From NCBI GenBank assembly GCA_030679145.1, contig JAUXTU010000036.1:22480-86479 (forward strand): DNA of 64,000 bases. The letters are read 5' to 3'. The notes under the pieces were generated by a model, which saw only the letters and a program-made list of their open reading frames with translations, searched no databases and was not told the DNA's origin. The translations under genes were made by a program, and so were the position numbers. The DNA is from Bacteroidota bacterium. GTDB taxonomy: Bacteria; Bacteroidota; Ignavibacteria; UBA10030; UBA8401. How positions within the stretch are numbered: the stretch's first letter is position 1; every line of letters begins with the position of its first letter. Of this stretch, positions 1 through 64,000 are shown piece by piece.

Positions 1-196
1 TCAATCCAAAATCGTCTTCGGATAATTTGATCTGACGGAGGTCCATTGCATTTATTGTTCCGTTATGTACGGGAACTGCGTATTCTTTACCCGTACGGCT
101 GTCTATTATCGTCAGACTATCCGGAAAGATAATATCTCCGGGAACATCATAGTGCTTACCAGTTCGGCTGTCGGTTACAACAATATTGTTATTCAT
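1..196 (-). CDS. gltA: citrate synthase, N-terminal fragment (gene continues beyond left edge)
   Basis: Reverse translation from ATG at 196 gives MNNNIVVTDSRTGKHYDVPGDIIFPDSLTIIDSRTGKEYAVPVHNGTINAMDLRQIKLSEDDFGL..., matching the N-terminal domain of type II citrate synthases (D.RTGK.Y..P...GTI.AMDLRQIK...DFGL); AAAGGAG ribosome site just upstream. Confidence 0.75.
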   Translation of the reverse strand, partial: MNNNIVVTDSRTGKHYDVPGDIIFPDSLTIIDSRTGKEYAVPVHNGTINAMDLRQIKLSEDDFGL

Positions 197-217
197 ACAA
201 CACTCCTTTCAAATAAG

Positions 218-302
218 TTGACGTCAAGAAATATCATGACCCTGCTGTTCCTGAAGATAAATCATTGATGTTCTTTTCTTGACGTCGATACAGGAACGCA
301 GG
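218..302 (-). promoter_or_regulatory. citrate synthase leader with H-type pseudoknot potential
   Basis: Minus strand: CCTGCGTTCCTG...GACGTCAAGAAA...CAGGAACAGCAGG...TTTCTTGACGTC; two interleaved complementary pairs (12 bp with one bulge, and 12 bp) just 5' of the SD. Confidence 0.4.
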
Positions 303-739
303 TGGTACTAATGAAAGAGAAAACTTAGAGTCATTGTTATAGAAATGACGACCGAATACAAATGAGACAATGAAGTCGCTATTTAGAAAAAAACGAGATT
401 TCGTAATCGAGCAATTGCAGGTTTGAGATGGAAGAAAGGAATATTTCGGCTGGTTGAGAGTATCGTTGTACGACTCAATCAAACCGTTCATCGAGGAAAC
501 CATTGAGCGGTTCCTCTCTTCAAAGTTTTATAAATTATTCACTATGAAGTGTAGGAAAATCGTACACAAACTTGGACAATTCTACATAAAAAAGCAATAG
601 CGTAGATATGCTATGTTGAAATTTCAGAATTTATTCGAAATTACAGATTCATTTTGCTAATTTTCAATGTCCAATCTTGGTAATAAGAAGTTCAATATTG
701 AGAGTGATGATCTACAACCTATAGAGAGTTACCCTGTAA

Positions 740-3046
740 TTACAATTCATATTCCACACCAAAGATCGGCAGAAGATTCCATTGATAGATCGTATCCTGC
801 TTGTTCTCTTTTTCATTCCAGAAATATGTTGCAACGTTCTTTCTGTTGTAGACATTCCAGGCGCTCAGATACAGAACCAGATTCGATGATTCAAAATGGA
901 ATCGTTTATCCAACCGTACATTCATTGAATGATATGCAGGATAGCGCGCGCCGTTAATGTTGTTTGCTTCAAACACGCCGCGTTTTAACTGTGCAGATTG
1001 TGCAAGATCGAACGGAGTGAACGGCGTTCCTCCGGCATAGATCCATCGTGCGCTGAATTCCCATTCTGCATTTGGTTTGTATCCTCCTTCGGCACTGACG
1101 ATGAAACGGTTATCGAAGACTCGTTTTCTCCACACATCATCGGCACCTTTGTATTCTGTTCGAAAGAATGTCGCGCTCGCAAGCCCGTAAAAATCTTCCG
1201 CTAATTTCTTTTGCAGAGTTACTTCAATTCCTCCTGAACGTGCTTTTCCGCTGTTGGATAATGCGCCGTGATTTAAAAAGAAGCCATACCGATAAAAAAC
1301 TTCATCCACTAAGAACAATGATGGATCAGCAGGATCGACGGGGAAGTCGTAATATTCTTTCATATATACTTCCACACTCAGCTTGGTATCTTCAGACAAC
1401 AAATGATCAATACCGGCAATGTAATGCACTGCGTACGGATCGTTCAGTGATTTATTTGCATTGTTCTGCGAGATTAACAACAGCGGAAGATTTTGATAAT
1501 ATACGCCTGACGACATTTTGAATGTTGTCAGTTCATCGAATTGATATGCCAGCGATGCGCGGGGCGAAACCGCAACTCTGCTGTTGATCGAAAAATAATC
1601 AACGCGCGATCCTACGGTCATTGTTAATCCACCGAACGGCTGAACGATATAATTAAAGAATCCGCCGATCTTTGATGCGGAAATATTTTTGGAAATTGAT
1701 GCCGCACTGGTGGAATCTCCGACCGCATCGCTGAATGCTCCGTAGAAATTATTATACTTATTCATCAATCGTTTAATGTCGATGCCGAATTCAACGGAAT
1801 GAGCGGCGGAGAATTTTACATGATTGATATTGCGGAGATTGACCGCCGCTTCGGTCGATCTGTTTTGCACAAGGTGAATTCCCGTATTTGTTTCGAAAAA
1901 GTCCTCGTTGAATTTCGATGAGAGATATCCAAGTGTTGTTGTGGAATATGCATTCTGACTCCACAACGCGCGCCAGACAATTCCGCCGGCACTTTGATAG
2001 ATATCTTGATTGCCGTATGCAAGCATATCATTTTCGAGCGCCGCTTTCAGATCAGGATTGTTATGATCATCGCCGTATAATCCCACGACGCTCAGTTTGT
2101 GCTTTGGAGAAAGATCATAAACGATCTTCCCTTGCACATCGCCGTAGGTTGGAGCTACCGATGTGCCGACATTGAACATCTTCATCACGAATTCCAGATA
2201 ACTTCTCCGAGCAGAAAAAACGTACGAGCCGTGCTTGCCCAACGGACCTTCTACAACGCCGCCGAATCCGGCAATGTTTAGATCCAACTGTCCGTCGAAT
2301 TCTTTTCTGTTTCCTTCGCGAAAACGAATATCCAAAATTGAGGAAAGCTTGTCGCCATACGTCGGTGAAAATCCTCCGGTGTGAAAATTCACCACGTCGA
2401 CCAGGTCAACATTCACCATACCAATCGGTCCGCCGGTTGCACCTTGCGTGGGGAAGTGGTTGATGTTCGGGATCTCGATACCGTCGATGTAGAACGCATT
2501 CTCCAGCGGACTTCCGCCGCGGACGATGAGACTGTTCGACTGGTCGTTCACTTTTGCAAGACTCGGCAGACTCATGATAATTCTGCTCACATCACCGCCC
2601 GAACCGGGCGCGCGGCGAATTTCTTCGCGGCTGAATCCGACAGAGTTCATCGACTGCACATCATTCTGCTGAAAATATCCGGCGGTAACAACCACCTGTT
2701 CCGATTCCACCGCGCTCTCGGAAAGTTCTGCTGATGCTGTTGTGATGCGCGCGGGACGAACGATCACGTCCGTTTTGCTAACGATTGAATATCCGATCAT
2801 TCTGAATTGAATGGAATAATTTCCAATAAGAACATTATTGATTGTGAATTTCCCGTCAGCATCCGTGATTGAACCGAGCGAAGTATTCACAACAATAACA
2901 TTTGCACCGATGAGAGGCGTTTGTGTTGCCTGATCGAGTGCAATCCCTTCGATCGTTCCGGTTGAAGGCTGCTGCGGGAAAAGAAAATATGAAAAGACAA
3001 AAACGGTGAAAAATGATTTGAAGAACTGTTTCATTGTATATTCCAT
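740..3046 (-). CDS. TonB-dependent receptor with carboxypeptidase-regulatory-like N-terminal domain
   Basis: GTIEGIALDQATQTPLIGANVIVVNTSLGSITDADGKFTI... followed by plug (SLPSLAKVNDQSNSLIVRGGSPLENAFYIDGIEIPNINHF) and beta-barrel. Confidence 0.9.
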   Translation of the reverse strand: MEYTMKQFFKSFFTVFVFSYFLFPQQPSTGTIEGIALDQATQTPLIGANVIVVNTSLGSITDADGKFTINNVLIGNYSIQFRMIGYSIVSKTDVIVRPARITTASAELSESAVESEQVVVTAGYFQQNDVQSMNSVGFSREEIRRAPGSGGDVSRIIMSLPSLAKVNDQSNSLIVRGGSPLENAFYIDGIEIPNINHFPTQGATGGPIGMVNVDLVDVVNFHTGGFSPTYGDKLSSILDIRFREGNRKEFDGQLDLNIAGFGGVVEGPLGKHGSYVFSARRSYLEFVMKMFNVGTSVAPTYGDVQGKIVYDLSPKHKLSVVGLYGDDHNNPDLKAALENDMLAYGNQDIYQSAGGIVWRALWSQNAYSTTTLGYLSSKFNEDFFETNTGIHLVQNRSTEAAVNLRNINHVKFSAAHSVEFGIDIKRLMNKYNNFYGAFSDAVGDSTSAASISKNISASKIGGFFNYIVQPFGGLTMTVGSRVDYFSINSRVAVSPRASLAYQFDELTTFKMSSGVYYQNLPLLLISQNNANKSLNDPYAVHYIAGIDHLLSEDTKLSVEVYMKEYYDFPVDPADPSLFLVDEVFYRYGFFLNHGALSNSGKARSGGIEVTLQKKLAEDFYGLASATFFRTEYKGADDVWRKRVFDNRFIVSAEGGYKPNAEWEFSARWIYAGGTPFTPFDLAQSAQLKRGVFEANNINGARYPAYHSMNVRLDKRFHFESSNLVLYLSAWNVYNRKNVATYFWNEKENKQDTIYQWNLLPIFGVEYEL

Positions 3047-3184
3047 ACTTTTTTGGACAAATCTTTAATTAATTGCACAACAAAGTTACGGGATATTGGA
3101 AGGTATTTCGCTTTTGCCGATGGGATTGAACTCTAAAGTGAGGTTCAATCCGGTTGGGGTGGACGGAGTATCGCATTTTAAACT

Positions 3185-4324
3185 TTATTTCACTATTTCT
3201 ATCGTTTCCTTATAAATAACTCCACGTTCTTTCAATCCATTCAGAATAAACTCAACACATTCGGGTTTTTGTCCAATATATTCTGGCGGACAAATTCCTT
3301 TTCGATCAAACAATCCTTTGGAGAGCATTCGCAGAACGGTTGTAGCGGTATATCCCGTTACTCTTGCCATTGAATGAACATTTGTAACCTTATCATGCCG
3401 ATCAAACAGATCATAGGTGTAGCGGAGTTTTTTATTTTCTTTTGTTCCTTCAATAATAATTTTCATCACGGTAAATTCTTCATCGTCACACTTCAATTCC
3501 CACATCGGGAAGAGCAATTTTGTTGTAACATCGATCGGTCTGATCTTCACTCCTTTAATATCAATTTCTTTTTCACTGAAAAATCCTGAATCACGCAACA
3601 CTTTAATTTTTTCAATATGTTCCGGGTAGCGCAAAGTCTTTTCTTTCATGTTTGGCGCGTGCAGAGTTTCAGCAAGCGTCCGCAGTCCGTCGCTGTTAAA
3701 TGCTTCAAGTATTCCAATTTCGGGAAATGATAATAATTCAGGATCAGATAACGCGGGACGGACAACAAGTTTTCCATTCTCAACATATCGCGCGGGACGT
3801 GTGTACTCTTCAATCACATCAATAGGAGAGAAGGGCGCTTTGTATTCATACGGCCAATCACGAACGACGGGAAGTCCGCCGACGTAGATCAATATTGTTT
3901 CGGTTTTATCAAGAAGATGATTGACATAACCGGCTAAGAGATTGCTCATTCCTGGAGCAATACCGCAATCAACAACGGCGGTTACATTGTGTTTCTTTGC
4001 AAGTTCGTCAAGCTCAAAACAATTTTCGGGGAAGAAGGCGATATCAACAACATTCTTTCCTGCGGTGATGATCTCTTTCATGGTGGAAAATCCCATGAAT
4101 CCCGGAACAGCATTCAGAACAATATCGCAATCGGAGAGAAGAGTGTGGAGTTTTTCTTTATTCAAAAGATCTGTTTCAATTTTTCGGATGGTAAGTTCGG
4201 TGGGAATTTTGTCAAGATTTTTTCCATTCAGGTCGGCAACCGTAACGTGGAACGACGGATCTTTTGCAAGATCAACAGACATTGGTCTGCCAACAAGACC
4301 GGAACCTAAAACCAAAACTTTCAT
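3185..4324 (-). CDS. saccharopine dehydrogenase family protein
   Basis: MKVLVLGSGLVGRPMSVDLAKD Rossmann start; ...VVDCGIAPGMSNLLAGY...; 379 aa. Confidence 0.85.
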   Translation of the reverse strand: MKVLVLGSGLVGRPMSVDLAKDPSFHVTVADLNGKNLDKIPTELTIRKIETDLLNKEKLHTLLSDCDIVLNAVPGFMGFSTMKEIITAGKNVVDIAFFPENCFELDELAKKHNVTAVVDCGIAPGMSNLLAGYVNHLLDKTETILIYVGGLPVVRDWPYEYKAPFSPIDVIEEYTRPARYVENGKLVVRPALSDPELLSFPEIGILEAFNSDGLRTLAETLHAPNMKEKTLRYPEHIEKIKVLRDSGFFSEKEIDIKGVKIRPIDVTTKLLFPMWELKCDDEEFTVMKIIIEGTKENKKLRYTYDLFDRHDKVTNVHSMARVTGYTATTVLRMLSKGLFDRKGICPPEYIGQKPECVEFILNGLKERGVIYKETIEIVK

Positions 4325-4364
4325 CTGTTCTCCAAAAAATTAATTGTCTGAAACCTCTGAAAAA

Positions 4365-4451
4365 GTCATTGCGAGGAGCGAAGCGACGAAGCAATCTCCT
4401 TAAAACAAACGAAAAACAAGATTGCTTCGACAAAAAACGTCTCGGAATGAC
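4365..4451. repeat. GTCATTGCGAGG...GGAATGAC dispersed palindromic repeat, copy 1
   Basis: GTCATTGCGAGGAGCGAAGCGACGAAGCAATCT...AGATTGCTTCG...CTCGGAATGAC. Confidence 0.7.
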
Positions 4452-4454
4452 GAA

Positions 4455-6389
4455 TCATTTTAGCAACAACAGTTTATTTGTCCGCACAAAATCACCCGCT
4501 TGTAATCGATAAAAATATACTCCCCCAGAAATAGTTGCAGTCCATCGCACTTGATACGTCCCCGCATCTTTTTGTTCATCAACCAATGTTTCCACAATTT
4601 GACCGAGCACATTATAAATTTGCAATTTCACGTACGAATTGCGCGGCAATTGATATTGAAACGTCGTAATTGGATTGAACGGATTAGGATAATTTTGAAA
4701 GAGCTTGAATTCTTTCGGTACAACCAAACTTGCATTGGCAAATGCAGGCGAGAGAGTTGTAATTTGAATATTATCTAACCACAGCTCTTTGCCGACACCA
4801 CCGGTATCTTCGGCAACAACATCGAAACGGTCGATCGCTTTCCAATCGAAAGCGCCGACAGGCGTATACCAACTGTTATTGTCCCACGAACCGTGCTCAA
4901 CAAAATTGATCAACGGAATGCGTACCTGATGCCACCCACCATCCCAAAAGACATCGGATGATTTGATTGTTTTTCTCATCCGCCACGGATGATCTATTGA
5001 ATCAGTCTTCGTATCAACAAAGCGAACGTCGAATTGTAATCCAGGAGAACTGCTTCGAACCCAAAAATCCAGAACGTATCCATTGTTCTTGAGAACGGAA
5101 AGGTCTTTTGTCGGCTTAAAATCAAAACCGATCTGTTCGTACTGCAGAGCATTGCTCCATCGAATACAATATTTTCCTTCAACAGGTGAATCAACCGAAT
5201 AGAAATCTAAACCATTGTCACTGGAATAACTTGATTCAATAATGCGAGTCCCGACATAGTCTTTGTACAGATAAAGCCCAACGGAATCCGGAGCGATGGT
5301 AAATTCCTTTTGCGGCGGCGCGTTGAACCCGAGCGCATTGATCAATGGAATATTAAGATTGTAATCGAACAGCTCATCTGTATTTGCTTTGAAAAGACCG
5401 AAACCTCCTTGATAATCCCACGATGTCCAGGCAATTTCTTTTTCTTTAAAATATGTCCGCATAAATTCATACCACAATACACGATCTTGATTATTGCTAT
5501 TGGGAATAAACACGCCGAATTCACCACAGAAGAGCCGTACATTTCGGCTGTTCTTGAAATTCACAGCAATATCAACGAGACTTTTCACTTTATTGAACGT
5601 TCCATTGACTGCATAATTATTGAATTCGTTTTGAATCCATGTCCCTGTTAACGATGATGGAAACACAGGCATTCGTGCAGCATCGTACGGAAACGGAACA
5701 CCCGCCAGCGGAACCATTGACGGGTCTGACCAGCTTGCTCCCTGATGTGTGAAGATGAACGGATCGTAGAAATGAAATGTATAGATGAGATTTGTGTCGG
5801 CATATTCAGGCATAAGAGAAAGGTTTCCATAACTATTCCATCCCGCAGGACCCACGATGATCGTATGAAATTTGTCCACAGAACGAATCGAATCGATAAC
5901 GATTTGTTGAATTGCGTTCCATGTAATATCGGCGATGCCATGCGGTTCGTTCAACACTTCGTAATATATAAGAGCGGAACGGTTCTTCATATGTTCCGCA
6001 ATTTGTTTCCAGACCGGAACAAGAATATACACAACGGAAGGAGCTGTGCTTACAGCCGGATCGAAGCTATGATTATCGAGGATGATGTGAAGACCTAATT
6101 CTTCAGCCCAATCAACTGCTCGATCGAGAAAATCAAAGAGAAGAGGATCGATTGTGTAGTTCGGGCTTCCGCTTGTCATTCCATGCATATTGATCGGCAG
6201 ACGAATGATATCGCATCCAAGCGATTTAATGTTTTCAAAATCTGTTTTTGTGAATTTTGTAAATTGAATTTTTTTTGCACTTGATTCCTGAAACCACATG
6301 GAGAGATTAACTCCGCGGGAGAAAGGAACTTCACCGCTGTATACAAAAGAAATTGCTATAAGTTGAATTAGGAATAAATATTTTATCAT
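4455..6389 (-). CDS. secreted glycoside hydrolase family 5 (cellulase-like) with T9SS C-terminal sorting domain
   Basis: RGVNLSMWFQ..., IIRLPINMHG, YEVLNEPHG, FCGEFGVF catalytic-type motifs; C-term FQNYPNPFNPITTFQYQL...GVYFYRLQAGDFVRTNKLLLLK. Confidence 0.85.
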   Translation of the reverse strand: MIKYLFLIQLIAISFVYSGEVPFSRGVNLSMWFQESSAKKIQFTKFTKTDFENIKSLGCDIIRLPINMHGMTSGSPNYTIDPLLFDFLDRAVDWAEELGLHIILDNHSFDPAVSTAPSVVYILVPVWKQIAEHMKNRSALIYYEVLNEPHGIADITWNAIQQIVIDSIRSVDKFHTIIVGPAGWNSYGNLSLMPEYADTNLIYTFHFYDPFIFTHQGASWSDPSMVPLAGVPFPYDAARMPVFPSSLTGTWIQNEFNNYAVNGTFNKVKSLVDIAVNFKNSRNVRLFCGEFGVFIPNSNNQDRVLWYEFMRTYFKEKEIAWTSWDYQGGFGLFKANTDELFDYNLNIPLINALGFNAPPQKEFTIAPDSVGLYLYKDYVGTRIIESSYSSDNGLDFYSVDSPVEGKYCIRWSNALQYEQIGFDFKPTKDLSVLKNNGYVLDFWVRSSSPGLQFDVRFVDTKTDSIDHPWRMRKTIKSSDVFWDGGWHQVRIPLINFVEHGSWDNNSWYTPVGAFDWKAIDRFDVVAEDTGGVGKELWLDNIQITTLSPAFANASLVVPKEFKLFQNYPNPFNPITTFQYQLPRNSYVKLQIYNVLGQIVETLVDEQKDAGTYQVRWTATISGGVYFYRLQAGDFVRTNKLLLLK

Positions 6390-7558
6390 TCATCACCAAT
6401 TGTTTGCAATACACTTCTTCTGTATTCCGAAGGGGTTTTTTCAATCTGTTCTTTGAACAATGTATTGAATGTCGCTTTCGAATTGAATCCAGCATCGAAC
6501 GCAATAGAAAGAATTTTGAGATGCTGCTTGGAAGGATCAGCAAGATCTTTTTTAACCTGCTCGATGCGGTAACTGTTGATGAAGTCGTAAAAATTTTGAC
6601 GGCGCAACGAATTAATAATTTCCGAAAGATTATGGGGAGAGATTCCTGCGACCGATGCTAATTGCGACAGTGTTAATTGGCTGTTGAGATATGGCTTTTG
6701 ACCATCCATCACTTGCAGCAATTGTTGAAGATGTGTTTGCGCCGTTTCTTCGGAAAGTCCTGACCGTTCGTATTTTCCGGATGATTCATTTATTTCGACC
6801 GATTCAATCTTCACAACTTCATTCATTTCCCGTTCAACATTCGGTGATGCGAAGATTTCCGTTTTCAATAAACCAACATATCCCATTCCATAGACGTAAA
6901 CCGCAAAAACAATCGAGGAGAGTACGAAATCAGAAACATTCATACCGTATGCAAGAAGTAATAACTCCGCCAGAAAAAGCACTTGAGCGGAGATTCCAGC
7001 AATGGTAATATTTCTCAGCCAATGAAGCTGCACATGTTCGATTGATGAAAGGATGTCTTTGATATGCTTATTATAATTGAGAATAAGCCGGTAGCTCGTT
7101 CCGAAATACATCAAGCCCTGTATAATGATAGCCACATTAAAGAGTTGAAAGAGTATCGGAGTTTCTGTTGGGCCAGCCATTGATATTGCCGAAAAATCCA
7201 TAGTTCCCGAAACATTCCCGCTAAGAAGGATAAGTTCAAAACAGATGAAAGGGAGAAAGTGGAACCAATCGTTTTTTCGAAATGTGATCGCTCGAGTGAT
7301 GAGATATTTTGTATAAAAATAATGGAGAGGAAAAGCTGCCAACGGAATTCCGACAACAATAAAGAGCTGTGGAATATATTTGTAGTATCCGGCGTCTTGA
7401 AGAAGCAGGTGAATCAAAATTATCGTATAGCTTCCCATCAGCAGCGCGAGGAAACGATTAGCAAAAAGGTTTTGATGCTTCTGAAAAATTAATAGTGATA
7501 ACAGAGAAGCTTGCGCCGCAGCAATGATCAATACAATATTGGAGAGTGTTAGAACCAT
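6386..7558 (-). CDS. membrane-bound AraC-family transcriptional regulator
   Basis: Several predicted TM helices then C-terminal AraC HTH (LTLSQLASVAGISPHNLSEIINSLRRQNFYDFINSYRIEQVKKDL...ILSIAFDAGFNSKATFNTLFKEQIEKTPSEYRR); start assigned at MVLTLSNIV, shorter than the ORF-track start at 7705, which runs through a terminator. Confidence 0.85.
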   Translation of the reverse strand: MVLTLSNIVLIIAAAQASLLSLLIFQKHQNLFANRFLALLMGSYTIILIHLLLQDAGYYKYIPQLFIVVGIPLAAFPLHYFYTKYLITRAITFRKNDWFHFLPFICFELILLSGNVSGTMDFSAISMAGPTETPILFQLFNVAIIIQGLMYFGTSYRLILNYNKHIKDILSSIEHVQLHWLRNITIAGISAQVLFLAELLLLAYGMNVSDFVLSSIVFAVYVYGMGYVGLLKTEIFASPNVEREMNEVVKIESVEINESSGKYERSGLSEETAQTHLQQLLQVMDGQKPYLNSQLTLSQLASVAGISPHNLSEIINSLRRQNFYDFINSYRIEQVKKDLADPSKQHLKILSIAFDAGFNSKATFNTLFKEQIEKTPSEYRRSVLQTIGDE

Positions 7559-7600
7559 TAATGAAAAGATACGGCATATTTGAATGGAACTCCAATAAAC

Positions 7601-7630
7601 AAAAAATCCCGCGCGAGGCGGGATTTTTAT
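7601..7630 (-). terminator. rho-independent terminator of typA
   Basis: AAAAAATCCCGCGCGAGGCGGGATTTTTAT hairpin with flanking A/T tracts. Confidence 0.75.
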
Positions 7631-7649
7631 TGTATTGAGGTAATTCGAT

Positions 7650-9521
7650 CTATTCTTCAACCGTATTTTTTTTCTTTGAAGCGCGGTTACGTTCGTTCTG
7701 ATCAAGGATCTTTTTACGAAGGCGGATGAAATTCGGCGTTACTTCAACAAATTCATCATCGCCGATCCATTCAATTGCCTGTTCAAGCGTCATTAATAGT
7801 GCCGGTTCAAGCCGTACGGATTCATCAGTTCCAGATGCACGCATATTGGTCAATTGTTTTGCTTTACAAACATTTACGGTCATATCACCTTCGCGTGAAT
7901 TCTCGCCGACGATCATTCCGGAATAGACCTTTGTCTGCGGTTCAATAAAGAATGTTGAACGATCCTGCAGTTTGAACATTCCGTATGCAACTGCTTCGCC
8001 GGTTTCCAGCGCAACCAACGCGCCGCGTGTGCGGTGAGATAATTCACCTTTGAACGGTTCGTATCCATGAAAATTATGATGGAGAATGCCTGTTCCTTTT
8101 GTTTGCGTCATGAATTCATTTCGGAATCCGATGAGTCCCCGGGCAGGAACGAAGAATTCCAGACGGGTATTATTGTTGGAAGAGATCATATTCTTCATCT
8201 CGCCTTTGCGTTTACCGAGATTTTCAATGACGGCTCCGGTAAATTCATCGGGAACATCAATAACAACATGCTCGATAGGTTCGGAAAGGACATCATCGAT
8301 CCGCTTTAAGATTACCTGCGGACGGGAAACCTGCAGTTCAAATCCTTCGCGTCGCATGTTCTCGATCAACACACCAAGATGCAATTCGCCGCGGCCGCTC
8401 ACTCTAAATGTATCCTGTGAATCGGTCAGCTCGACCTGCAGGCTTACATTCGAGCGAAGTTCTTTCATCAATCGTTCCTGAAGATTTCGTGTTGTAACAT
8501 ATTTTCCATCTTGTCCTGCGAACGGAGAATTGTTCACGACAAAATTCATTGACAGTGTCGGTTCTTCAATTGCAACGAACGGTAATGGTGTTGGATCTGC
8601 CGCATCAACAATCGTCTCGCCGATATCAACATCTTCCATTCCGGAGATCGCAATAATGTCGCCGACGCTTGATTCTTCCACTTCAACACGTTTTAAACCT
8701 TCAAATGTATAAATTTTTGCTACACGCGCATCTTCCGTAACACCGTTACGATGGATGATCTTCATTTGGTTCTTGATGTGAATCTTGCCGCGGTGTACTT
8801 TTCCGATTCCAAGACGTCCGAGATAATCATTATAGTCAATGGTTGTCACAAGCATCTGGAACGGTTCATCGCCGTCCCCCTTCGGCGGCGGAATCTTTGA
8901 AACGATTGTGTCGAACAACGGTTCGAGAGACGTTCCTTTATCTTCCAATTCAAGCTGCGCAATTCCTTGTTTGGAAATTGCATAGATGGTCGGGAAATCC
9001 AATTGTTGATCGTTTGCACCGAGCGATAAGAATAATTCAAACACTTCATCCAGCACTTCATGAGCGCGGGCGTCTTTACGGTCGATCTTGTTGATAACGA
9101 CGATCGGCTGCAGATTCAGATCCAATGATTTTTTAAGTACGAATTTTGTTCCGGGAAGAGGACCTTCCGAAGCATCAACAAGAAGAAGAACGCCGTCCAC
9201 CATTTTCAGTGTGCGTTCAACTTCGCCGGCAAAATCAGAGTGACCGGGAGTATCAACGATGTTGATCTTATATTTTTCTTTGGTTGTCTTGTCGGTATAG
9301 AAGACGGAAGTATTCTTTGCAAGAATGGTGATACCACGTTCTTTTTCCTGCGCATTCGAATCCATTACGCGTGTTACCATTTGCTGATTGTCGCGAAATG
9401 TTCCGGTTTGTCTCAATAATTGGTCAACGAGTGTTGTCTTGCCATGATCCACGTGTGCGATGATTGCGATGTTTCGGATATTGCTTTGTTTGAACATTGT
9501 TCTTCTCTTGTTTAACGTCAT
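7650..9521 (-). CDS. typA: ribosome-associated translational GTPase TypA/BipA (start probably MFKQSNIRN near 9497)
   Basis: [83 protein letters not shown]. Confidence 0.95.
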
Positions 9522-9546
9522 TCCCGCGTGCTTTTAGCGGGAATCC
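9516..9546. repeat. CGTCATTCCCG...CGGGAATCC dispersed repeat, type II copy 1
   Basis: CGTCATTCCCGCGTGCTTTTAGCGGGAATCC. Confidence 0.6.
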
Positions 9547-9570
9547 ACAAACGTATGATTCTATAATAAA

Positions 9571-9600
9571 AAACGTCCCGAATTGCGTGCGGGACGTTCA
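9571..9600 (-). terminator. rho-independent terminator downstream of PG amidase
   Basis: AACGTCCCG-AATTGCGTG-CGGGACGTT followed (minus strand) by TTTTTTATT. Confidence 0.75.
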
Positions 9601-9675
9601 ATTGACTACATCAATATACGAAAATTATTCGAATTTCTAAATTAAAAAATCTTTACCAAAGAGATGTTACTTCTC

Positions 9676-10299
9676 TCATTGATATTGTACCAACTTCAAA
9701 TTCTTCTCAACATTTTGCCGAAAATACCCATTTTCAAGATATGGATACAGATTTTTTCCCGGACAAACCGTCTTTGAAGAATAATCTTTGTGTCCGCGGA
9801 TTGAATCTATCGGGACATTATATTTTGCAGCAAGCAGTGTCATTAGGCTTACTGTTGCATCAAGCTGTTCTTGATTTGGCTCAACCTCTTCAAAATTTCC
9901 AACAACTTCGATCAGCGCGTGTCCTGCGGGATCGTATTCTGTGTTTGTATCACCTGCGTAATTGATGTTCCGTCCTTCATAGATTTTTCCGTCAAGATCA
10001 ATAATGTAATGGTAGGGAATATCGATCCATTTTTTCTCTCTTCGAGACCAGCTCTGAAGATTGCGCAGATATTGAATTGGATCTTTTCCCTTCGGGAATG
10101 GTTCGCCTTGATGATGAAGCGTGATATGAGTGATCGAATGTTTTTTAGCGAGAGAATCATTTGCTGGAGTTCCGCCCCATTGTTGAACGGAAATAATTTG
10201 AGATTCAACATTTCGCGCAAAAAATTCTTTTGACGAAGAACAGCCGTTGAAATAATACAAACTGATTGCTGCGGTGATGATAAGTAGAATACGTTTCAT
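9676..10299 (-). CDS. N-acetylmuramoyl-L-alanine amidase (Amidase_2/PGRP), lipoprotein
   Basis: Lipobox LYYFNGCSSS; ITHITLHHQGE, IPYHYIIDLDGKIYEGRN, GHKDYSSKTVCPGKNLY. Confidence 0.85.
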   Translation of the reverse strand: MKRILLIITAAISLYYFNGCSSSKEFFARNVESQIISVQQWGGTPANDSLAKKHSITHITLHHQGEPFPKGKDPIQYLRNLQSWSRREKKWIDIPYHYIIDLDGKIYEGRNINYAGDTNTEYDPAGHALIEVVGNFEEVEPNQEQLDATVSLMTLLAAKYNVPIDSIRGHKDYSSKTVCPGKNLYPYLENGYFRQNVEKNLKLVQYQ

Positions 10300-10410
10300 A
10301 AGTGTTTTTACGAAAGGTACATTAGTTACAACGAAACAGCAAAATATTTTTCAGCAAAACATTACTATAATTTTTTAGAAAGATTATGGTAATGTAAAGC
10401 ATTTTACAAA

Positions 10411-10443
10411 AAAGGCCATCCTCCCAAATAAGGACAGCCTTTT
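10411..10443 (-). terminator. terminator downstream of split-Soret cytochrome
   Basis: AAGGCcaTCCTcccaaataAGGAcaGCCTT with T-tract on minus strand. Confidence 0.6.
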
Positions 10444-10472
10444 CATCATGAATGAAGCTAACCGCAATTTTG

Positions 10473-11600
10473 TTATTTCAACAGATTGAGTTTGATTGTT
10501 TTCATGAAGTTATCCGTTGTAATTCTAGCAAAGTACGTTCCGCTGGATACCGAAGAACCCAAGCCATCTGTTCCATTCCAGTCTACTGTAAAAGTTCCAG
10601 CGGATATCACTTCGTGATCAACTAATTTTTTTATCAACTGGCCTTTTATATCGTACACTTCTACCGCTACTTTTTGTTCGGTTGGGACTGAAAATCTAAT
10701 GGTTGTAGAAGGATTGAATGGATTCGGATAATTCTGATCTAGGGCAAACCCTTCTGGATTGTTATTGGTCTTTTCCATAACAACCTTTGTTGTTTTATGT
10801 GGATCTCCATGGCACGGTTCACAATTCATTTCAGTCATTACATTGTTTTTCACACTTGGTCCGTGACAAGTCAGACATTGTGCAGCATATGCATTACGTG
10901 CATATGTTGCCGTAAACGTAGAAGCAAAATGAGCATTTAATACTTCAACGGTTTTTGCTGCCAGATCACCAGCCAACCGCGCACATCGTTCTTTTCTTTC
11001 AACATCAGCAACCTTTTTACCCGCCATGTTACACCATTGACTTACTGATGCATGACAAATTACACTACCGCTGATTGATTGTGGTAATGCTCCATCAAAT
11101 TTCTTATCAACATATTTTCCGTCGATGGATGCTTGATTGGCAGCATCAGTTGGAAATTTTTCCGATGTCGACCATCCCCATACTTCATTAATCAACTTTC
11201 CTGAGTCAGCCTTTGTTGCAACCAAACTAATGACTGCCGCCGCACCGTTCACCGCGCCACACAATGTTCCCCAACCATTTCCGCCACCTCTGCCAAAAAG
11301 CATAACTTCAATCGGTAACCCGGCCCAAGGATCTGGTGTTTTTTCTGCAAGTAATTGAACGATACCTCCAAAAACTCCGGAAGCACAATCTTTATCAGTC
11401 CAATATAAATGATGTGCCAGAAGTCGAGCCGCTTCGGCATCTAATGTTGTATATGGCCACGGCCACGATGTAACCTTAGGATTTGCCAACATTTGATCAC
11501 TGGTTAATATATTCAATCCTGCAACACCTACTGCTGAACCAACAGCGATTTTTGCTCCGTTTGCTAAAAACGTTTTTCTATCCATTGTAGTATTTTTCAT
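10473..11600 (-). CDS. split-Soret-type multiheme cytochrome / C_GCAxxG_C_C family protein with T9SS sorting domain
   Basis: CASGVFGGIV...GRGGGNGWGTLCGAVNGAAAVISL (C_GCAxxG_C_C-like), two CxxCH heme sites (CLTCH, CEPCH), C-term FALDQNYPNPFNPSTTIRFSV...GTYFARITTDNFMKTIKLNLLK. Confidence 0.75.
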   Translation of the reverse strand: MKNTTMDRKTFLANGAKIAVGSAVGVAGLNILTSDQMLANPKVTSWPWPYTTLDAEAARLLAHHLYWTDKDCASGVFGGIVQLLAEKTPDPWAGLPIEVMLFGRGGGNGWGTLCGAVNGAAAVISLVATKADSGKLINEVWGWSTSEKFPTDAANQASIDGKYVDKKFDGALPQSISGSVICHASVSQWCNMAGKKVADVERKERCARLAGDLAAKTVEVLNAHFASTFTATYARNAYAAQCLTCHGPSVKNNVMTEMNCEPCHGDPHKTTKVVMEKTNNNPEGFALDQNYPNPFNPSTTIRFSVPTEQKVAVEVYDIKGQLIKKLVDHEVISAGTFTVDWNGTDGLGSSVSSGTYFARITTDNFMKTIKLNLLK

Positions 11601-12076
11601 ACATTCCTCTTGAGTTGTAATTGTTGTATTGTTAATTGTAGTTGAGCGATGATTCGTTGTACTTTTTCATCAGGTTTGTTGATCGACAAGAAATATTTGT
11701 ATGCTGGTTCTATATCGCAGTATAACCACAACATACCCAAAGCAAGTTTCCTTTCGTTTTCATCTTTTGTATCAATCGTATTTTCCATATCTAATACTAA
11801 TTGTGGGCATGGACAATTATCAAATATGGGATCAGTATCAATGATGGAATGAATATCCTGCGTGATTACATCAATAAATAAATCTACTGCTCTGGTAATT
11901 GTATGGGTTTGGATATGACAAATGATGAGTTTTTTTTTGATGGCAACACTCAGAGGTTTGTGTGCCAACGCAGTTTCCAATTCTTTCTCTGCTTGAGTGT
12001 AATTACGAGCTAAAAAATATTGATTACCGAGCATCTCATTCATATCTGCCAATCTACGGCAACTATGATGCCTCAA
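11597..12076 (-). CDS. TPR-like protein co-transcribed with split-Soret cytochrome
   Basis: 4-bp overlap with downstream gene; MLGNQYFLARNYTQAEKELETALAHKPLSVAIKKKLIICHI TPR-like helices. Confidence 0.6.
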   Translation of the reverse strand: MRHHSCRRLADMNEMLGNQYFLARNYTQAEKELETALAHKPLSVAIKKKLIICHIQTHTITRAVDLFIDVITQDIHSIIDTDPIFDNCPCPQLVLDMENTIDTKDENERKLALGMLWLYCDIEPAYKYFLSINKPDEKVQRIIAQLQLTIQQLQLKRNV

Positions 12077-12120
12077 TTATTCATTGAATATTTATTGTTT
12101 TAACAAAATGGAAAACGAAA

Positions 12121-12205
12121 TTGCAACACTTTGCAACGGTGCAGATGTATTGTTAGAGAAATGAAAAGAATGGATGTGCAACGTTTTGCAACGAGTGTTG
12201 CAAAA
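12121..12205. promoter_or_regulatory. cluster of five TGCAAC/GTTGCA half-sites with 10-bp spacing
   Basis: TTGCAACacTTTGCAAC (12121, 12131), TGCAACgttTTGCAACgagtGTTGCA (12177, 12187, 12197); TTTTGCAAC-GAGT-GTTGCAAAA is a perfect 9-bp inverted repeat. Confidence 0.6.
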
Positions 12206-12210
12206 TTATG

Positions 12211-13539
12211 CTATTTCTGATCGAGGTCTTTTAATCTTCTGTGAATAGTACTACGGTCAATACCGAGAAGGCGGGCAACTTTCGTTTTGTTCCAATTATT
12301 TTGACGTAGGAGAGAAAGGAGTTTTTCAGTTTTATGATCTTCTTCAATATCTTTGATATCCTTGTGCTCCTCACATCGTTCTAAATTTTGTATGTGAGGG
12401 GGTAGGGAGCATTCACATAAAACATCAGTTCGTTTTGAGCGTACAAAAGCATATTCAATTGCATTTTCAAGTTCGCGGATATTTCCATTCCATTCATATC
12501 TCAATAATATATCCAGCGCTTGCGGAGAAATACTTTGAATTTGTTTGTTGTACCGCTGTGCAAATTTTTTCAAAAAATGTTCCGCAAGAAGCGGTATGTC
12601 CTCTTTGCGTTCGCGCAACGGCGGTACCATTATTGGAATTACATTCAAACGATAGTATAAATCTTGCCGAAAACGGTGATTGAAAATTTCATTCACTAAA
12701 TTCTTGTTTGTTGCCGCAATGACACGAACATTGACTTTTCTGGTCACCGATTCACCAATACGTTCAAATGTTCCCTCCTGAAGAATCCGCAACAATTGAT
12801 TTTGCATTGAAAGCGACATCTCACCAATTTCATCAAGAAAGATCGTCCCGCCATCCGCAATTTCAAATCTCCCAATTCTGTCTTTCATGGCATCGGTAAA
12901 CGAACCCTTTACATGTCCAAATAATTCGGATCCCAACAATGTATCAGGCAAAGCGGCGCAATTGACCTTTATAAAAAGCTGTTCACGGCGTTTGCTTGTT
13001 TTATGAATAGCATCGGCGATTAACTCTTTTCCGGTTCCGGTCTCCCCAAAGATCAATACGGTTGCATCACTCACGGCAATTTGTTCGATCGATTTAAATA
13101 TATTCTTCATTGGTTCAGATTTTCCAATGATGCCGTAAAAATGTGGATGACGGATTAAGTAGTCTTCAAAATCCGTCTTAAAATTTCTTCTGAATGATAT
13201 AATTCCACCTACAGGTTCATCTTTTGCATTTTTTAGCAGAGAAGCGTTAAGTGTAATAGGAATAATAGTGCCATCGTTGCTTTGTAATGTAGATTCAAGA
13301 TCAAGAATATTTTTATTGGAACGAAGTACCTCAGTAATTGGACAACCGATCTCACATCGCTCCGATCTACAAAATGAACGGCATATTTTTCCAATCACCT
13401 CATCTCGTGAAATACCAGTAATGGCGGAAGCTGCTTTGTTGACATATACAATGTGAAATTCTTTATCCACGACATACACTCCCTCTGGAAGTGATTCTAA
13501 AATGCCAATACTGTGTTCGGTAAGAAATGAGTTTTCCAT
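12211..13539 (-). CDS. sigma-54-dependent Fis-family transcriptional regulator with PAS domain
   Basis: PAS region with CRSFCRSERCEIGCP; AAA+ motifs GETGTGKELIADAIH, GSFTDAMKDRIGRFEIADGGTIFLDEIGEM; C-term HTH NNWNKTKVARLLGIDRSTIHRRLKDL; start assigned at MENSFLTEH. Confidence 0.9.
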   Translation of the reverse strand: MENSFLTEHSIGILESLPEGVYVVDKEFHIVYVNKAASAITGISRDEVIGKICRSFCRSERCEIGCPITEVLRSNKNILDLESTLQSNDGTIIPITLNASLLKNAKDEPVGGIISFRRNFKTDFEDYLIRHPHFYGIIGKSEPMKNIFKSIEQIAVSDATVLIFGETGTGKELIADAIHKTSKRREQLFIKVNCAALPDTLLGSELFGHVKGSFTDAMKDRIGRFEIADGGTIFLDEIGEMSLSMQNQLLRILQEGTFERIGESVTRKVNVRVIAATNKNLVNEIFNHRFRQDLYYRLNVIPIMVPPLRERKEDIPLLAEHFLKKFAQRYNKQIQSISPQALDILLRYEWNGNIRELENAIEYAFVRSKRTDVLCECSLPPHIQNLERCEEHKDIKDIEEDHKTEKLLSLLRQNNWNKTKVARLLGIDRSTIHRRLKDLDQK

Positions 13540-13543
13540 AGTG

Positions 13544-14242
13544 TTATGAAATATATAGTAAATATATTCCGCCAAAGATTACCAACAAGCCGCATATCCT
13601 TTTTAGCCAAATCAGAGTTTTTGAAGAATCGCTCCAATTCAAATAACACTGTACTTTGTTTGTCAACGTTCCTGCTCCAACAATTACGGCGCAATGACCG
13701 ACGCCAAACGATAGAAGAAGAAGGACGGAAAGAAGATAATCTGTTTGTGCTGTTTGAAATACAACTCCGAGCACCGGAGCCATATATGCAAATGTGCATG
13801 GACCCAGTGCAATACCAAACAATAATCCGAGTATTAATGCAGCGGGTAATCCCTGTAACAATGTCCGTCGCAGACCGGCGGTATTCCAATCGAATTTTAG
13901 TACATCCAGCAGATATAATCCAACGATAAAAAATATTCCCGCAACAAGATAATTACCGACACTTCCGACATCACCCATCAATCTTCCCATCGAAGCAGTG
14001 ATAACGCCGATAAGCGCAATCGTGATTAATATTCCGACTGCAAAGACTAACGAGATCGTAAAGGTTCGTCGCAAGGATATTTTCCCTTGCGACGCGATAT
14101 AACCGACCACCAGGGGAATACTTGAGAGATGGCATGGCGAAAGTAGAATGCTCAACACTCCCCATCCAAATGAGGCAGCAATTGCTATCCAAAGAGAACC
14201 GGTCATTGCATCATATAATGCGGTGAAGATTGTATCAAACAT
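13544..14242 (-). CDS. cytochrome c biogenesis / thiol-disulfide CcdA (DsbD transmembrane) family protein
   Basis: GVLSILLSPCHLSSIPLVVGYI...GLLFGIALGPCTFAYMAPVLG, multi-TM. Confidence 0.85.
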   Translation of the reverse strand: MFDTIFTALYDAMTGSLWIAIAASFGWGVLSILLSPCHLSSIPLVVGYIASQGKISLRRTFTISLVFAVGILITIALIGVITASMGRLMGDVGSVGNYLVAGIFFIVGLYLLDVLKFDWNTAGLRRTLLQGLPAALILGLLFGIALGPCTFAYMAPVLGVVFQTAQTDYLLSVLLLLSFGVGHCAVIVGAGTLTNKVQCYLNWSDSSKTLIWLKRICGLLVIFGGIYLLYIS

Positions 14243-14243
14243 A

Positions 14244-14639
14244 TCAACTTCCCAGCGTTTTGGGTATCACACCACGCTGCTTGAAGATCTTGTGAATCTC
14301 TTCTTCGGGATAAAATCCTTCGTGACGAAAAAATTCTTTTCCATTTTCATCTAAAAAAACTTGTGTCGGAATTAATCGAATACCGTACTTCTTGGCGAAC
14401 GGTTTTTGTTCTTCGGTCCACACATCATAAAAAACTACTTTAACAGCATCACCGTATTTCTGTTCGATCGCTTTCATTACCGGCTGCATTTTTTTGCAAG
14501 GAATGCAATTGACCGAGCCAAGTTCGATGAATGTGATCGCTGGTTTTACATTTTGCTTTTCTTTTGTTTGTTTTGGTTGAGGAAAGAGAGTGAGTGAAAA
14601 TGTGATAAGTATAACGCTGACTAAATAAATTGATTTCAT
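14244..14639 (-). CDS. secreted thioredoxin-like protein
   Basis: Signal peptide; GSVNCIPCKKMQPVMKAIEQKYGDAVKVVFYDVWTEEQKPFAKKYGIRLIPTQVFLDENGKE. Confidence 0.85.
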   Translation of the reverse strand: MKSIYLVSVILITFSLTLFPQPKQTKEKQNVKPAITFIELGSVNCIPCKKMQPVMKAIEQKYGDAVKVVFYDVWTEEQKPFAKKYGIRLIPTQVFLDENGKEFFRHEGFYPEEEIHKIFKQRGVIPKTLGS

Positions 14640-14642
14640 ATG

Positions 14643-14882
14643 CTATCCTTCATTGATCCACGTGAGTATTTGTTCGTCTTTAGGGATATTGCCGACACTT
14701 TTTACTTTTTCGTTGATGACCAAACCGGGAGTGGAAAGTATTCCATATTTCATAATCTCCATAATATCTTCCACTTTGATAACCATTGCGGGAAGATTAT
14801 TCTTTGCAACGAGTTCTTGCACTTTTGCATTGAGTGTTTTGCATTTAGCGCAGCCTGAACCGAGTATTTTTATTGAGACCAT
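14643..14882 (-). CDS. small redox-active disulfide (MTH895-type thioredoxin-like) protein
   Basis: MVSIKILGSGCAKCKTLNAKVQELV...YGILSTPGLVINEKVKS. Confidence 0.85.
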   Translation of the reverse strand: MVSIKILGSGCAKCKTLNAKVQELVAKNNLPAMVIKVEDIMEIMKYGILSTPGLVINEKVKSVGNIPKDEQILTWINEG

Positions 14883-14896
14883 AGTGTTAGAGTTGA

Positions 14897-15910
14897 TCAG
14901 TAAAGTATATTAAAAATATAACCGACGATAATTATTCCCGAGCCGACAATTCCGACAAACGCAAAAATGAGAGGGAGCTTCAATACTTTTTTGAGGATAA
15001 TTATTTCGGGAAGGGAAAGTCCGATCACAGACATCATAAAAGCCAGCACGGTTCCGAGTGATGCACCTTTTTCAAGCAATACTTGAACAACAGGAATAAT
15101 TCCGGCAGCATTGGAATACATCGGGATGCCGATCAATACCGAAACCGGCACTGACCACCATGCAGATTTTCCCATCAGTGATGCCATAAAATTTTCAGGA
15201 ACATAACCGTGAACACCGGCGCCAACCGCAATACCAATTAAAATATAGATCCATACTTTAGCAACGATCTCCTTCACTGCTTCAATCCCCGCATTGATCC
15301 TGTCGGATACGGTAAGCTGCTCTTCTGCTATTTCTGTTGTGCCGGCTTTAATCGTGTATACCCAATCTTCAACAAACCGTTCTAATTTTAAACGACCGAT
15401 GATATAGCCTGAAATTATTGCGATCAATAATCCGGTAGACATATATAACAAAGCGGTTTTCCATCCGAAGAGTCCGAATAATAACACGAGTGCAACTTCA
15501 TTGATCATTGGTGCTGCAATCAGGAATGAAAATGTCACACCGAGCGGAACTCCCGATTCAACAAAGCCGAGAAAGAGAGGAATTGCGGAACATGAACAGA
15601 ACGGGGTGACGATCCCAAGCGTGCTTGCCATAACGTTGCCGGCAAAATGTTTTTTCCCTCCGAGCATCTTCCGTGTTCGTTCCGGGGAGAAATACGAGCG
15701 GATAATGCCGACAATAAAAACGATCAGCGTCAACAACAGGAGAACTTTGGGGACTTCATAAATAAAAAAATGAATCGCCGAAGTAAGCGGTGCTTCCTTG
15801 TCTAATTGGATCAAAGAATAGACAAGCAGATCGGTCAATCGTTCCAAATTGTTATAGAGTGCTATCCACACTGCAAATAGAATTGTTATAACAATCACTT
15901 TCTTTCTCAT
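14897..15910 (-). CDS. permease (DUF318/ArsP-like, SO_0444 family)
   Basis: GIVTPFCSCSAIPLFLGFVESGVPLGVTFSFLIAAPMINEVALVLL; repeat half VSVLIGIPMYSNAAGIIPVVQVLLEKGASLGTVLAFMMSVIGLSLPEIIILKKVL. Confidence 0.85.
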   Translation of the reverse strand: MRKKVIVITILFAVWIALYNNLERLTDLLVYSLIQLDKEAPLTSAIHFFIYEVPKVLLLLTLIVFIVGIIRSYFSPERTRKMLGGKKHFAGNVMASTLGIVTPFCSCSAIPLFLGFVESGVPLGVTFSFLIAAPMINEVALVLLFGLFGWKTALLYMSTGLLIAIISGYIIGRLKLERFVEDWVYTIKAGTTEIAEEQLTVSDRINAGIEAVKEIVAKVWIYILIGIAVGAGVHGYVPENFMASLMGKSAWWSVPVSVLIGIPMYSNAAGIIPVVQVLLEKGASLGTVLAFMMSVIGLSLPEIIILKKVLKLPLIFAFVGIVGSGIIIVGYIFNILY

Positions 15911-15919
15911 GATACCCTT

Positions 15920-16162
15920 TTATGCTGCATGACTCGTTAACAATTCTTGAATTTGCTCCACCGTCGGCATCCGTCCTTGAACGATGACTTTATTATCAAC
16001 GACAAGTCCCGGAGTACGCATAACGCCGTACGTTGCGATTTGTTGATAGTCCGTTACTTTCTCAATAGCTGCATCAATGTTTAAATTTTTCAATGCATCA
16101 ACGGTGCGCTGCTCCAGTGTTTTGCAATTCATACAGCCTGAACCTAATACTTTAATAATCAT
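15920..16162 (-). CDS. small redox-active disulfide (thioredoxin-like) protein
   Basis: MIIKVLGSGCMNCKTLEQRTVDALKNLNIDAAIEKVTDYQQIATYGVMRTPGLVVDNKVIVQG; start trimmed from 16210. Confidence 0.8.
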   Translation of the reverse strand: MIIKVLGSGCMNCKTLEQRTVDALKNLNIDAAIEKVTDYQQIATYGVMRTPGLVVDNKVIVQGRMPTVEQIQELLTSHAA

Positions 16163-16187
16163 GATAGTTATCCTTTTAATAATTGTT

Positions 16188-16505
16188 TTACGCCTCTTCC
16201 AAAACTTCAACGCCTACTTTTGCTTCCATATGAGCTACGTTTCCGGCAAGATCGAGAATGGCAAAGATACGTTTATCAGAAACTTTATAATTCACCCGTA
16301 AGCCGTCTTTCCATGAAACAACGATACCTTCCTGAACAAGAATTTTCATGTGACGGGAAAGATTTGATTGTTCGAGTTCCAATTCTGGACCAATCTCGCA
16401 ATTGCATTTTGTGCCGTTTTTCAGCAATTCTATGATCCGAATTCTATTGGGATGAGCAAGTGCGGATAAGATATTCGCTTTAAATTCTTCCTGTGTTTTT
16501 TGCAT
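16188..16505 (-). CDS. ArsR-family transcriptional regulator (1)
   Basis: ILSALAHPNRIRIIELLKNGTKCNCEIGPELELEQSNLSRHMKILVQEGIVVSWKDGLRVNYKV. Confidence 0.85.
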   Translation of the reverse strand: MQKTQEEFKANILSALAHPNRIRIIELLKNGTKCNCEIGPELELEQSNLSRHMKILVQEGIVVSWKDGLRVNYKVSDKRIFAILDLAGNVAHMEAKVGVEVLEEA

Positions 16506-16526
16506 TCAACCGTTCTCCATTAATGA

Positions 16527-16550
16527 CTATATGAGTAATCACTCATATAG
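16527..16550. promoter_or_regulatory. perfect palindromic operator upstream of arsR-1
   Basis: CTATATGAGT-AATC-ACTCATATAG, 10-bp arms, directly upstream of arsR-1 start. Confidence 0.75.
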
Positions 16551-16561
16551 CGTGCCAAAAT

Positions 16562-16585
16562 AAATCCCTCAAATGGGAGGGATTT
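16562..16585 (-). terminator. hairpin downstream of acr3
   Basis: AAATCCCTC-AAATGG-GAGGGATTT. Confidence 0.5.
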
Positions 16586-16654
16586 GCTACATTATATAAA
16601 CTGTTTTCTTTGTTTTGGAAATTATCAGGTTGTAGAATCTTATCTGTGAGAATA

Positions 16655-17710
16655 TTAAATCGCTAGTTCAGTGCCAAAATATTTTTTCTTAAAGCGGAGC
16701 GCTACATTAACAAGCAATATCAACACCGGTACTTCAACTAAAGGACCGATCACTGTTGCAAACGCCGCTTGTGAATTTATTCCAAATACGGCAACAGCAA
16801 CAGCGATAGCCAATTCAAAATCGTTACTGCCTGCGGTAAACGCGGTTGTTGTTGTCTTTTCATAACTGTACCCCATTTTTTTCGCAATAAAGAATGTTAC
16901 AAAAAACATTCCTGCAAAATAAAATAAGTATGGGATCGCAACCCGAACGACATCAAGTGGAAGTTCAACGATTTTTTCACCCCTCAGCGAGAACATCACA
17001 AAAATAGTAAACAACAATGCAATCGGGGTAAGAATCGAAATCTTCGGAACGAACTTTTTTTGATACCATTCTTTGTCTTTTATTTTCACTAACGTGGCTC
17101 GCGTTATCATTCCGCCGAAGAAAGGAATACCAAGATAAATAAGTACTGTAACAGCAATTTCCCAAATAGATATTTCTACTAATGTGCCCTGAAATCCAAA
17201 TAAGGGGGGAAGTACAGTGATAAAAACGTAGGCATACACCGAATACAAAAACACTTGAAAGATTGCGTTGAAGGCGACCAATCCGGCTGCAAGTTCGGAA
17301 TCCCCCTTTGCCAAATCATTCCACACCAGTACCATCGCGATACATCGTGCCAATCCGACAAGAATTACACCAATCATCATTTCCGGTTTGTCAGGCAAAA
17401 AAATCATCGCTAAAAAGAACATCACCAACGGACCAACGATCCAATTTTGGATTAACGACAATGAGAGCAATTTTACATTTTTGAAAACAACTGGAAGCTC
17501 TTCATATTTTACTTTTGCAAGAGGCGGATACATCATTAAAATGAGACCGATAGCAATTGGAATATTAGTAGTACCGGAACTCAGTGAATCCCAGAAACCT
17601 GCAATACCGGGAAACAGAGCGCCGGCAGCAACACCAAACGCCATCACAAGAAAAATCCAGAGAGTTAAATAACGGTCAAAGAACGAAAGCTTACCAGATA
17701 TTGTACTCAT
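16655..17710 (-). CDS. acr3: ACR3-family arsenite efflux transporter
   Basis: [91 protein letters not shown]. Confidence 0.92.
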
Positions 17711-18141
17711 AGCGATTCCTTTAAAATATTTTCAGTATAGAAACGATAAAAATCTCTTTTGATTTCATCTCTGACTCTTCTAAACACCGCAATGATTTCT
17801 TCTTCTGTTCCCGTTGCATCAGCAGGATCATCGAAGCCGATATGCAGACGATGTTTAACGTTGCCGAAAAACACCGGACAGCTTTCTTTTGCATTATCGC
17901 AGACGGTGATGACATAATCAAATGATTGAGAAAGAAATTGCTCAACAGTCTTTGGATAATTCTGGCTGAGATCGATTCCAATTTTACTCATCACCTGGAT
18001 TGCTTTGGGATGAACCCGCGATGCCGCCTTTGTTCCGGCAGACAACACTTCTAATGATGGATCGAACGATTTGAGAAAACCTTCCGCCATTTGAGAACGG
18101 CAGGAATTTCCGGTGCAGAGAATAAGGATTCGTTTTTTCAT
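17707..18141 (-). CDS. arsC: arsenate reductase (LMW-phosphatase type)
   Basis: [22 protein letters not shown]...[36 protein letters not shown]; 4-bp overlap with acr3. Confidence 0.92.
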
Positions 18142-18163
18142 GGGTTCTGTATTTGTAAAAAAA

Positions 18164-18195
18164 TTGTAGAGACGGATAATTATCCGTCTCTACAA
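18164..18195. repeat. perfect 32-nt palindrome between arsM and arsC
   Basis: TTGTAGAGACGGATAA|TTATCCGTCTCTACAA. Confidence 0.85.
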
Positions 18196-18211
18196 AATAT
18201 ATTGTAATTGG

Positions 18212-19021
18212 TTATGATTTATCAGCATAAACGTTGATACTGAAAATGCCGACATTATTTTTCTTCAGATCGCGTAATTGATCAAGCGAGATGAATTGAA
18301 GAAGGAGATCGTTCGGAAGATGAATTTCTCTCTCCTTTTGTACTGTGATGTTGATAAATCCTGCGTTCTTAATGATATCAAGATATTCATCCATTTGCTG
18401 TGCACCTGCAACACAGCCGGCATACATCACCGCAGCATTTTTTAATCCGGCTGGAAGTTCTCCCTTTAAGACAATGTCAGAGATTGAAAAATGTCCTCCT
18501 GGTTTTATGATGCGGAATGTTTCCACAAACGCTTTCTCTTTGTTTGGAACGAGGTTCATCACGCAATTGCTCACGACAACATCCACGGAATTGTCTTCAA
18601 CAGGCATCTGTTCAATATCACCAAACCGGAATTCAACATTATTGAATTTCAATTTCAACGCATTTGCACGCGCCTTGTTGATCATCGCTTCGGTCATATC
18701 GACACCGATCACTTTTCCGGTGTTTCCCACGATCGATCGTGCGACGAACGCGTCGTTTCCTGCTCCTGAACCGAGATCGACAACCGTATCGCCGGATTTA
18801 ATCTGAGCAAATTCTGTCGGCAGACCGCAGCCCAAGCCCAGATCGGCATCAGCAACATATCCGGGGAGTTTTGCGTAATCTTCCGCCATCACAACAAAAT
18901 CGGAAGAATTGCATCCGCACGTGCTGCCGCAGCAGGATGTTTCGTTCTGTTCTTTTGATTGCAGTGCGATCTCGCCGTATTTTTCCCTAACGAGATCCTT
19001 CAATTCCTGATCGGTGGACAT
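18212..19021 (-). CDS. arsM: arsenite S-adenosylmethyltransferase
   Basis: CCGSTCGC...YVADADLGLGCGLPTEFAQIKSGDTVVDLGSGAGNDAFVAR...VVVSNCVMNLVPNKEKAF...YAGCVAGAQ. Confidence 0.92.
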   Translation of the reverse strand: MSTDQELKDLVREKYGEIALQSKEQNETSCCGSTCGCNSSDFVVMAEDYAKLPGYVADADLGLGCGLPTEFAQIKSGDTVVDLGSGAGNDAFVARSIVGNTGKVIGVDMTEAMINKARANALKLKFNNVEFRFGDIEQMPVEDNSVDVVVSNCVMNLVPNKEKAFVETFRIIKPGGHFSISDIVLKGELPAGLKNAAVMYAGCVAGAQQMDEYLDIIKNAGFINITVQKEREIHLPNDLLLQFISLDQLRDLKKNNVGIFSINVYADKS

Positions 19022-19022
19022 A

Positions 19023-19094
19023 TTACTTTCCTCCTTTGGAAGGAGAGCAGCAATCTGTTCCGCAGCATGGTTCTTTTGTTTCGGTCGCGTTCAT
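19023..19094 (-). CDS. 23-aa Cys-rich microprotein MNATETKEPCCGTDCCSPSKGGK upstream of arsM
   Basis: ATG AAC GCG ACC GAA ACA AAA GAA CCA TGC TGC GGA ACA GAT TGC TGC TCT CCT TCC AAA GGA GGA AAG TAA; preceded by GAGAGGA SD and by the arsR-2 operator; its 3' end carries the AAAGGAGG SD of arsM. Confidence 0.6.
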   Translation of the reverse strand: MNATETKEPCCGTDCCSPSKGGK

Positions 19095-19116
19095 AACGAA
19101 GTCCTCTCTGTATAGT

Positions 19117-19132
19117 ATCGTAATATTACGAT
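19117..19132. promoter_or_regulatory. ArsR-type operator, copy 1 (microORF-arsM promoter)
   Basis: ATCGTAATATTACGAT perfect palindrome. Confidence 0.75.
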
Positions 19133-19150
19133 TAATGGAAGAAATTTTTT

Positions 19151-19471
19151 TTAACAGCACTTTTTAACGGAAACAACAAAGTTGCCAAGCATCGATTGAA
19201 TTTCAGTCCATCCTTTTACATCGATACAGTAGCAGACCGACGTTCCTTCGATCTCGCCTTTGATCAATCCGGCATTTTTTAATTCACGCAAATGCTGTGA
19301 GACCGTCGATTGTGAGAGTGGAAGTTCGTCTACGATATCACCGCATACGCAGGAATTGCTTTTGGAAAGATATTCCAAAATCGCTATGCGGGCAGGATGA
19401 CCGATTGCTTTTGCCAGTTCTGCAAGGCGATTCTGTTTTGCGGTGAATTCTTCTTTTTTTGTCGTTCCCAT
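19151..19471 (-). CDS. arsR: ArsR-family transcriptional regulator (2)
   Basis: LAKAIGHPARIAILEYLSKSNSCVCGDIVDELPLSQSTVSQHLRELKNAGLIKGEIEGTSVCYCID. Confidence 0.9.
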   Translation of the reverse strand: MGTTKKEEFTAKQNRLAELAKAIGHPARIAILEYLSKSNSCVCGDIVDELPLSQSTVSQHLRELKNAGLIKGEIEGTSVCYCIDVKGWTEIQSMLGNFVVSVKKCC

Positions 19472-19484
19472 AGGTATTATCTTT

Positions 19485-19500
19485 ATCGTAATATTACGAT
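19485..19500. promoter_or_regulatory. ArsR-type operator, copy 2 (arsR-2 promoter)
   Basis: ATCGTAATATTACGAT, identical to copy at 19117. Confidence 0.8.
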
Positions 19501-19538
19501 AAAAGTTTCATTGAAGCAAGAAATATTTTTGAAAAAGT

Positions 19539-20228
19539 TTACACACTCAATAATTGTTCAAAAAAACCACCGAAGGTCTTCTCTTTGTTTACGAAATGAA
19601 TCTCTAGAATCCAGTCGCGTGGATTTCCATTGACATCGAGTTCGGAGAGTTTGATGTGATTGTTCGGATGGAGATAATTGTGTTCTTCATCTCCGAGTAT
19701 ACGTTCGTGAGGAAAATTCCCGATTAGATGACCGCAATGAATGTTGCCAAAATACCATCCGTATCGTTCGGCAAGGGAAGAGATGTATTGATAATATTGC
19801 GCACCGGTTAACGTAGAAGAATGTGCATCATAATATTTTTTTCCTTCGGACCATGCTGACTCGATATCATTTTTGAGTTTTATCTTTTGCGGATCATTTC
19901 CGAGGACATATGTTCTGCCGAAATCAGCTTCCCAATCCTCGAATACGGGACCAAAATCGAAGAATAAAATATCGTCTGCTTGAATAATAAGGTCTGGCGG
20001 ATTTTCTTTGTACGGAAGAAGAGTATTTTTTCCGGCGCGAACAATCCGTTTGTGCCAGTATTTTCGGATACCAAACATTTGAAATGCGAGTTCGTATACT
20101 TCATCGTTCAATACTTTTTCGGATTTGCCGGCCATGATCAGTCCGCGTTTCTCAATTTGTTGAAACAACAGTTCAGCGTTGTGCTGCGCTTTCAGCAGAT
20201 GTTGTTTTCGTTCTGAAAGAGCTGCCAT
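19539..20228 (-). CDS. M24-family metallopeptidase-like protein
   Basis: DDILFFDFGPVFEDWEADFGRTYVLG...GHLIGNFPHERI...WILEIHFV. Confidence 0.75.
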   Translation of the reverse strand: MAALSERKQHLLKAQHNAELLFQQIEKRGLIMAGKSEKVLNDEVYELAFQMFGIRKYWHKRIVRAGKNTLLPYKENPPDLIIQADDILFFDFGPVFEDWEADFGRTYVLGNDPQKIKLKNDIESAWSEGKKYYDAHSSTLTGAQYYQYISSLAERYGWYFGNIHCGHLIGNFPHERILGDEEHNYLHPNNHIKLSELDVNGNPRDWILEIHFVNKEKTFGGFFEQLLSV

Positions 20229-20231
20229 AAT

Positions 20232-21449
20232 TTACCGTCCAAAAAAATAAATAAGCATTTCGGGAATATGCTCACGCCAGTTTGCCCACTCGTGTCCATC
20301 ATTCACTTCTCTGTAATAGTGCGGAATTCTTAATGAAGAAAGGAGATCACTGTAATTCCGATGCATCTGTAAAAAATTGCCAAACCCATTATTGATATCA
20401 TATCGTCCGCAGTCGAGATAGATCTTCATCGAAAGAGAAAATGTATTTTCATCAGCCCGTTGTTTGGTAAGTGCGCGCAACTGCGGTGTGATTGCTGAAG
20501 ATTGTCCCCCTACATTCAGGAAAACATCCGGTCTATTAATGACAGTGTACAAGGATATATGTCCTCCGGCGGAAATTCCGATCATTGCACGTTTAAGCGG
20601 AGAGCGTTCTGTCTTGTATTGTTTGTCAATCGCAGGAACAAGAACATCAGATATTAATTTTACAAACCGGTCAACGTGTATCCCCATATATTCATCTCCC
20701 CGTTGAACCGGAGGAATAAAAACAGCAATGACGGGTGGAATTCTTTTTTCAGCGATCAGATTATCAATGATCGTCGGCATCAACGCAAAATCGATCGCTT
20801 CAAGTCCATCATGAACATATACCGCAGGTAAGCGAGAGAGGCTTTCGTAACCCGGAGGAAGATAGATCTTGATATTCCTTCCCCCAATAGAATATTTTTG
20901 CAATGGGGGCAAAATATGATTGTTCAAGCCTGCATTAATTATTGTGCCGTGCGGAATAGAATCACGATGGATCAAATATGGCGATGGAACAAATTTTGGC
21001 ATTCTCACTTCGGAATGAGGACCAAAACCGCTGGGAGTGATTCTTGGATTACGCGGATCTGTTTGATATTTGCCGTCAACAACCAATTGATAATCGAGCC
21101 GGGCGTTTGACGGGGCGATGAATGTCCGATAATAGAATGCACTATCGCTGCATTCGATCTTTATTAATTCATCAGGCGCATTCCAGTGCTGCAGATTGCC
21201 GTTCACACCGACCGATCCGGCTTTTCCATAGAATACAAAATGAAGAAGTGAATCCTGTTCTATAATGGGAGTGTTGTGATGTACGGAAAAGAATTTTTTT
21301 ACACTGCCAGATCGTTGAGCCGGAGAAAGTTTTTGGAGCCGCTGAATGAACTGAGTGAACGTCTGGGCAGACAGTGTTGAAAGCGAAAGGATCATCAACA
21401 ATATGATGCCGCAATATCGTGTGCTAATATGATTTTCCTGGAAGATCAT
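20232..21449 (-). CDS. secreted enterochelin-esterase-like (Fes/D) alpha/beta hydrolase
   Basis: RNIKIYLPPGYESLSRLPAVYVHDGLEAID...RAMIGISAGGHISLYTVINRPDVF...EVNDGHEWANWREHIPEMLIYFF. Confidence 0.8.
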   Translation of the reverse strand: MIFQENHISTRYCGIILLMILSLSTLSAQTFTQFIQRLQKLSPAQRSGSVKKFFSVHHNTPIIEQDSLLHFVFYGKAGSVGVNGNLQHWNAPDELIKIECSDSAFYYRTFIAPSNARLDYQLVVDGKYQTDPRNPRITPSGFGPHSEVRMPKFVPSPYLIHRDSIPHGTIINAGLNNHILPPLQKYSIGGRNIKIYLPPGYESLSRLPAVYVHDGLEAIDFALMPTIIDNLIAEKRIPPVIAVFIPPVQRGDEYMGIHVDRFVKLISDVLVPAIDKQYKTERSPLKRAMIGISAGGHISLYTVINRPDVFLNVGGQSSAITPQLRALTKQRADENTFSLSMKIYLDCGRYDINNGFGNFLQMHRNYSDLLSSLRIPHYYREVNDGHEWANWREHIPEMLIYFFGR

Positions 21450-22308
21450 TGTTGAACCGTTCCATTCCTTTTCTGTCTTGTAACGTTACAAATATCGTTC
21501 TTCCGTCATTTCCACCGAAGACGAGATTACTGCAGTTTTTTCCTTTTAATTGAACTTCACGGATCAATGTTCCTTTAGGAGAGAGAACCGCAATTGTTCC
21601 TTTTCCGTAACGCGTAATATAGAGATTTCCATCTCTGTCGCATTTCATTCCATCCATTCCAAAATCATCGAATTGATGAAACAGTGTTTTGTTTGAGATA
21701 TTTCCATTATCGTCAACAGCATATTTCCATACTGAGCGTTGAATGCTTTCGTTTACATATAATATTTTTTCATCAGGACTCAATTCAATTCCGTTTGTTG
21801 TTCCCATACTGTCTTCAAGCAATGTAGAGGAACCATCCGGATCGATACGCCATAATTTTCCGGTATTTGTTTTCCAGTGCGGATCGGACGCAAAGAGTTG
21901 ATCGCGTTTATTGATACAAAGATCGTTTGGCTGATTGAACTGTTCGTTGTGAGAAAAAGTCGAAACGCTTTTTGTTTTCATATCAACTTTTAAAACATTA
22001 TGCATTGGATAGTCTGCCAACAGCATATCACCATTTGAATTGAATTGAATGCTGTTTGCAACGCTTCCTTGCGGCAGTTCAACAAACAATTCTGCATTTC
22101 CAGTCATATCAACTTTGCCGATGGTACCGTTCTTTTGAAAATTGACAACATAGAGATTTCCGCTGATATCGAATGCGGGTCCTTCAATACTTCCGGTGAA
22201 AATATTTTCCGCAGTAAAGTCAATCGATTGCGTATCAGCAACGTAGCGTGTGCCTGAGCAAGAGAGTAATATGAAAACAAAAAGAGCAGAAAGATTTAGT
22301 TTTATCAT
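21424..22308 (-). CDS. SMP-30/gluconolactonase/LRE family lipoprotein
   Basis: FILLSCSGT lipobox; EGPAFDISGNLYVVNF, GTTNGIELSPDEKILYVNE, GMDGMKCDRDGNLYITRYGKGTI. Confidence 0.8.
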   Translation of the reverse strand: MIKLNLSALFVFILLSCSGTRYVADTQSIDFTAENIFTGSIEGPAFDISGNLYVVNFQKNGTIGKVDMTGNAELFVELPQGSVANSIQFNSNGDMLLADYPMHNVLKVDMKTKSVSTFSHNEQFNQPNDLCINKRDQLFASDPHWKTNTGKLWRIDPDGSSTLLEDSMGTTNGIELSPDEKILYVNESIQRSVWKYAVDDNGNISNKTLFHQFDDFGMDGMKCDRDGNLYITRYGKGTIAVLSPKGTLIREVQLKGKNCSNLVFGGNDGRTIFVTLQDRKGMERFNNDLPGKSY

Positions 22309-22309
22309 A

Positions 22310-22852
22310 TCATGCGTGAAACAATGCCAACGCGACTGCCGTTGACCATGAAAGTACTTTGAATTCACCATCCAACAACGATTGCATCAATTCAGAGCGC
22401 GAAAGTTTGATAATTTCCTGTTCTTCAAGATCATCGACAATAATTTCACCCACCTGATGCGCGCCTCGGGCAAGGAAGAGGTTCGCAAAACCATTTCCGT
22501 GATTTCCATCGCACGGAAATCTTCCCAACGATACCCATTCACTTGCTTGATACCCTAACTCTTCACGAAGCTCCCGTTTTGCACATGTTAGCGGGTCTTC
22601 ATCCGGCTCAAGATATCCGCCGACAGGAGCAAGTGATATTCCATTGGCGGCATATTTTGTCTGCCGGAAACAGACAAAATTCTCATCTTCATCCTGAACA
22701 ACCACATTCACGTAATCCGGAGAAATGATCCAGCACCAATTGTCAATAGTTGTTCCGTTGGGCAGTTGAATGGAATGGTCTTCCACTTTCAACCATTTGC
22801 TATGGTCGAGAATTGTTTTTCGGGAAATTGTTATCCAAGGTTTCATATTCAT
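22310..22852 (-). CDS. NUDIX hydrolase
   Basis: GGYLEPDEDPLTCAKRELREELGY Nudix box. Confidence 0.88.
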   Translation of the reverse strand: MNMKPWITISRKTILDHSKWLKVEDHSIQLPNGTTIDNWCWIISPDYVNVVVQDEDENFVCFRQTKYAANGISLAPVGGYLEPDEDPLTCAKRELREELGYQASEWVSLGRFPCDGNHGNGFANLFLARGAHQVGEIIVDDLEEQEIIKLSRSELMQSLLDGEFKVLSWSTAVALALFHA

Positions 22853-22927
22853 TTCTCAAATTTCGATGATTGAACACAGACAAGTCACTACAGATAATCA
22901 ATATAAACATCTATGCAATCAGTGTAA

Positions 22928-23443
22928 TCATTCTTTGATTTTTGCATACATCAATGCATCGGCTATCTTTCCGTCTTTGAAAACAGCTTTCTTCAATCGT
23001 GCTTCAAACTCATATCCGTTCTTCTCCAATACACGGATGGATGCTTTATTCCATTCGAACACATCTGCGTACAAACGAACAATGTCGAATTGATCGAAGG
23101 CATAATTTGAGACCGCACCAACTGCTTCGCTGATGATCCCTTGTCCCCAAAATTCTTCGCCGAGCCAATATCCAATCTCCATTGATTTCCGATAGACGTC
23201 AGCTTTCGGAACAAGTCCAACACTTCCGACCGCATTTCCGTTGACAACGATCGCAAAGACCGTCTGAGAAAGATTATGCGAAGCATGCTGCACCCATCGA
23301 ACAGCATCACCGTGGAAGTACGGATGCGGAAAATGGTCCCGCACATTCATCCAAATCTTCCGGTTGTTTGCGTGATGCTCCAGCGAAGTTTCGTCACCGA
23401 TACTCCATGGACGCAGCAATGATTTTTGTAATTGAAATTCCAT
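22928..23443 (-). CDS. GNAT-family (RimJ/RimL-like) N-acetyltransferase
   Basis: GYWLGEEFWGQGIISEAVGAVSNYAFDQFDIVRLYADVFEWNKASIRVLEKNGYEFEARLKKAVFKDGKIAD. Confidence 0.88.
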   Translation of the reverse strand: MEFQLQKSLLRPWSIGDETSLEHHANNRKIWMNVRDHFPHPYFHGDAVRWVQHASHNLSQTVFAIVVNGNAVGSVGLVPKADVYRKSMEIGYWLGEEFWGQGIISEAVGAVSNYAFDQFDIVRLYADVFEWNKASIRVLEKNGYEFEARLKKAVFKDGKIADALMYAKIKE

Positions 23444-23449
23444 TTACAT

Positions 23450-23893
23450 TTATACGGCAACTTTTACGATTGCTTTTTTAACAAATGTCATTGGAGGCTG
23501 CGCAGCATGAGCATCTTCGGGAAACAGTACGGCAAACATATCGGAAGCAAGATGCATGGTGAACAATGGCGGATCGTTGTAGAGCTTTACATCTTTTTCA
23601 TTGTCATACCGGCTTGAAACGTTCTTGCAAGAATCTTCATCGTGCCATTCAATAGGGAACGAACCTTCGATCGGTAATTGGATATCGATATATTTTCTGT
23701 GGGTTTCAAGTTTTCGCCGTTCATTTCCCACCGCATCGTTGGCAATAATAATGTAAAGATCATCTCCTTCAATATCATGTCTCCCTTCGGATAACGTACG
23801 CAGATCGGTCTGTTTCAGATAATCGAATGCATGTTTGAAACTGGAATGAACATCAAAATATTTTTCAGCACGGGAAAGATGATCTAATATCAT
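23450..23893 (-). CDS. YhcH/YjgK/YiaL family protein
   Basis: RRKLETHRKYIDIQLPIEGSFPIEWHDED...FAVLFPEDAHAAQPP. Confidence 0.8.
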   Translation of the reverse strand: MILDHLSRAEKYFDVHSSFKHAFDYLKQTDLRTLSEGRHDIEGDDLYIIIANDAVGNERRKLETHRKYIDIQLPIEGSFPIEWHDEDSCKNVSSRYDNEKDVKLYNDPPLFTMHLASDMFAVLFPEDAHAAQPPMTFVKKAIVKVAV

Positions 23894-24006
23894 TGGGAAA
23901 TTCCTTTCAATCTTTTAAAAGAATGGATGGGAAAATATGCCGGGAAGGTAGAATTTTATCGTAACAACCACAAGTGACAACGCAATGAATGTTGAATACA
24001 CCACGA

Positions 24007-24636
24007 TCATTTGTGAAGAAGTTTAAAAGCGATATTTGAACCAATGCCCTGCTGATGTGCCAGCGTGAGCCATAATTTTGCGAGCGATTCCAACATTTCT
24101 GCACTTCGTAAATTACCAACATCAACAGCGTCGAATCCGATATCTTTTGCAAGCTGTGAAACGATCTTTTTTGCTTCAGCATCGTCGCCGCACATAAATG
24201 CATCTGCGTGAAGTACGCCAAAAGTGAGATCTGAAAAATTCTCCGCACCGATCGTGTTGAATGCTTTGACGACTTTAAAACCGGAAAGCCGTTTAGCAAT
24301 TTCTTCTGCAGCTGAACTTTCCTGAGCGAGCGGCCAATCAGGATTTGGATGGATTGGATTCGTGCAGTCGACGAGGATCTTTCCTTGCAGACCAACGAGC
24401 TGAAACACAACTTCACCCACGGCTTCCCATGGGGTTGCGAGGACAGCCACATCGGATTTTTGCACAGCATTTTTCACAAGCTCTGCTGTTGCAGAATGTC
24501 CGGTTTCCTGTAAAATTGTTTGCACTTTTGGCGTTAATGGGTTCCGGACACCGTATATAATGGTGTGTCCTTTTTCTGCCCAAAGTTTTCCTAATTTTCC
24601 GCCGACGTTGCCGGCGCCGATAATGCTGATCTTCAT
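24007..24636 (-). CDS. NADPH-dependent F420-reductase-like (NAD(P)-binding) oxidoreductase
   Basis: MKISIIGAGNVGGKLGKLWAEKGHTIIYGVRNP...KILVDCTNPI...KAFNTIGAENF. Confidence 0.82.
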   Translation of the reverse strand: MKISIIGAGNVGGKLGKLWAEKGHTIIYGVRNPLTPKVQTILQETGHSATAELVKNAVQKSDVAVLATPWEAVGEVVFQLVGLQGKILVDCTNPIHPNPDWPLAQESSAAEEIAKRLSGFKVVKAFNTIGAENFSDLTFGVLHADAFMCGDDAEAKKIVSQLAKDIGFDAVDVGNLRSAEMLESLAKLWLTLAHQQGIGSNIAFKLLHK

Positions 24637-24864
24637 ATGCGAATCCTATTAATGTTCTGTGCAATGTAAAAAATATTTTCAGAGAACGCACGTTTCTTTT
24701 TTACAAAACATCTTTTTTACAAATCAACCATAGATCGCAAGAACAACTGTTGCTCTTTATATGAACATTTCTTTACTTACCACAACCACTATATCAGCAT
24801 TTACGGCACAAACCTCTTACGCAGCGTATATTTTTATCGATGATGATCCCACAAGGTTATTGAA

Positions 24865-26091
24865 ATGAAAAAAATATTTTCCGTTATTTTGTTACTGCTG
24901 ATATCTGCTGGTTATTTACTCGGTCAGGTGAAATTGGCAGACGATCCGTGCGGTTATCCCGATACGACATCACTTGCATTTAAAATTGCCGCATCGGGAA
25001 ATTGGGGATACGGTTACGACACACTGCTGTACGATCTTGTCCAATGGAAAAAAAGTCCGTTTGTAATAATAGATTCAGTCGGTGCAACCGTTCAGGGAAG
25101 AACAATGTTTGTATTGACAATTCAAGATACGACATCAGACTCGTTGAATCTTCGCCAGCGAATTTGGATTCACGCTCGTACTCATCCAAACGAAGTTCAA
25201 AGTACATGGGTAACAAACGAAATGATTAAAATGCTGCTCGCCGATACTGAGTTAGCACGGAAATTACGTCAACGATATATCTTCAATATTATGCCAATGT
25301 ATAATGCAGATGGAGTACAATTAGGTGTGGGATATGAGCGGTGGAATGCAAACAAGATTGACATTGAAAGCAATTGGAATGTAGCATCACCGGAAAAAGA
25401 AGTATTGGTTCTCCGCTCTCAATTCCAAAAATATATGGCAAAGCCAAACCCCATGCGGATAATGCTGAACATGCATTCTGCGTATGTGTGCACGCGATAC
25501 TTTGTATATCATTCACCAAATTTTACGTCAAACACGTTTGCACTTCTGGAACAGCGATTTATCAATTATGTTCGAATGAATTTTCCAGATAGTATTAGAC
25601 CGTACACATATTATGTCAGTTGGGTAAACTCATTCCCCACTCAGTATCCTGAAAGCTGGTGTTGGAGCAATTATAAAGAGAAAATTATGGCGTTGACGTA
25701 TGAAGACGGCAACTGTACCTCAGCTTCAATGTTCGACAACACCGCACAGGCAATTCTAAAGGGTGTAGATGCATATTTACACGATACAACTTCGGTTACG
25801 TCTGTACTTGCAACAAACAATATTCCCGAACAATATTTTCTGGAGCAGAACTTTCCAAACCCATTTAACCCTACAACAACCATCAATTATCAGTTACCAA
25901 TAACCAATCATGTCTCGTTGAAGGTGTATGATGTATTGGGAAGAGAAGTTGCATTGTTGGTGAATGAAGAGCAATCATCAGGAAAACACTCCATAACATT
26001 CAACGCATCATCATTGAGCAGCGGTGTCTATGTTTATCGATTGCATTCGGGCTCTATTCTAGAAACAAAACGGATGGTGTTGATGAAATAA
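24865..26091 (+). CDS. secreted M14 zinc carboxypeptidase with T9SS sorting domain
   Basis: IWIHARTHPNEVQSTWVTNEMI, FNIMPMYNADGVQLG...NKIDIESNWN, LTYEDGNC; C-term YFLEQNFPNPFNPTTTINYQL...GVYVYRLHSGSILETKRMVLMK. Confidence 0.85.
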   Translation: MKKIFSVILLLLISAGYLLGQVKLADDPCGYPDTTSLAFKIAASGNWGYGYDTLLYDLVQWKKSPFVIIDSVGATVQGRTMFVLTIQDTTSDSLNLRQRIWIHARTHPNEVQSTWVTNEMIKMLLADTELARKLRQRYIFNIMPMYNADGVQLGVGYERWNANKIDIESNWNVASPEKEVLVLRSQFQKYMAKPNPMRIMLNMHSAYVCTRYFVYHSPNFTSNTFALLEQRFINYVRMNFPDSIRPYTYYVSWVNSFPTQYPESWCWSNYKEKIMALTYEDGNCTSASMFDNTAQAILKGVDAYLHDTTSVTSVLATNNIPEQYFLEQNFPNPFNPTTTINYQLPITNHVSLKVYDVLGREVALLVNEEQSSGKHSITFNASSLSSGVYVYRLHSGSILETKRMVLMK

Positions 26092-26135
26092 ATTCACAAT
26101 GTGTAGAGTACCATCATTCAACTTTCATTCTTCTC

Positions 26136-26207
26136 GTTAAGATAACGTCAAGATTATGTTATGGAATATTAAACCAATCGTAACCCTCCGGTAACATCAA
26201 CGTAACA
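26136..26207 (+). promoter_or_regulatory. Pho-box-like array, 7 hexamers with 11-bp period
   Basis: GTTAAG(26136) GTCAAG(26147) GTTATG(26158) TTAAAC(26169) GTAACC(26180) GTAACA(26191) GTAACA(26202). Confidence 0.6.
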
Positions 26208-26263
26208 TCAAATTCGGATTTTTGTGCCATAAGATTTAATAAACTCTTAAAGGCATAATACCA

Positions 26264-29032
26264 ATGAAACATATCCGAATATCAACGATATCTTTTATAA
26301 CACTTCTTTTATCACTTACTGCTTTTTCGCAAGAACAAAGCGATTTAGACAAAATCAGACAACAACAAAATCAAACTGGAGGGACTTTATCCGGCAAGAT
26401 TGTCGATCAACAATCAGGCGAAGATATTATTGGAGCCAATATTTTTATTGTAAGCACAAAACTTGGTGCATCAACTGATATAGACGGCAAATTTATCATC
26501 AAAAAAATCCCTGAAGGAAAATACAATGTTCGAATTTCGTTTCTTGGCTATGAAACAAAGAATATTTCCGATGTTGAGATCAAATTGAGTGAAAATACAT
26601 CATTGAACGTAAGTATTGGCGAAGATCAAGGAATCCAACAGCAGGAAGTTGTTGTTAGCGCAAACGCAATTAAATCAGGCGAAGGAGCAATTCTTGCTGA
26701 GCGCAAAAAAGCAGCAAGTATAGGCGACGGCATCAGCTCCGAACAGATGAAAAAAGCTCCCGACGCAACCAGCGGTGATGCATTAAAACGGGTAACGGGT
26801 GTTACGATTGTGGATAATAAGTTTGTTTTTGTCCGCGGTGTTACCGACCGGTACAACCAAACAACATTGAATGGCGCATCTGTCCCTAGTACAAGCGTTG
26901 ATAAAAAGAGCTTCTCATTCGATATGCTCCCTTCAAATCTACTCGATAATATGAATATTGCAAAGACCGCTTCACCGGACCTTCCGGGAGATTTTACCGG
27001 CGGTTTGGTTCAGATCAATACGTTAGATATTCCAGAACAGTTATCAATTAAAATAATGTCAGGCGGATCGATGAATTCGATCACCACGTTCAAAGATTTT
27101 CACCGCTCTCAGGGTGGTGCATCAGATTGGATCGGAAACGATGATGGAACACGATTATATCCCGCGCAAAAAATCTCCATTTCTGATCTCGGAAAAACTC
27201 TTCCTAATTCCTGGGGATCGAATCTTAAGAAAGGTCTGATTGCGCAGTCGTTCAGTGTTTCAATAGGAGACAGGGTTGATTTTGAGGAAGATCAACTCGG
27301 GATCATTGCCGCGTTAACATACCGAAATAATTTTCAACACTCTAATTTCGGTATCAAAGAATACGGCGGCGGACAATTACGCAGGGATGTTAGCGGGTTT
27401 TCGGATAAAGTTTCTGTGTTGTGGGGAGGAATTTTTGATATGAGTTATAAACTTGGAGAGCTTAATAAGTTCAGTATCAAAAATAATTATAATCGCTCAG
27501 CAGAAGATAAAGTATATATCATGAGCGGATATAAAGCTGATGATGATGAAAATATAAGATCCTATCAAACAGAATGGGAACAACGAGGAATGTATTCCGG
27601 TCAGATATCCGGAGAACATCAGTTGCCGGAACTCTTCAACACAAAAATTGATTGGATGACTAATTTCTCACAGGCGCGAACAGAACAACCGGATAGAAAA
27701 GAACTGGTCTATTCTGCCTCACCATATTCAGATCAACCAATGATTGCAAAGCCCGGGGAACGATCATGGGGAAATATTTACGAAAAGACCGTCGGGCAGA
27801 AAATGAATATTGCCATTCCCACAGAAACAATGAAATTTAAATTCGGAGTATTCAATGAACGCCGGACAAAGAATTTCAGCATGAAGTTTTATCAAGTAAG
27901 CAGCAACAATCTTTCATCGGAAAACTTTATTATGACGACGTATGCTGTCGATTCAATTTATCGCCAGGAGAATTTTGGTCCCGGAAAATTCTCACTTATG
28001 TCTTTCGATAACTCCAGCGGTGCGTATGATGCTGAACAGGATCTATTCGCATACTACGGAATGATAGACATTCCATTTTCAATCATCGGTCAGAGTTTTC
28101 GTTTCACCGGCGGGGTGAGAATTGAAAAATCACGGCAGGAAATATCGACTGCTCAAGGCCGTTTAGGTTCTTCCTCGATCAGTTCATATCTCTATAATTC
28201 GGACATGCTTCCCTCGGCAAATATTACTTATATGATTGATGAACAGCAGAATATACGCGTTGCATACAGTCAAACCGTTAATCGTCCTGAATTTCGTGAA
28301 CGTTCAGCATTCTATTATTACGATTTCGATAAATCAGAATATGTACGAGGAAATTCCCAGCTTTCCCGAGCACTTATCAGAAATTACGATCTCCGATATG
28401 AAATATTTCCTTCGTTCGGAGATGTCATTGCCGCAAGCTATTTCTATAAATCATTCACCAATCCGATTGAAGAAGCGAGAACATACACTTCATTCGTGGA
28501 AAGAACCTGGATCAATGCTGTAAAGGGTAAAAATTATGGATGGGAATTTGAAGTCAGAAAGAATCTTTCATTCTTGAGTGAATATTTTATGTCATCTTCC
28601 ATTGTTGCGAATTATACAAGAATCATTTCTTCTATCCCATTCAGAGAGAACAAAGGAAATTCATCGCTTCAACAGATCATTGAAGGCGAACGCCAAATGC
28701 AGGGACAATCACCGTATATGTATAATATATCCTTCTCATTTGTTGAACCGACTCTTGGCACATCGTTAAACATTCTCTATAACGAATATGGTTCACGCAT
28801 TGATGCGATCGGAGATGTAAAAGCGGGAGACGGCGATGTGTATGAACAGAAACGAGGCACAGTTGATCTTTCAATTTCGCAGCCGTTGGGAATATTGATG
28901 AAAGGGCTTGAATGGAAATTCGCTGCAAAGAATCTCAACAACCAGCCGATCGTGTATACTCAAGGCAACGATGTATACCGAACAAACTTTGTTGGGACTA
29001 ATTATTCAATGCAGCTTAGTTATTCATTTTAA
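26264..29032 (+). CDS. TonB-dependent outer-membrane receptor (putative phosphate-regulated)
   Basis: GGTLSGKIVDQQSGEDIIGANIFIVSTKLGASTDIDGKFIIKKIPEGKYNVRISFLGYE; plug GDALKRVTGVTIVDNKFVFVRGVTDRYNQTTLNGASVPST. Confidence 0.92.
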   Translation: MKHIRISTISFITLLLSLTAFSQEQSDLDKIRQQQNQTGGTLSGKIVDQQSGEDIIGANIFIVSTKLGASTDIDGKFIIKKIPEGKYNVRISFLGYETKNISDVEIKLSENTSLNVSIGEDQGIQQQEVVVSANAIKSGEGAILAERKKAASIGDGISSEQMKKAPDATSGDALKRVTGVTIVDNKFVFVRGVTDRYNQTTLNGASVPSTSVDKKSFSFDMLPSNLLDNMNIAKTASPDLPGDFTGGLVQINTLDIPEQLSIKIMSGGSMNSITTFKDFHRSQGGASDWIGNDDGTRLYPAQKISISDLGKTLPNSWGSNLKKGLIAQSFSVSIGDRVDFEEDQLGIIAALTYRNNFQHSNFGIKEYGGGQLRRDVSGFSDKVSVLWGGIFDMSYKLGELNKFSIKNNYNRSAEDKVYIMSGYKADDDENIRSYQTEWEQRGMYSGQISGEHQLPELFNTKIDWMTNFSQARTEQPDRKELVYSASPYSDQPMIAKPGERSWGNIYEKTVGQKMNIAIPTETMKFKFGVFNERRTKNFSMKFYQVSSNNLSSENFIMTTYAVDSIYRQENFGPGKFSLMSFDNSSGAYDAEQDLFAYYGMIDIPFSIIGQSFRFTGGVRIEKSRQEISTAQGRLGSSSISSYLYNSDMLPSANITYMIDEQQNIRVAYSQTVNRPEFRERSAFYYYDFDKSEYVRGNSQLSRALIRNYDLRYEIFPSFGDVIAASYFYKSFTNPIEEARTYTSFVERTWINAVKGKNYGWEFEVRKNLSFLSEYFMSSSIVANYTRIISSIPFRENKGNSSLQQIIEGERQMQGQSPYMYNISFSFVEPTLGTSLNILYNEYGSRIDAIGDVKAGDGDVYEQKRGTVDLSISQPLGILMKGLEWKFAAKNLNNQPIVYTQGNDVYRTNFVGTNYSMQLSYSF

Positions 29033-29056
29033 CTTGATCGTATATATTTTATTTCA

Positions 29057-29085
29057 AAGGGAATCAGTTATTGATTCCTTTTTTT
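29057..29085 (+). terminator. terminator after TonB receptor
   Basis: AAGGgAATCA-GTTA-TTGATTCCTTTTTTT. Confidence 0.7.
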
Positions 29086-29086
29086 A

Positions 29087-29125
29087 TTTACACAAACGTA
29101 ACGTTACATTCACGGTAAGATAAAA
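29087..29125 (+). promoter_or_regulatory. Pho-box-like array, 4 hexamers with 11-bp period
   Basis: TTTACA(29087) GTAACG(29098) TTCACG(29109) ATAAAA(29120). Confidence 0.5.
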
Positions 29126-29214
29126 CAGTATTAATAAATTGATGTGAAATAAAAAATTATTCCATTGCAAATTTTAATCACAATTCACATTCAATCAATA
29201 TGAAAGGATCCACA

Positions 29215-30909
29215 ATGAAGAAACTTTCACTGCTTGGCACACTGTTCCTTGTTGTGTCATTAGCGTTTGCCTTACCACGTCCCACAAAAGTGATCGGTGC
29301 CGGTTTAGGTGCTGCTGCCAAAACAGCGTTCAATCTTACTGCAGGAAAATCGATTACGCTTTCCCGCGACACCATCTATATCCTTACCGGTTTTTATTAT
29401 GTTGATTCTCTTGCAACACTAACGATACAATCCGGCACAGTGATCATGGGAGACAGTGCGACAAACGGTACATTGATCATTCGTCGCGGCGGGAAGATAT
29501 TTGCCGATGGAACAAAATCAGAGCCGATCGTTTTCACCTCTTCAAAACCTGCAGGTCAACGCAAACGCGGCGATTGGGGTGGAGTAATAATTCTTGGAAG
29601 CGCACCGACAAATAAACCGGTGACAAACAAGATCGAAGGAATTGATGTTGGGGGCGAATACGGCGGATCAGTTTCAAACGATAACAGCGGTATATTTCGA
29701 TATGTTCGTATTGAATATCCGGGAATTGTTATCTCGTTGAACAACGAGATCAATGGTTTAACAATGGGCGGTGTTGGAAGTGGAACAACGATTGAGTATG
29801 TGCAGGTCACAAATTCCGGTGATGATTCATTTGAATGGTTCGGCGGTACAGTTGATGCAAAATACCTTATTGCACTCAATGGTACGGATGATGAATTTGA
29901 TACCGACTTTGGTTATTCTGGAAAAGTACAATTTGCATTTGGAAAACGCGATCCTAATCTTTGGGATGCAGCCGGTCAGTCCAACGGATTCGAGTCGGAT
30001 AATGATGGAACACCGACAACGGCTGCACCATTAACATCACCCGTATTCTCAAATGTTACACTTGTAGGTCCTCAAGCTGATACGAACGTTGCTTTACCCG
30101 TCGGTCATAAATTTGAATATGGAGCGTTGATACGAAAAAATACAAGATTAAGCGTTCACAATTCAATCATTATAGGTTATCCATATGGAATCTCCATTCG
30201 TAATGATTCTACAGCAGCATATGCACTTCAAGGAAATTTACAGATCAGAAATGTAAGTCTGCAGGCTCGCACGAATGTTCTGAACACAGCAACTGTTGCC
30301 GGTGCAGTCGGATTTAATTTTGCTACATTCTTCGGAACCGCAGGATGGAATAATCTTGGCGATACTCCTCGTCAACCCGCTGCAATTGCGCTTGTCGATG
30401 CGTTCAATGCGTCGAATCCTGATGTCCGACCGACTGTTTCATCCGAAGCGACAACAACAGGAACAAATTACAGCAGTACGCAATTAACAAATCCATTCTT
30501 TACACAAGTAAGTTATCGCGGTGCATTCGATCCCTCGAAAGCGAAAGATCAGCAATGGGATTTTGGCTGGTCAAATTATGCACCGCAAAACAAAGATTAC
30601 AGCAACGGAACAACAGATGTTCAATCCATCGGTCAATTCATGCCAAATGAATATTCGCTCGGTCAGAATTTTCCGAATCCGTTCAATCCTGCAACGACCA
30701 TACAATATAAACTTCCGGTCAATGGAAACGTTACATTGAAAGTATTCAACATCATCGGGCAAGAAGTAACAACACTGGTGAATGAGTTTCAAACCACCGG
30801 TGCGTATTCAGTTTCGTTTGATGCATCGAAACTTTCGTCAGGGATTTATTTTTACAGCTTGAAAACTCAAGAGTATTCGCAAACCAAAAAAATGATGCTG
30901 TTGAAATAA
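29215..30909 (+). CDS. secreted right-handed beta-helix-like protein with T9SS sorting domain
   Basis: Signal peptide MKKLSLLGTLFLVVSLAFALP; LTIQSGTVIMGD...GTLIIRRGGKIFADGTKSEPIVFTSSKPAGQRKRGDWGGVIILG; C-term YSLGQNFPNPFNPATTIQYKL...GIYFYSLKTQEYSQTKKMMLLK; start trimmed from 29200. Confidence 0.85.
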   Translation: MKKLSLLGTLFLVVSLAFALPRPTKVIGAGLGAAAKTAFNLTAGKSITLSRDTIYILTGFYYVDSLATLTIQSGTVIMGDSATNGTLIIRRGGKIFADGTKSEPIVFTSSKPAGQRKRGDWGGVIILGSAPTNKPVTNKIEGIDVGGEYGGSVSNDNSGIFRYVRIEYPGIVISLNNEINGLTMGGVGSGTTIEYVQVTNSGDDSFEWFGGTVDAKYLIALNGTDDEFDTDFGYSGKVQFAFGKRDPNLWDAAGQSNGFESDNDGTPTTAAPLTSPVFSNVTLVGPQADTNVALPVGHKFEYGALIRKNTRLSVHNSIIIGYPYGISIRNDSTAAYALQGNLQIRNVSLQARTNVLNTATVAGAVGFNFATFFGTAGWNNLGDTPRQPAAIALVDAFNASNPDVRPTVSSEATTTGTNYSSTQLTNPFFTQVSYRGAFDPSKAKDQQWDFGWSNYAPQNKDYSNGTTDVQSIGQFMPNEYSLGQNFPNPFNPATTIQYKLPVNGNVTLKVFNIIGQEVTTLVNEFQTTGAYSVSFDASKLSSGIYFYSLKTQEYSQTKKMMLLK

Positions 30910-30931
30910 TATTGCTCCTTATACCAACGAC

Positions 30932-30956
30932 AAAAAGCCTCATCATGAGGCTTTTT
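30932..30956 (+). terminator. terminator after T9SS beta-helix gene
   Basis: AAAAAGCCTCATCATGAGGCTTTTT. Confidence 0.8.
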
Positions 30957-30983
30957 GCGTTTCAGGAAACAGAATGATCTTTC

Positions 30984-31011
30984 ATAACAAAAAGGTAACA
31001 TCATCTTCAAG
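30984..31011 (+). promoter_or_regulatory. Pho-box-like array, 3 hexamers with 11-bp period
   Basis: ATAACA(30984) GTAACA(30995) TTCAAG(31006). Confidence 0.5.
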
Positions 31012-31044
31012 GAAGCATGATGTTGCAACGGTATCTTTGTTTCA

Positions 31045-31995
31045 ATGAAAAAGACATTTACCATTGCACATCTTTCGGATCTTCATTTAAGCCCAGATTT
31101 TTTTCCTGAACGTTCAAGGCATTTTCGTTCCATTCTTTCATTTTGCAAACAACGCCAGGTCGATCATATCATCATTACCGGAGATATTACGAATCAGGCA
31201 AAAGAAAATGAGTTCGATCATTTTCGAAAGATTTTAAGAGAGTTTTCACTGCTCGACAGCAAAAAAATAACAGTAATTAATGGTAATCATGATATTTTTG
31301 GTGGACCATATTATGCTGAGGATGTTCTCAGTTTTCCAACGGCATGCAAATCAACAGATTATGCAGAGAAGATGGATCAGTTCTATCGTTATACAAAAGA
31401 GACATTCACTTCAACAAAATTTTTCTCTGAAAAAAGCTTTTTTCCATTTCTTAAAGTTGTTGGAGACATTGCAATTGTAGGGTTAAACTCGGTGGCAGAG
31501 TGGCACGCCGTCAAGAATCCGATTGGCTCGAACGGGAAGATCAATAGTGAACAATTTAAAAGTCTGCGCGAGCTGCTCAACTGCGAAGAAATAAAAAAGA
31601 AAAAAATATTTATTGCAATTCATCACCACTTCTCGGCTAAAAGCGATGTTGATCATTCTTCAACAATGGAACGAATATGGTCTGCGGTAGAATCTGCGAC
31701 GTTAAAACTGCGAAAGAAGAAAAGACTGTTGAAATTATTTACCAAAGCGAATGTTGCCAAAGTGCTTCACGGTCATGTTCACCATCATGGAATGTATAAA
31801 AAAGAAGGAATCACATTTGTCAACGCCGGGGCCACGATTGTTCCCGCAAAAAACTCGCAACAAGCATTTCACTTTATCAACGTACGAGAAGAGTGTATCG
31901 AAACAGAGAATATTGTAATCCCGGCACAGTTGAAGTCATATCAAAAAAAAGAAATACCTTTACGCAATATTCGTAAAAGCCTTGCCATTGCGTGA
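31045..31995 (+). CDS. calcineurin-like metallophosphoesterase
   Basis: IAHLSDLHLSPDF, HIIITGDITNQ, VINGNHDIFGG, IAIHHHFS, VLHGHVHHHGMY. Confidence 0.9.
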   Translation: MKKTFTIAHLSDLHLSPDFFPERSRHFRSILSFCKQRQVDHIIITGDITNQAKENEFDHFRKILREFSLLDSKKITVINGNHDIFGGPYYAEDVLSFPTACKSTDYAEKMDQFYRYTKETFTSTKFFSEKSFFPFLKVVGDIAIVGLNSVAEWHAVKNPIGSNGKINSEQFKSLRELLNCEEIKKKKIFIAIHHHFSAKSDVDHSSTMERIWSAVESATLKLRKKKRLLKLFTKANVAKVLHGHVHHHGMYKKEGITFVNAGATIVPAKNSQQAFHFINVREECIETENIVIPAQLKSYQKKEIPLRNIRKSLAIA

Positions 31996-32045
31996 TGATA
32001 GTAAACAGGACTTACCTCTCCATCTCTATTGCTTCATATAGAATA

Positions 32046-32084
32046 TTAACAAAAAATTAACACTGTATTCACATTAACCTAATG
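32046..32084 (+). promoter_or_regulatory. Pho-box-like array, 4 hexamers with 11-bp period
   Basis: TTAACA(32046) TTAACA(32057) TTCACA(32068) CTAATG(32079); first three fit TT(A/T/C)ACA-N5. Confidence 0.6.
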
Positions 32085-32123
32085 GTAAGCGATGATATTA
32101 TTGATATATAATCTGAGTCTACT

Positions 32124-32435
32124 ATGGAACGAATCGCAATAAAACAAATCATCATTGATCCGGAACGCTTCGTTGTTATGAAAGAAGGTTCGAAGGTTAT
32201 TCTGACAAAAACGGAGTTTTTTATTTTGTATCTCATGATGAGCACAAAAGGAAAGATCCAATCCAGAAATGCTATTTCTAAATTTGCATGGGGGTTGGAA
32301 TCATTGGACCGCCCAAGGACCATTGATACTCATATCAGTAATATTCGAAGAAAGATTGGAAGAATAGATGAAAAGGAGATCATCACCGTCATAAAAGGTG
32401 TTGGATATAAGTTGGACGATTCATTAGTTGAATAA
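32124..32435 (+). CDS. stand-alone OmpR/PhoB-type winged-helix DNA-binding protein (no receiver domain)
   Basis: LTKTEFFILYLMMSTKGKIQSRNAISKFAWG...RPRTIDTHISNIRRKIG...IITVIKGVGYKLDD; 103 aa; own promoter-like region upstream. Confidence 0.85.
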   Translation: MERIAIKQIIIDPERFVVMKEGSKVILTKTEFFILYLMMSTKGKIQSRNAISKFAWGLESLDRPRTIDTHISNIRRKIGRIDEKEIITVIKGVGYKLDDSLVE

Positions 32436-32494
32436 CGTCATCCGTTAAACAAAGCTCTTGGTGCATTTGAAATATCCCATTTCAAAATACTCGT

Positions 32495-32537
32495 AAAAAA
32501 ACAAAAGGCAGAATAGCATTCTGCCTTTTGTTTTTTT
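32495..32537 (+). terminator. terminator after winged-helix gene
   Basis: AAAAAAACAAAAGGCAGAATAGCATTCTGCCTTTTGTTTTTTT. Confidence 0.8.
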
Positions 32538-32569
32538 ACATTATTCCCAAAATAATTGGGAGAATAAGT

Positions 32570-33001
32570 ATGAGCGACAAACGGGTTACATGGAACGAAT
32601 ATTTTATGAACATTGCGGAACAAGTGGCGACACGGAGTACGTGCAGCAGAAAAAATGTCGGTGCAGTGATCGTGCGTGACAAGACGATCCTTTCCACGGG
32701 GTATAACGGCAGTCTGCGCGGTGCACCGCATTGCGATGAAGCGGGACATGATATGGAGAATGATCATTGTGTCCGCACGGTGCATGCTGAAGCAAATGCA
32801 GTTGCGCAAGCCGCTAAACATGGCGTCAGGATTGATGAATCTGAAATCTATGTAACTGCGTCTCCATGCTTAACCTGCTTTAAATTGATTGCGAACAGCG
32901 GAATTCGAAAAATATTCTTTAAGGAATTTTATCGAGATAATCGAATTACGGAATATGCGCAACAGGCAGGAGTTACGCTGGTGTTCATGGAAAAGAGGTA
33001 A
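32570..33001 (+). CDS. dCMP/deoxycytidylate deaminase family protein
   Basis: WNEYFMNIAEQVATRSTCSRKNVGAVIVRD...TVHAEANAVAQAAKHG...YVTASPCLTCFKLIANSGI; start trimmed from 32528. Confidence 0.9.
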   Translation: MSDKRVTWNEYFMNIAEQVATRSTCSRKNVGAVIVRDKTILSTGYNGSLRGAPHCDEAGHDMENDHCVRTVHAEANAVAQAAKHGVRIDESEIYVTASPCLTCFKLIANSGIRKIFFKEFYRDNRITEYAQQAGVTLVFMEKR

Positions 33002-33029
33002 GAAAATATTTATACAAGAACAACGAATA

Positions 33030-33060
33030 AAAAAGTCAGGTGTAATGCCTGATTTTTTTG
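33030..33060 (+). terminator. terminator after dCMP deaminase
   Basis: AAAAAGTCAGG-TGTAATG-CCTGATTTTTTT. Confidence 0.7.
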
Positions 33061-33062
33061 TT

Positions 33063-33112
33063 TTAAACAAATGTTAACAATTTAGTAATGCAGTGGTAAA
33101 CTATAGATAATG
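33063..33112 (+). promoter_or_regulatory. Pho-box-like array, 5 hexamers with 11-bp period
   Basis: TTAAAC(33063) TTAACA(33074) GTAATG(33085) GTAAAC(33096) ATAATG(33107). Confidence 0.6.
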
Positions 33113-33175
33113 TATTTTTGGCAATTTCTTGACGTTATCTATACAATACAATCCGTCATTCTTAAGGAAAACATC

Positions 33176-34540
33176 GTGAAATCATTTTTTTCCCTTCTTA
33201 TTGCAGTATTTTTTTTCCATCTCACAATATTTGCTCAGGAGGAAAACCCTGATTCGGTAGTTGTTTCGACGAAAGAACTGCAAGAACAGATCGAACAGTT
33301 AAAATTGCACAACGAAAGTGTGAACGAGATTCTTCTTGATATGAAGAGTTATCTTGACATTGCTCGCAAACTTAAATTCACCGGATATATGCAGACACAG
33401 TATCAAGGGTCAAATGGTATTGGCAGCGCTCAATATCCGATTGGTAATTTTGCGGGAGGAACTTTTCCGACAAACGTTGGTTCGCGGTTTCAAGTTCGTC
33501 GCGGGCGTTTAAAGGTACAATTTGAGAACGATCTTACATTCTCCCAATATGTGTTACAATTTGATGTTACACAAAATGGTTTAGGAATAAAGGATGCGTA
33601 CATCAACATTAAAGATCCATGGGTAAAAAGCTGGAATATGAGAATGGGTGTGTTCGACAGACCGTTCGGTTTTGAAGTTGCATACTCATCCAATTTTCGA
33701 GAGACACCGGAACGGTCGAGAATGTCGCAGACATTGTTTCCCGGTGAACGTGAACTTGGTGCGATGATCGAATTTGCTCCCGAAATCGGCGACTGGACGA
33801 ATTACAATTTGAAACTCGGTGTATTCAACGGCGTGCTCCCGACTGCGAATGAAAATGACAACAGCAAAGATATCATCGGGCGGGCAGGATTTATCATTCC
33901 ATTTGATGAAATCAATTTTGCATTCGATGGCGGAGTTTCGGTCTATCAGGGAAGTGTGCGAAGTAATTCCAAATTCATCTATACGTTTAATGAATCGCAG
34001 AAACTGTTCCTTGTCGATTCAACAACGGCCAACGCCGGAAAGAATTATGAGCGCCAATATTTTGGAGTTGACGGTCAGATGATCTATGATATTCCGTTGC
34101 TTGGCGGAATATCTATTCGCGGTGAATATGATTTTGGCTCACAGCCCGGAACAGATGGATCCAACGTCTTCTATAATTCAACCGCACCTTTATACCAGCG
34201 AAAATTTTATGGTTATTATGTGAGTCTTTTACAAAATATCGGCACAAAACATCAACTGTTGCTTCGATACGATGTGCTTGATCCAAACAGTGAACTTGAA
34301 GGGAGCGATATCGGTGCTCCGGGGAAAAATGGAAAGATCGGAGATCTGAAATACAGTACTATTGGATTGGGTTATCTGTTCCATTTGGATGATAATGTGA
34401 AGTTCACATTCTATTATGAAATGGTAAAAAATGAAACCGTGAATAGTGGTGTAGCAGCAAGCAGTACACTTGCACCGTATAAAACTGATGTGAATGACAA
34501 TGTTTTTACATTTAGAATTCAGTATCGATTTCCGTTCTAA
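33176..34540 (+). CDS. phosphate-selective porin O/P family protein
   Basis: GTG start after AAGGAAAACATC gives signal peptide MKSFFSLLIAVFFFHLTIFAQ; coiled-coil then FTGYMQTQYQGSNG...RFQVRRGRLKVQFENDLTFSQYVLQFDVTQNGLGIKDAYINI; start trimmed from 33110. Confidence 0.85.
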   Translation: MKSFFSLLIAVFFFHLTIFAQEENPDSVVVSTKELQEQIEQLKLHNESVNEILLDMKSYLDIARKLKFTGYMQTQYQGSNGIGSAQYPIGNFAGGTFPTNVGSRFQVRRGRLKVQFENDLTFSQYVLQFDVTQNGLGIKDAYINIKDPWVKSWNMRMGVFDRPFGFEVAYSSNFRETPERSRMSQTLFPGERELGAMIEFAPEIGDWTNYNLKLGVFNGVLPTANENDNSKDIIGRAGFIIPFDEINFAFDGGVSVYQGSVRSNSKFIYTFNESQKLFLVDSTTANAGKNYERQYFGVDGQMIYDIPLLGGISIRGEYDFGSQPGTDGSNVFYNSTAPLYQRKFYGYYVSLLQNIGTKHQLLLRYDVLDPNSELEGSDIGAPGKNGKIGDLKYSTIGLGYLFHLDDNVKFTFYYEMVKNETVNSGVAASSTLAPYKTDVNDNVFTFRIQYRFPF

Positions 34541-34591
34541 TGCGAAATAATGACCATTTCAAATTTTTAAAATAAAAGGAACCATAACAGT

Positions 34592-35413
34592 ATGAAAAAA
34601 TTCATTGCAATTATTTTACTCTTTTCAATCTCCTCATTGTTATTTGCAGAAGATGTCATCACCGTAAAAGGTTCAGATACAATGGTGATCCTGGCGCAGC
34701 GATGGGCGGAATTGTATATGAAGAAAAACCCCGAAGTTACTATTCAAGTGACAGGCGGCGGATCCGGAACAGGAATTTCCGCATTGATCAACGGTACGAC
34801 CGATATCTGTAATGCCTCGCGTCCGATGAAACCGAGCGAAAAACAGAAATTGAAACACCGCTTCAGCAGTCTTGGTGTAGAAATTAAAACCGCAAAAGAT
34901 GGCATCGCGATCTACGTAAGTGAAAAGAATCCGATCAAAGAGTTGACCGTACAACAAGTGAAAGATATTTATACCGGAAAGATTACCAATTGGAAAGAAG
35001 TTGGCGGAATTGATTCACGAATTATTCTATACAGCCGTGAGAACAATTCCGGAACATATGTGTACTTCAAAGAGAATGTTTTAGATGATGAAGATTATTC
35101 CCCAAGTTGTCAGAATATGCCCGGAACAGCGGCTCTGGTAAACGCTATTTCAAAGGATCCGAATGGAATTGGTTATGGCGGAGCAGCTTATGCAAAGGGA
35201 ATTCGTGAAGTTCCAGTAAAAGCGGATGAGAATTCATCTGCATATTTACCGAATGCAGAAAATGTAAAGTCGGGACAATATCCGATCACACGGTTCTTGT
35301 TTATGTATGTGAAAAGCAAGCCAACCGGTGCGATGAAAGAATATATTGACTGGATATTGAGCGAAGAAGGACAAAGCATTGTTGTCAAGGTCGGTTATTT
35401 CCCGCTCCGATAA
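34592..35413 (+). CDS. pstS: phosphate ABC transporter substrate-binding protein
   Basis: VKGSDTMVILAQRWAELYMKKNPEVTIQVTGGGSGTGISALINGTTDICNASRPMK...SRENNSGTYVYFKENVL. Confidence 0.93.
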   Translation: MKKFIAIILLFSISSLLFAEDVITVKGSDTMVILAQRWAELYMKKNPEVTIQVTGGGSGTGISALINGTTDICNASRPMKPSEKQKLKHRFSSLGVEIKTAKDGIAIYVSEKNPIKELTVQQVKDIYTGKITNWKEVGGIDSRIILYSRENNSGTYVYFKENVLDDEDYSPSCQNMPGTAALVNAISKDPNGIGYGGAAYAKGIREVPVKADENSSAYLPNAENVKSGQYPITRFLFMYVKSKPTGAMKEYIDWILSEEGQSIVVKVGYFPLR

Positions 35414-35440
35414 CAACACAAACACTATTTAAAAATGTAG

Positions 35441-36487
35441 ATGGAAATCCCCAAAACAATTACAAACACAATGATGAAAAAGCGATTCCGCTTGAGCGAA
35501 TTTCTGGCGGAAAAACTTATCACGGCAACGGCGTTCATTTCGTTCGCATTCATTGTGTTGATCTTTGTCTTCGTATTCAGGGAAACACTTCCAATTTTCT
35601 CTGCACCTGAACCGGCTGTTTCGTTGGAAGAATTGGGAGAGCAGGAAACGTACGGTGATATTGTTTTAAGTGATGCTGAACGTGCGGCAGAAGAAAAAGA
35701 AAAAACGAAAGTTGCAGCCGAAGAAGGGGTGACAGTAGAAAATCTTGCCGGTGACCGTTGGCAGCCGATCTCCGGTAAACCGAAATACGGGCTGCTTCCA
35801 TTGATCGTCGGAAGTTTAAAGATATCGCTTATTTCAATATTCTTTGCTGCGCCGATTGCAATTCTTGCAGCATTATTTACCGCGGCATTTGCTCCACGAT
35901 GGGCAAAGGAAACATTAAAACCGGCGATAGAAATCCTTGCAGGATTTCCATCTGTCGTTATCGGCTTTTTTGCTCTGGTAGTTCTTGCAACATTTGTTCA
36001 GGATATATTTGGTCTTGAATATCGGTTGAATGCATTTGTCGGTGGATTAGCATTGTCACTTGCAGTTATTCCGATTATTTACACAATTTCTGAAGATGCA
36101 ATCTCTGCAATTCCAAAATCTCTTACCGAAGCAAGCCTTGCACTTGGCGCAACAAAATGGCAGACAGCGTTGAAGGTAATTCTTCCCGCAGCTACGCCGG
36201 GAATATTTGCAGCAATATTACTTGGAGTTGGGCGAGCATTTGGTGAAACAATGATCGTGTTAATGGCAACCGGGAATGCGGCACTGTTGTCAGCGAATCC
36301 ATTCGAACCGGTTCGCACAATGTCAGCAACGATCGGTGCAGAGATGGCAGAAGTTGTTTTTGGCGAAACGCACTACAATGTCTTGTTCTTAATCGGTTCA
36401 ATTCTTTTTCTGTTCACTTTCACCCTTAACGCGATCGCTGAAATATTTATCCGGCAGCGGTTGATGAAAAAATTCAGAGGAAGCTGA
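35441..36487 (+). CDS. pstC: phosphate ABC transporter permease PstC (with charged insertion)
   Basis: PLIVGSLKISLISIFFAAPIAILAALFTAAFAPRWAKETLKPAIEILAGFPSVVIGFFAL...GRAFGETMIVLMATGNA. Confidence 0.92.
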   Translation: MEIPKTITNTMMKKRFRLSEFLAEKLITATAFISFAFIVLIFVFVFRETLPIFSAPEPAVSLEELGEQETYGDIVLSDAERAAEEKEKTKVAAEEGVTVENLAGDRWQPISGKPKYGLLPLIVGSLKISLISIFFAAPIAILAALFTAAFAPRWAKETLKPAIEILAGFPSVVIGFFALVVLATFVQDIFGLEYRLNAFVGGLALSLAVIPIIYTISEDAISAIPKSLTEASLALGATKWQTALKVILPAATPGIFAAILLGVGRAFGETMIVLMATGNAALLSANPFEPVRTMSATIGAEMAEVVFGETHYNVLFLIGSILFLFTFTLNAIAEIFIRQRLMKKFRGS

Positions 36488-37389
36488 TGACCAAGAAAAA
36501 ACTCCTCGGCGGATTTGTGTATGGAACTACCGCATTCTTTGCGTTTATTATTATTGCGGCTGTTGTTATTGTTATGACCAATATTGTTGCCGGTGGATGG
36601 TCGAGTTTGACAAAAGATTTTTTACTTGGATCACCCGAAGAAGGAATGACCAAGGGAGGGATTTTCCCGGCGATCGTTGGAACATTCTTGTTGGTAATGA
36701 TCATGTCCATTGCAGGAGTGCCAATAGGAACAATGACAGCGATCTATTTGAGTGAATACGCAAGCCAAAAATCGATCTTTGCTCGATTGATTCGATTCGC
36801 AGTGAACACGCTCGCTGGTGTTCCCGCAATCGTGTTCGGATTGTTCGGTCTCGGTTTTTTCATTCAATTTATTGGAACTCGTGTTGACGGAGTTTTGTAT
36901 AATAATGGAGAGCTGCACTGGGGACAGCCAAATATTCTGTGGGCGAGTTTAACAATGGCGTTATTGACGCTTCCGGTTGTGATCGTTTCTGTTGAAGAGG
37001 CGATCAAAACCGTGCCGAGAGAATTGCGCGAAGCATCGTTGGCACTTGGCGCAACAAAATGGCAGACGATTAGAAAAGTGGTTATTCCAAATTCTATTAC
37101 CGGAATATTGACGGGAGCAATTCTTGCCGTGAGCCGCGGCGCAGGCGAGGTTGCACCGATCCTGTTCACTGGTGCGGCATATTTTCTTCCGCATCTTCCG
37201 TCGGGACTATCGGATCAGTTCATGGAATTAGGATATCATATCTATATTATGGCGACACAATCGCCGGATGTGGAAGCGACACGAGGAATTCAATATGCAA
37301 CGACACTCGTCTTGCTCATCTTGACATTTACATTGAATTTCTCAGCGATCTTTTTGCGGTATAAATTACGAAAACGAATAATAACGTAA
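36487..37389 (+). CDS. pstA: phosphate ABC transporter permease PstA
   Basis: GGIFPAIVGTFLLVMIMSIAGVPIGTMTAIYLSEYA...GVPAIVFGLFGLGFF...SRGAGEVAPILFTGAAYF. Confidence 0.93.
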   Translation: MTKKKLLGGFVYGTTAFFAFIIIAAVVIVMTNIVAGGWSSLTKDFLLGSPEEGMTKGGIFPAIVGTFLLVMIMSIAGVPIGTMTAIYLSEYASQKSIFARLIRFAVNTLAGVPAIVFGLFGLGFFIQFIGTRVDGVLYNNGELHWGQPNILWASLTMALLTLPVVIVSVEEAIKTVPRELREASLALGATKWQTIRKVVIPNSITGILTGAILAVSRGAGEVAPILFTGAAYFLPHLPSGLSDQFMELGYHIYIMATQSPDVEATRGIQYATTLVLLILTFTLNFSAIFLRYKLRKRIIT

Positions 37390-37395
37390 AGCGAT

Positions 37396-37517
37396 GTCAT
37401 CGCGAGGAGTTCCGACGTTTTTTCGGAACGACGTGGCGATCTGCTTGTGCGTTGACAGATTGCTTCGTTCATAAAAAACACTCACTCGTCCCGAAGGGAC
37501 TCCTTCGGAGTAATGAC
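37396..37517. repeat. GTCAT(T/C)GCGAGG dispersed palindromic repeat, copy 2 (pstA-pstB gap)
   Basis: GTCATCGCGAGGAGTTCCGACGTTTTTTCGGAACGACGTGGCGATCTG...CAGATTGCTTCG...CTTCGGAGTAATGAC. Confidence 0.7.
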
Positions 37518-37533
37518 ACGATAAAATAAAATT

Positions 37534-38322
37534 ATGTATTCACATTCTTACAAAACATTACAGCCGACAGATGTTAGGATCAAGACCGAACATCTCAATA
37601 TTTATTACGGAAAAAAACAAGCAATAAAAGATGTAAGTCTTGATATGTTCACTCATCGTGTAACAGCGCTGATCGGACCTTCGGGGTGCGGGAAGTCGAC
37701 GTATCTCCGATCGTTGAACAGGATGAATGATCTGATCGAAAATTCCCGGACGGAGGGAAACGTTCTTCTTGACGGAGTGAATATCTACGATAAACAAGTG
37801 GATGTTGTGGAACTTCGAAAAAAAGTAGGAATGATCTTCCAAAAATCGAATCCATTTCCGAAATCGATCTTTGAAAATGTTGCGTACGGACCGCGCATCA
37901 ACGGCATGAACGATAAAAAGAAATTAGAGGATATCGTTGAACGCTCGTTGAAGCAAGCCGCGCTGTGGGAAGAAGTGAAAGACGATCTTGCAAAGAGCGG
38001 TCTCTCGCTTTCCGGTGGACAGCAGCAGCGTTTATGTATCGCTCGTGCACTCGCTGTGGATCCCGAAATATTGCTGATGGATGAACCGGCAAGCGCTCTT
38101 GATCCCATTGCAACCGCAAAGATCGAAGAACTGATCTATGAGTTGAAAAATACATATACTATCGTTATCGTTACTCACAACATGCAGCAGGCAGCACGCG
38201 TGAGCGATTACACCGGATTTTTTTATATGGGTGAATTGATCGAGTTCGATGAGACAAAAAAAATATTTACCATGCCTGCAAAGAAACAGACAGAAGATTA
38301 TATTACAGGACGATTCGGGTGA
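37534..38322 (+). CDS. pstB: phosphate ABC transporter ATP-binding protein
   Basis: [73 protein letters not shown]. Confidence 0.95.
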
Positions 38323-38340
38323 TTATTTTATTACCACAAG

Positions 38341-38406
38341 GTCACGAAGAATCTTGCTTTTTTACTCAAGAATAAAAACGAGATTCTTCGCTTCGCTCAG
38401 AATGAC
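38341..38406. repeat. dispersed palindromic repeat, copy 3 (pstB-phoU gap)
   Basis: GTCACGAAGAATCTTGC...AAAACGAGATTCTTCGCTTCGCTCAGAATGAC. Confidence 0.65.
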
Positions 38407-38458
38407 AATTGACAACCAATTTTTCAGGTGTCTCTCAGAATGAATTAAGGAAAAAATT

Positions 38459-39121
38459 ATGGAACGACATTTTCAACGGGATCTTGAACAGTTAAAATCC
38501 AATGTCATCAAAATGGGAAGTGCGGTGGAACAAAATCTGATCGATGCGTTGGATGCTGTACTCAATAACGATCCGGTACTTGCATCTAAAGTGATCTCAT
38601 CAGACGGGAAGATCAATCAATTTGAGATCGATATCGACAATGGTGTTGTAGATATTCTCGCGCTGCAGCAGCCAGTTGCAAGTGATCTCCGTTTAATACT
38701 GGCAATACAAAAGATCAATAACGACCTGGAGCGCATTGGCGATCATGCGGTGAACATTGCGGAATCTGCATACCGATTGACAGAAACGCCGCAAGATGAA
38801 CCTCTGTTGGAAATTCCGAACATGGCAAAGATTGCAAAAGAGATGTTTCAGCAAGCGCTGGATAGTTTCATCCACTTAAATGCTCAGCTTGCGCAAAGCG
38901 TATTGGAGAGTGATGACCGTATTGACGCGCTCAATCGCGGAATGAACTCACAGGTGGTCAAGTTCATTAAAAAAGATCTGAAGAGCATCGAAGGTGGATT
39001 GGAACTTCTTCGCATCAGCAGAAATTTGGAACGCGTTGCCGATCTTACAACGAACATTGCGGAAGAAGTGCTCTTCCATACACAAGCGAGAGTTGTAAAA
39101 CATCATGCTGAAGAGAAATGA
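38459..39121 (+). CDS. phoU: phosphate transport system regulator PhoU
   Basis: MERHFQRDLEQLKSNVIKMGSAVEQNLIDAL...LRLILAIQKINNDLERIGDHAVNIAE...RNLERVADLTTNIAEEVLF. Confidence 0.93.
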   Translation: MERHFQRDLEQLKSNVIKMGSAVEQNLIDALDAVLNNDPVLASKVISSDGKINQFEIDIDNGVVDILALQQPVASDLRLILAIQKINNDLERIGDHAVNIAESAYRLTETPQDEPLLEIPNMAKIAKEMFQQALDSFIHLNAQLAQSVLESDDRIDALNRGMNSQVVKFIKKDLKSIEGGLELLRISRNLERVADLTTNIAEEVLFHTQARVVKHHAEEK

Positions 39122-39146
39122 TGCTTCACTTCACCGTGACTGAATA

Positions 39147-41051
39147 TTATCTCTCAACCCTCCTCTGCAATTCATCTCTTTTCAACGTGATCAAGTGACC
39201 GATTGGTTTTCCGTTTCGGTATGTGATTGCTCGAAGTGTGATCTGTCCATCGGGAAGCTCAACCGGACTTGTGTATTGCAGTGAATGATCGTCAGGCATA
39301 GTATCATCAATCGTGTAATAGATCTTCAGATCAGATATTTCTTTTTCTATTTCAAGAATCAATGTATTATTTCGTAACGACGTTTTTATGATCGCATCGT
39401 ATGCAGCTCGGCTGTAATTGATATCAGCGGCGTCCGCGCGGCTGAAATGTGTTTCCATTCTCTGCGAAAAATTCTTCCAATCCTTTTTTTCTTTCGGCGA
39501 CCAATAGACTTCCGCTAACGCCCACGCGCGTGGATAGGTCATGTATTCTACGGCGCGAAAATTCGGAACCTGCTCAGTCCAGAGATTTCCCTGTCCGCCT
39601 AAAATATATTTTGCATCAACACCGTCAGGAACCGGCTCAAAACTATAACTTTTTTTCACACGCAAACCTGCATATATTGGCGGATCGACCGTTTGGTCAC
39701 CTTGATTGTAATCCAAATACGCAAATGTTGTCGGCGTCATCACAACATCATGTCCCATTTTTGCTGCTTCAATTCCTCCATTCACTCCGCGCCAACTCAT
39801 AACTGTCGCTTCAGGGGAGATGCCACCTTCTAAAATTTCATCCCATCCAAGAAGTTTTTTTCCTTTTGTTTTCAGAATTTTTTCCAGCCGATTCATAAAA
39901 TATCCCTGCAGATCTTCAACATGCCGGATGTTCAATTTTTTCATCAATGCTTTACATCCAGCATCCTGCGCCCAGTAACCTTTGTAACATTCATCACCGC
40001 CAACGTGGATGTACGGACTTGGAAACAATGCTGCGACCTCCCCAAACACTTTTTCCAAAAAATCATACACCTTCTCGTCAGAAGGATTGAGCGTATTCTC
40101 GACATTCATTTTGAAGGTTCCGTTTCCGTACCATTCCATAAAATGAGTTCCGGGATTTACGCGGGTGTTTGTATCTTTTCTACAGCTCAATTCAGGATAT
40201 GATGCGATCGCTGCCATGCTATGTCCGGGAAAGTCGATCTCCGGAACGATCGTGACATTGTGCTGCTGAGCGAATTGAACAATTTCTTTAATGTCGTCCT
40301 GCGTGTAATATCCGCCGATGGTTGCCGCTTCACCCGGCAACGGATCTGTACGTGAACCGAATGCACCTGCACGGTCTACGCGCCATGCGCCGACTTCAGT
40401 AAGTTTTGGAAATGATTTGATCTCAATGCGCCAGCCATGATCATCCGTTAAATGCCAGTGGAAAATATTGTATTTGTACCGCGCAATCTGTTCGATGTAT
40501 GTTTTTACATCTTCTTTGGAAAAGAAATACCTGCTGACATCGAGCATGATCCCGCGCCATCCAAATCGGGGATAGTCAATTATTTTTACTGCAGGGATCG
40601 TCCATTCAATTTTTGAGATACCCTCACGTTCAATTTCCTTTGGTAACAACTGCAGAAGAGTTTGCATGCCATAAAATAATCCTGCGTTGGTATTTGCAGA
40701 AATGACAGCACCCTGAGAAGAAGTTTCAAGAATATATCCTTCTTTCCCAATCTGTTGATTCTGTTTTTCCAATAATGTGAATTGGATCGAAGCAGTTGTT
40801 CCTTTTTGTGCCAAAAAGGAAAATCCTGTCGGAACATTTATTTTTTGCACAAACATTTCTGCGATAGGACGAGATTCAGTTTTATTATAGCCGATCGTTG
40901 TCGCCGGTGTGATTGCAAATGTTCCGTTCAATTGCTGCATCTCAACCGGCTGGGGAATCAGTTGCAGTGAATTGTTCTGTGCAGAACTGACTGACATTGC
41001 CAGAAGCAGAACAAGAATTATGGAATATATTTTTTGTGATGTGGTTTTCAT
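39147..41051 (-). CDS. secreted beta-N-acetylhexosaminidase (GH20)
   Basis: FGWRGIMLDVSRYFFSKEDVKTYIEQIARYKYNIFHWHLTDDHGWRIEIKSFPKL, PYIHVGGDECYKGYW. Confidence 0.92.
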   Translation of the reverse strand: MKTTSQKIYSIILVLLLAMSVSSAQNNSLQLIPQPVEMQQLNGTFAITPATTIGYNKTESRPIAEMFVQKINVPTGFSFLAQKGTTASIQFTLLEKQNQQIGKEGYILETSSQGAVISANTNAGLFYGMQTLLQLLPKEIEREGISKIEWTIPAVKIIDYPRFGWRGIMLDVSRYFFSKEDVKTYIEQIARYKYNIFHWHLTDDHGWRIEIKSFPKLTEVGAWRVDRAGAFGSRTDPLPGEAATIGGYYTQDDIKEIVQFAQQHNVTIVPEIDFPGHSMAAIASYPELSCRKDTNTRVNPGTHFMEWYGNGTFKMNVENTLNPSDEKVYDFLEKVFGEVAALFPSPYIHVGGDECYKGYWAQDAGCKALMKKLNIRHVEDLQGYFMNRLEKILKTKGKKLLGWDEILEGGISPEATVMSWRGVNGGIEAAKMGHDVVMTPTTFAYLDYNQGDQTVDPPIYAGLRVKKSYSFEPVPDGVDAKYILGGQGNLWTEQVPNFRAVEYMTYPRAWALAEVYWSPKEKKDWKNFSQRMETHFSRADAADINYSRAAYDAIIKTSLRNNTLILEIEKEISDLKIYYTIDDTMPDDHSLQYTSPVELPDGQITLRAITYRNGKPIGHLITLKRDELQRRVER

Positions 41052-41080
41052 GTGTTTAGATATTTTATTAAAAGTAAATG

Positions 41081-41217
41081 GTCATTGCGAGAGAGAGTAG
41101 CGACCGAAGTTCCGCTTTTTGAATCCCGCACTGCGCAGAATCTAAAAAAGCGGGACAATCTTTCAATTAAAAAAGAGAAAAACGAGATCGCCACGTCGCT
41201 TCGCTCATCGCGATGAC
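41081..41217. repeat. GTCATTGCGAG dispersed palindromic repeat, copy 4
   Basis: GTCATTGCGAGAGAGAGTAGCGACC...AAAAACGAGATCGCCACGTCGCTTCGCTCATCGCGATGAC. Confidence 0.65.
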
Positions 41218-41261
41218 AATGATTAGGTATTGTTGAGACGCCTCTTGTTATTTTGCCGCAA

Positions 41262-43091
41262 TTATTTTTTGTTCATCGCTGCTTTGGTATTATAGAATTT
41301 CTGCAGCACAAAAAATGCTTTTTTCTTTTTCCCGTCATCGGAGATCAATCCTTTACGATTCCACCCATCTTGAATATTCGGCAGCGTTCTTCTGGGCGAA
41401 CGAAAATCAACCAATATCCACGGCGAGATACCGCGAAGCTGCGGAATAGCGCTGATCATTTCTAACGTTTCTTTATAAAGATATTCCTGATATTCTTCAG
41501 AGAATCTTGTTAACGTATCGGCGTGAAATCCGTACTTTGCATCCGCACCGAATTCGGAGATCACAACCGGCTTGTTTTGAGTTATATTCCAGCGAATATC
41601 TTTACATTTATTCGGCAGACCATCGTACCATCCGATGTATTGATTGAAGCTGAGAATGTCTACAACATTTGCAAATGGATCGCTGATGATCTTAACATTC
41701 GGATTTCCCGGAACACTGCTCTGCTCCAGCGCCGCGCTGATCAATCGAGTTGGATCAAGCGCACGCGTTTTTGCAGCCAACTTACCAAGAAAAATATTTC
41801 GCAGATCACTCGTGGGAGTTTCATTCGCCATCGACCAGATGATCACCGATGCTCTATTCTTATCCCGGTTGATCATTGTTGTCAATTGATGTTCAGCGTT
41901 GCGGTATGTCTCTTCATTGTCCCACGAAATTGTCCAGTATACCGGAATCTCTTCCCACACTAATATTCCCATTTTATCCGCTAGCCGCGCCATGTGTTCG
42001 TTGTGCGGATAATGCGCTAGACGGACATAATTGCATCCCAATTCTTTTGCCCACGTCAATAATTGTTTTGCATCGTCCAACGAATGCGCTCTTCCATGGC
42101 GAACAGGACTTTCTTCATGAATGGAAATGCCGCGTAAAAATATTTCGGTATTATTCAATAGAATATTTTGCTCTTTTGTTGTAATGGTGCGGAAACCGAT
42201 CTGATCGACAACTTCGTCTTTTTGTGTTTGAACGATCACATTATAGACATGCGGATTCTGCGTTGTCCAGTAGCTGATCTTTTGACTTTGCATTTCTACC
42301 GAAGCAGTTCCTGAACTGTCGGTAACGATCATTTGGTCCAGTCCGAGTTCCGGAATGATGATGCGTATTTTTTTCTGAGCGATGTCGGAACCATTCAGCG
42401 TCACCGTTCCTTTGATCTTTTTTCTATCGTTCGGATCTAATTGGATGACATAATCTTGAATAAAATCATCGGAGGTTTCTACCAATTTTACATCTCTGGT
42501 CAATCCGCCGTAATTCCACCAGTCGGTGTTCAGCGTCGGGACTCCTTCTTTTTTCCGCTTGTTATCCACTTTTACTACAAGAAAATTATCTTTTTCTTTT
42601 AGAAGTTTCGTTACTTCATAGTTAAAAGGAGTGAATCCGCCAATATGTTTGCCGAGTTTTGTTCCGTTCAGATAGACATCCGCCTGATAGTTTGCCGCTT
42701 CAAAATAGACGAATACGCGGTTTGTATTTTTTTTCTTTCGATAATCAAATGACTTTTTATACCAGATCGTTCCTTCATAATAAAAGAGCTTTTCTTTTTG
42801 CGTGTTCCAGTCTCCGGGAACAGCAATCGTATCAGACTTATCAAAATCATATTCCACCAGTTCCGTTTTGTCTTTTGGTTTGGCGTTAGTGAAATATGCT
42901 CCTTTGCCGGGATCTTTGGCATTGTCGTACGGCTCGTAGCGGTAGTTGTAAAAACCGTTCTCGTATGGATCGACGATATAATTCCATTGCCCGCTTAAAC
43001 TTTTTGCGGGACGGTTGTAGACGTTGATGAGAAGATTCTCTTGAGCACTGATGAGTTGCAGAAGAGCGGCGAAGAGAAATATTTTTTTCAT
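41262..43091 (-). CDS. secreted glycoside hydrolase family 2 (beta-glucuronidase/galactosidase-like)
   Basis: RGISIHEESPVRHGRAHSLDDAKQLLTWAKELGCNYVRLAHYPHNEHMARLADKMGILVWEEIPVYW, VIIWSMANETP, KPVVISEFGADAKYGFH. Confidence 0.9.
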   Translation of the reverse strand: MKKIFLFAALLQLISAQENLLINVYNRPAKSLSGQWNYIVDPYENGFYNYRYEPYDNAKDPGKGAYFTNAKPKDKTELVEYDFDKSDTIAVPGDWNTQKEKLFYYEGTIWYKKSFDYRKKKNTNRVFVYFEAANYQADVYLNGTKLGKHIGGFTPFNYEVTKLLKEKDNFLVVKVDNKRKKEGVPTLNTDWWNYGGLTRDVKLVETSDDFIQDYVIQLDPNDRKKIKGTVTLNGSDIAQKKIRIIIPELGLDQMIVTDSSGTASVEMQSQKISYWTTQNPHVYNVIVQTQKDEVVDQIGFRTITTKEQNILLNNTEIFLRGISIHEESPVRHGRAHSLDDAKQLLTWAKELGCNYVRLAHYPHNEHMARLADKMGILVWEEIPVYWTISWDNEETYRNAEHQLTTMINRDKNRASVIIWSMANETPTSDLRNIFLGKLAAKTRALDPTRLISAALEQSSVPGNPNVKIISDPFANVVDILSFNQYIGWYDGLPNKCKDIRWNITQNKPVVISEFGADAKYGFHADTLTRFSEEYQEYLYKETLEMISAIPQLRGISPWILVDFRSPRRTLPNIQDGWNRKGLISDDGKKKKAFFVLQKFYNTKAAMNKK

Positions 43092-43120
43092 AAATAGAAG
43101 AGAGTGATTATAAAAATTAT

Positions 43121-45904
43121 TTATTCATTAGCGAACAATCCTGAAGTATATGTATCGTATAGTTTAAATAAAAATTCAATTCGTTTTGGTTCTGTTGCAA
43201 AAGAAGCGTCTCGATAACATTTATCAACGGCTTTGTCTAATAACTGATGCGCTTTTAATAGCTCGTTTGGCATTAATAAAGGATTATAAATATCTGCCAG
43301 AGAACTTCCACTGTCAATATGTTTCTGTCTAATATCTAACACGGATTGGGCATCACTTTCTACAGCAGCTTTCTGCTTTTTAGAAATTCCATCGGGCCAT
43401 GGGAAATTATTGTAAACCACTTCATTACTATATCTGTAATCACTCTTTATTCTTCCACATACATATCTAACCCAAGTCATGTGCATTTCAGACATCATTA
43501 TTCCGAAATGAAATAACGAAGCATTGGAAATTACGCTTGTTGAATTATTTGCAATGTGACTTTTTGGAAAAAATCCAAGCGGAATATATTTCCTGTTTTC
43601 AGAAGAATGAAGTGGTATTAGAATGTAATCGGAATTTGGTTGTCTTATTTCTCCAAATAAATATGGTGTAGCAGCTAATTTTTTTGTTGCTTCTCTATCA
43701 CTATCTGTTCGGTGTTTCTTTACTGCCTGCACACGTTTATAAATTGCGGTTAAATCTTTTAATTCTTTTGGTGAAATTCCGACTAACCATAAGCACCATC
43801 TTTTTTTACCGTTAAGATATTCATGAGCGCTTAATAAAGGCTTAATCCATTTTTTTGCTTCCGGTTCTTCTTTTAATAATTCCTTTTTTTCTTCATCTGA
43901 AAGTAATAAATGTCCACCATCATTTGGCATACTGCCAAATGATATTTCTGCTACATTACAAATTGGAGTTCTTCTTTTTAAGATAGTAGTGTCATTTCCT
44001 TGAACCAAGTAAGGATTAATATTTTTTACTTTGATTTTTATAGGTTCTGCTGTAATGTCGGTGTATTCAAAGACAAATTTTTCTTTCAGATTCTCTTTGC
44101 CAAAACCAATAACAACACAATGAACTGCCGCAACACCTTCTGCCTCGTTATGCCACCTAAATGTTTGGTGAGCAAATTGAATTTTCAATTTATAGGTTCT
44201 AAATAAGTAATTCCATAAAATCCCCGGTTGCTCGCCCTGGGCAATACTATTTGTGCTTACTAAAGCAGCTCGCGTTGTAGGATTTGCTTTCATGTATTCC
44301 GCAGCTTTGTAATACCAGCAAGCTACATAGTCTAAAACGCCTGCACCGTTAACTTCCACTAATATTTTATCAACATCTTTTTTTTGATCTGGTGATTGAT
44401 GTTGTTTTCCAACAAAGGGAGGATTCCCAAGTATATATTTAAAGGATGAAGTTACATTGCCTTGTCCTTTAATAAATTTCTTCTTTGCTTCCCAATTTTT
44501 GTGTAATGAATTACAGTTTTCAATTATCGCCGCTTCACTCAATGGAATAGTAGGAACGGGTTTGCCAAATTCACTTTCTAATCTCATATTCATTTGATGT
44601 TGCGTAAGCCACATTGCAACTTCTGCAATCATTGCCGATGTTGGATCAATTTCGTATCCGTAAAAATTGCCTAATGGAACATTACTTAATATGCTGGAAT
44701 CTGTAATGTATGTGCCTTTATATTTTTTCCTGATTATTTCTATATCCAACAATCTCAATTCGCGATACGTAACAACTAAAAAATTACCACATCCGCAGGT
44801 TGGGTCTAAAAAAGTTAATTCATTGAGTTTTTTTCTGAATTTTTCAAGCGCATTCATATTAGATTTTATAGAATCAAATTCTTCCTGCAATTTATCAAGA
44901 AACAAAGGTCTTACAACTCTTAGAATATTTCTTTCAGAAGTGTAATGAGCACCCAACGATCTTCTTTCTGTGTCGTTCATTACTGCCTGAAAGAGAGAGC
45001 CAAAAATTACAGGAGAAATATCTGACCAGTCATATGCGCAACAATCTAACAGGGCATCTCTTAATGCATTTGTAGTTGACGGAACTTTGATTAATCGGGT
45101 ATCAAATAAGTCGCCATTTACATAAGGGAATTTATTAAGATCTTTATTCGTTGCTTTACGATTTTTGTCTGCTGTATTTAATGTTTCAAATAATTTTAAA
45201 AAGTGATCGCCAAGCGTCTTGCCGGTTGTTTTTTCTCTAACATAGTTTTCAAATTGTTTTCTTCCAAAAATTCCTGTGTCATCTGCAAAGAGACAAAAAA
45301 GAATACGTGCCAATAGAACTGCAATGTCATTGGAGTTGTATCCTTTATGTTCAATAGCATCATAAACATTTGCAATTCGTCTTGCCGCCTCTTGGTTTAC
45401 TTTTTCTTCATCAGATTCTAAACGGTTTGCAAATTCAATAAGAAAGACAAACTCATCGAGTTTTGTTGCTAAGTCTTCTATCGCAACTTCGGTGCGAAAA
45501 ATTATTTTGACCTTATTAGATTTACTTACTTCGACCGCATATTTTTTTATGCGTTTAAAATTCATTAACAAAATAAACTGTGGTTGTTGATGAGGTAGAA
45601 GGTTTTCAATATATTCTTCAGCCTGAATTAATGTCTTGTCCCAGTGTTTCGGATTATCAAAATGAGCAGACTTAGATTCGATAATTAATTTACCCGACCA
45701 GAATAAATCTGCAAAACCTGTTCCTGTTTCATCTCTTTTTTGAATCGGCTTTTCAAATTGAGCAAAATTTTTTCTGTCTAATCCAAAAATCTGAAAGAAT
45801 TCGTTGGTAAAAGTTTGTGCTTCAGCACGTTCAGCAATTGTTCCACGCCAGCGCAATATAAATGCCTCAGCGTTTTCACGCATCTGTTTATCTATTATTG
45901 TCAT
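43121..45904 (-). CDS. MmeI-like type IIL (IIG) restriction-modification enzyme
   Basis: N-terminal nuclease-like GTGFADLFWSGKLIIESKSAH; methyltransferase motifs LDPTCGCGNFLVVTYRELRLLDIE and YILGNPPFVGKQHQ; C-terminal specificity region; 927 aa. Confidence 0.85.
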   Translation of the reverse strand: MTIIDKQMRENAEAFILRWRGTIAERAEAQTFTNEFFQIFGLDRKNFAQFEKPIQKRDETGTGFADLFWSGKLIIESKSAHFDNPKHWDKTLIQAEEYIENLLPHQQPQFILLMNFKRIKKYAVEVSKSNKVKIIFRTEVAIEDLATKLDEFVFLIEFANRLESDEEKVNQEAARRIANVYDAIEHKGYNSNDIAVLLARILFCLFADDTGIFGRKQFENYVREKTTGKTLGDHFLKLFETLNTADKNRKATNKDLNKFPYVNGDLFDTRLIKVPSTTNALRDALLDCCAYDWSDISPVIFGSLFQAVMNDTERRSLGAHYTSERNILRVVRPLFLDKLQEEFDSIKSNMNALEKFRKKLNELTFLDPTCGCGNFLVVTYRELRLLDIEIIRKKYKGTYITDSSILSNVPLGNFYGYEIDPTSAMIAEVAMWLTQHQMNMRLESEFGKPVPTIPLSEAAIIENCNSLHKNWEAKKKFIKGQGNVTSSFKYILGNPPFVGKQHQSPDQKKDVDKILVEVNGAGVLDYVACWYYKAAEYMKANPTTRAALVSTNSIAQGEQPGILWNYLFRTYKLKIQFAHQTFRWHNEAEGVAAVHCVVIGFGKENLKEKFVFEYTDITAEPIKIKVKNINPYLVQGNDTTILKRRTPICNVAEISFGSMPNDGGHLLLSDEEKKELLKEEPEAKKWIKPLLSAHEYLNGKKRWCLWLVGISPKELKDLTAIYKRVQAVKKHRTDSDREATKKLAATPYLFGEIRQPNSDYILIPLHSSENRKYIPLGFFPKSHIANNSTSVISNASLFHFGIMMSEMHMTWVRYVCGRIKSDYRYSNEVVYNNFPWPDGISKKQKAAVESDAQSVLDIRQKHIDSGSSLADIYNPLLMPNELLKAHQLLDKAVDKCYRDASFATEPKRIEFLFKLYDTYTSGLFANE

Positions 45905-45957
45905 TGTTTGATAGGTATCAAATTATTTTAAGTGTATCCAAGATATTTTATTAAAAA

Positions 45958-46344
45958 TCAAAGCTCTTTCTTAGCAGGATTTCTATACATCACCAGCGAA
46001 AACAACACTGCAAAAATAGCATAAACAATCGCCGCAATCCAAATCAACATTTGATTGTTTTGCAAAAGAACTTTGAGCAATGCAAGTGCGCCAATAACAA
46101 AATGTGTTACGTTTCCCGCAACAATCGGTCTACCGTAAATTCCGCCGAGAAGAGAATCTTTTGCAAGCCAATTGAGCATTGCAAAACCAAAATAGAGTGC
46201 GCCGAGCAGTTGCAGTATCACGGTAAGCGTTGTTGTTGTATGTGCATGAAGAAGCGTAGATATCTCTTGAGGGAAAAAGGAGAGAGCAATTCCTGTTACA
46301 CCAAGCACAATTGAAGCGGCGGTCATTAAAAGTTTTGTGTTCAT
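45958..46344 (-). CDS. small multi-TM hypothetical membrane protein
   Basis: 128 aa, about four hydrophobic helices. Confidence 0.6.
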   Translation of the reverse strand: MNTKLLMTAASIVLGVTGIALSFFPQEISTLLHAHTTTTLTVILQLLGALYFGFAMLNWLAKDSLLGGIYGRPIVAGNVTHFVIGALALLKVLLQNNQMLIWIAAIVYAIFAVLFSLVMYRNPAKKEL

Positions 46345-46363
46345 AACGCTTTCTTATATACTC

Positions 46364-46594
46364 TTATTTTACAGCAATCATTTTCAAAGCGTGACAGTTC
46401 GTCACGGTTTCATTCCCCTCCTTTTTTAAACGTTCCTTTAACTTACGCCAATAGGCTAAAGAGTCTATACTTTCGGTAAGAATCAAGATAATATCCGTGA
46501 TACTGAAGTACCATATTTCTTTTTCAGCATCCCACTGACTTCGTACCTTTTTTTCCTCAAAAAGTTTTATAGATGTCTCTTTACTCATTCCCAT
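46364..46594 (-). pseudogene. truncated Bro-N/antirepressor-like protein N-terminus
   Basis: SIKLFEEKKVRSQWDAEKEIWYFSITDIILILTESIDSLAYWRKLKERLKKEGNETVTNCHALKMIAVK* ends where family members normally continue. Confidence 0.65.
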
Positions 46595-46629
46595 AGATAT
46601 TTCCTCATCAATTTTAAAAAATGTGCTTT

Positions 46630-47118
46630 TTATCTTATCTCTTCAAACTCGCCGGCGGATTTATTTTTGCGGACGTTATTCCACATAAAATATCGTCCGT
46701 TCATGGAAATATAAATTCCTTTCGGTAGAGTCTGCACAAATGCAAGCGCGCTTCCGAGGTTAAACAATCCATCAGAGCTTCCGAATTTGTACGGAACCAT
46801 CGCGCCGGTCAGCACAATTGTTTTATCATTTATTTTTCCCGCAAGATAGCGCGCAGTTTCTACCATCGTATCGGTTCCGTGTGTAACAACGATCTTATCT
46901 TCCTGCGTTGCAATGCAGTTGTCGGAAATTATTTTGCGGTCGGCATCGGTCATATCAAGGCTGTCGATCATCATGAGCGTTGCAATGTGCGCATCAATAC
47001 GAGAGCGGCCAAGAGAGAGCATTTCGCTGAGATGCGTCTCTTTGAAGAAGAGTTTTCCGTTCAATTCGTTGTATTCTTTATCGAACGTTCCGCCGGTAAC
47101 GAAGATTTTTATTGGCAT
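46630..47118 (-). CDS. single-domain asparaginase-like protein
   Basis: IKIFVTGGTFDKEYNE, VVTHGTDTMVETARYLA, KTIVLTGAMVPYKFGSSDGLFNLGSAL. Confidence 0.8.
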   Translation of the reverse strand: MPIKIFVTGGTFDKEYNELNGKLFFKETHLSEMLSLGRSRIDAHIATLMMIDSLDMTDADRKIISDNCIATQEDKIVVTHGTDTMVETARYLAGKINDKTIVLTGAMVPYKFGSSDGLFNLGSALAFVQTLPKGIYISMNGRYFMWNNVRKNKSAGEFEEIR

Positions 47119-47230
47119 AATGGAAAATATTTTTTACCGCAAAGTCGCAAAAACGCGAAGAATTATTGGGGTAATGTAATCCGAGTTTGGTAGAATATCA
47201 ACGGCGGAGAATGTTTCATTTGCTTAGCAC

Positions 47231-47259
47231 ATCCCCGAAATCTTTGAGATTTCGGGGAT
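47231..47259. terminator. hairpin
   Basis: ATCCCCGAAATC-TTTGA-GATTTCGGGGAT, perfect 12-bp stem. Confidence 0.5.
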
Positions 47260-47277
47260 ATTAATGATAACGATGTA

Positions 47278-47745
47278 TTACAAACTCATCTCTCGCAATC
47301 CTTTTTTGCGGGCTACGGCGGCGAGTTTGTATGCAAGCTGTTTTCCATATTTGGAAATGGAAAACTTTCTGCTTTTGTGGACTCCTTTTGCGGGACTCCA
47401 ATACGCCTGATAAAATAGATGCGTGTAACTTTTATTGTTCCTCACGCTTTTTTGTCGTACCAGCGAAATACCGACTCCTTCTTCCAGATTATTTTTCTTT
47501 GGAAGATTGACAATCTCTTTTCGATTGAGTTTGGGGATTTTTTTGAGGACAAGATCACGGAATTTTTTTGCTTTTTGAAGCGCTTTGTTTTTTCCGCCGT
47601 ACATTGAGTCGCTAAATAATTCAAGCACATTTCCTTTTGTGCGACGAATACGGACTTCCCAGCCGCGAGTACTATTATTCTCTCTTCGCAAAATGTATCG
47701 ATTACTCTTGGCGATCATAGTTCCTCCTATGATGAATTGATCCAA
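47278..47745 (-). CDS. AP2/ERF-like DNA-binding domain protein (tentative)
   Basis: GWEVRIRRTKGNVLELFSDSMYGGKNKALQKAKKFRDLVLKK and second half YQAYWSPAKGVHKSRKFSISKYGKQLAYKLAAVARKKGL resemble bacterial AP2-type repeats. Confidence 0.5.
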   Translation of the reverse strand: MDQFIIGGTMIAKSNRYILRRENNSTRGWEVRIRRTKGNVLELFSDSMYGGKNKALQKAKKFRDLVLKKIPKLNRKEIVNLPKKNNLEEGVGISLVRQKSVRNNKSYTHLFYQAYWSPAKGVHKSRKFSISKYGKQLAYKLAAVARKKGLREMSL

Positions 47746-47797
47746 TGTAATTTATTGCCGGTGCAATTTCAAATAGTAAAAAAATACCGTTCTATTA

Positions 47798-48190
47798 CTA
47801 TTTGTTCTGTTGTTCCAGTAATACGCGAATTGCTTTCATCTCAGTTTCAAGTCTGTCCATCTGTTCGTTATGGCGCGTCCACACTTCGCTTCGTTTAACG
47901 GACTGCCGTTCACCCATTTGCGCTGCGCGGACGACCTTGTCCATAAAATATCCAAAAAACCACACACCAATGAATCCGAGCGGAACAATTACGATGAGCA
48001 ATGACCGTAACCGCGGTATACCAAAAAAGATCTGCAATTTATCGCTTGCGGTAATGATGAGCAGCGTGAAATTGAGAATGACAAGGAACGATTGTCCGAG
48101 ATCGAACCGGTATTTTTGAGCGAAAAATATTTCGCGCCATCGCGCAAGACGAACGCGGATGCCGTGTTGATCGTTGTTGATTTGTTTCAT
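47798..48190 (-). CDS. hypothetical membrane protein with C-terminal coiled coil
   Basis: Two predicted TM helices, 130 aa, ...MDRLETEMKAIRVLLEQQNK. Confidence 0.55.
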   Translation of the reverse strand: MKQINNDQHGIRVRLARWREIFFAQKYRFDLGQSFLVILNFTLLIITASDKLQIFFGIPRLRSLLIVIVPLGFIGVWFFGYFMDKVVRAAQMGERQSVKRSEVWTRHNEQMDRLETEMKAIRVLLEQQNK

Positions 48191-48415
48191 CGTGAATCTC
48201 CTTTAAGTTGAATTTCCATTTTTTTCATCAAACGAAAAGAATTTATTTCATTTTACTTTTTTTTCAGAGCCTGCGATTAAAAATGGTAATTTGCCAAACA
48301 GGATTCAACTTTATATTTCATACCAATTTGTCCGATTCCGGTGTGTTTTAGAGCAATTGCACGTTGCTTGCATTGATTGCTCGTAGTATATTCCCTTACC
48401 TTAAAATAAGACGGA

Positions 48416-51400
48416 GTGGTCATGATTCGATTCTTTACTGTATTATTTTTCTTTTTCCTTATTCCTTCTCTCAGTTTTAGTCAAAAAATTCCAAAAGACT
48501 CAACAGCAAAAAAAATGAGTGCCATTGCATTTACAGTAAATGCACCTGGTGCAACCAGTGCATTTGATGATCCAGATACAGATCCGGATGAAAGCATGGA
48601 TGGCATTTGTGCGGATGAAAACGGTAACTGCACAATTACTGCGGCAGTAGGAGAAGCAACCAATATAGGAGTACCCGTTACGATTACATTCTCATCTTCT
48701 ATGACAATTGGGCTTAAGTATGGCATTCTGTTTTTGAGTGGATCGAAAATTCTTGGTGAAGACCATGATGTAAAAATACAATTCAGCACGCCGGAGTTAT
48801 TTGAATTTGAAGACAACAACGAAGTGAAAAATATCACCATTGAAAATGGCGGCATGACACTGCACAACAATAATACCGTTACAGGATGCACATTTATCGG
48901 ATCACCAGAATTAACTATTGTTGGCAGTAACAATATTATCGGCGGTCTTAATTCAGTGGATCGAAATGTTTTTAGAAGCGGTACTATGGGAATTATTATT
49001 GCAATGGATGAAACAATGTCCGGTGGGTTTAATCAGATACTCGGAAATTATATTGGTGTTGATGCCACCGGCGCGGTAGCGAACGGCAACATGATTGGGA
49101 TTGTGGTTCAGGGTGAAAGCGGACAGGGTGAAAATATTATTGACGGCAACGTCATATCGGGAAGTACCACTCACGGAATTTTGATTTCATCATCCGACAA
49201 GAATATTATTCGAAACAATAAGATCGGAACAGATGCAACCGGCTTCTTTGCGTTAGGGAATAAAAACAATGGCATTCATTTCTATAATTCTCAGCAAAAT
49301 CTTATTGAAAAAAATGTTATCGCGGGAAACGGCTGGAGCGGCATTTCATTCAACGGTTCTTCGGAAACTGCAGGAGAATCTTCTTTTAATACAGTTAAAT
49401 TTAATTTTATCGGGGTGAACAAAGATACGCTTCCAATTCCAAACCAGAAACATGGCATTGAAATCATCGGAAAAAGTAATAACAACATCATCGGTTCCAC
49501 GCTGGCAACCGATAGTGATACGAACGTGATTGCCCACAACACAATGTATGGAATCATCACTATCCCCGACACCTTATTAGGTCCGGATTTTCCTCACAAT
49601 AATATTTTCCGTCGCAACAGAATGTACGGCAACAGCGATCCGGGAATTTTAGTGAATTCGAAAACGCAGGAAGATATTACACGTCCGGTGATCGATAGTA
49701 TTCAATTAAATCTTCTTCAAGAATTGATCGTTCATGGTTCGGCAAAACCAAAATCGATTGTTGATGTTTACATGGCATCGTCTTCTGATCCGAACAAGTA
49801 CGGTGAGGGAAGGGATTGGCTTGGAAAAGGAATAACGAACGACAGTGGTCGGTTTGCAGTCAATATCGGTTCGCCGCAATTGAATTGCGATCTGATCACT
49901 GCACTTCAAACGGATGAACAGAAAAATACTTCAGGGAATGCGAAGAATGTAGGAATTGCGCCCCTGATCACATCGCTTACTCAGCATTGTGAACCCCCCT
50001 TATTTGGGGGAATTGCATATGCGAATAATAAATATACTATCCATATCAACTGGAAAAATTTGCCGAAAACAGGAGTGGTGGAATTTAATCTGAACGGAAA
50101 TGTAAAACCGGGCATCATTAATGGAGATATTGCTGACGTTGAATACAATATGAATCAAACAGTAGTTGGGACGAACACATTATCTTGGAAATTGACCACC
50201 TGTGAAAATCGTTTTGCAAGCGGATTAAATAGTTATCAATTCTGCGGAACTCCAGTTCCTGGATGGCTTGATCCGGTTACTGCAATGTGCAGCAGCGGTC
50301 ATTTTAAATACACTCACGAAGAGACATTTCCCGATGTTCCGGGAATAGCAGCAGGTTTGGGAATTCCACCATCGATGGCTTTTGTCGGAGGACTGATCTT
50401 ATCGTTTGCGGATGCTCCGACGTTCACAACAACATTGAACATTCCCGGAGAGTCAACACCGATAGATGCAAATACGTCGTTCAAAATTGGAGAGTATAGC
50501 ACCAGTTTATCCATCTCCGGAACTGCTTCTACAACATTTGCAAACTGCGACAACATTGATCTGACCGGTACTGTTACAATGACCGCTGGCGTATCAAAAG
50601 ATTTTACGTATGGTTTTAATTTTGGCACAATTCCAAGTCCACCAATCCCCGGAATTCAACAATTAGTAGATGTTGCCAATGCCATTTCGCATTCACTCCG
50701 TGTAGGTGCAACTCTATCCGGAGAGATCAGCGGAACAGCAACGCTTGCCGAAGGAATTGAAATTACCGGCGGCAGCGGCGGAGCTACGCTTGCACTTTCT
50801 CCGTTCTTAGATGTTGCAACATTTCACGCGCGTGGAACAGGACAGGTTAAATTTAGTTTTGCAGTTCCATCGTTTTCAGTGACCAGTGTTGATGCATCTG
50901 TTACCGTTACTATTTCAGAATCTATTTCCGGACTTTCAAGATCGTGGTCATTTCCTACCGGTGGAGGGCGCGTACAAGGAGAAGAGGGACAAATTGGTGT
51001 TGAAAATATTTTACGAACGACCATACCGTACAAAGCATTTTCAGGAAAAAGTATTGGTACGGATACAACACTTGAACATGCAATTGCTTGGAATGCAAAA
51101 CCTGCATTCGCCGTGGGACCGAACAATACAAAAGCATTTGCATGGGTTTCGTATCGGATAAGTGGTGCAAATAAAGTGAGCGACATCGCCATAAAATTTT
51201 TTAACGGCATAGAATGGAGTTCAGTCATTGCTGTAACGAACGATGACAATGTGGATAGAAACCCTGCAATTGTTTTTGATAATAGCGGAAATATCGTTGT
51301 GAGTTGGGAACGCAATACATCAGCACAGGCAATACCGGATTCATTACAATATTCTTTTGCCGCCATGAAGAATTTTAATATTATGTATTCCGTTCGTATG

Positions 51401-52513
51401 TCCATCACCGGTTCACAGATCGGTTCGGGAATATTGGGAAATGCTGATACGTATGATGCATCGCCAAAACTTGCAAAAGGAAAAGATGGAAACATCATGC
51501 TTGCATGGCAAGTTGGCAACGGAGAAAATCTTTTTGGTACCGATGCCGCTCCTATGCAATTGGTCGTTGCACATCAATGGAACGGTTCGCAATGGAGCTC
51601 ATTCGATACTATTCCTGCAGCGCAATCGAAAATGTTCCAATGGGATTTTGCCGTGCATGACGGACAGAATGCAATACTTGCATTGGGAAAGGATACGCAA
51701 GACGATCTTTCTACAGGAAACGATTGGGAGATATTTACGATCAAAAAAACAAATGGTGCATGGAGTTCGATTCAACAATTAACAACGAATGCGATAATGG
51801 AATACGGCGTAAACGCTGCATTCACTTACGATGGTATTCCGATTATTACATGGATGCGTGACACATCTATCTTAGGCAGTTATGGCGCTGTTTCTGCATC
51901 TCAAGAGATTTGGATTCCGAATGCCGGAATGGGATTTTTCAACAATTCCTTCGCAGTCGGAAAAGATACAATGGTATTGATCTGGAACGAGGGAACATGC
52001 GCGGTGATATCAATGTCATCCGTGACTCAGCGGAAGTGGAGTGTTCCGAAGTTTGCGCACTTTACTACGGATATACAACGCTCACTGACCGCACAATTTG
52101 CAACGAACGGATCGCTTCATATTGGATATCAGCAATCGCCGTACAACACGCTGCCAAATCAATTTTCCGATTCCGGTTCATTGCAATTGATCTCGATCGA
52201 AAAAGTGTCTTCGCCGCTCGGCATCAATGCGCCGAAGAATCAATCTCCGAAGAATTTTGCATTGCTCGATGCATATCCAAATCCATTCAATGCGTCGGCG
52301 ACCATCAAGTTCATCCTTCCAAAACAAGCGTACAGTGTGTTGACCGTAACAAATATTTTAGGACGGGAAGTCGCGCGGTTAGTTGACGGTGTAACTGCAG
52401 AAGGAGAACATACTGTGGTATTCAACGCAGATCGATTGGCAAGCGGAGTATATTTCTACACACTGCGTTCAGGAAATATCATGCAGACGAAAAAAATAAT
52501 GTTGGTAAAATAA
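48416..52513 (+). CDS. very large secreted protein: parallel beta-helix region plus T9SS sorting domain
   Basis: Signal peptide MIRFFTVLFFFFLIPSLSFSQ; IIDGNVISGSTTHGILISSSDKNIIRNNKIGTDATGFFALGNKNNGIHFYNSQQNLI NosD-like repeats; C-term FALLDAYPNPFNASATIKFIL...GVYFYTLRSGNIMQTKKIMLVK. Confidence 0.85.
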   Translation: MVMIRFFTVLFFFFLIPSLSFSQKIPKDSTAKKMSAIAFTVNAPGATSAFDDPDTDPDESMDGICADENGNCTITAAVGEATNIGVPVTITFSSSMTIGLKYGILFLSGSKILGEDHDVKIQFSTPELFEFEDNNEVKNITIENGGMTLHNNNTVTGCTFIGSPELTIVGSNNIIGGLNSVDRNVFRSGTMGIIIAMDETMSGGFNQILGNYIGVDATGAVANGNMIGIVVQGESGQGENIIDGNVISGSTTHGILISSSDKNIIRNNKIGTDATGFFALGNKNNGIHFYNSQQNLIEKNVIAGNGWSGISFNGSSETAGESSFNTVKFNFIGVNKDTLPIPNQKHGIEIIGKSNNNIIGSTLATDSDTNVIAHNTMYGIITIPDTLLGPDFPHNNIFRRNRMYGNSDPGILVNSKTQEDITRPVIDSIQLNLLQELIVHGSAKPKSIVDVYMASSSDPNKYGEGRDWLGKGITNDSGRFAVNIGSPQLNCDLITALQTDEQKNTSGNAKNVGIAPLITSLTQHCEPPLFGGIAYANNKYTIHINWKNLPKTGVVEFNLNGNVKPGIINGDIADVEYNMNQTVVGTNTLSWKLTTCENRFASGLNSYQFCGTPVPGWLDPVTAMCSSGHFKYTHEETFPDVPGIAAGLGIPPSMAFVGGLILSFADAPTFTTTLNIPGESTPIDANTSFKIGEYSTSLSISGTASTTFANCDNIDLTGTVTMTAGVSKDFTYGFNFGTIPSPPIPGIQQLVDVANAISHSLRVGATLSGEISGTATLAEGIEITGGSGGATLALSPFLDVATFHARGTGQVKFSFAVPSFSVTSVDASVTVTISESISGLSRSWSFPTGGGRVQGEEGQIGVENILRTTIPYKAFSGKSIGTDTTLEHAIAWNAKPAFAVGPNNTKAFAWVSYRISGANKVSDIAIKFFNGIEWSSVIAVTNDDNVDRNPAIVFDNSGNIVVSWERNTSAQAIPDSLQYSFAAMKNFNIMYSVRMSITGSQIGSGILGNADTYDASPKLAKGKDGNIMLAWQVGNGENLFGTDAAPMQLVVAHQWNGSQWSSFDTIPAAQSKMFQWDFAVHDGQNAILALGKDTQDDLSTGNDWEIFTIKKTNGAWSSIQQLTTNAIMEYGVNAAFTYDGIPIITWMRDTSILGSYGAVSASQEIWIPNAGMGFFNNSFAVGKDTMVLIWNEGTCAVISMSSVTQRKWSVPKFAHFTTDIQRSLTAQFATNGSLHIGYQQSPYNTLPNQFSDSGSLQLISIEKVSSPLGINAPKNQSPKNFALLDAYPNPFNASATIKFILPKQAYSVLTVTNILGREVARLVDGVTAEGEHTVVFNADRLASGVYFYTLRSGNIMQTKKIMLVK

Positions 52514-52536
52514 TTCTACCATTTCTTAATAATACT

Positions 52537-52576
52537 AAAAAGTCCGATTTCAATTTTGGATTGTAACGGACTTTTT
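52537..52576 (+). terminator. terminator
   Basis: AAAAGTCCG...CGGACTTTTT. Confidence 0.65.
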
Positions 52577-52695
52577 CTTTTTCACGATACTGTGCTCTGT
52601 AATACATCCAAATAATTGACTCTCCTGTCCGATTTAACTATGTTCCTTCACATAGATATCATCTTTTTGCTCTCACTTCAAAATATGGAGCTCAA

Positions 52696-55059
52696 ATGAA
52701 ACTCTCCACAAACTCTATTCACCTGTTCTTCGTTCTATTTTTAATTCTCTCTTTTCAACTTTCTGCACAGTGGTCCACAAACCCCGCAGTAAACAATGCA
52801 ATTTCAACTGCGGCCGGTGAACAAACTAATCCAGCAATAATCAGCGACGGTCTGGGAGGAGCGATCATAACGTGGAGGGATAATCACAACGGTGCGAGTT
52901 ATGATATCTATGCGCAGAGGATCAATGCATACGGGGTAATTCAATGGACAGCAAATGGAGTTGCCATTTCAATTGCCCCAAGTAATCAATCCATTCCAGC
53001 AATAGTCAGCGATGGATCAGGAGGAGCGATCATTACGTGGTTTGACTCTCGCAGTGGTGTGGACAATGACATTTTTGCACAAAAGATCAATGGGTCCGGA
53101 ACGGTGCAATGGAAAGCTGATGGAGTTACCATTTCAAATGCTGCAGGTAGTCAATCCAGCCCGGCAATTGTCAGTGACGGTTCAGGCGGAGCTATTATTA
53201 CTTGGCAAGATGATAGCCTTAACAATGGAGCAAATAATAACATCTATGCACAGAAGATCAATGCATCCGGAGTTACCCAGTGGGCAGTAAATGGAGTTTC
53301 TATTTCAAGAGCGGCAAATAATCAATGGAGTCCAACAATGGTAAGTGATGGATTTGGTGGAGCGATCATTACGTGGCAAGATTACCGCAGCAATGGAGTG
53401 GAATCTGATGTGTATGCACAGAAGATCAATGCGTCGGGAGTGGTGCAATGGACCCCCGATGGTGTTGCAATAGGCGTTTCATTGGGCAATGAACAAAATC
53501 CAACTATTGTAAACGATGGATCAGGAGGAGCGATTATAACGTGGTACCATTTTACCGGATCAAATTATGACATCAAGGCACAGAAGATCAACGCATCCGG
53601 AATTGTGCGATGGACAGCAAATGGTGTCGTTATTTCAGCAGCAACTAGTCATCAGGTTGTTCCGACACTGGTCAGCGATGGTTCGGGTGGAGCGATTATT
53701 ACGTGGTATGATGAACGCAGTGGAAAGGCTGACATTTATGCGCAGAGGATCAACGCATCCGGAACTGTGCAGTGGACAGCCGATGGAGTTGCTATTTCAA
53801 CAGCAGCTGGTGAGCAATATTCTCCAAAAATAGTCAGTGATGGTTCAGGAGGAACGATAATTACTTGGCAAGATTTTCGCAGTGGAATATATTTTGACAT
53901 TTATGCGCAGAGAATCAACAGCTCCGGAGTTGTGCAGTGGACAGCAGATGGAGTTGCAATTTCGACCTTGACATTTGATCAAACCGGTCCAAAAATGGTT
54001 AGTGACGGTTCTGGCGGAGCAATTATTACGTGGAATGATTATCGCAATGGAACGAATTATGACATTTTTGCACAGCGAATTGATCCGTTAGGAAATTTGT
54101 ATCCCGCGCCATGGATCAAAAAAGCAGGAGATATTGCCAATGATCAGGGAGGAAAATTACGGATACTTTGGGATCCATCCGCTATTGATGTGTGGGGTAA
54201 TTCAACGGTAAAGTCGTACACAATAAACCTTGGTGCAAAAGCGACTGGCATTCTCGGCAAGAGTTCCGAAGCATTTGGTTCTGGTATTTATTGGCAGACG
54301 GTCGATATTGTCCGAGCAGATCAATTGGAAGGTTATAGCGCTGTAGTAAAAACGTACGCCGATTCAGGGTTGCAGGGAATACCGATGTATTATTTTCAAG
54401 TGATTGCAAAGAATTCAGATTCAACCATCTATTGGTATTCTAATATTGACAGTGGTTATTCGGTAGATAATATCCCGCCGGTTGGTGTTGGTGGAGCGGC
54501 AATTATGGCGATCAACAATGGAAGTATTAAATTGCAATGGAATAAAAATAATATTGATAAAGATCTGATGGGATATGTCATCTATCGCAGTACAACAAGC
54601 GGTGTATTACTGAATAACTTTACAAAGATCAAACAGACTGCAGATACTTCGTATGTTGATACATCAACTACACACGGAGCTACGTACTATTATAAAATTG
54701 CGGGAATCGACAATCATGGAAATGTTGGAACACCAAGTGCGGAAGTAAGCCAAATTGTTTTATCAGTAAACGGTACAAAAGGTGTTGCACCGAAAGAATT
54801 TGCGCTTGCACAGAACTATCCAAATCCATTTAATCCATCTACAATAATTGAATTCACTGTTCCTGCAACAGGACGGGCGACGCTGAAAATATTCAATGCA
54901 ATCGGACAGGAAGTTGCAACGTTGTTCAACGGAGAAGCGGAAGCAGGAAAATATCATCAATTACAGTTCAACGCATCAGGATTTGCCAGCGGAATCTATT
55001 TTGCTCGGTTGCAAAATGATGATAAAGTGCAAATGATGAAAATGATGATGATGAAATAA
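52696..55059 (+). CDS. secreted protein with 8 approx. 50-aa repeats, Fn3-like module and T9SS sorting domain
   Basis: Repeat unit ...P.IVSDGSGGAIITW.D.R.G...DIYAQ(R/K)INASG.VQWTADGVAIS; C-term FALAQNYPNPFNPSTIIEFTV...GIYFARLQNDDKVQMMKMMMMK. Confidence 0.85.
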   Translation: MKLSTNSIHLFFVLFLILSFQLSAQWSTNPAVNNAISTAAGEQTNPAIISDGLGGAIITWRDNHNGASYDIYAQRINAYGVIQWTANGVAISIAPSNQSIPAIVSDGSGGAIITWFDSRSGVDNDIFAQKINGSGTVQWKADGVTISNAAGSQSSPAIVSDGSGGAIITWQDDSLNNGANNNIYAQKINASGVTQWAVNGVSISRAANNQWSPTMVSDGFGGAIITWQDYRSNGVESDVYAQKINASGVVQWTPDGVAIGVSLGNEQNPTIVNDGSGGAIITWYHFTGSNYDIKAQKINASGIVRWTANGVVISAATSHQVVPTLVSDGSGGAIITWYDERSGKADIYAQRINASGTVQWTADGVAISTAAGEQYSPKIVSDGSGGTIITWQDFRSGIYFDIYAQRINSSGVVQWTADGVAISTLTFDQTGPKMVSDGSGGAIITWNDYRNGTNYDIFAQRIDPLGNLYPAPWIKKAGDIANDQGGKLRILWDPSAIDVWGNSTVKSYTINLGAKATGILGKSSEAFGSGIYWQTVDIVRADQLEGYSAVVKTYADSGLQGIPMYYFQVIAKNSDSTIYWYSNIDSGYSVDNIPPVGVGGAAIMAINNGSIKLQWNKNNIDKDLMGYVIYRSTTSGVLLNNFTKIKQTADTSYVDTSTTHGATYYYKIAGIDNHGNVGTPSAEVSQIVLSVNGTKGVAPKEFALAQNYPNPFNPSTIIEFTVPATGRATLKIFNAIGQEVATLFNGEAEAGKYHQLQFNASGFASGIYFARLQNDDKVQMMKMMMMK

Positions 55060-55070
55060 CGAAAACAAAT

Positions 55071-55100
55071 AAAAAAGCGCGGAATAATATCCGCGCTTTT
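55071..55100. terminator. bidirectional terminator
   Basis: AAAAAAGCGCGGAATAATATCCGCGCTTTT. Confidence 0.8.
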
Positions 55101-55123
55101 AATATCATTTTGCAAAAAAACTT

Positions 55124-55624
55124 CTATTTGAAATACCAACCAATACTGTATAATAAAATTACAGCAGGCGGATTTGCGATCCCTTTATCTCTGTAATAAT
55201 CATCCATTAATTTGCCCCGGGTAATAACAGAACCCAATCCGATCTGTGCCGTGAATCCACTCGTTTCGGATCGATAGAGATAAGTTACGCCAGCAACACG
55301 CTGACTTAATTTATCTCCGCTTGTTCCTTGATTCCAAAATTGAATTGAAATTGCAGAACTGTTTGATGTTGGTAGAAAATGATAGTTGACTCCCGCGCCA
55401 AAACCGATAAGACCTGCCCCTACTTGAACACCGATTTTGTCCCCGATCAATTGTTCAAAATCAACGCCGATCAGTGAACCGCCTCCTTGCAAAACGCCGA
55501 CAGTGATTGCGTGATCGAATCGTTCGACTGGTTTCTGTTCTTCCTGAACCTGAATTGATTCTTGAGAAAGTGCGAACGAAAAACAAACGATACAGAAAAG
55601 AAATGTAGTTTTAAAAAAATGCAT
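55124..55624 (-). CDS. hypothetical secreted/outer-membrane protein
   Basis: Signal peptide MHFFKTTFLFCIVCFSFALSQ; alternating beta-strand-like segments. Confidence 0.55.
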   Translation of the reverse strand: MHFFKTTFLFCIVCFSFALSQESIQVQEEQKPVERFDHAITVGVLQGGGSLIGVDFEQLIGDKIGVQVGAGLIGFGAGVNYHFLPTSNSSAISIQFWNQGTSGDKLSQRVAGVTYLYRSETSGFTAQIGLGSVITRGKLMDDYYRDKGIANPPAVILLYSIGWYFK

Positions 55625-55737
55625 AATGAATGCTCCGGGATGTTGAATTTAAAAATTTATTAACAGACAAAGATAAAAAAAGTTGCACAAAGATAAAACG
55701 GTAAATTATCCTGCGATAAGAAATTATTATAGGATAA

Positions 55738-57210
55738 TTAATATTTCACATCACCTTGCCGTTCTTTTGCTTTTGCATTCCACACCGGAAGAATTTTTTT
55801 TCTCCATTCGGTTTTTTCATCACTCAGCTTTTTCATATCTAAACCAATGTATGCCTGAGCTTTTGCTTTTGTGGAAAGATCGGGAAACGCAACGACCGGT
55901 GATGCATTATGTTTGATCAGCACTTGAGTGATGAATCTCCGTGCTTCTTCTGCTTTTTGGATTGATGTTCCCAGCACTCGTGCTCCTTCGAGCGGAGAGT
56001 GGAATCCAACGGCGTTTGCTGCAGAAACCCAATCCCACCGCCATTGTGCGTGACGGATCAATTTCAACGCTGGAACAAGTTCGGCAGAATCTGCACCGGC
56101 TTTATACGCCGCCGCCGCTTCAATATGTGCGGCCACGATAGATTTTTCAGCAAGCTGTTTCAGTTCTGTGATCTTATCTTGTCTGTCGCTTACATTTTTC
56201 GTCAGCGTTTGTTCGCTTTCTCGGTGACAGATCTGGCACGAACCGGAAATATTTTCCAATGGTGAAGCGATCTTATGATTGGTGAATTTTACACCTCCCT
56301 CATTTTTATACGGCATGTGGCAGTCTGCGCATGCAACACCGCGCTCAGCATGAATTCCTGTGCGATACAATTCATAATCAGGATGCTGCGCCTTTAAGAT
56401 CGGCGCTTTGCTCAGTTTGTGAACGAAATCGACATGACCGACAGAATCGTAATATGCTTCCATTGCGTCGGCTGAAAATCCTTTATCCCACGGGAAAGTG
56501 AGATATTTTTCCACTTTTCCTTTGAAATAATATTCAACGTGGCATTGTGCGCAGACGAGTGAACGCATTTCCTGCCGCGTTGCGTTATTGATATCTTTCC
56601 CTTGTCGCTGCCATGCTTCGGCAAGAGCGGGACGAGTGATTCTCAAATTCATTGTTTTAGGATCGTGACAATCCTGGCAGCCGATGTTATTTACAATTTC
56701 ATGACCAAGTGAATCCCATGAACCCTTATAAAATTTTGCCGGACCCATGATGTTCATCAACCGCGGAACATCGGGACTCTTGCACGACCAGCATGTTGCA
56801 GGCTGCGGAACTGCGGTGCGAAGCGTATTTCGAATATCATTGATCGCATAATAGTGTCCGCGTGCCTGATTGTAATCTCGCGAGAAAGCGTACCCTGCCC
56901 AGAGCACAACATTCAACGGATCCTCTTCAAGAAGATCACGTTTTTTGTTCCCGCCGTATTTGCTCAGATATGTAGTATCCTTTGTGCTTTTGTATGTTTC
57001 ATATTCACGTGGATAATTTTCTCCCCACACTTCGTTTCTCGGCTCCCAATCAGCGATCGGTTTCACTATTTGATACTGCATCATTGCTTCATTACGCCGT
57101 TCCATGATCGATGCGCCGAGCCAGCCGACGAGAAATACGATAACGATCGTTCCGATGAACAATATCCATGCTGTCCATGGTTTTTTTTCTATGAGTTCAG
57201 TGATTTTCAT
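55738..57210 (-). CDS. nrfA: ammonia-forming cytochrome c nitrite reductase NrfA
   Basis: CWSCK plus CQDCH, CAQCH, CADCH, CQICH heme sites in pentaheme arrangement. Confidence 0.95.
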   Translation of the reverse strand: MKITELIEKKPWTAWILFIGTIVIVFLVGWLGASIMERRNEAMMQYQIVKPIADWEPRNEVWGENYPREYETYKSTKDTTYLSKYGGNKKRDLLEEDPLNVVLWAGYAFSRDYNQARGHYYAINDIRNTLRTAVPQPATCWSCKSPDVPRLMNIMGPAKFYKGSWDSLGHEIVNNIGCQDCHDPKTMNLRITRPALAEAWQRQGKDINNATRQEMRSLVCAQCHVEYYFKGKVEKYLTFPWDKGFSADAMEAYYDSVGHVDFVHKLSKAPILKAQHPDYELYRTGIHAERGVACADCHMPYKNEGGVKFTNHKIASPLENISGSCQICHRESEQTLTKNVSDRQDKITELKQLAEKSIVAAHIEAAAAYKAGADSAELVPALKLIRHAQWRWDWVSAANAVGFHSPLEGARVLGTSIQKAEEARRFITQVLIKHNASPVVAFPDLSTKAKAQAYIGLDMKKLSDEKTEWRKKILPVWNAKAKERQGDVKY

Positions 57211-57264
57211 GAGAGACCTCTATGATAATTTATAATGTTACAACGTCAGAATTTACCTGAGACA

Positions 57265-57855
57265 CTATTTTTCCAAATACTTCTTCATCCATTCCGGCGT
57301 CACTTCCGATGGAACTGGGACGCGGGCGTATGGAACCGATGCCAGACTGTTCACCCGTCCGTGTGGTGTTTCGCGGTGACATTCCCAGCACAATTTTCCT
57401 CCGCCATGTTTTTGCGTATCAAGCGTTACAAACCGTTCTTGAATATTCTGGGTAAGCAATGAATGACAACGAATGCAATTTTCCTGCACAACGGCAGTTC
57501 CTGCATCATGAATATGAATAACCTGCGGTTCCATTCGAAATGTAAACATGAATGAGTGCCTAGTTCCATCCATTGCTTTGAATGCATATTTGCGAAATGG
57601 ATTATCGTGCGGAACATGACAATCGTTACAGACGGTAACGCGAGCATGACTTCCTCGTTCCCATGTTGCATATTGCGGTGCCATTACATGGCAATTCATG
57701 CATGCTTTCGGGTCGTCAGATAGATACGATGTTGCATTGCCAACATACAGTGTTAACGCGCCAAAACCGAATAGTACGCCGCTTACAATAAAAACCTGAA
57801 CGCGCCATTCTTTTGGCGGACGGAAAAAACTTCGTATCGGTTGAATTATTTGCAT
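57265..57855 (-). CDS. nrfH: cytochrome c nitrite reductase small subunit NrfH
   Basis: Single TM then CMNCH, CNDCH, CIRCH, CWECH. Confidence 0.92.
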   Translation of the reverse strand: MQIIQPIRSFFRPPKEWRVQVFIVSGVLFGFGALTLYVGNATSYLSDDPKACMNCHVMAPQYATWERGSHARVTVCNDCHVPHDNPFRKYAFKAMDGTRHSFMFTFRMEPQVIHIHDAGTAVVQENCIRCHSLLTQNIQERFVTLDTQKHGGGKLCWECHRETPHGRVNSLASVPYARVPVPSEVTPEWMKKYLEK

Positions 57856-57873
57856 AAGTTTTTTATACGTTAT

Positions 57874-58018
57874 TTAGTGCAACGGCACAAAGAACTCGAA
57901 ACCAAGTGTTTCATTGTATTTGTAATTTGCTACAATGTCAACTTCAAGTCCGAGATTGGCAATATTCTGTGGTTAAACATAGGAGGCAGTTTCAATTGTC
58001 GAGAAGGTGGATCCGCTG
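57874..58018 (-). pseudogene. C-terminal remnant of an outer-membrane beta-barrel gene
   Basis: Minus-strand frame YSGSTFSTIETASYV*PQNIANLGLEVDIVANYKYNETLGFEFFVPLH* with an internal stop; terminal strands resemble alginate-export-type porins. Confidence 0.4.
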
Positions 58019-58022
58019 TAAG

Positions 58023-59300
58023 TTAATCAGTTGGTCCATACTGCGGAACGGAACCGCGCGCGTGATTGTTGAGCGGCGAATCAAGATTTTGAAAGCGGAA
58101 CTGATACTCATCTTTTGAAATGGAATTCTTCCAATGTCCCGTCAATATACCAAGTCCGGTAACAGCAATGAATACACCGACAATCAGTGAACCAAAGACG
58201 AATGGTGTGACACTTGTCGATTTTTTTGTGGACCGAATCACAAGCGTTTCTTTTACGGGACACTCTTCAACGCATCGCATGCAGCTTGTACATTCATCAC
58301 TCCATACTTGCCCGACTTCATTGTTCAGGCGGGCCTGTCCAATCTGATGAACTTTAATATTAGAAGGACAGACTTTGGTACAGAGTTCGCAATCAATACA
58401 CGTTTCTTTAACACGAGTAATGCGAAACGGCGAAAACAATCCTGCGATACCGAGCAGTGCGCCATACGGACAGAGGAATCTGCACCAAAAGTTTTTGATC
58501 ACAACGGAAGCAAGCATCAGAATAATGATCGTCCATAATGCAAAGGGTGTGATCTCTGCAAAGAAAAGATACATTTTAATATCTGCAACTTTGTTGTACG
58601 GACTGTTAATGAACATATTCAGATCATACACACTCATTGATGCGATAGAGTAGGTGAAGAAGAATAGCAATAAATATTTTAACGAACGGAGCGGATAGTC
58701 GAGCCATTGCCACACGGTAATATTCTTTTTGAACAATTGCTGTCCGAGCATCCATAATGATTCGCTTAATGTTCCGATAGGGCACATCCAGCTGCAGAAT
58801 GCTTTTTTCATAACAACACTAACAGCAATAATAGCGATAAGAATAATTGTTGCGGCGGGATGGATCGTATTCAGCATTCCTGTAAAACCCCAATGGAGTA
58901 AACCCATGAATGCGCTGATGGGAAGAAATCCTTCAGCACCCGGCGGGCGTTCAATAAATGACGCAATTCCATCCGACATTCCCCATTGCATAAAAAGATA
59001 AAATTCTATTCCAATCCACGCGCAGAGTAATACGAATGCTAACTGCACGGACGAACGAAAAAATTGCGAATCATTCTTCAATCGGTCAATAAGCCGTTTG
59101 TACCAAGGGAAAGAAATGTCATCTTTGAATTTTTTTCTTCTCAATTCCTTCGGAATTTTTTTTACTGCGGGTGAAGAAGAATTGCTTTCAGAGTTTTTTG
59201 TCTGATTATTACCCGCAAGCTTAAGAATATTAATATCATTATCCATATACGTAAAGGCTGATCTATTATGAAAAACTATAAAAATGAACGGCAACAACAA
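58023..59300 (-). CDS. NapH/NosR-like 4Fe-4S membrane ferredoxin
   Basis: CSWMCPIGTLSES, CRFLCPYGALLGI, CIDCELCTKVCP, CTSCMRCVEECP, multi-TM. Confidence 0.85.
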   Translation of the reverse strand: MLLPFIFIVFHNRSAFTYMDNDINILKLAGNNQTKNSESNSSSPAVKKIPKELRRKKFKDDISFPWYKRLIDRLKNDSQFFRSSVQLAFVLLCAWIGIEFYLFMQWGMSDGIASFIERPPGAEGFLPISAFMGLLHWGFTGMLNTIHPAATIILIAIIAVSVVMKKAFCSWMCPIGTLSESLWMLGQQLFKKNITVWQWLDYPLRSLKYLLLFFFTYSIASMSVYDLNMFINSPYNKVADIKMYLFFAEITPFALWTIIILMLASVVIKNFWCRFLCPYGALLGIAGLFSPFRITRVKETCIDCELCTKVCPSNIKVHQIGQARLNNEVGQVWSDECTSCMRCVEECPVKETLVIRSTKKSTSVTPFVFGSLIVGVFIAVTGLGILTGHWKNSISKDEYQFRFQNLDSPLNNHARGSVPQYGPTD

Positions 59301-59324
59301 AAGGCAATGCGCTGAAGTATACTA

Positions 59325-59358
59325 TGACAACACATAACTCCGCGGTCAAGTGTTGTCA
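59325..59358. promoter_or_regulatory. inverted repeat upstream of NapH-like/nrfHA genes
   Basis: TGACAACAC-N16-GTGTTGTCA, perfect 9-bp arms. Confidence 0.55.
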
Positions 59359-59367
59359 AAGATACCG

Positions 59368-59796
59368 TTACTTGTATCCTTCTTTTTTTATGTCTTTGCC
59401 AATATCTAAAATGTTCTTTTTGCTTAACGACGCAAAAAATGTTTCTTTAGTTTCTTTCCACTCTTTGTGCATCGGGCAAGGCTCTGTAACGCTGCATTCT
59501 TTATAACCAAGCACACACAAGTTCATCACATCCGATCCGTCAACCGCTAAAATAATATCCATCAAGACGATCTCTTCTGCCGGCTTTGCGAGCCAAAATC
59601 CACCGGAGACGCCTTTCATTGAATGCAGCAATCCTTTGCGCGATAATTTTTGGAATATCTTACCAAGAAAATGGAATGGAATTTTCAGATGAGATGAAAT
59701 CTCTTTAATGGTCGTCATCTGTCCTTCTTTTTTCTGTGCAAGGTAGATTATAGATTGTATTGCGTATTCACATTGTCTGCTGAAAAAAACTGACAT
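59368..59796 (-). CDS. Rrf2-family transcriptional regulator
   Basis: CEYAIQSIIYLAQKKEGQMTTIKEISSHLKIPFHFLGKIFQKLSRKGLLHSMKGVSGGFWLAKPAEEI...CVLGYKECSVTEPCPMHKEW. Confidence 0.9.
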   Translation of the reverse strand: MSVFFSRQCEYAIQSIIYLAQKKEGQMTTIKEISSHLKIPFHFLGKIFQKLSRKGLLHSMKGVSGGFWLAKPAEEIVLMDIILAVDGSDVMNLCVLGYKECSVTEPCPMHKEWKETKETFFASLSKKNILDIGKDIKKEGYK

Positions 59797-59875
59797 AAAA
59801 TCCTCACTTCTTACATTGATTAACTATTACATTTGTTATCGGTCAGACGACGATCGCTTGACCGATGGAATTGAT

Positions 59876-60865
59876 TTACATATACGATTGTAATGCCTTC
59901 ATATAATTTGCACGTTCAAATGATGATGGATCCGCGACTGATTGATGGCTCATGCTTCCGCGCATATCATTCAACGATGCATATTCATGTTCCACCATCC
60001 ATTGTTGAACACCGGTAAGCACTTCACGGATCTTTCTTGGACCGTGACGAAGTAACGCTGAGCACATCATTGTTACATTTGCGCCCGCCATGATCAATTT
60101 TAAAACATCTTCGGCAGTGTGAACCCCTGTTGTTGCAGCAAGATCGGCATTGATTTTTTTGTATAAGATACCGATCCATCGAAGCGGCAGCCGAAGAGAA
60201 TCTGAACTGCTAAGGATAACCCCGGGTTCTACGTTCAATGTATCAAGATTGATATCCGGTTGATAAAAACGATTGAACAATACTAGTCCATTCACGCCTA
60301 TTTTGTCGAGACGTTTAGCAATATTGGATAACGATGTAAAATACGGCGACAATTTTACAGCAACGGGAATGGAAACCTGATTGCGCACATCTTTCACGAT
60401 ATCCAGATATGATTGTTCGATGTCATCGCTGCTCATATTCGGATCGGTGGGGATGTAGTAGATGTTCAATTCCAGCGCATCAGCACCTGCTTGCTGAATC
60501 AGTTTTGCATATTCCACCCAGCCGCCGTCCGTAACGCCGTTAATGCTTCCAATAATGGGAATTGAAACTGCTTCTTTCAATTTTCGAATGTGGTTCAGAT
60601 ATTCATCAGGTCCACTATGGTATTCATGCATTTCAGGAAAATATGATGTGGCTTCCGCATAACTTTCCGCATGATACGTGAGATGGTGATACATTTCTTT
60701 TGTTTCATGACGGATCTGCTCTTCAAAGATCGAATATAATACAACTGCCGAAGCACCGTAATCTTCCATTAACCGAACACTGCCGACTGTACGTGACATT
60801 GGCGATGCCGATGGAACGATTGGATTTTTGAGATTCAGTCCGAGGTAACTAGTTGATAGATCCAT
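59876..60865 (-). CDS. dihydroorotate dehydrogenase-like protein
   Basis: MDLSTSYLGLNLKNPIVPSASPMS, IPIIGSINGV, ADALELNIYYIPTDPNM, VSIPVAVKLSPYFTSL, TTGVHTAEDVLKLIMAGANVTMMCSALL; start trimmed from 60892. Confidence 0.88.
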   Translation of the reverse strand: MDLSTSYLGLNLKNPIVPSASPMSRTVGSVRLMEDYGASAVVLYSIFEEQIRHETKEMYHHLTYHAESYAEATSYFPEMHEYHSGPDEYLNHIRKLKEAVSIPIIGSINGVTDGGWVEYAKLIQQAGADALELNIYYIPTDPNMSSDDIEQSYLDIVKDVRNQVSIPVAVKLSPYFTSLSNIAKRLDKIGVNGLVLFNRFYQPDINLDTLNVEPGVILSSSDSLRLPLRWIGILYKKINADLAATTGVHTAEDVLKLIMAGANVTMMCSALLRHGPRKIREVLTGVQQWMVEHEYASLNDMRGSMSHQSVADPSSFERANYMKALQSYM

Positions 60866-60886
60866 AAAAATTCTCTCCTGTGAAAA

Positions 60887-60973
60887 CGTCATTCCCGAAT
60901 GTTTTTAACGGGAATCCCCGCCTGCGTCGGGCAGGTATTTCTGGATGCCCGACTGGAACGTTAGGGCATGACG
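60887..60973. repeat. CGTCATTCCCG...GGCATGACG dispersed repeat, type II copy 2
   Basis: CGTCATTCCCGAATGTTTTTAACGGGAATCC...GGGCATGACG. Confidence 0.65.
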
Positions 60974-60984
60974 TAAAAATAAAA

Positions 60985-64000
<3,016 letters not shown>

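Follow-up and report, generated by a model that had tools for sequence, protein, structure and literature searches.

A conserved 23-codon Cys-rich micro-ORF upstream of arsM in Ignavibacteria as a candidate detached arsenic-binding module of ArsM

Introduction

The chemistry of ArsM, the arsenite methyltransferase, runs on thiol/disulfide cascades, and vicinal Cys pairs are classical ligands of trivalent arsenic. To our knowledge, neither the route by which As(III) reaches ArsM nor the role of the variable Cys-rich ends of the enzyme is settled. Described systems offer two models for the delivery of a soft metal by Cys pairs. ArsD passes As(III) to ArsA through Cys12, Cys13 and Cys18 (PMC12607644). 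In MerA, a flexible C-terminal Cys pair brings Hg(II) to the active site, and an N-terminal Cys motif helps in some enzymes (PMC4500099).

We analyzed a stretch of 64,000 nucleotides (the window), in which a Cys-rich micro-ORF of 23 codons lies between arsR and arsM. The encoded peptide resembles ArsD in its vicinal Cys pairs and in that its putative partner is encoded in the adjacent gene (PMC12607644). However, ArsD, with 108 aa on pNRC100, far exceeds the peptide in length and serves ArsA; the peptide has no ArsD domain match in Pfam or NCBIfam, and arsA is not among the identified genes of the cluster (arsR, arsM, arsC, acr3 and the gene of an ArsP-type permease). The C-terminal pair of MerA and its NmerA domain offer a similar picture: attached to the enzyme, a flexible pair of Cys or a small Cys-bearing domain supplies the buried catalytic thiols with a soft metal (PMC4500099). 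They differ from the peptide in handling mercury for another enzyme, and NmerA is a folded domain with GMTCxxC, whereas a peptide of 23 aa is not expected to have a fold of its own. By analogy, the peptide is most likely a tiny in-trans equivalent of the C-terminal CC arm of MerA or of ArsD. The Cys motifs of ArsM itself (CCGSTCGC and a C-terminal ..CCGPDCCN) share the CCG-x-[DE]-CC pattern and are linked to the same gene, arsM, whereas the micro-ORF is a separate ORF.

The nearest annotated analogues are the halo-CC-star proteins HcsS and HcsL (NF041415), small Cys-ended proteins adjoining arsR-arsM; on Halobacterium pNRC100 they lie between arsA and arsR-arsM (2247-2794 of locus L299). HcsS differs in its length (62 aa), in its single terminal CC and in occurring also beside arsA/arsD. 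It showed no meaningful alignment with the peptide, and it scored 71.4 bits in NCBIfam (NF041415), whereas the peptide matched 0 families there. Small proteins with a terminal Cys pair may be common in ars clusters. Mycobacterial poly-Cys leaders, as far as they are described where they are cited (PMC9094748), are likewise short upstream ORFs with consecutive Cys codons before an operon; they differ in being leaderless, in acting by attenuation and in belonging to Actinobacteria, whereas here the peptide sequence, not an RNA structure, is conserved.

Results

The micro-ORF and its ars cluster

The cluster contains the following features.

19151..19471, minus strand: arsR of the ArArsR type, with C41, C43, C80, C82 and a C-terminal CC (Cys numbering as in PMC11868830)
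19485..19500, no strand: second operator copy, in front of arsR
19117..19132, no strand: putative ArsR operator ATCGTAATATTACGAT, between arsR and the micro-ORF
19102..19108, minus strand: Shine-Dalgarno (SD)-like GAGAGGA of the micro-ORF, 7 nt before its ATG
19023..19094, minus strand: micro-ORF MNATETKEPCCGTDCCSPSKGGK, ATG at 19094-19092, TAA at 19025-19023, 23 codons and stop
19030..19037, minus strand: arsM SD AAAGGAGG, within the micro-ORF, from codons AAA GGA GGA
18212..19021, minus strand: arsM, arsenite methyltransferase, 269 aa (NF008823, 350.6 bits, cut-off 263; PDB relatives 5evj and 4kw7)
18911..18934, minus strand: N-terminal CCGSTCGC of ArsM (residues 30-37 in the ArsM sequence), the in-cis counterpart of the module
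17707..18141, minus strand: LMWP/thioredoxin-type arsenate reductase (arsC-like), by family match
16655..17710, minus strand: ACR3 arsenite efflux transporter (TIGR00832, 436 bits)

The gene order is arsR, micro-ORF, arsM, arsC and acr3, followed by a second arsR with ArsP-type permease and thioredoxin-like genes. An earlier note on this DNA had described a complete short ORF with its own SD below the operator, ending one base before the arsM ATG and holding the arsM SD in its 3' end. These coordinates were confirmed: only base 19022 lies between the stop and the arsM ATG (19021), AAAGGAGG occupies 19030-19037, and the palindrome lies just upstream of the micro-ORF. Four of the 23 residues of the peptide are Cys, arranged in the motif CCG-x-[DE]-CC / CC-x(2-4)-CC. 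No Pfam or NCBIfam family matched the peptide, and a small Cys protein linked to arsM was not found in the open-access papers searched; so far as the searched libraries show, the peptide is undescribed. The ArsM encoded downstream has Cys 65, 153 and 203 at catalytic-type positions.

The operator palindrome ATCGTAATATTACGAT occurs twice, whereas 0.02 matches are expected. The footprinted operator of the repressor ArArsR from Arsenicibacter rosenii, TTTTATCGTAATATTGCGATCACAATC (PMC11868830), nearly contains this palindrome, and the ArsR and operator of the window are of the ArArsR type (operator like ATCGTAATATTGCGAT; Cys 41, 80 and 82). Because both the ArsR Cys residues and the operator match the ArArsR system, which is characterised and responds to As(III), we infer on good grounds that the micro-ORF is under As(III) control through the operator. 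The ArsR of the window ends in KKCC, and this C-terminal pair is conserved across these ArsRs, though the matching pair of ArArsR is dispensable for sensing (PMC11868830).

Conservation and selection in the family

The micro-ORF was found upstream of arsM in five genomes of the family, namely the window, two genomes of its genus (G281 and G267) and two of its family (G290 and G596). The earlier note had named a lack of conservation upstream of arsM as the outcome that would speak against it; this was checked and did not hold. The ORF, its Cys pairs and its SD are kept in all five genomes, with an identical spacing of 1 nt to arsM, and each micro-ORF of the relatives is preceded by an SD of the AAAGGA or AGGAGG type. 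A profile HMM of the micro-ORF matched the relatives at the same place with E values of 1e-11 to 1e-13; these relatives are themselves rows of the model, and the independent evidence consists of position, the excess of upstream ORFs and frame-specific selection.

The proposed test of synonymous-site bias was carried out and revealed purifying selection in the micro-ORF frame alone, with a pN/pS of 0.08 against the nearest relative compared with 2.7 and 1.3 in the other two frames. Between the window and G281, 9 nucleotide differences result in 1 amino-acid difference, whereas 6.4 are expected at random placement (0 of 20000 random draws as low). The pooled pN/pS across the five genomes was 0.24, and E8, P9, G12 and D14 around the Cys pairs were conserved despite codon drift. 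On this evidence, we consider the micro-ORF to be a genuine microprotein gene under selection and not a chance ORF. Meanwhile, arsM occurs without the micro-ORF in five other genomes of the same family (G043, G598, G599, G096 and G273); as the first four are close relatives that share the same arsM, the micro-ORF is either dispensable or redundant with the CCGSTCGC of ArsM itself.

Cys modules across ArsM genes

We surveyed 209 distinct, complete ArsM genes, mostly from Bacteroidota and from genomes that are mostly draft and metagenome-derived. An upstream CC..CC micro-ORF was present at 7, a module-bearing N-terminal extension at 15 and a C-terminal Cys tail at 56; the remaining 131 had none of these. 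The scan upstream of arsM for short Cys-pair ORFs, which the earlier note had proposed, thus recovered 7 in 208 arsM upstreams; the expectation from dinucleotide-shuffled sets was 0.05 per set, and the reverse-complement control yielded 0. Cys-containing upstream ORFs at two loci (L072 and L073) look like the end of the upstream gene and were left out of the count, and the apparent upstream ORFs at two others (L025 and L036) were artefacts of a mis-chosen TTG start. The spacing to arsM was 1 nt in six of the seven.

Two upstream micro-ORFs belong to distant families: that of L178 (MRNKKEIKKTVNNKSEPCCDSTCCGSSGNK...) lies 3 nt from arsM and that of L183 (MKNPNEPKKNVHEK...SSNCCGPTCCSSS...) lies 1 nt from it. 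With Cys held fixed, both resembled the N-terminus of their own ArsM (P<0.001 for L178 and P 0.002 for L183) and therefore look as if part of the arsM 5' end had been duplicated in tandem. In the window, the likeness of the peptide to its own ArsM N-terminus beyond Cys was not significant (P 0.15). Thus, the resemblance of CCGTDCC to the CCGSTCGC of ArsM, pointed out earlier for this lineage, extends beyond Cys in the two other families but not significantly in the window. Similar upstream Cys micro-ORFs appear to have evolved independently in these two distant families (f14 and f24).

The same module was also found fused to the enzyme. In the genus g54, it starts ArsM itself as an in-frame N-terminal fusion (MNTLEETKSKEKSCCGPDCCSDE...), and further in-frame N-terminal fusions were found in four genomes (G132, G103, G226 and G161). 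At the other end, ArsM terminates in CCG[TP]DCC(N) in G128, G369, G319 and G056, and looser ends such as CCxPGxGCC occur on many ArsMs. C-terminal CC..CC tails are common on Bacteroidota ArsM (56 of the 209, e.g., L011, L029 and L115), and no description of such tails came up in the papers that we searched. A divergent ArsM-like methyltransferase (L087) has the C-terminal end DDPCCGPDGCS. In one Ignavibacteria genome of the genus g54 (G046, locus L014), separate upstream and fused copies of the module with near-identical DNA lie about 180 bases apart (2706-2771 and 2887-3000); this double copy is possibly a snapshot of interconversion between the fused and free forms.

Module matches with E below 1e-3 occurred at ArsM genes only, and the presence of an upstream or N-terminal module changes at least nine times on a core-only tree. 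Of the ArsMs that carry a module upstream or at the N-terminus, 22 in all, none had a C-terminal tail (Fisher P 0.0014, for genes that are phylogenetically non-independent); this exclusivity is a hint only because the tree-aware independent-pairs test was without power, with too few informative pairs. Outside the phylum, the search covered plasmid records, which yielded mainly Bacteroidota, haloarchaeal and some Firmicutes ArsMs; in the three neighbourhoods examined there, arsM was not directly preceded by any annotated short CDS. At a Bacteroidales locus (L045), arsC and arsM share one open frame, a possible ArsC-ArsM fusion, with an internal stop in ArsM; this may be a sequencing error.

Leader structure and other explanations for the micro-ORF

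The earlier note had offered two roles for the peptide, namely a partner or donor of ArsM and a regulatory leader. In the latter, ribosomes that translate or stall on the Cys codons would open an SD-hiding hairpin, arsM would follow the supply of Cys-tRNA or simple coupling, and the peptide would be idle. The hairpin predicted in the window is as follows.

19018..19058, minus strand: predicted mRNA hairpin in which Cys/Ser/Pro codons from the 3' half of the micro-ORF pair with the arsM SD and part of the arsM AUG

With this hairpin, the unpaired probability of the arsM SD is 0.07, a value as low as which was reached by 0 of 300 synonymous controls. In addition, a stop one nt from the ATG and an SD inside the micro-ORF are of the coupling type, and attenuators with poly-Cys leaders are known in mycobacteria to the extent that Canestrari 2020 is cited in PMC9094748. 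However, the hairpin is absent in G281 and G290 and weak or intermediate in G267; a conserved RNA attenuator was rejected, as the SD-hiding hairpin is strong in the window only. A leader also leaves unexplained why E8, P9, G12 and D14 persist while their codons drift, and no terminator was found on the coding strand. Because the hairpin is not conserved and modules fused to the N- or C-terminus cannot be leaders, we regard an idle leader as unlikely and the weaker of the two roles. Coupling may tune arsM in the genome of the window, without explaining the conserved peptide or the fusions.

The role as an arsenic-binding partner or donor of ArsM is favored by the fusions found elsewhere, in which ArsM bears this module at one end or the other. 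A related explanation is that the Cys pairs, as resolving thiols, reduce the disulfide that methylation leaves in ArsM and are in turn recycled by thioredoxin, with no arsenic carried. The thiol/disulfide cascades of ArsM and the thioredoxin-like genes in the same ars cluster agree with this, and the ArsM-like selenoproteins of NCBIfam (NF047649 and NF041537) suggest redox-active appendages in the family, but the two vicinal pairs of CCG-x-[DE]-CC are unlike the CxxC of thioredoxin. We hold such a redox partner to be rather improbable, although it is inseparable from an arsenic-binding module on sequence alone. Four Cys in 23 residues, and the co-induction with arsM expected from the operator, would also suit a metallothionein-like peptide that sequesters As(III) or toxic methylarsenite as a cytosolic chelator, without contacting ArsM. 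That reading is very improbable in our view; the module occurs in ArsM-linked contexts only, fused or adjoining, and roughly equimolar coupling is ill suited to a bulk chelator. Upstream of the arsM ATG, the same frame continues for 23 codons without a stop (open frame of 292 aa) and fused module-ArsM forms exist elsewhere, which would agree with the micro-ORF being a functionless relic of an N-terminal extension severed by a frameshift; this, or a chance ORF, we give hardly any credence, since its own ATG and SD are kept in five genomes, selection is frame-specific, and upstream ORFs exceed the shuffled expectation (7 against 0.05). The constant 1-base spacing within the family also raised a programmed +1 frameshift to a fused ArsM, which was rejected: the codon preceding the stop is not constant (AAG, AAA or CGC) and no slippery motif is shared.

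Proposed role of the peptide

We consider it reasonably probable that the peptide is a translationally coupled, detached arsenic-binding Cys module acting with ArsM. The pattern argues that it acts as a protein, together with the enzyme, and because relatives fuse the Cys module to either enzyme end, it probably helps ArsM as a free-standing arsenic-binding peptide rather than being random sequence. Counted against this role, most of the surveyed ArsMs lack both module and tail (131 of 209).

What the sequences show is the gene with its position, conservation and selection, the type of operator and the fused forms of the module. We infer that the peptide is translated, is made along with ArsM, binds arsenic and engages in thiol exchange with the enzyme. 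The arsM transcript induced by arsenite would carry the micro-ORF as its first cistron. In the presence of arsenite, ArsR would leave the operator and the micro-ORF would be translated; arsM would be translated by coupling, which is likely here, from the SD inside the micro-ORF, such that peptide and enzyme are made together. The peptide would be a free copy of the flexible CCG-x-[DE]-CC module that is elsewhere fused at the N- or C-terminus of ArsM, and its two vicinal Cys pairs would bind trivalent arsenic as As(III) or methylarsenite. It may then exchange arsenic with the active-site thiols of ArsM or reduce them, serving the enzyme as thiolate donor, acceptor or redox arm. Fused or free, such a mobile thiol arm may load arsenic, join in reduction or hold toxic methylarsenite. 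With confidence somewhat short of even, we further suggest that this is a dedicated, coupled 23-aa metallochaperone for ArsM, of a kind that arose several times by detachment or duplication of the Cys module of the enzyme, the arm working in cis or in trans.

The same module can precede ArsM as a separate microprotein, extend its N-terminus or form its C-terminal tail; these variants make up a natural domain-swap series, which bears on whether such vicinal Cys arms serve to feed the enzyme, to reduce it or to protect it. As the micro-ORF shows, annotation overlooks ars operon genes of fewer than 30 codons.

A second ars-like block lies at 13544-16505 of the window and comprises an arsR of the CNCE type, two Thioredoxin_3 proteins, an ArsP_1 permease, a thioredoxin and a DsbD/CcdA-like protein; the permease scored 136 bits to SaoE, below the SaoE cut-off.
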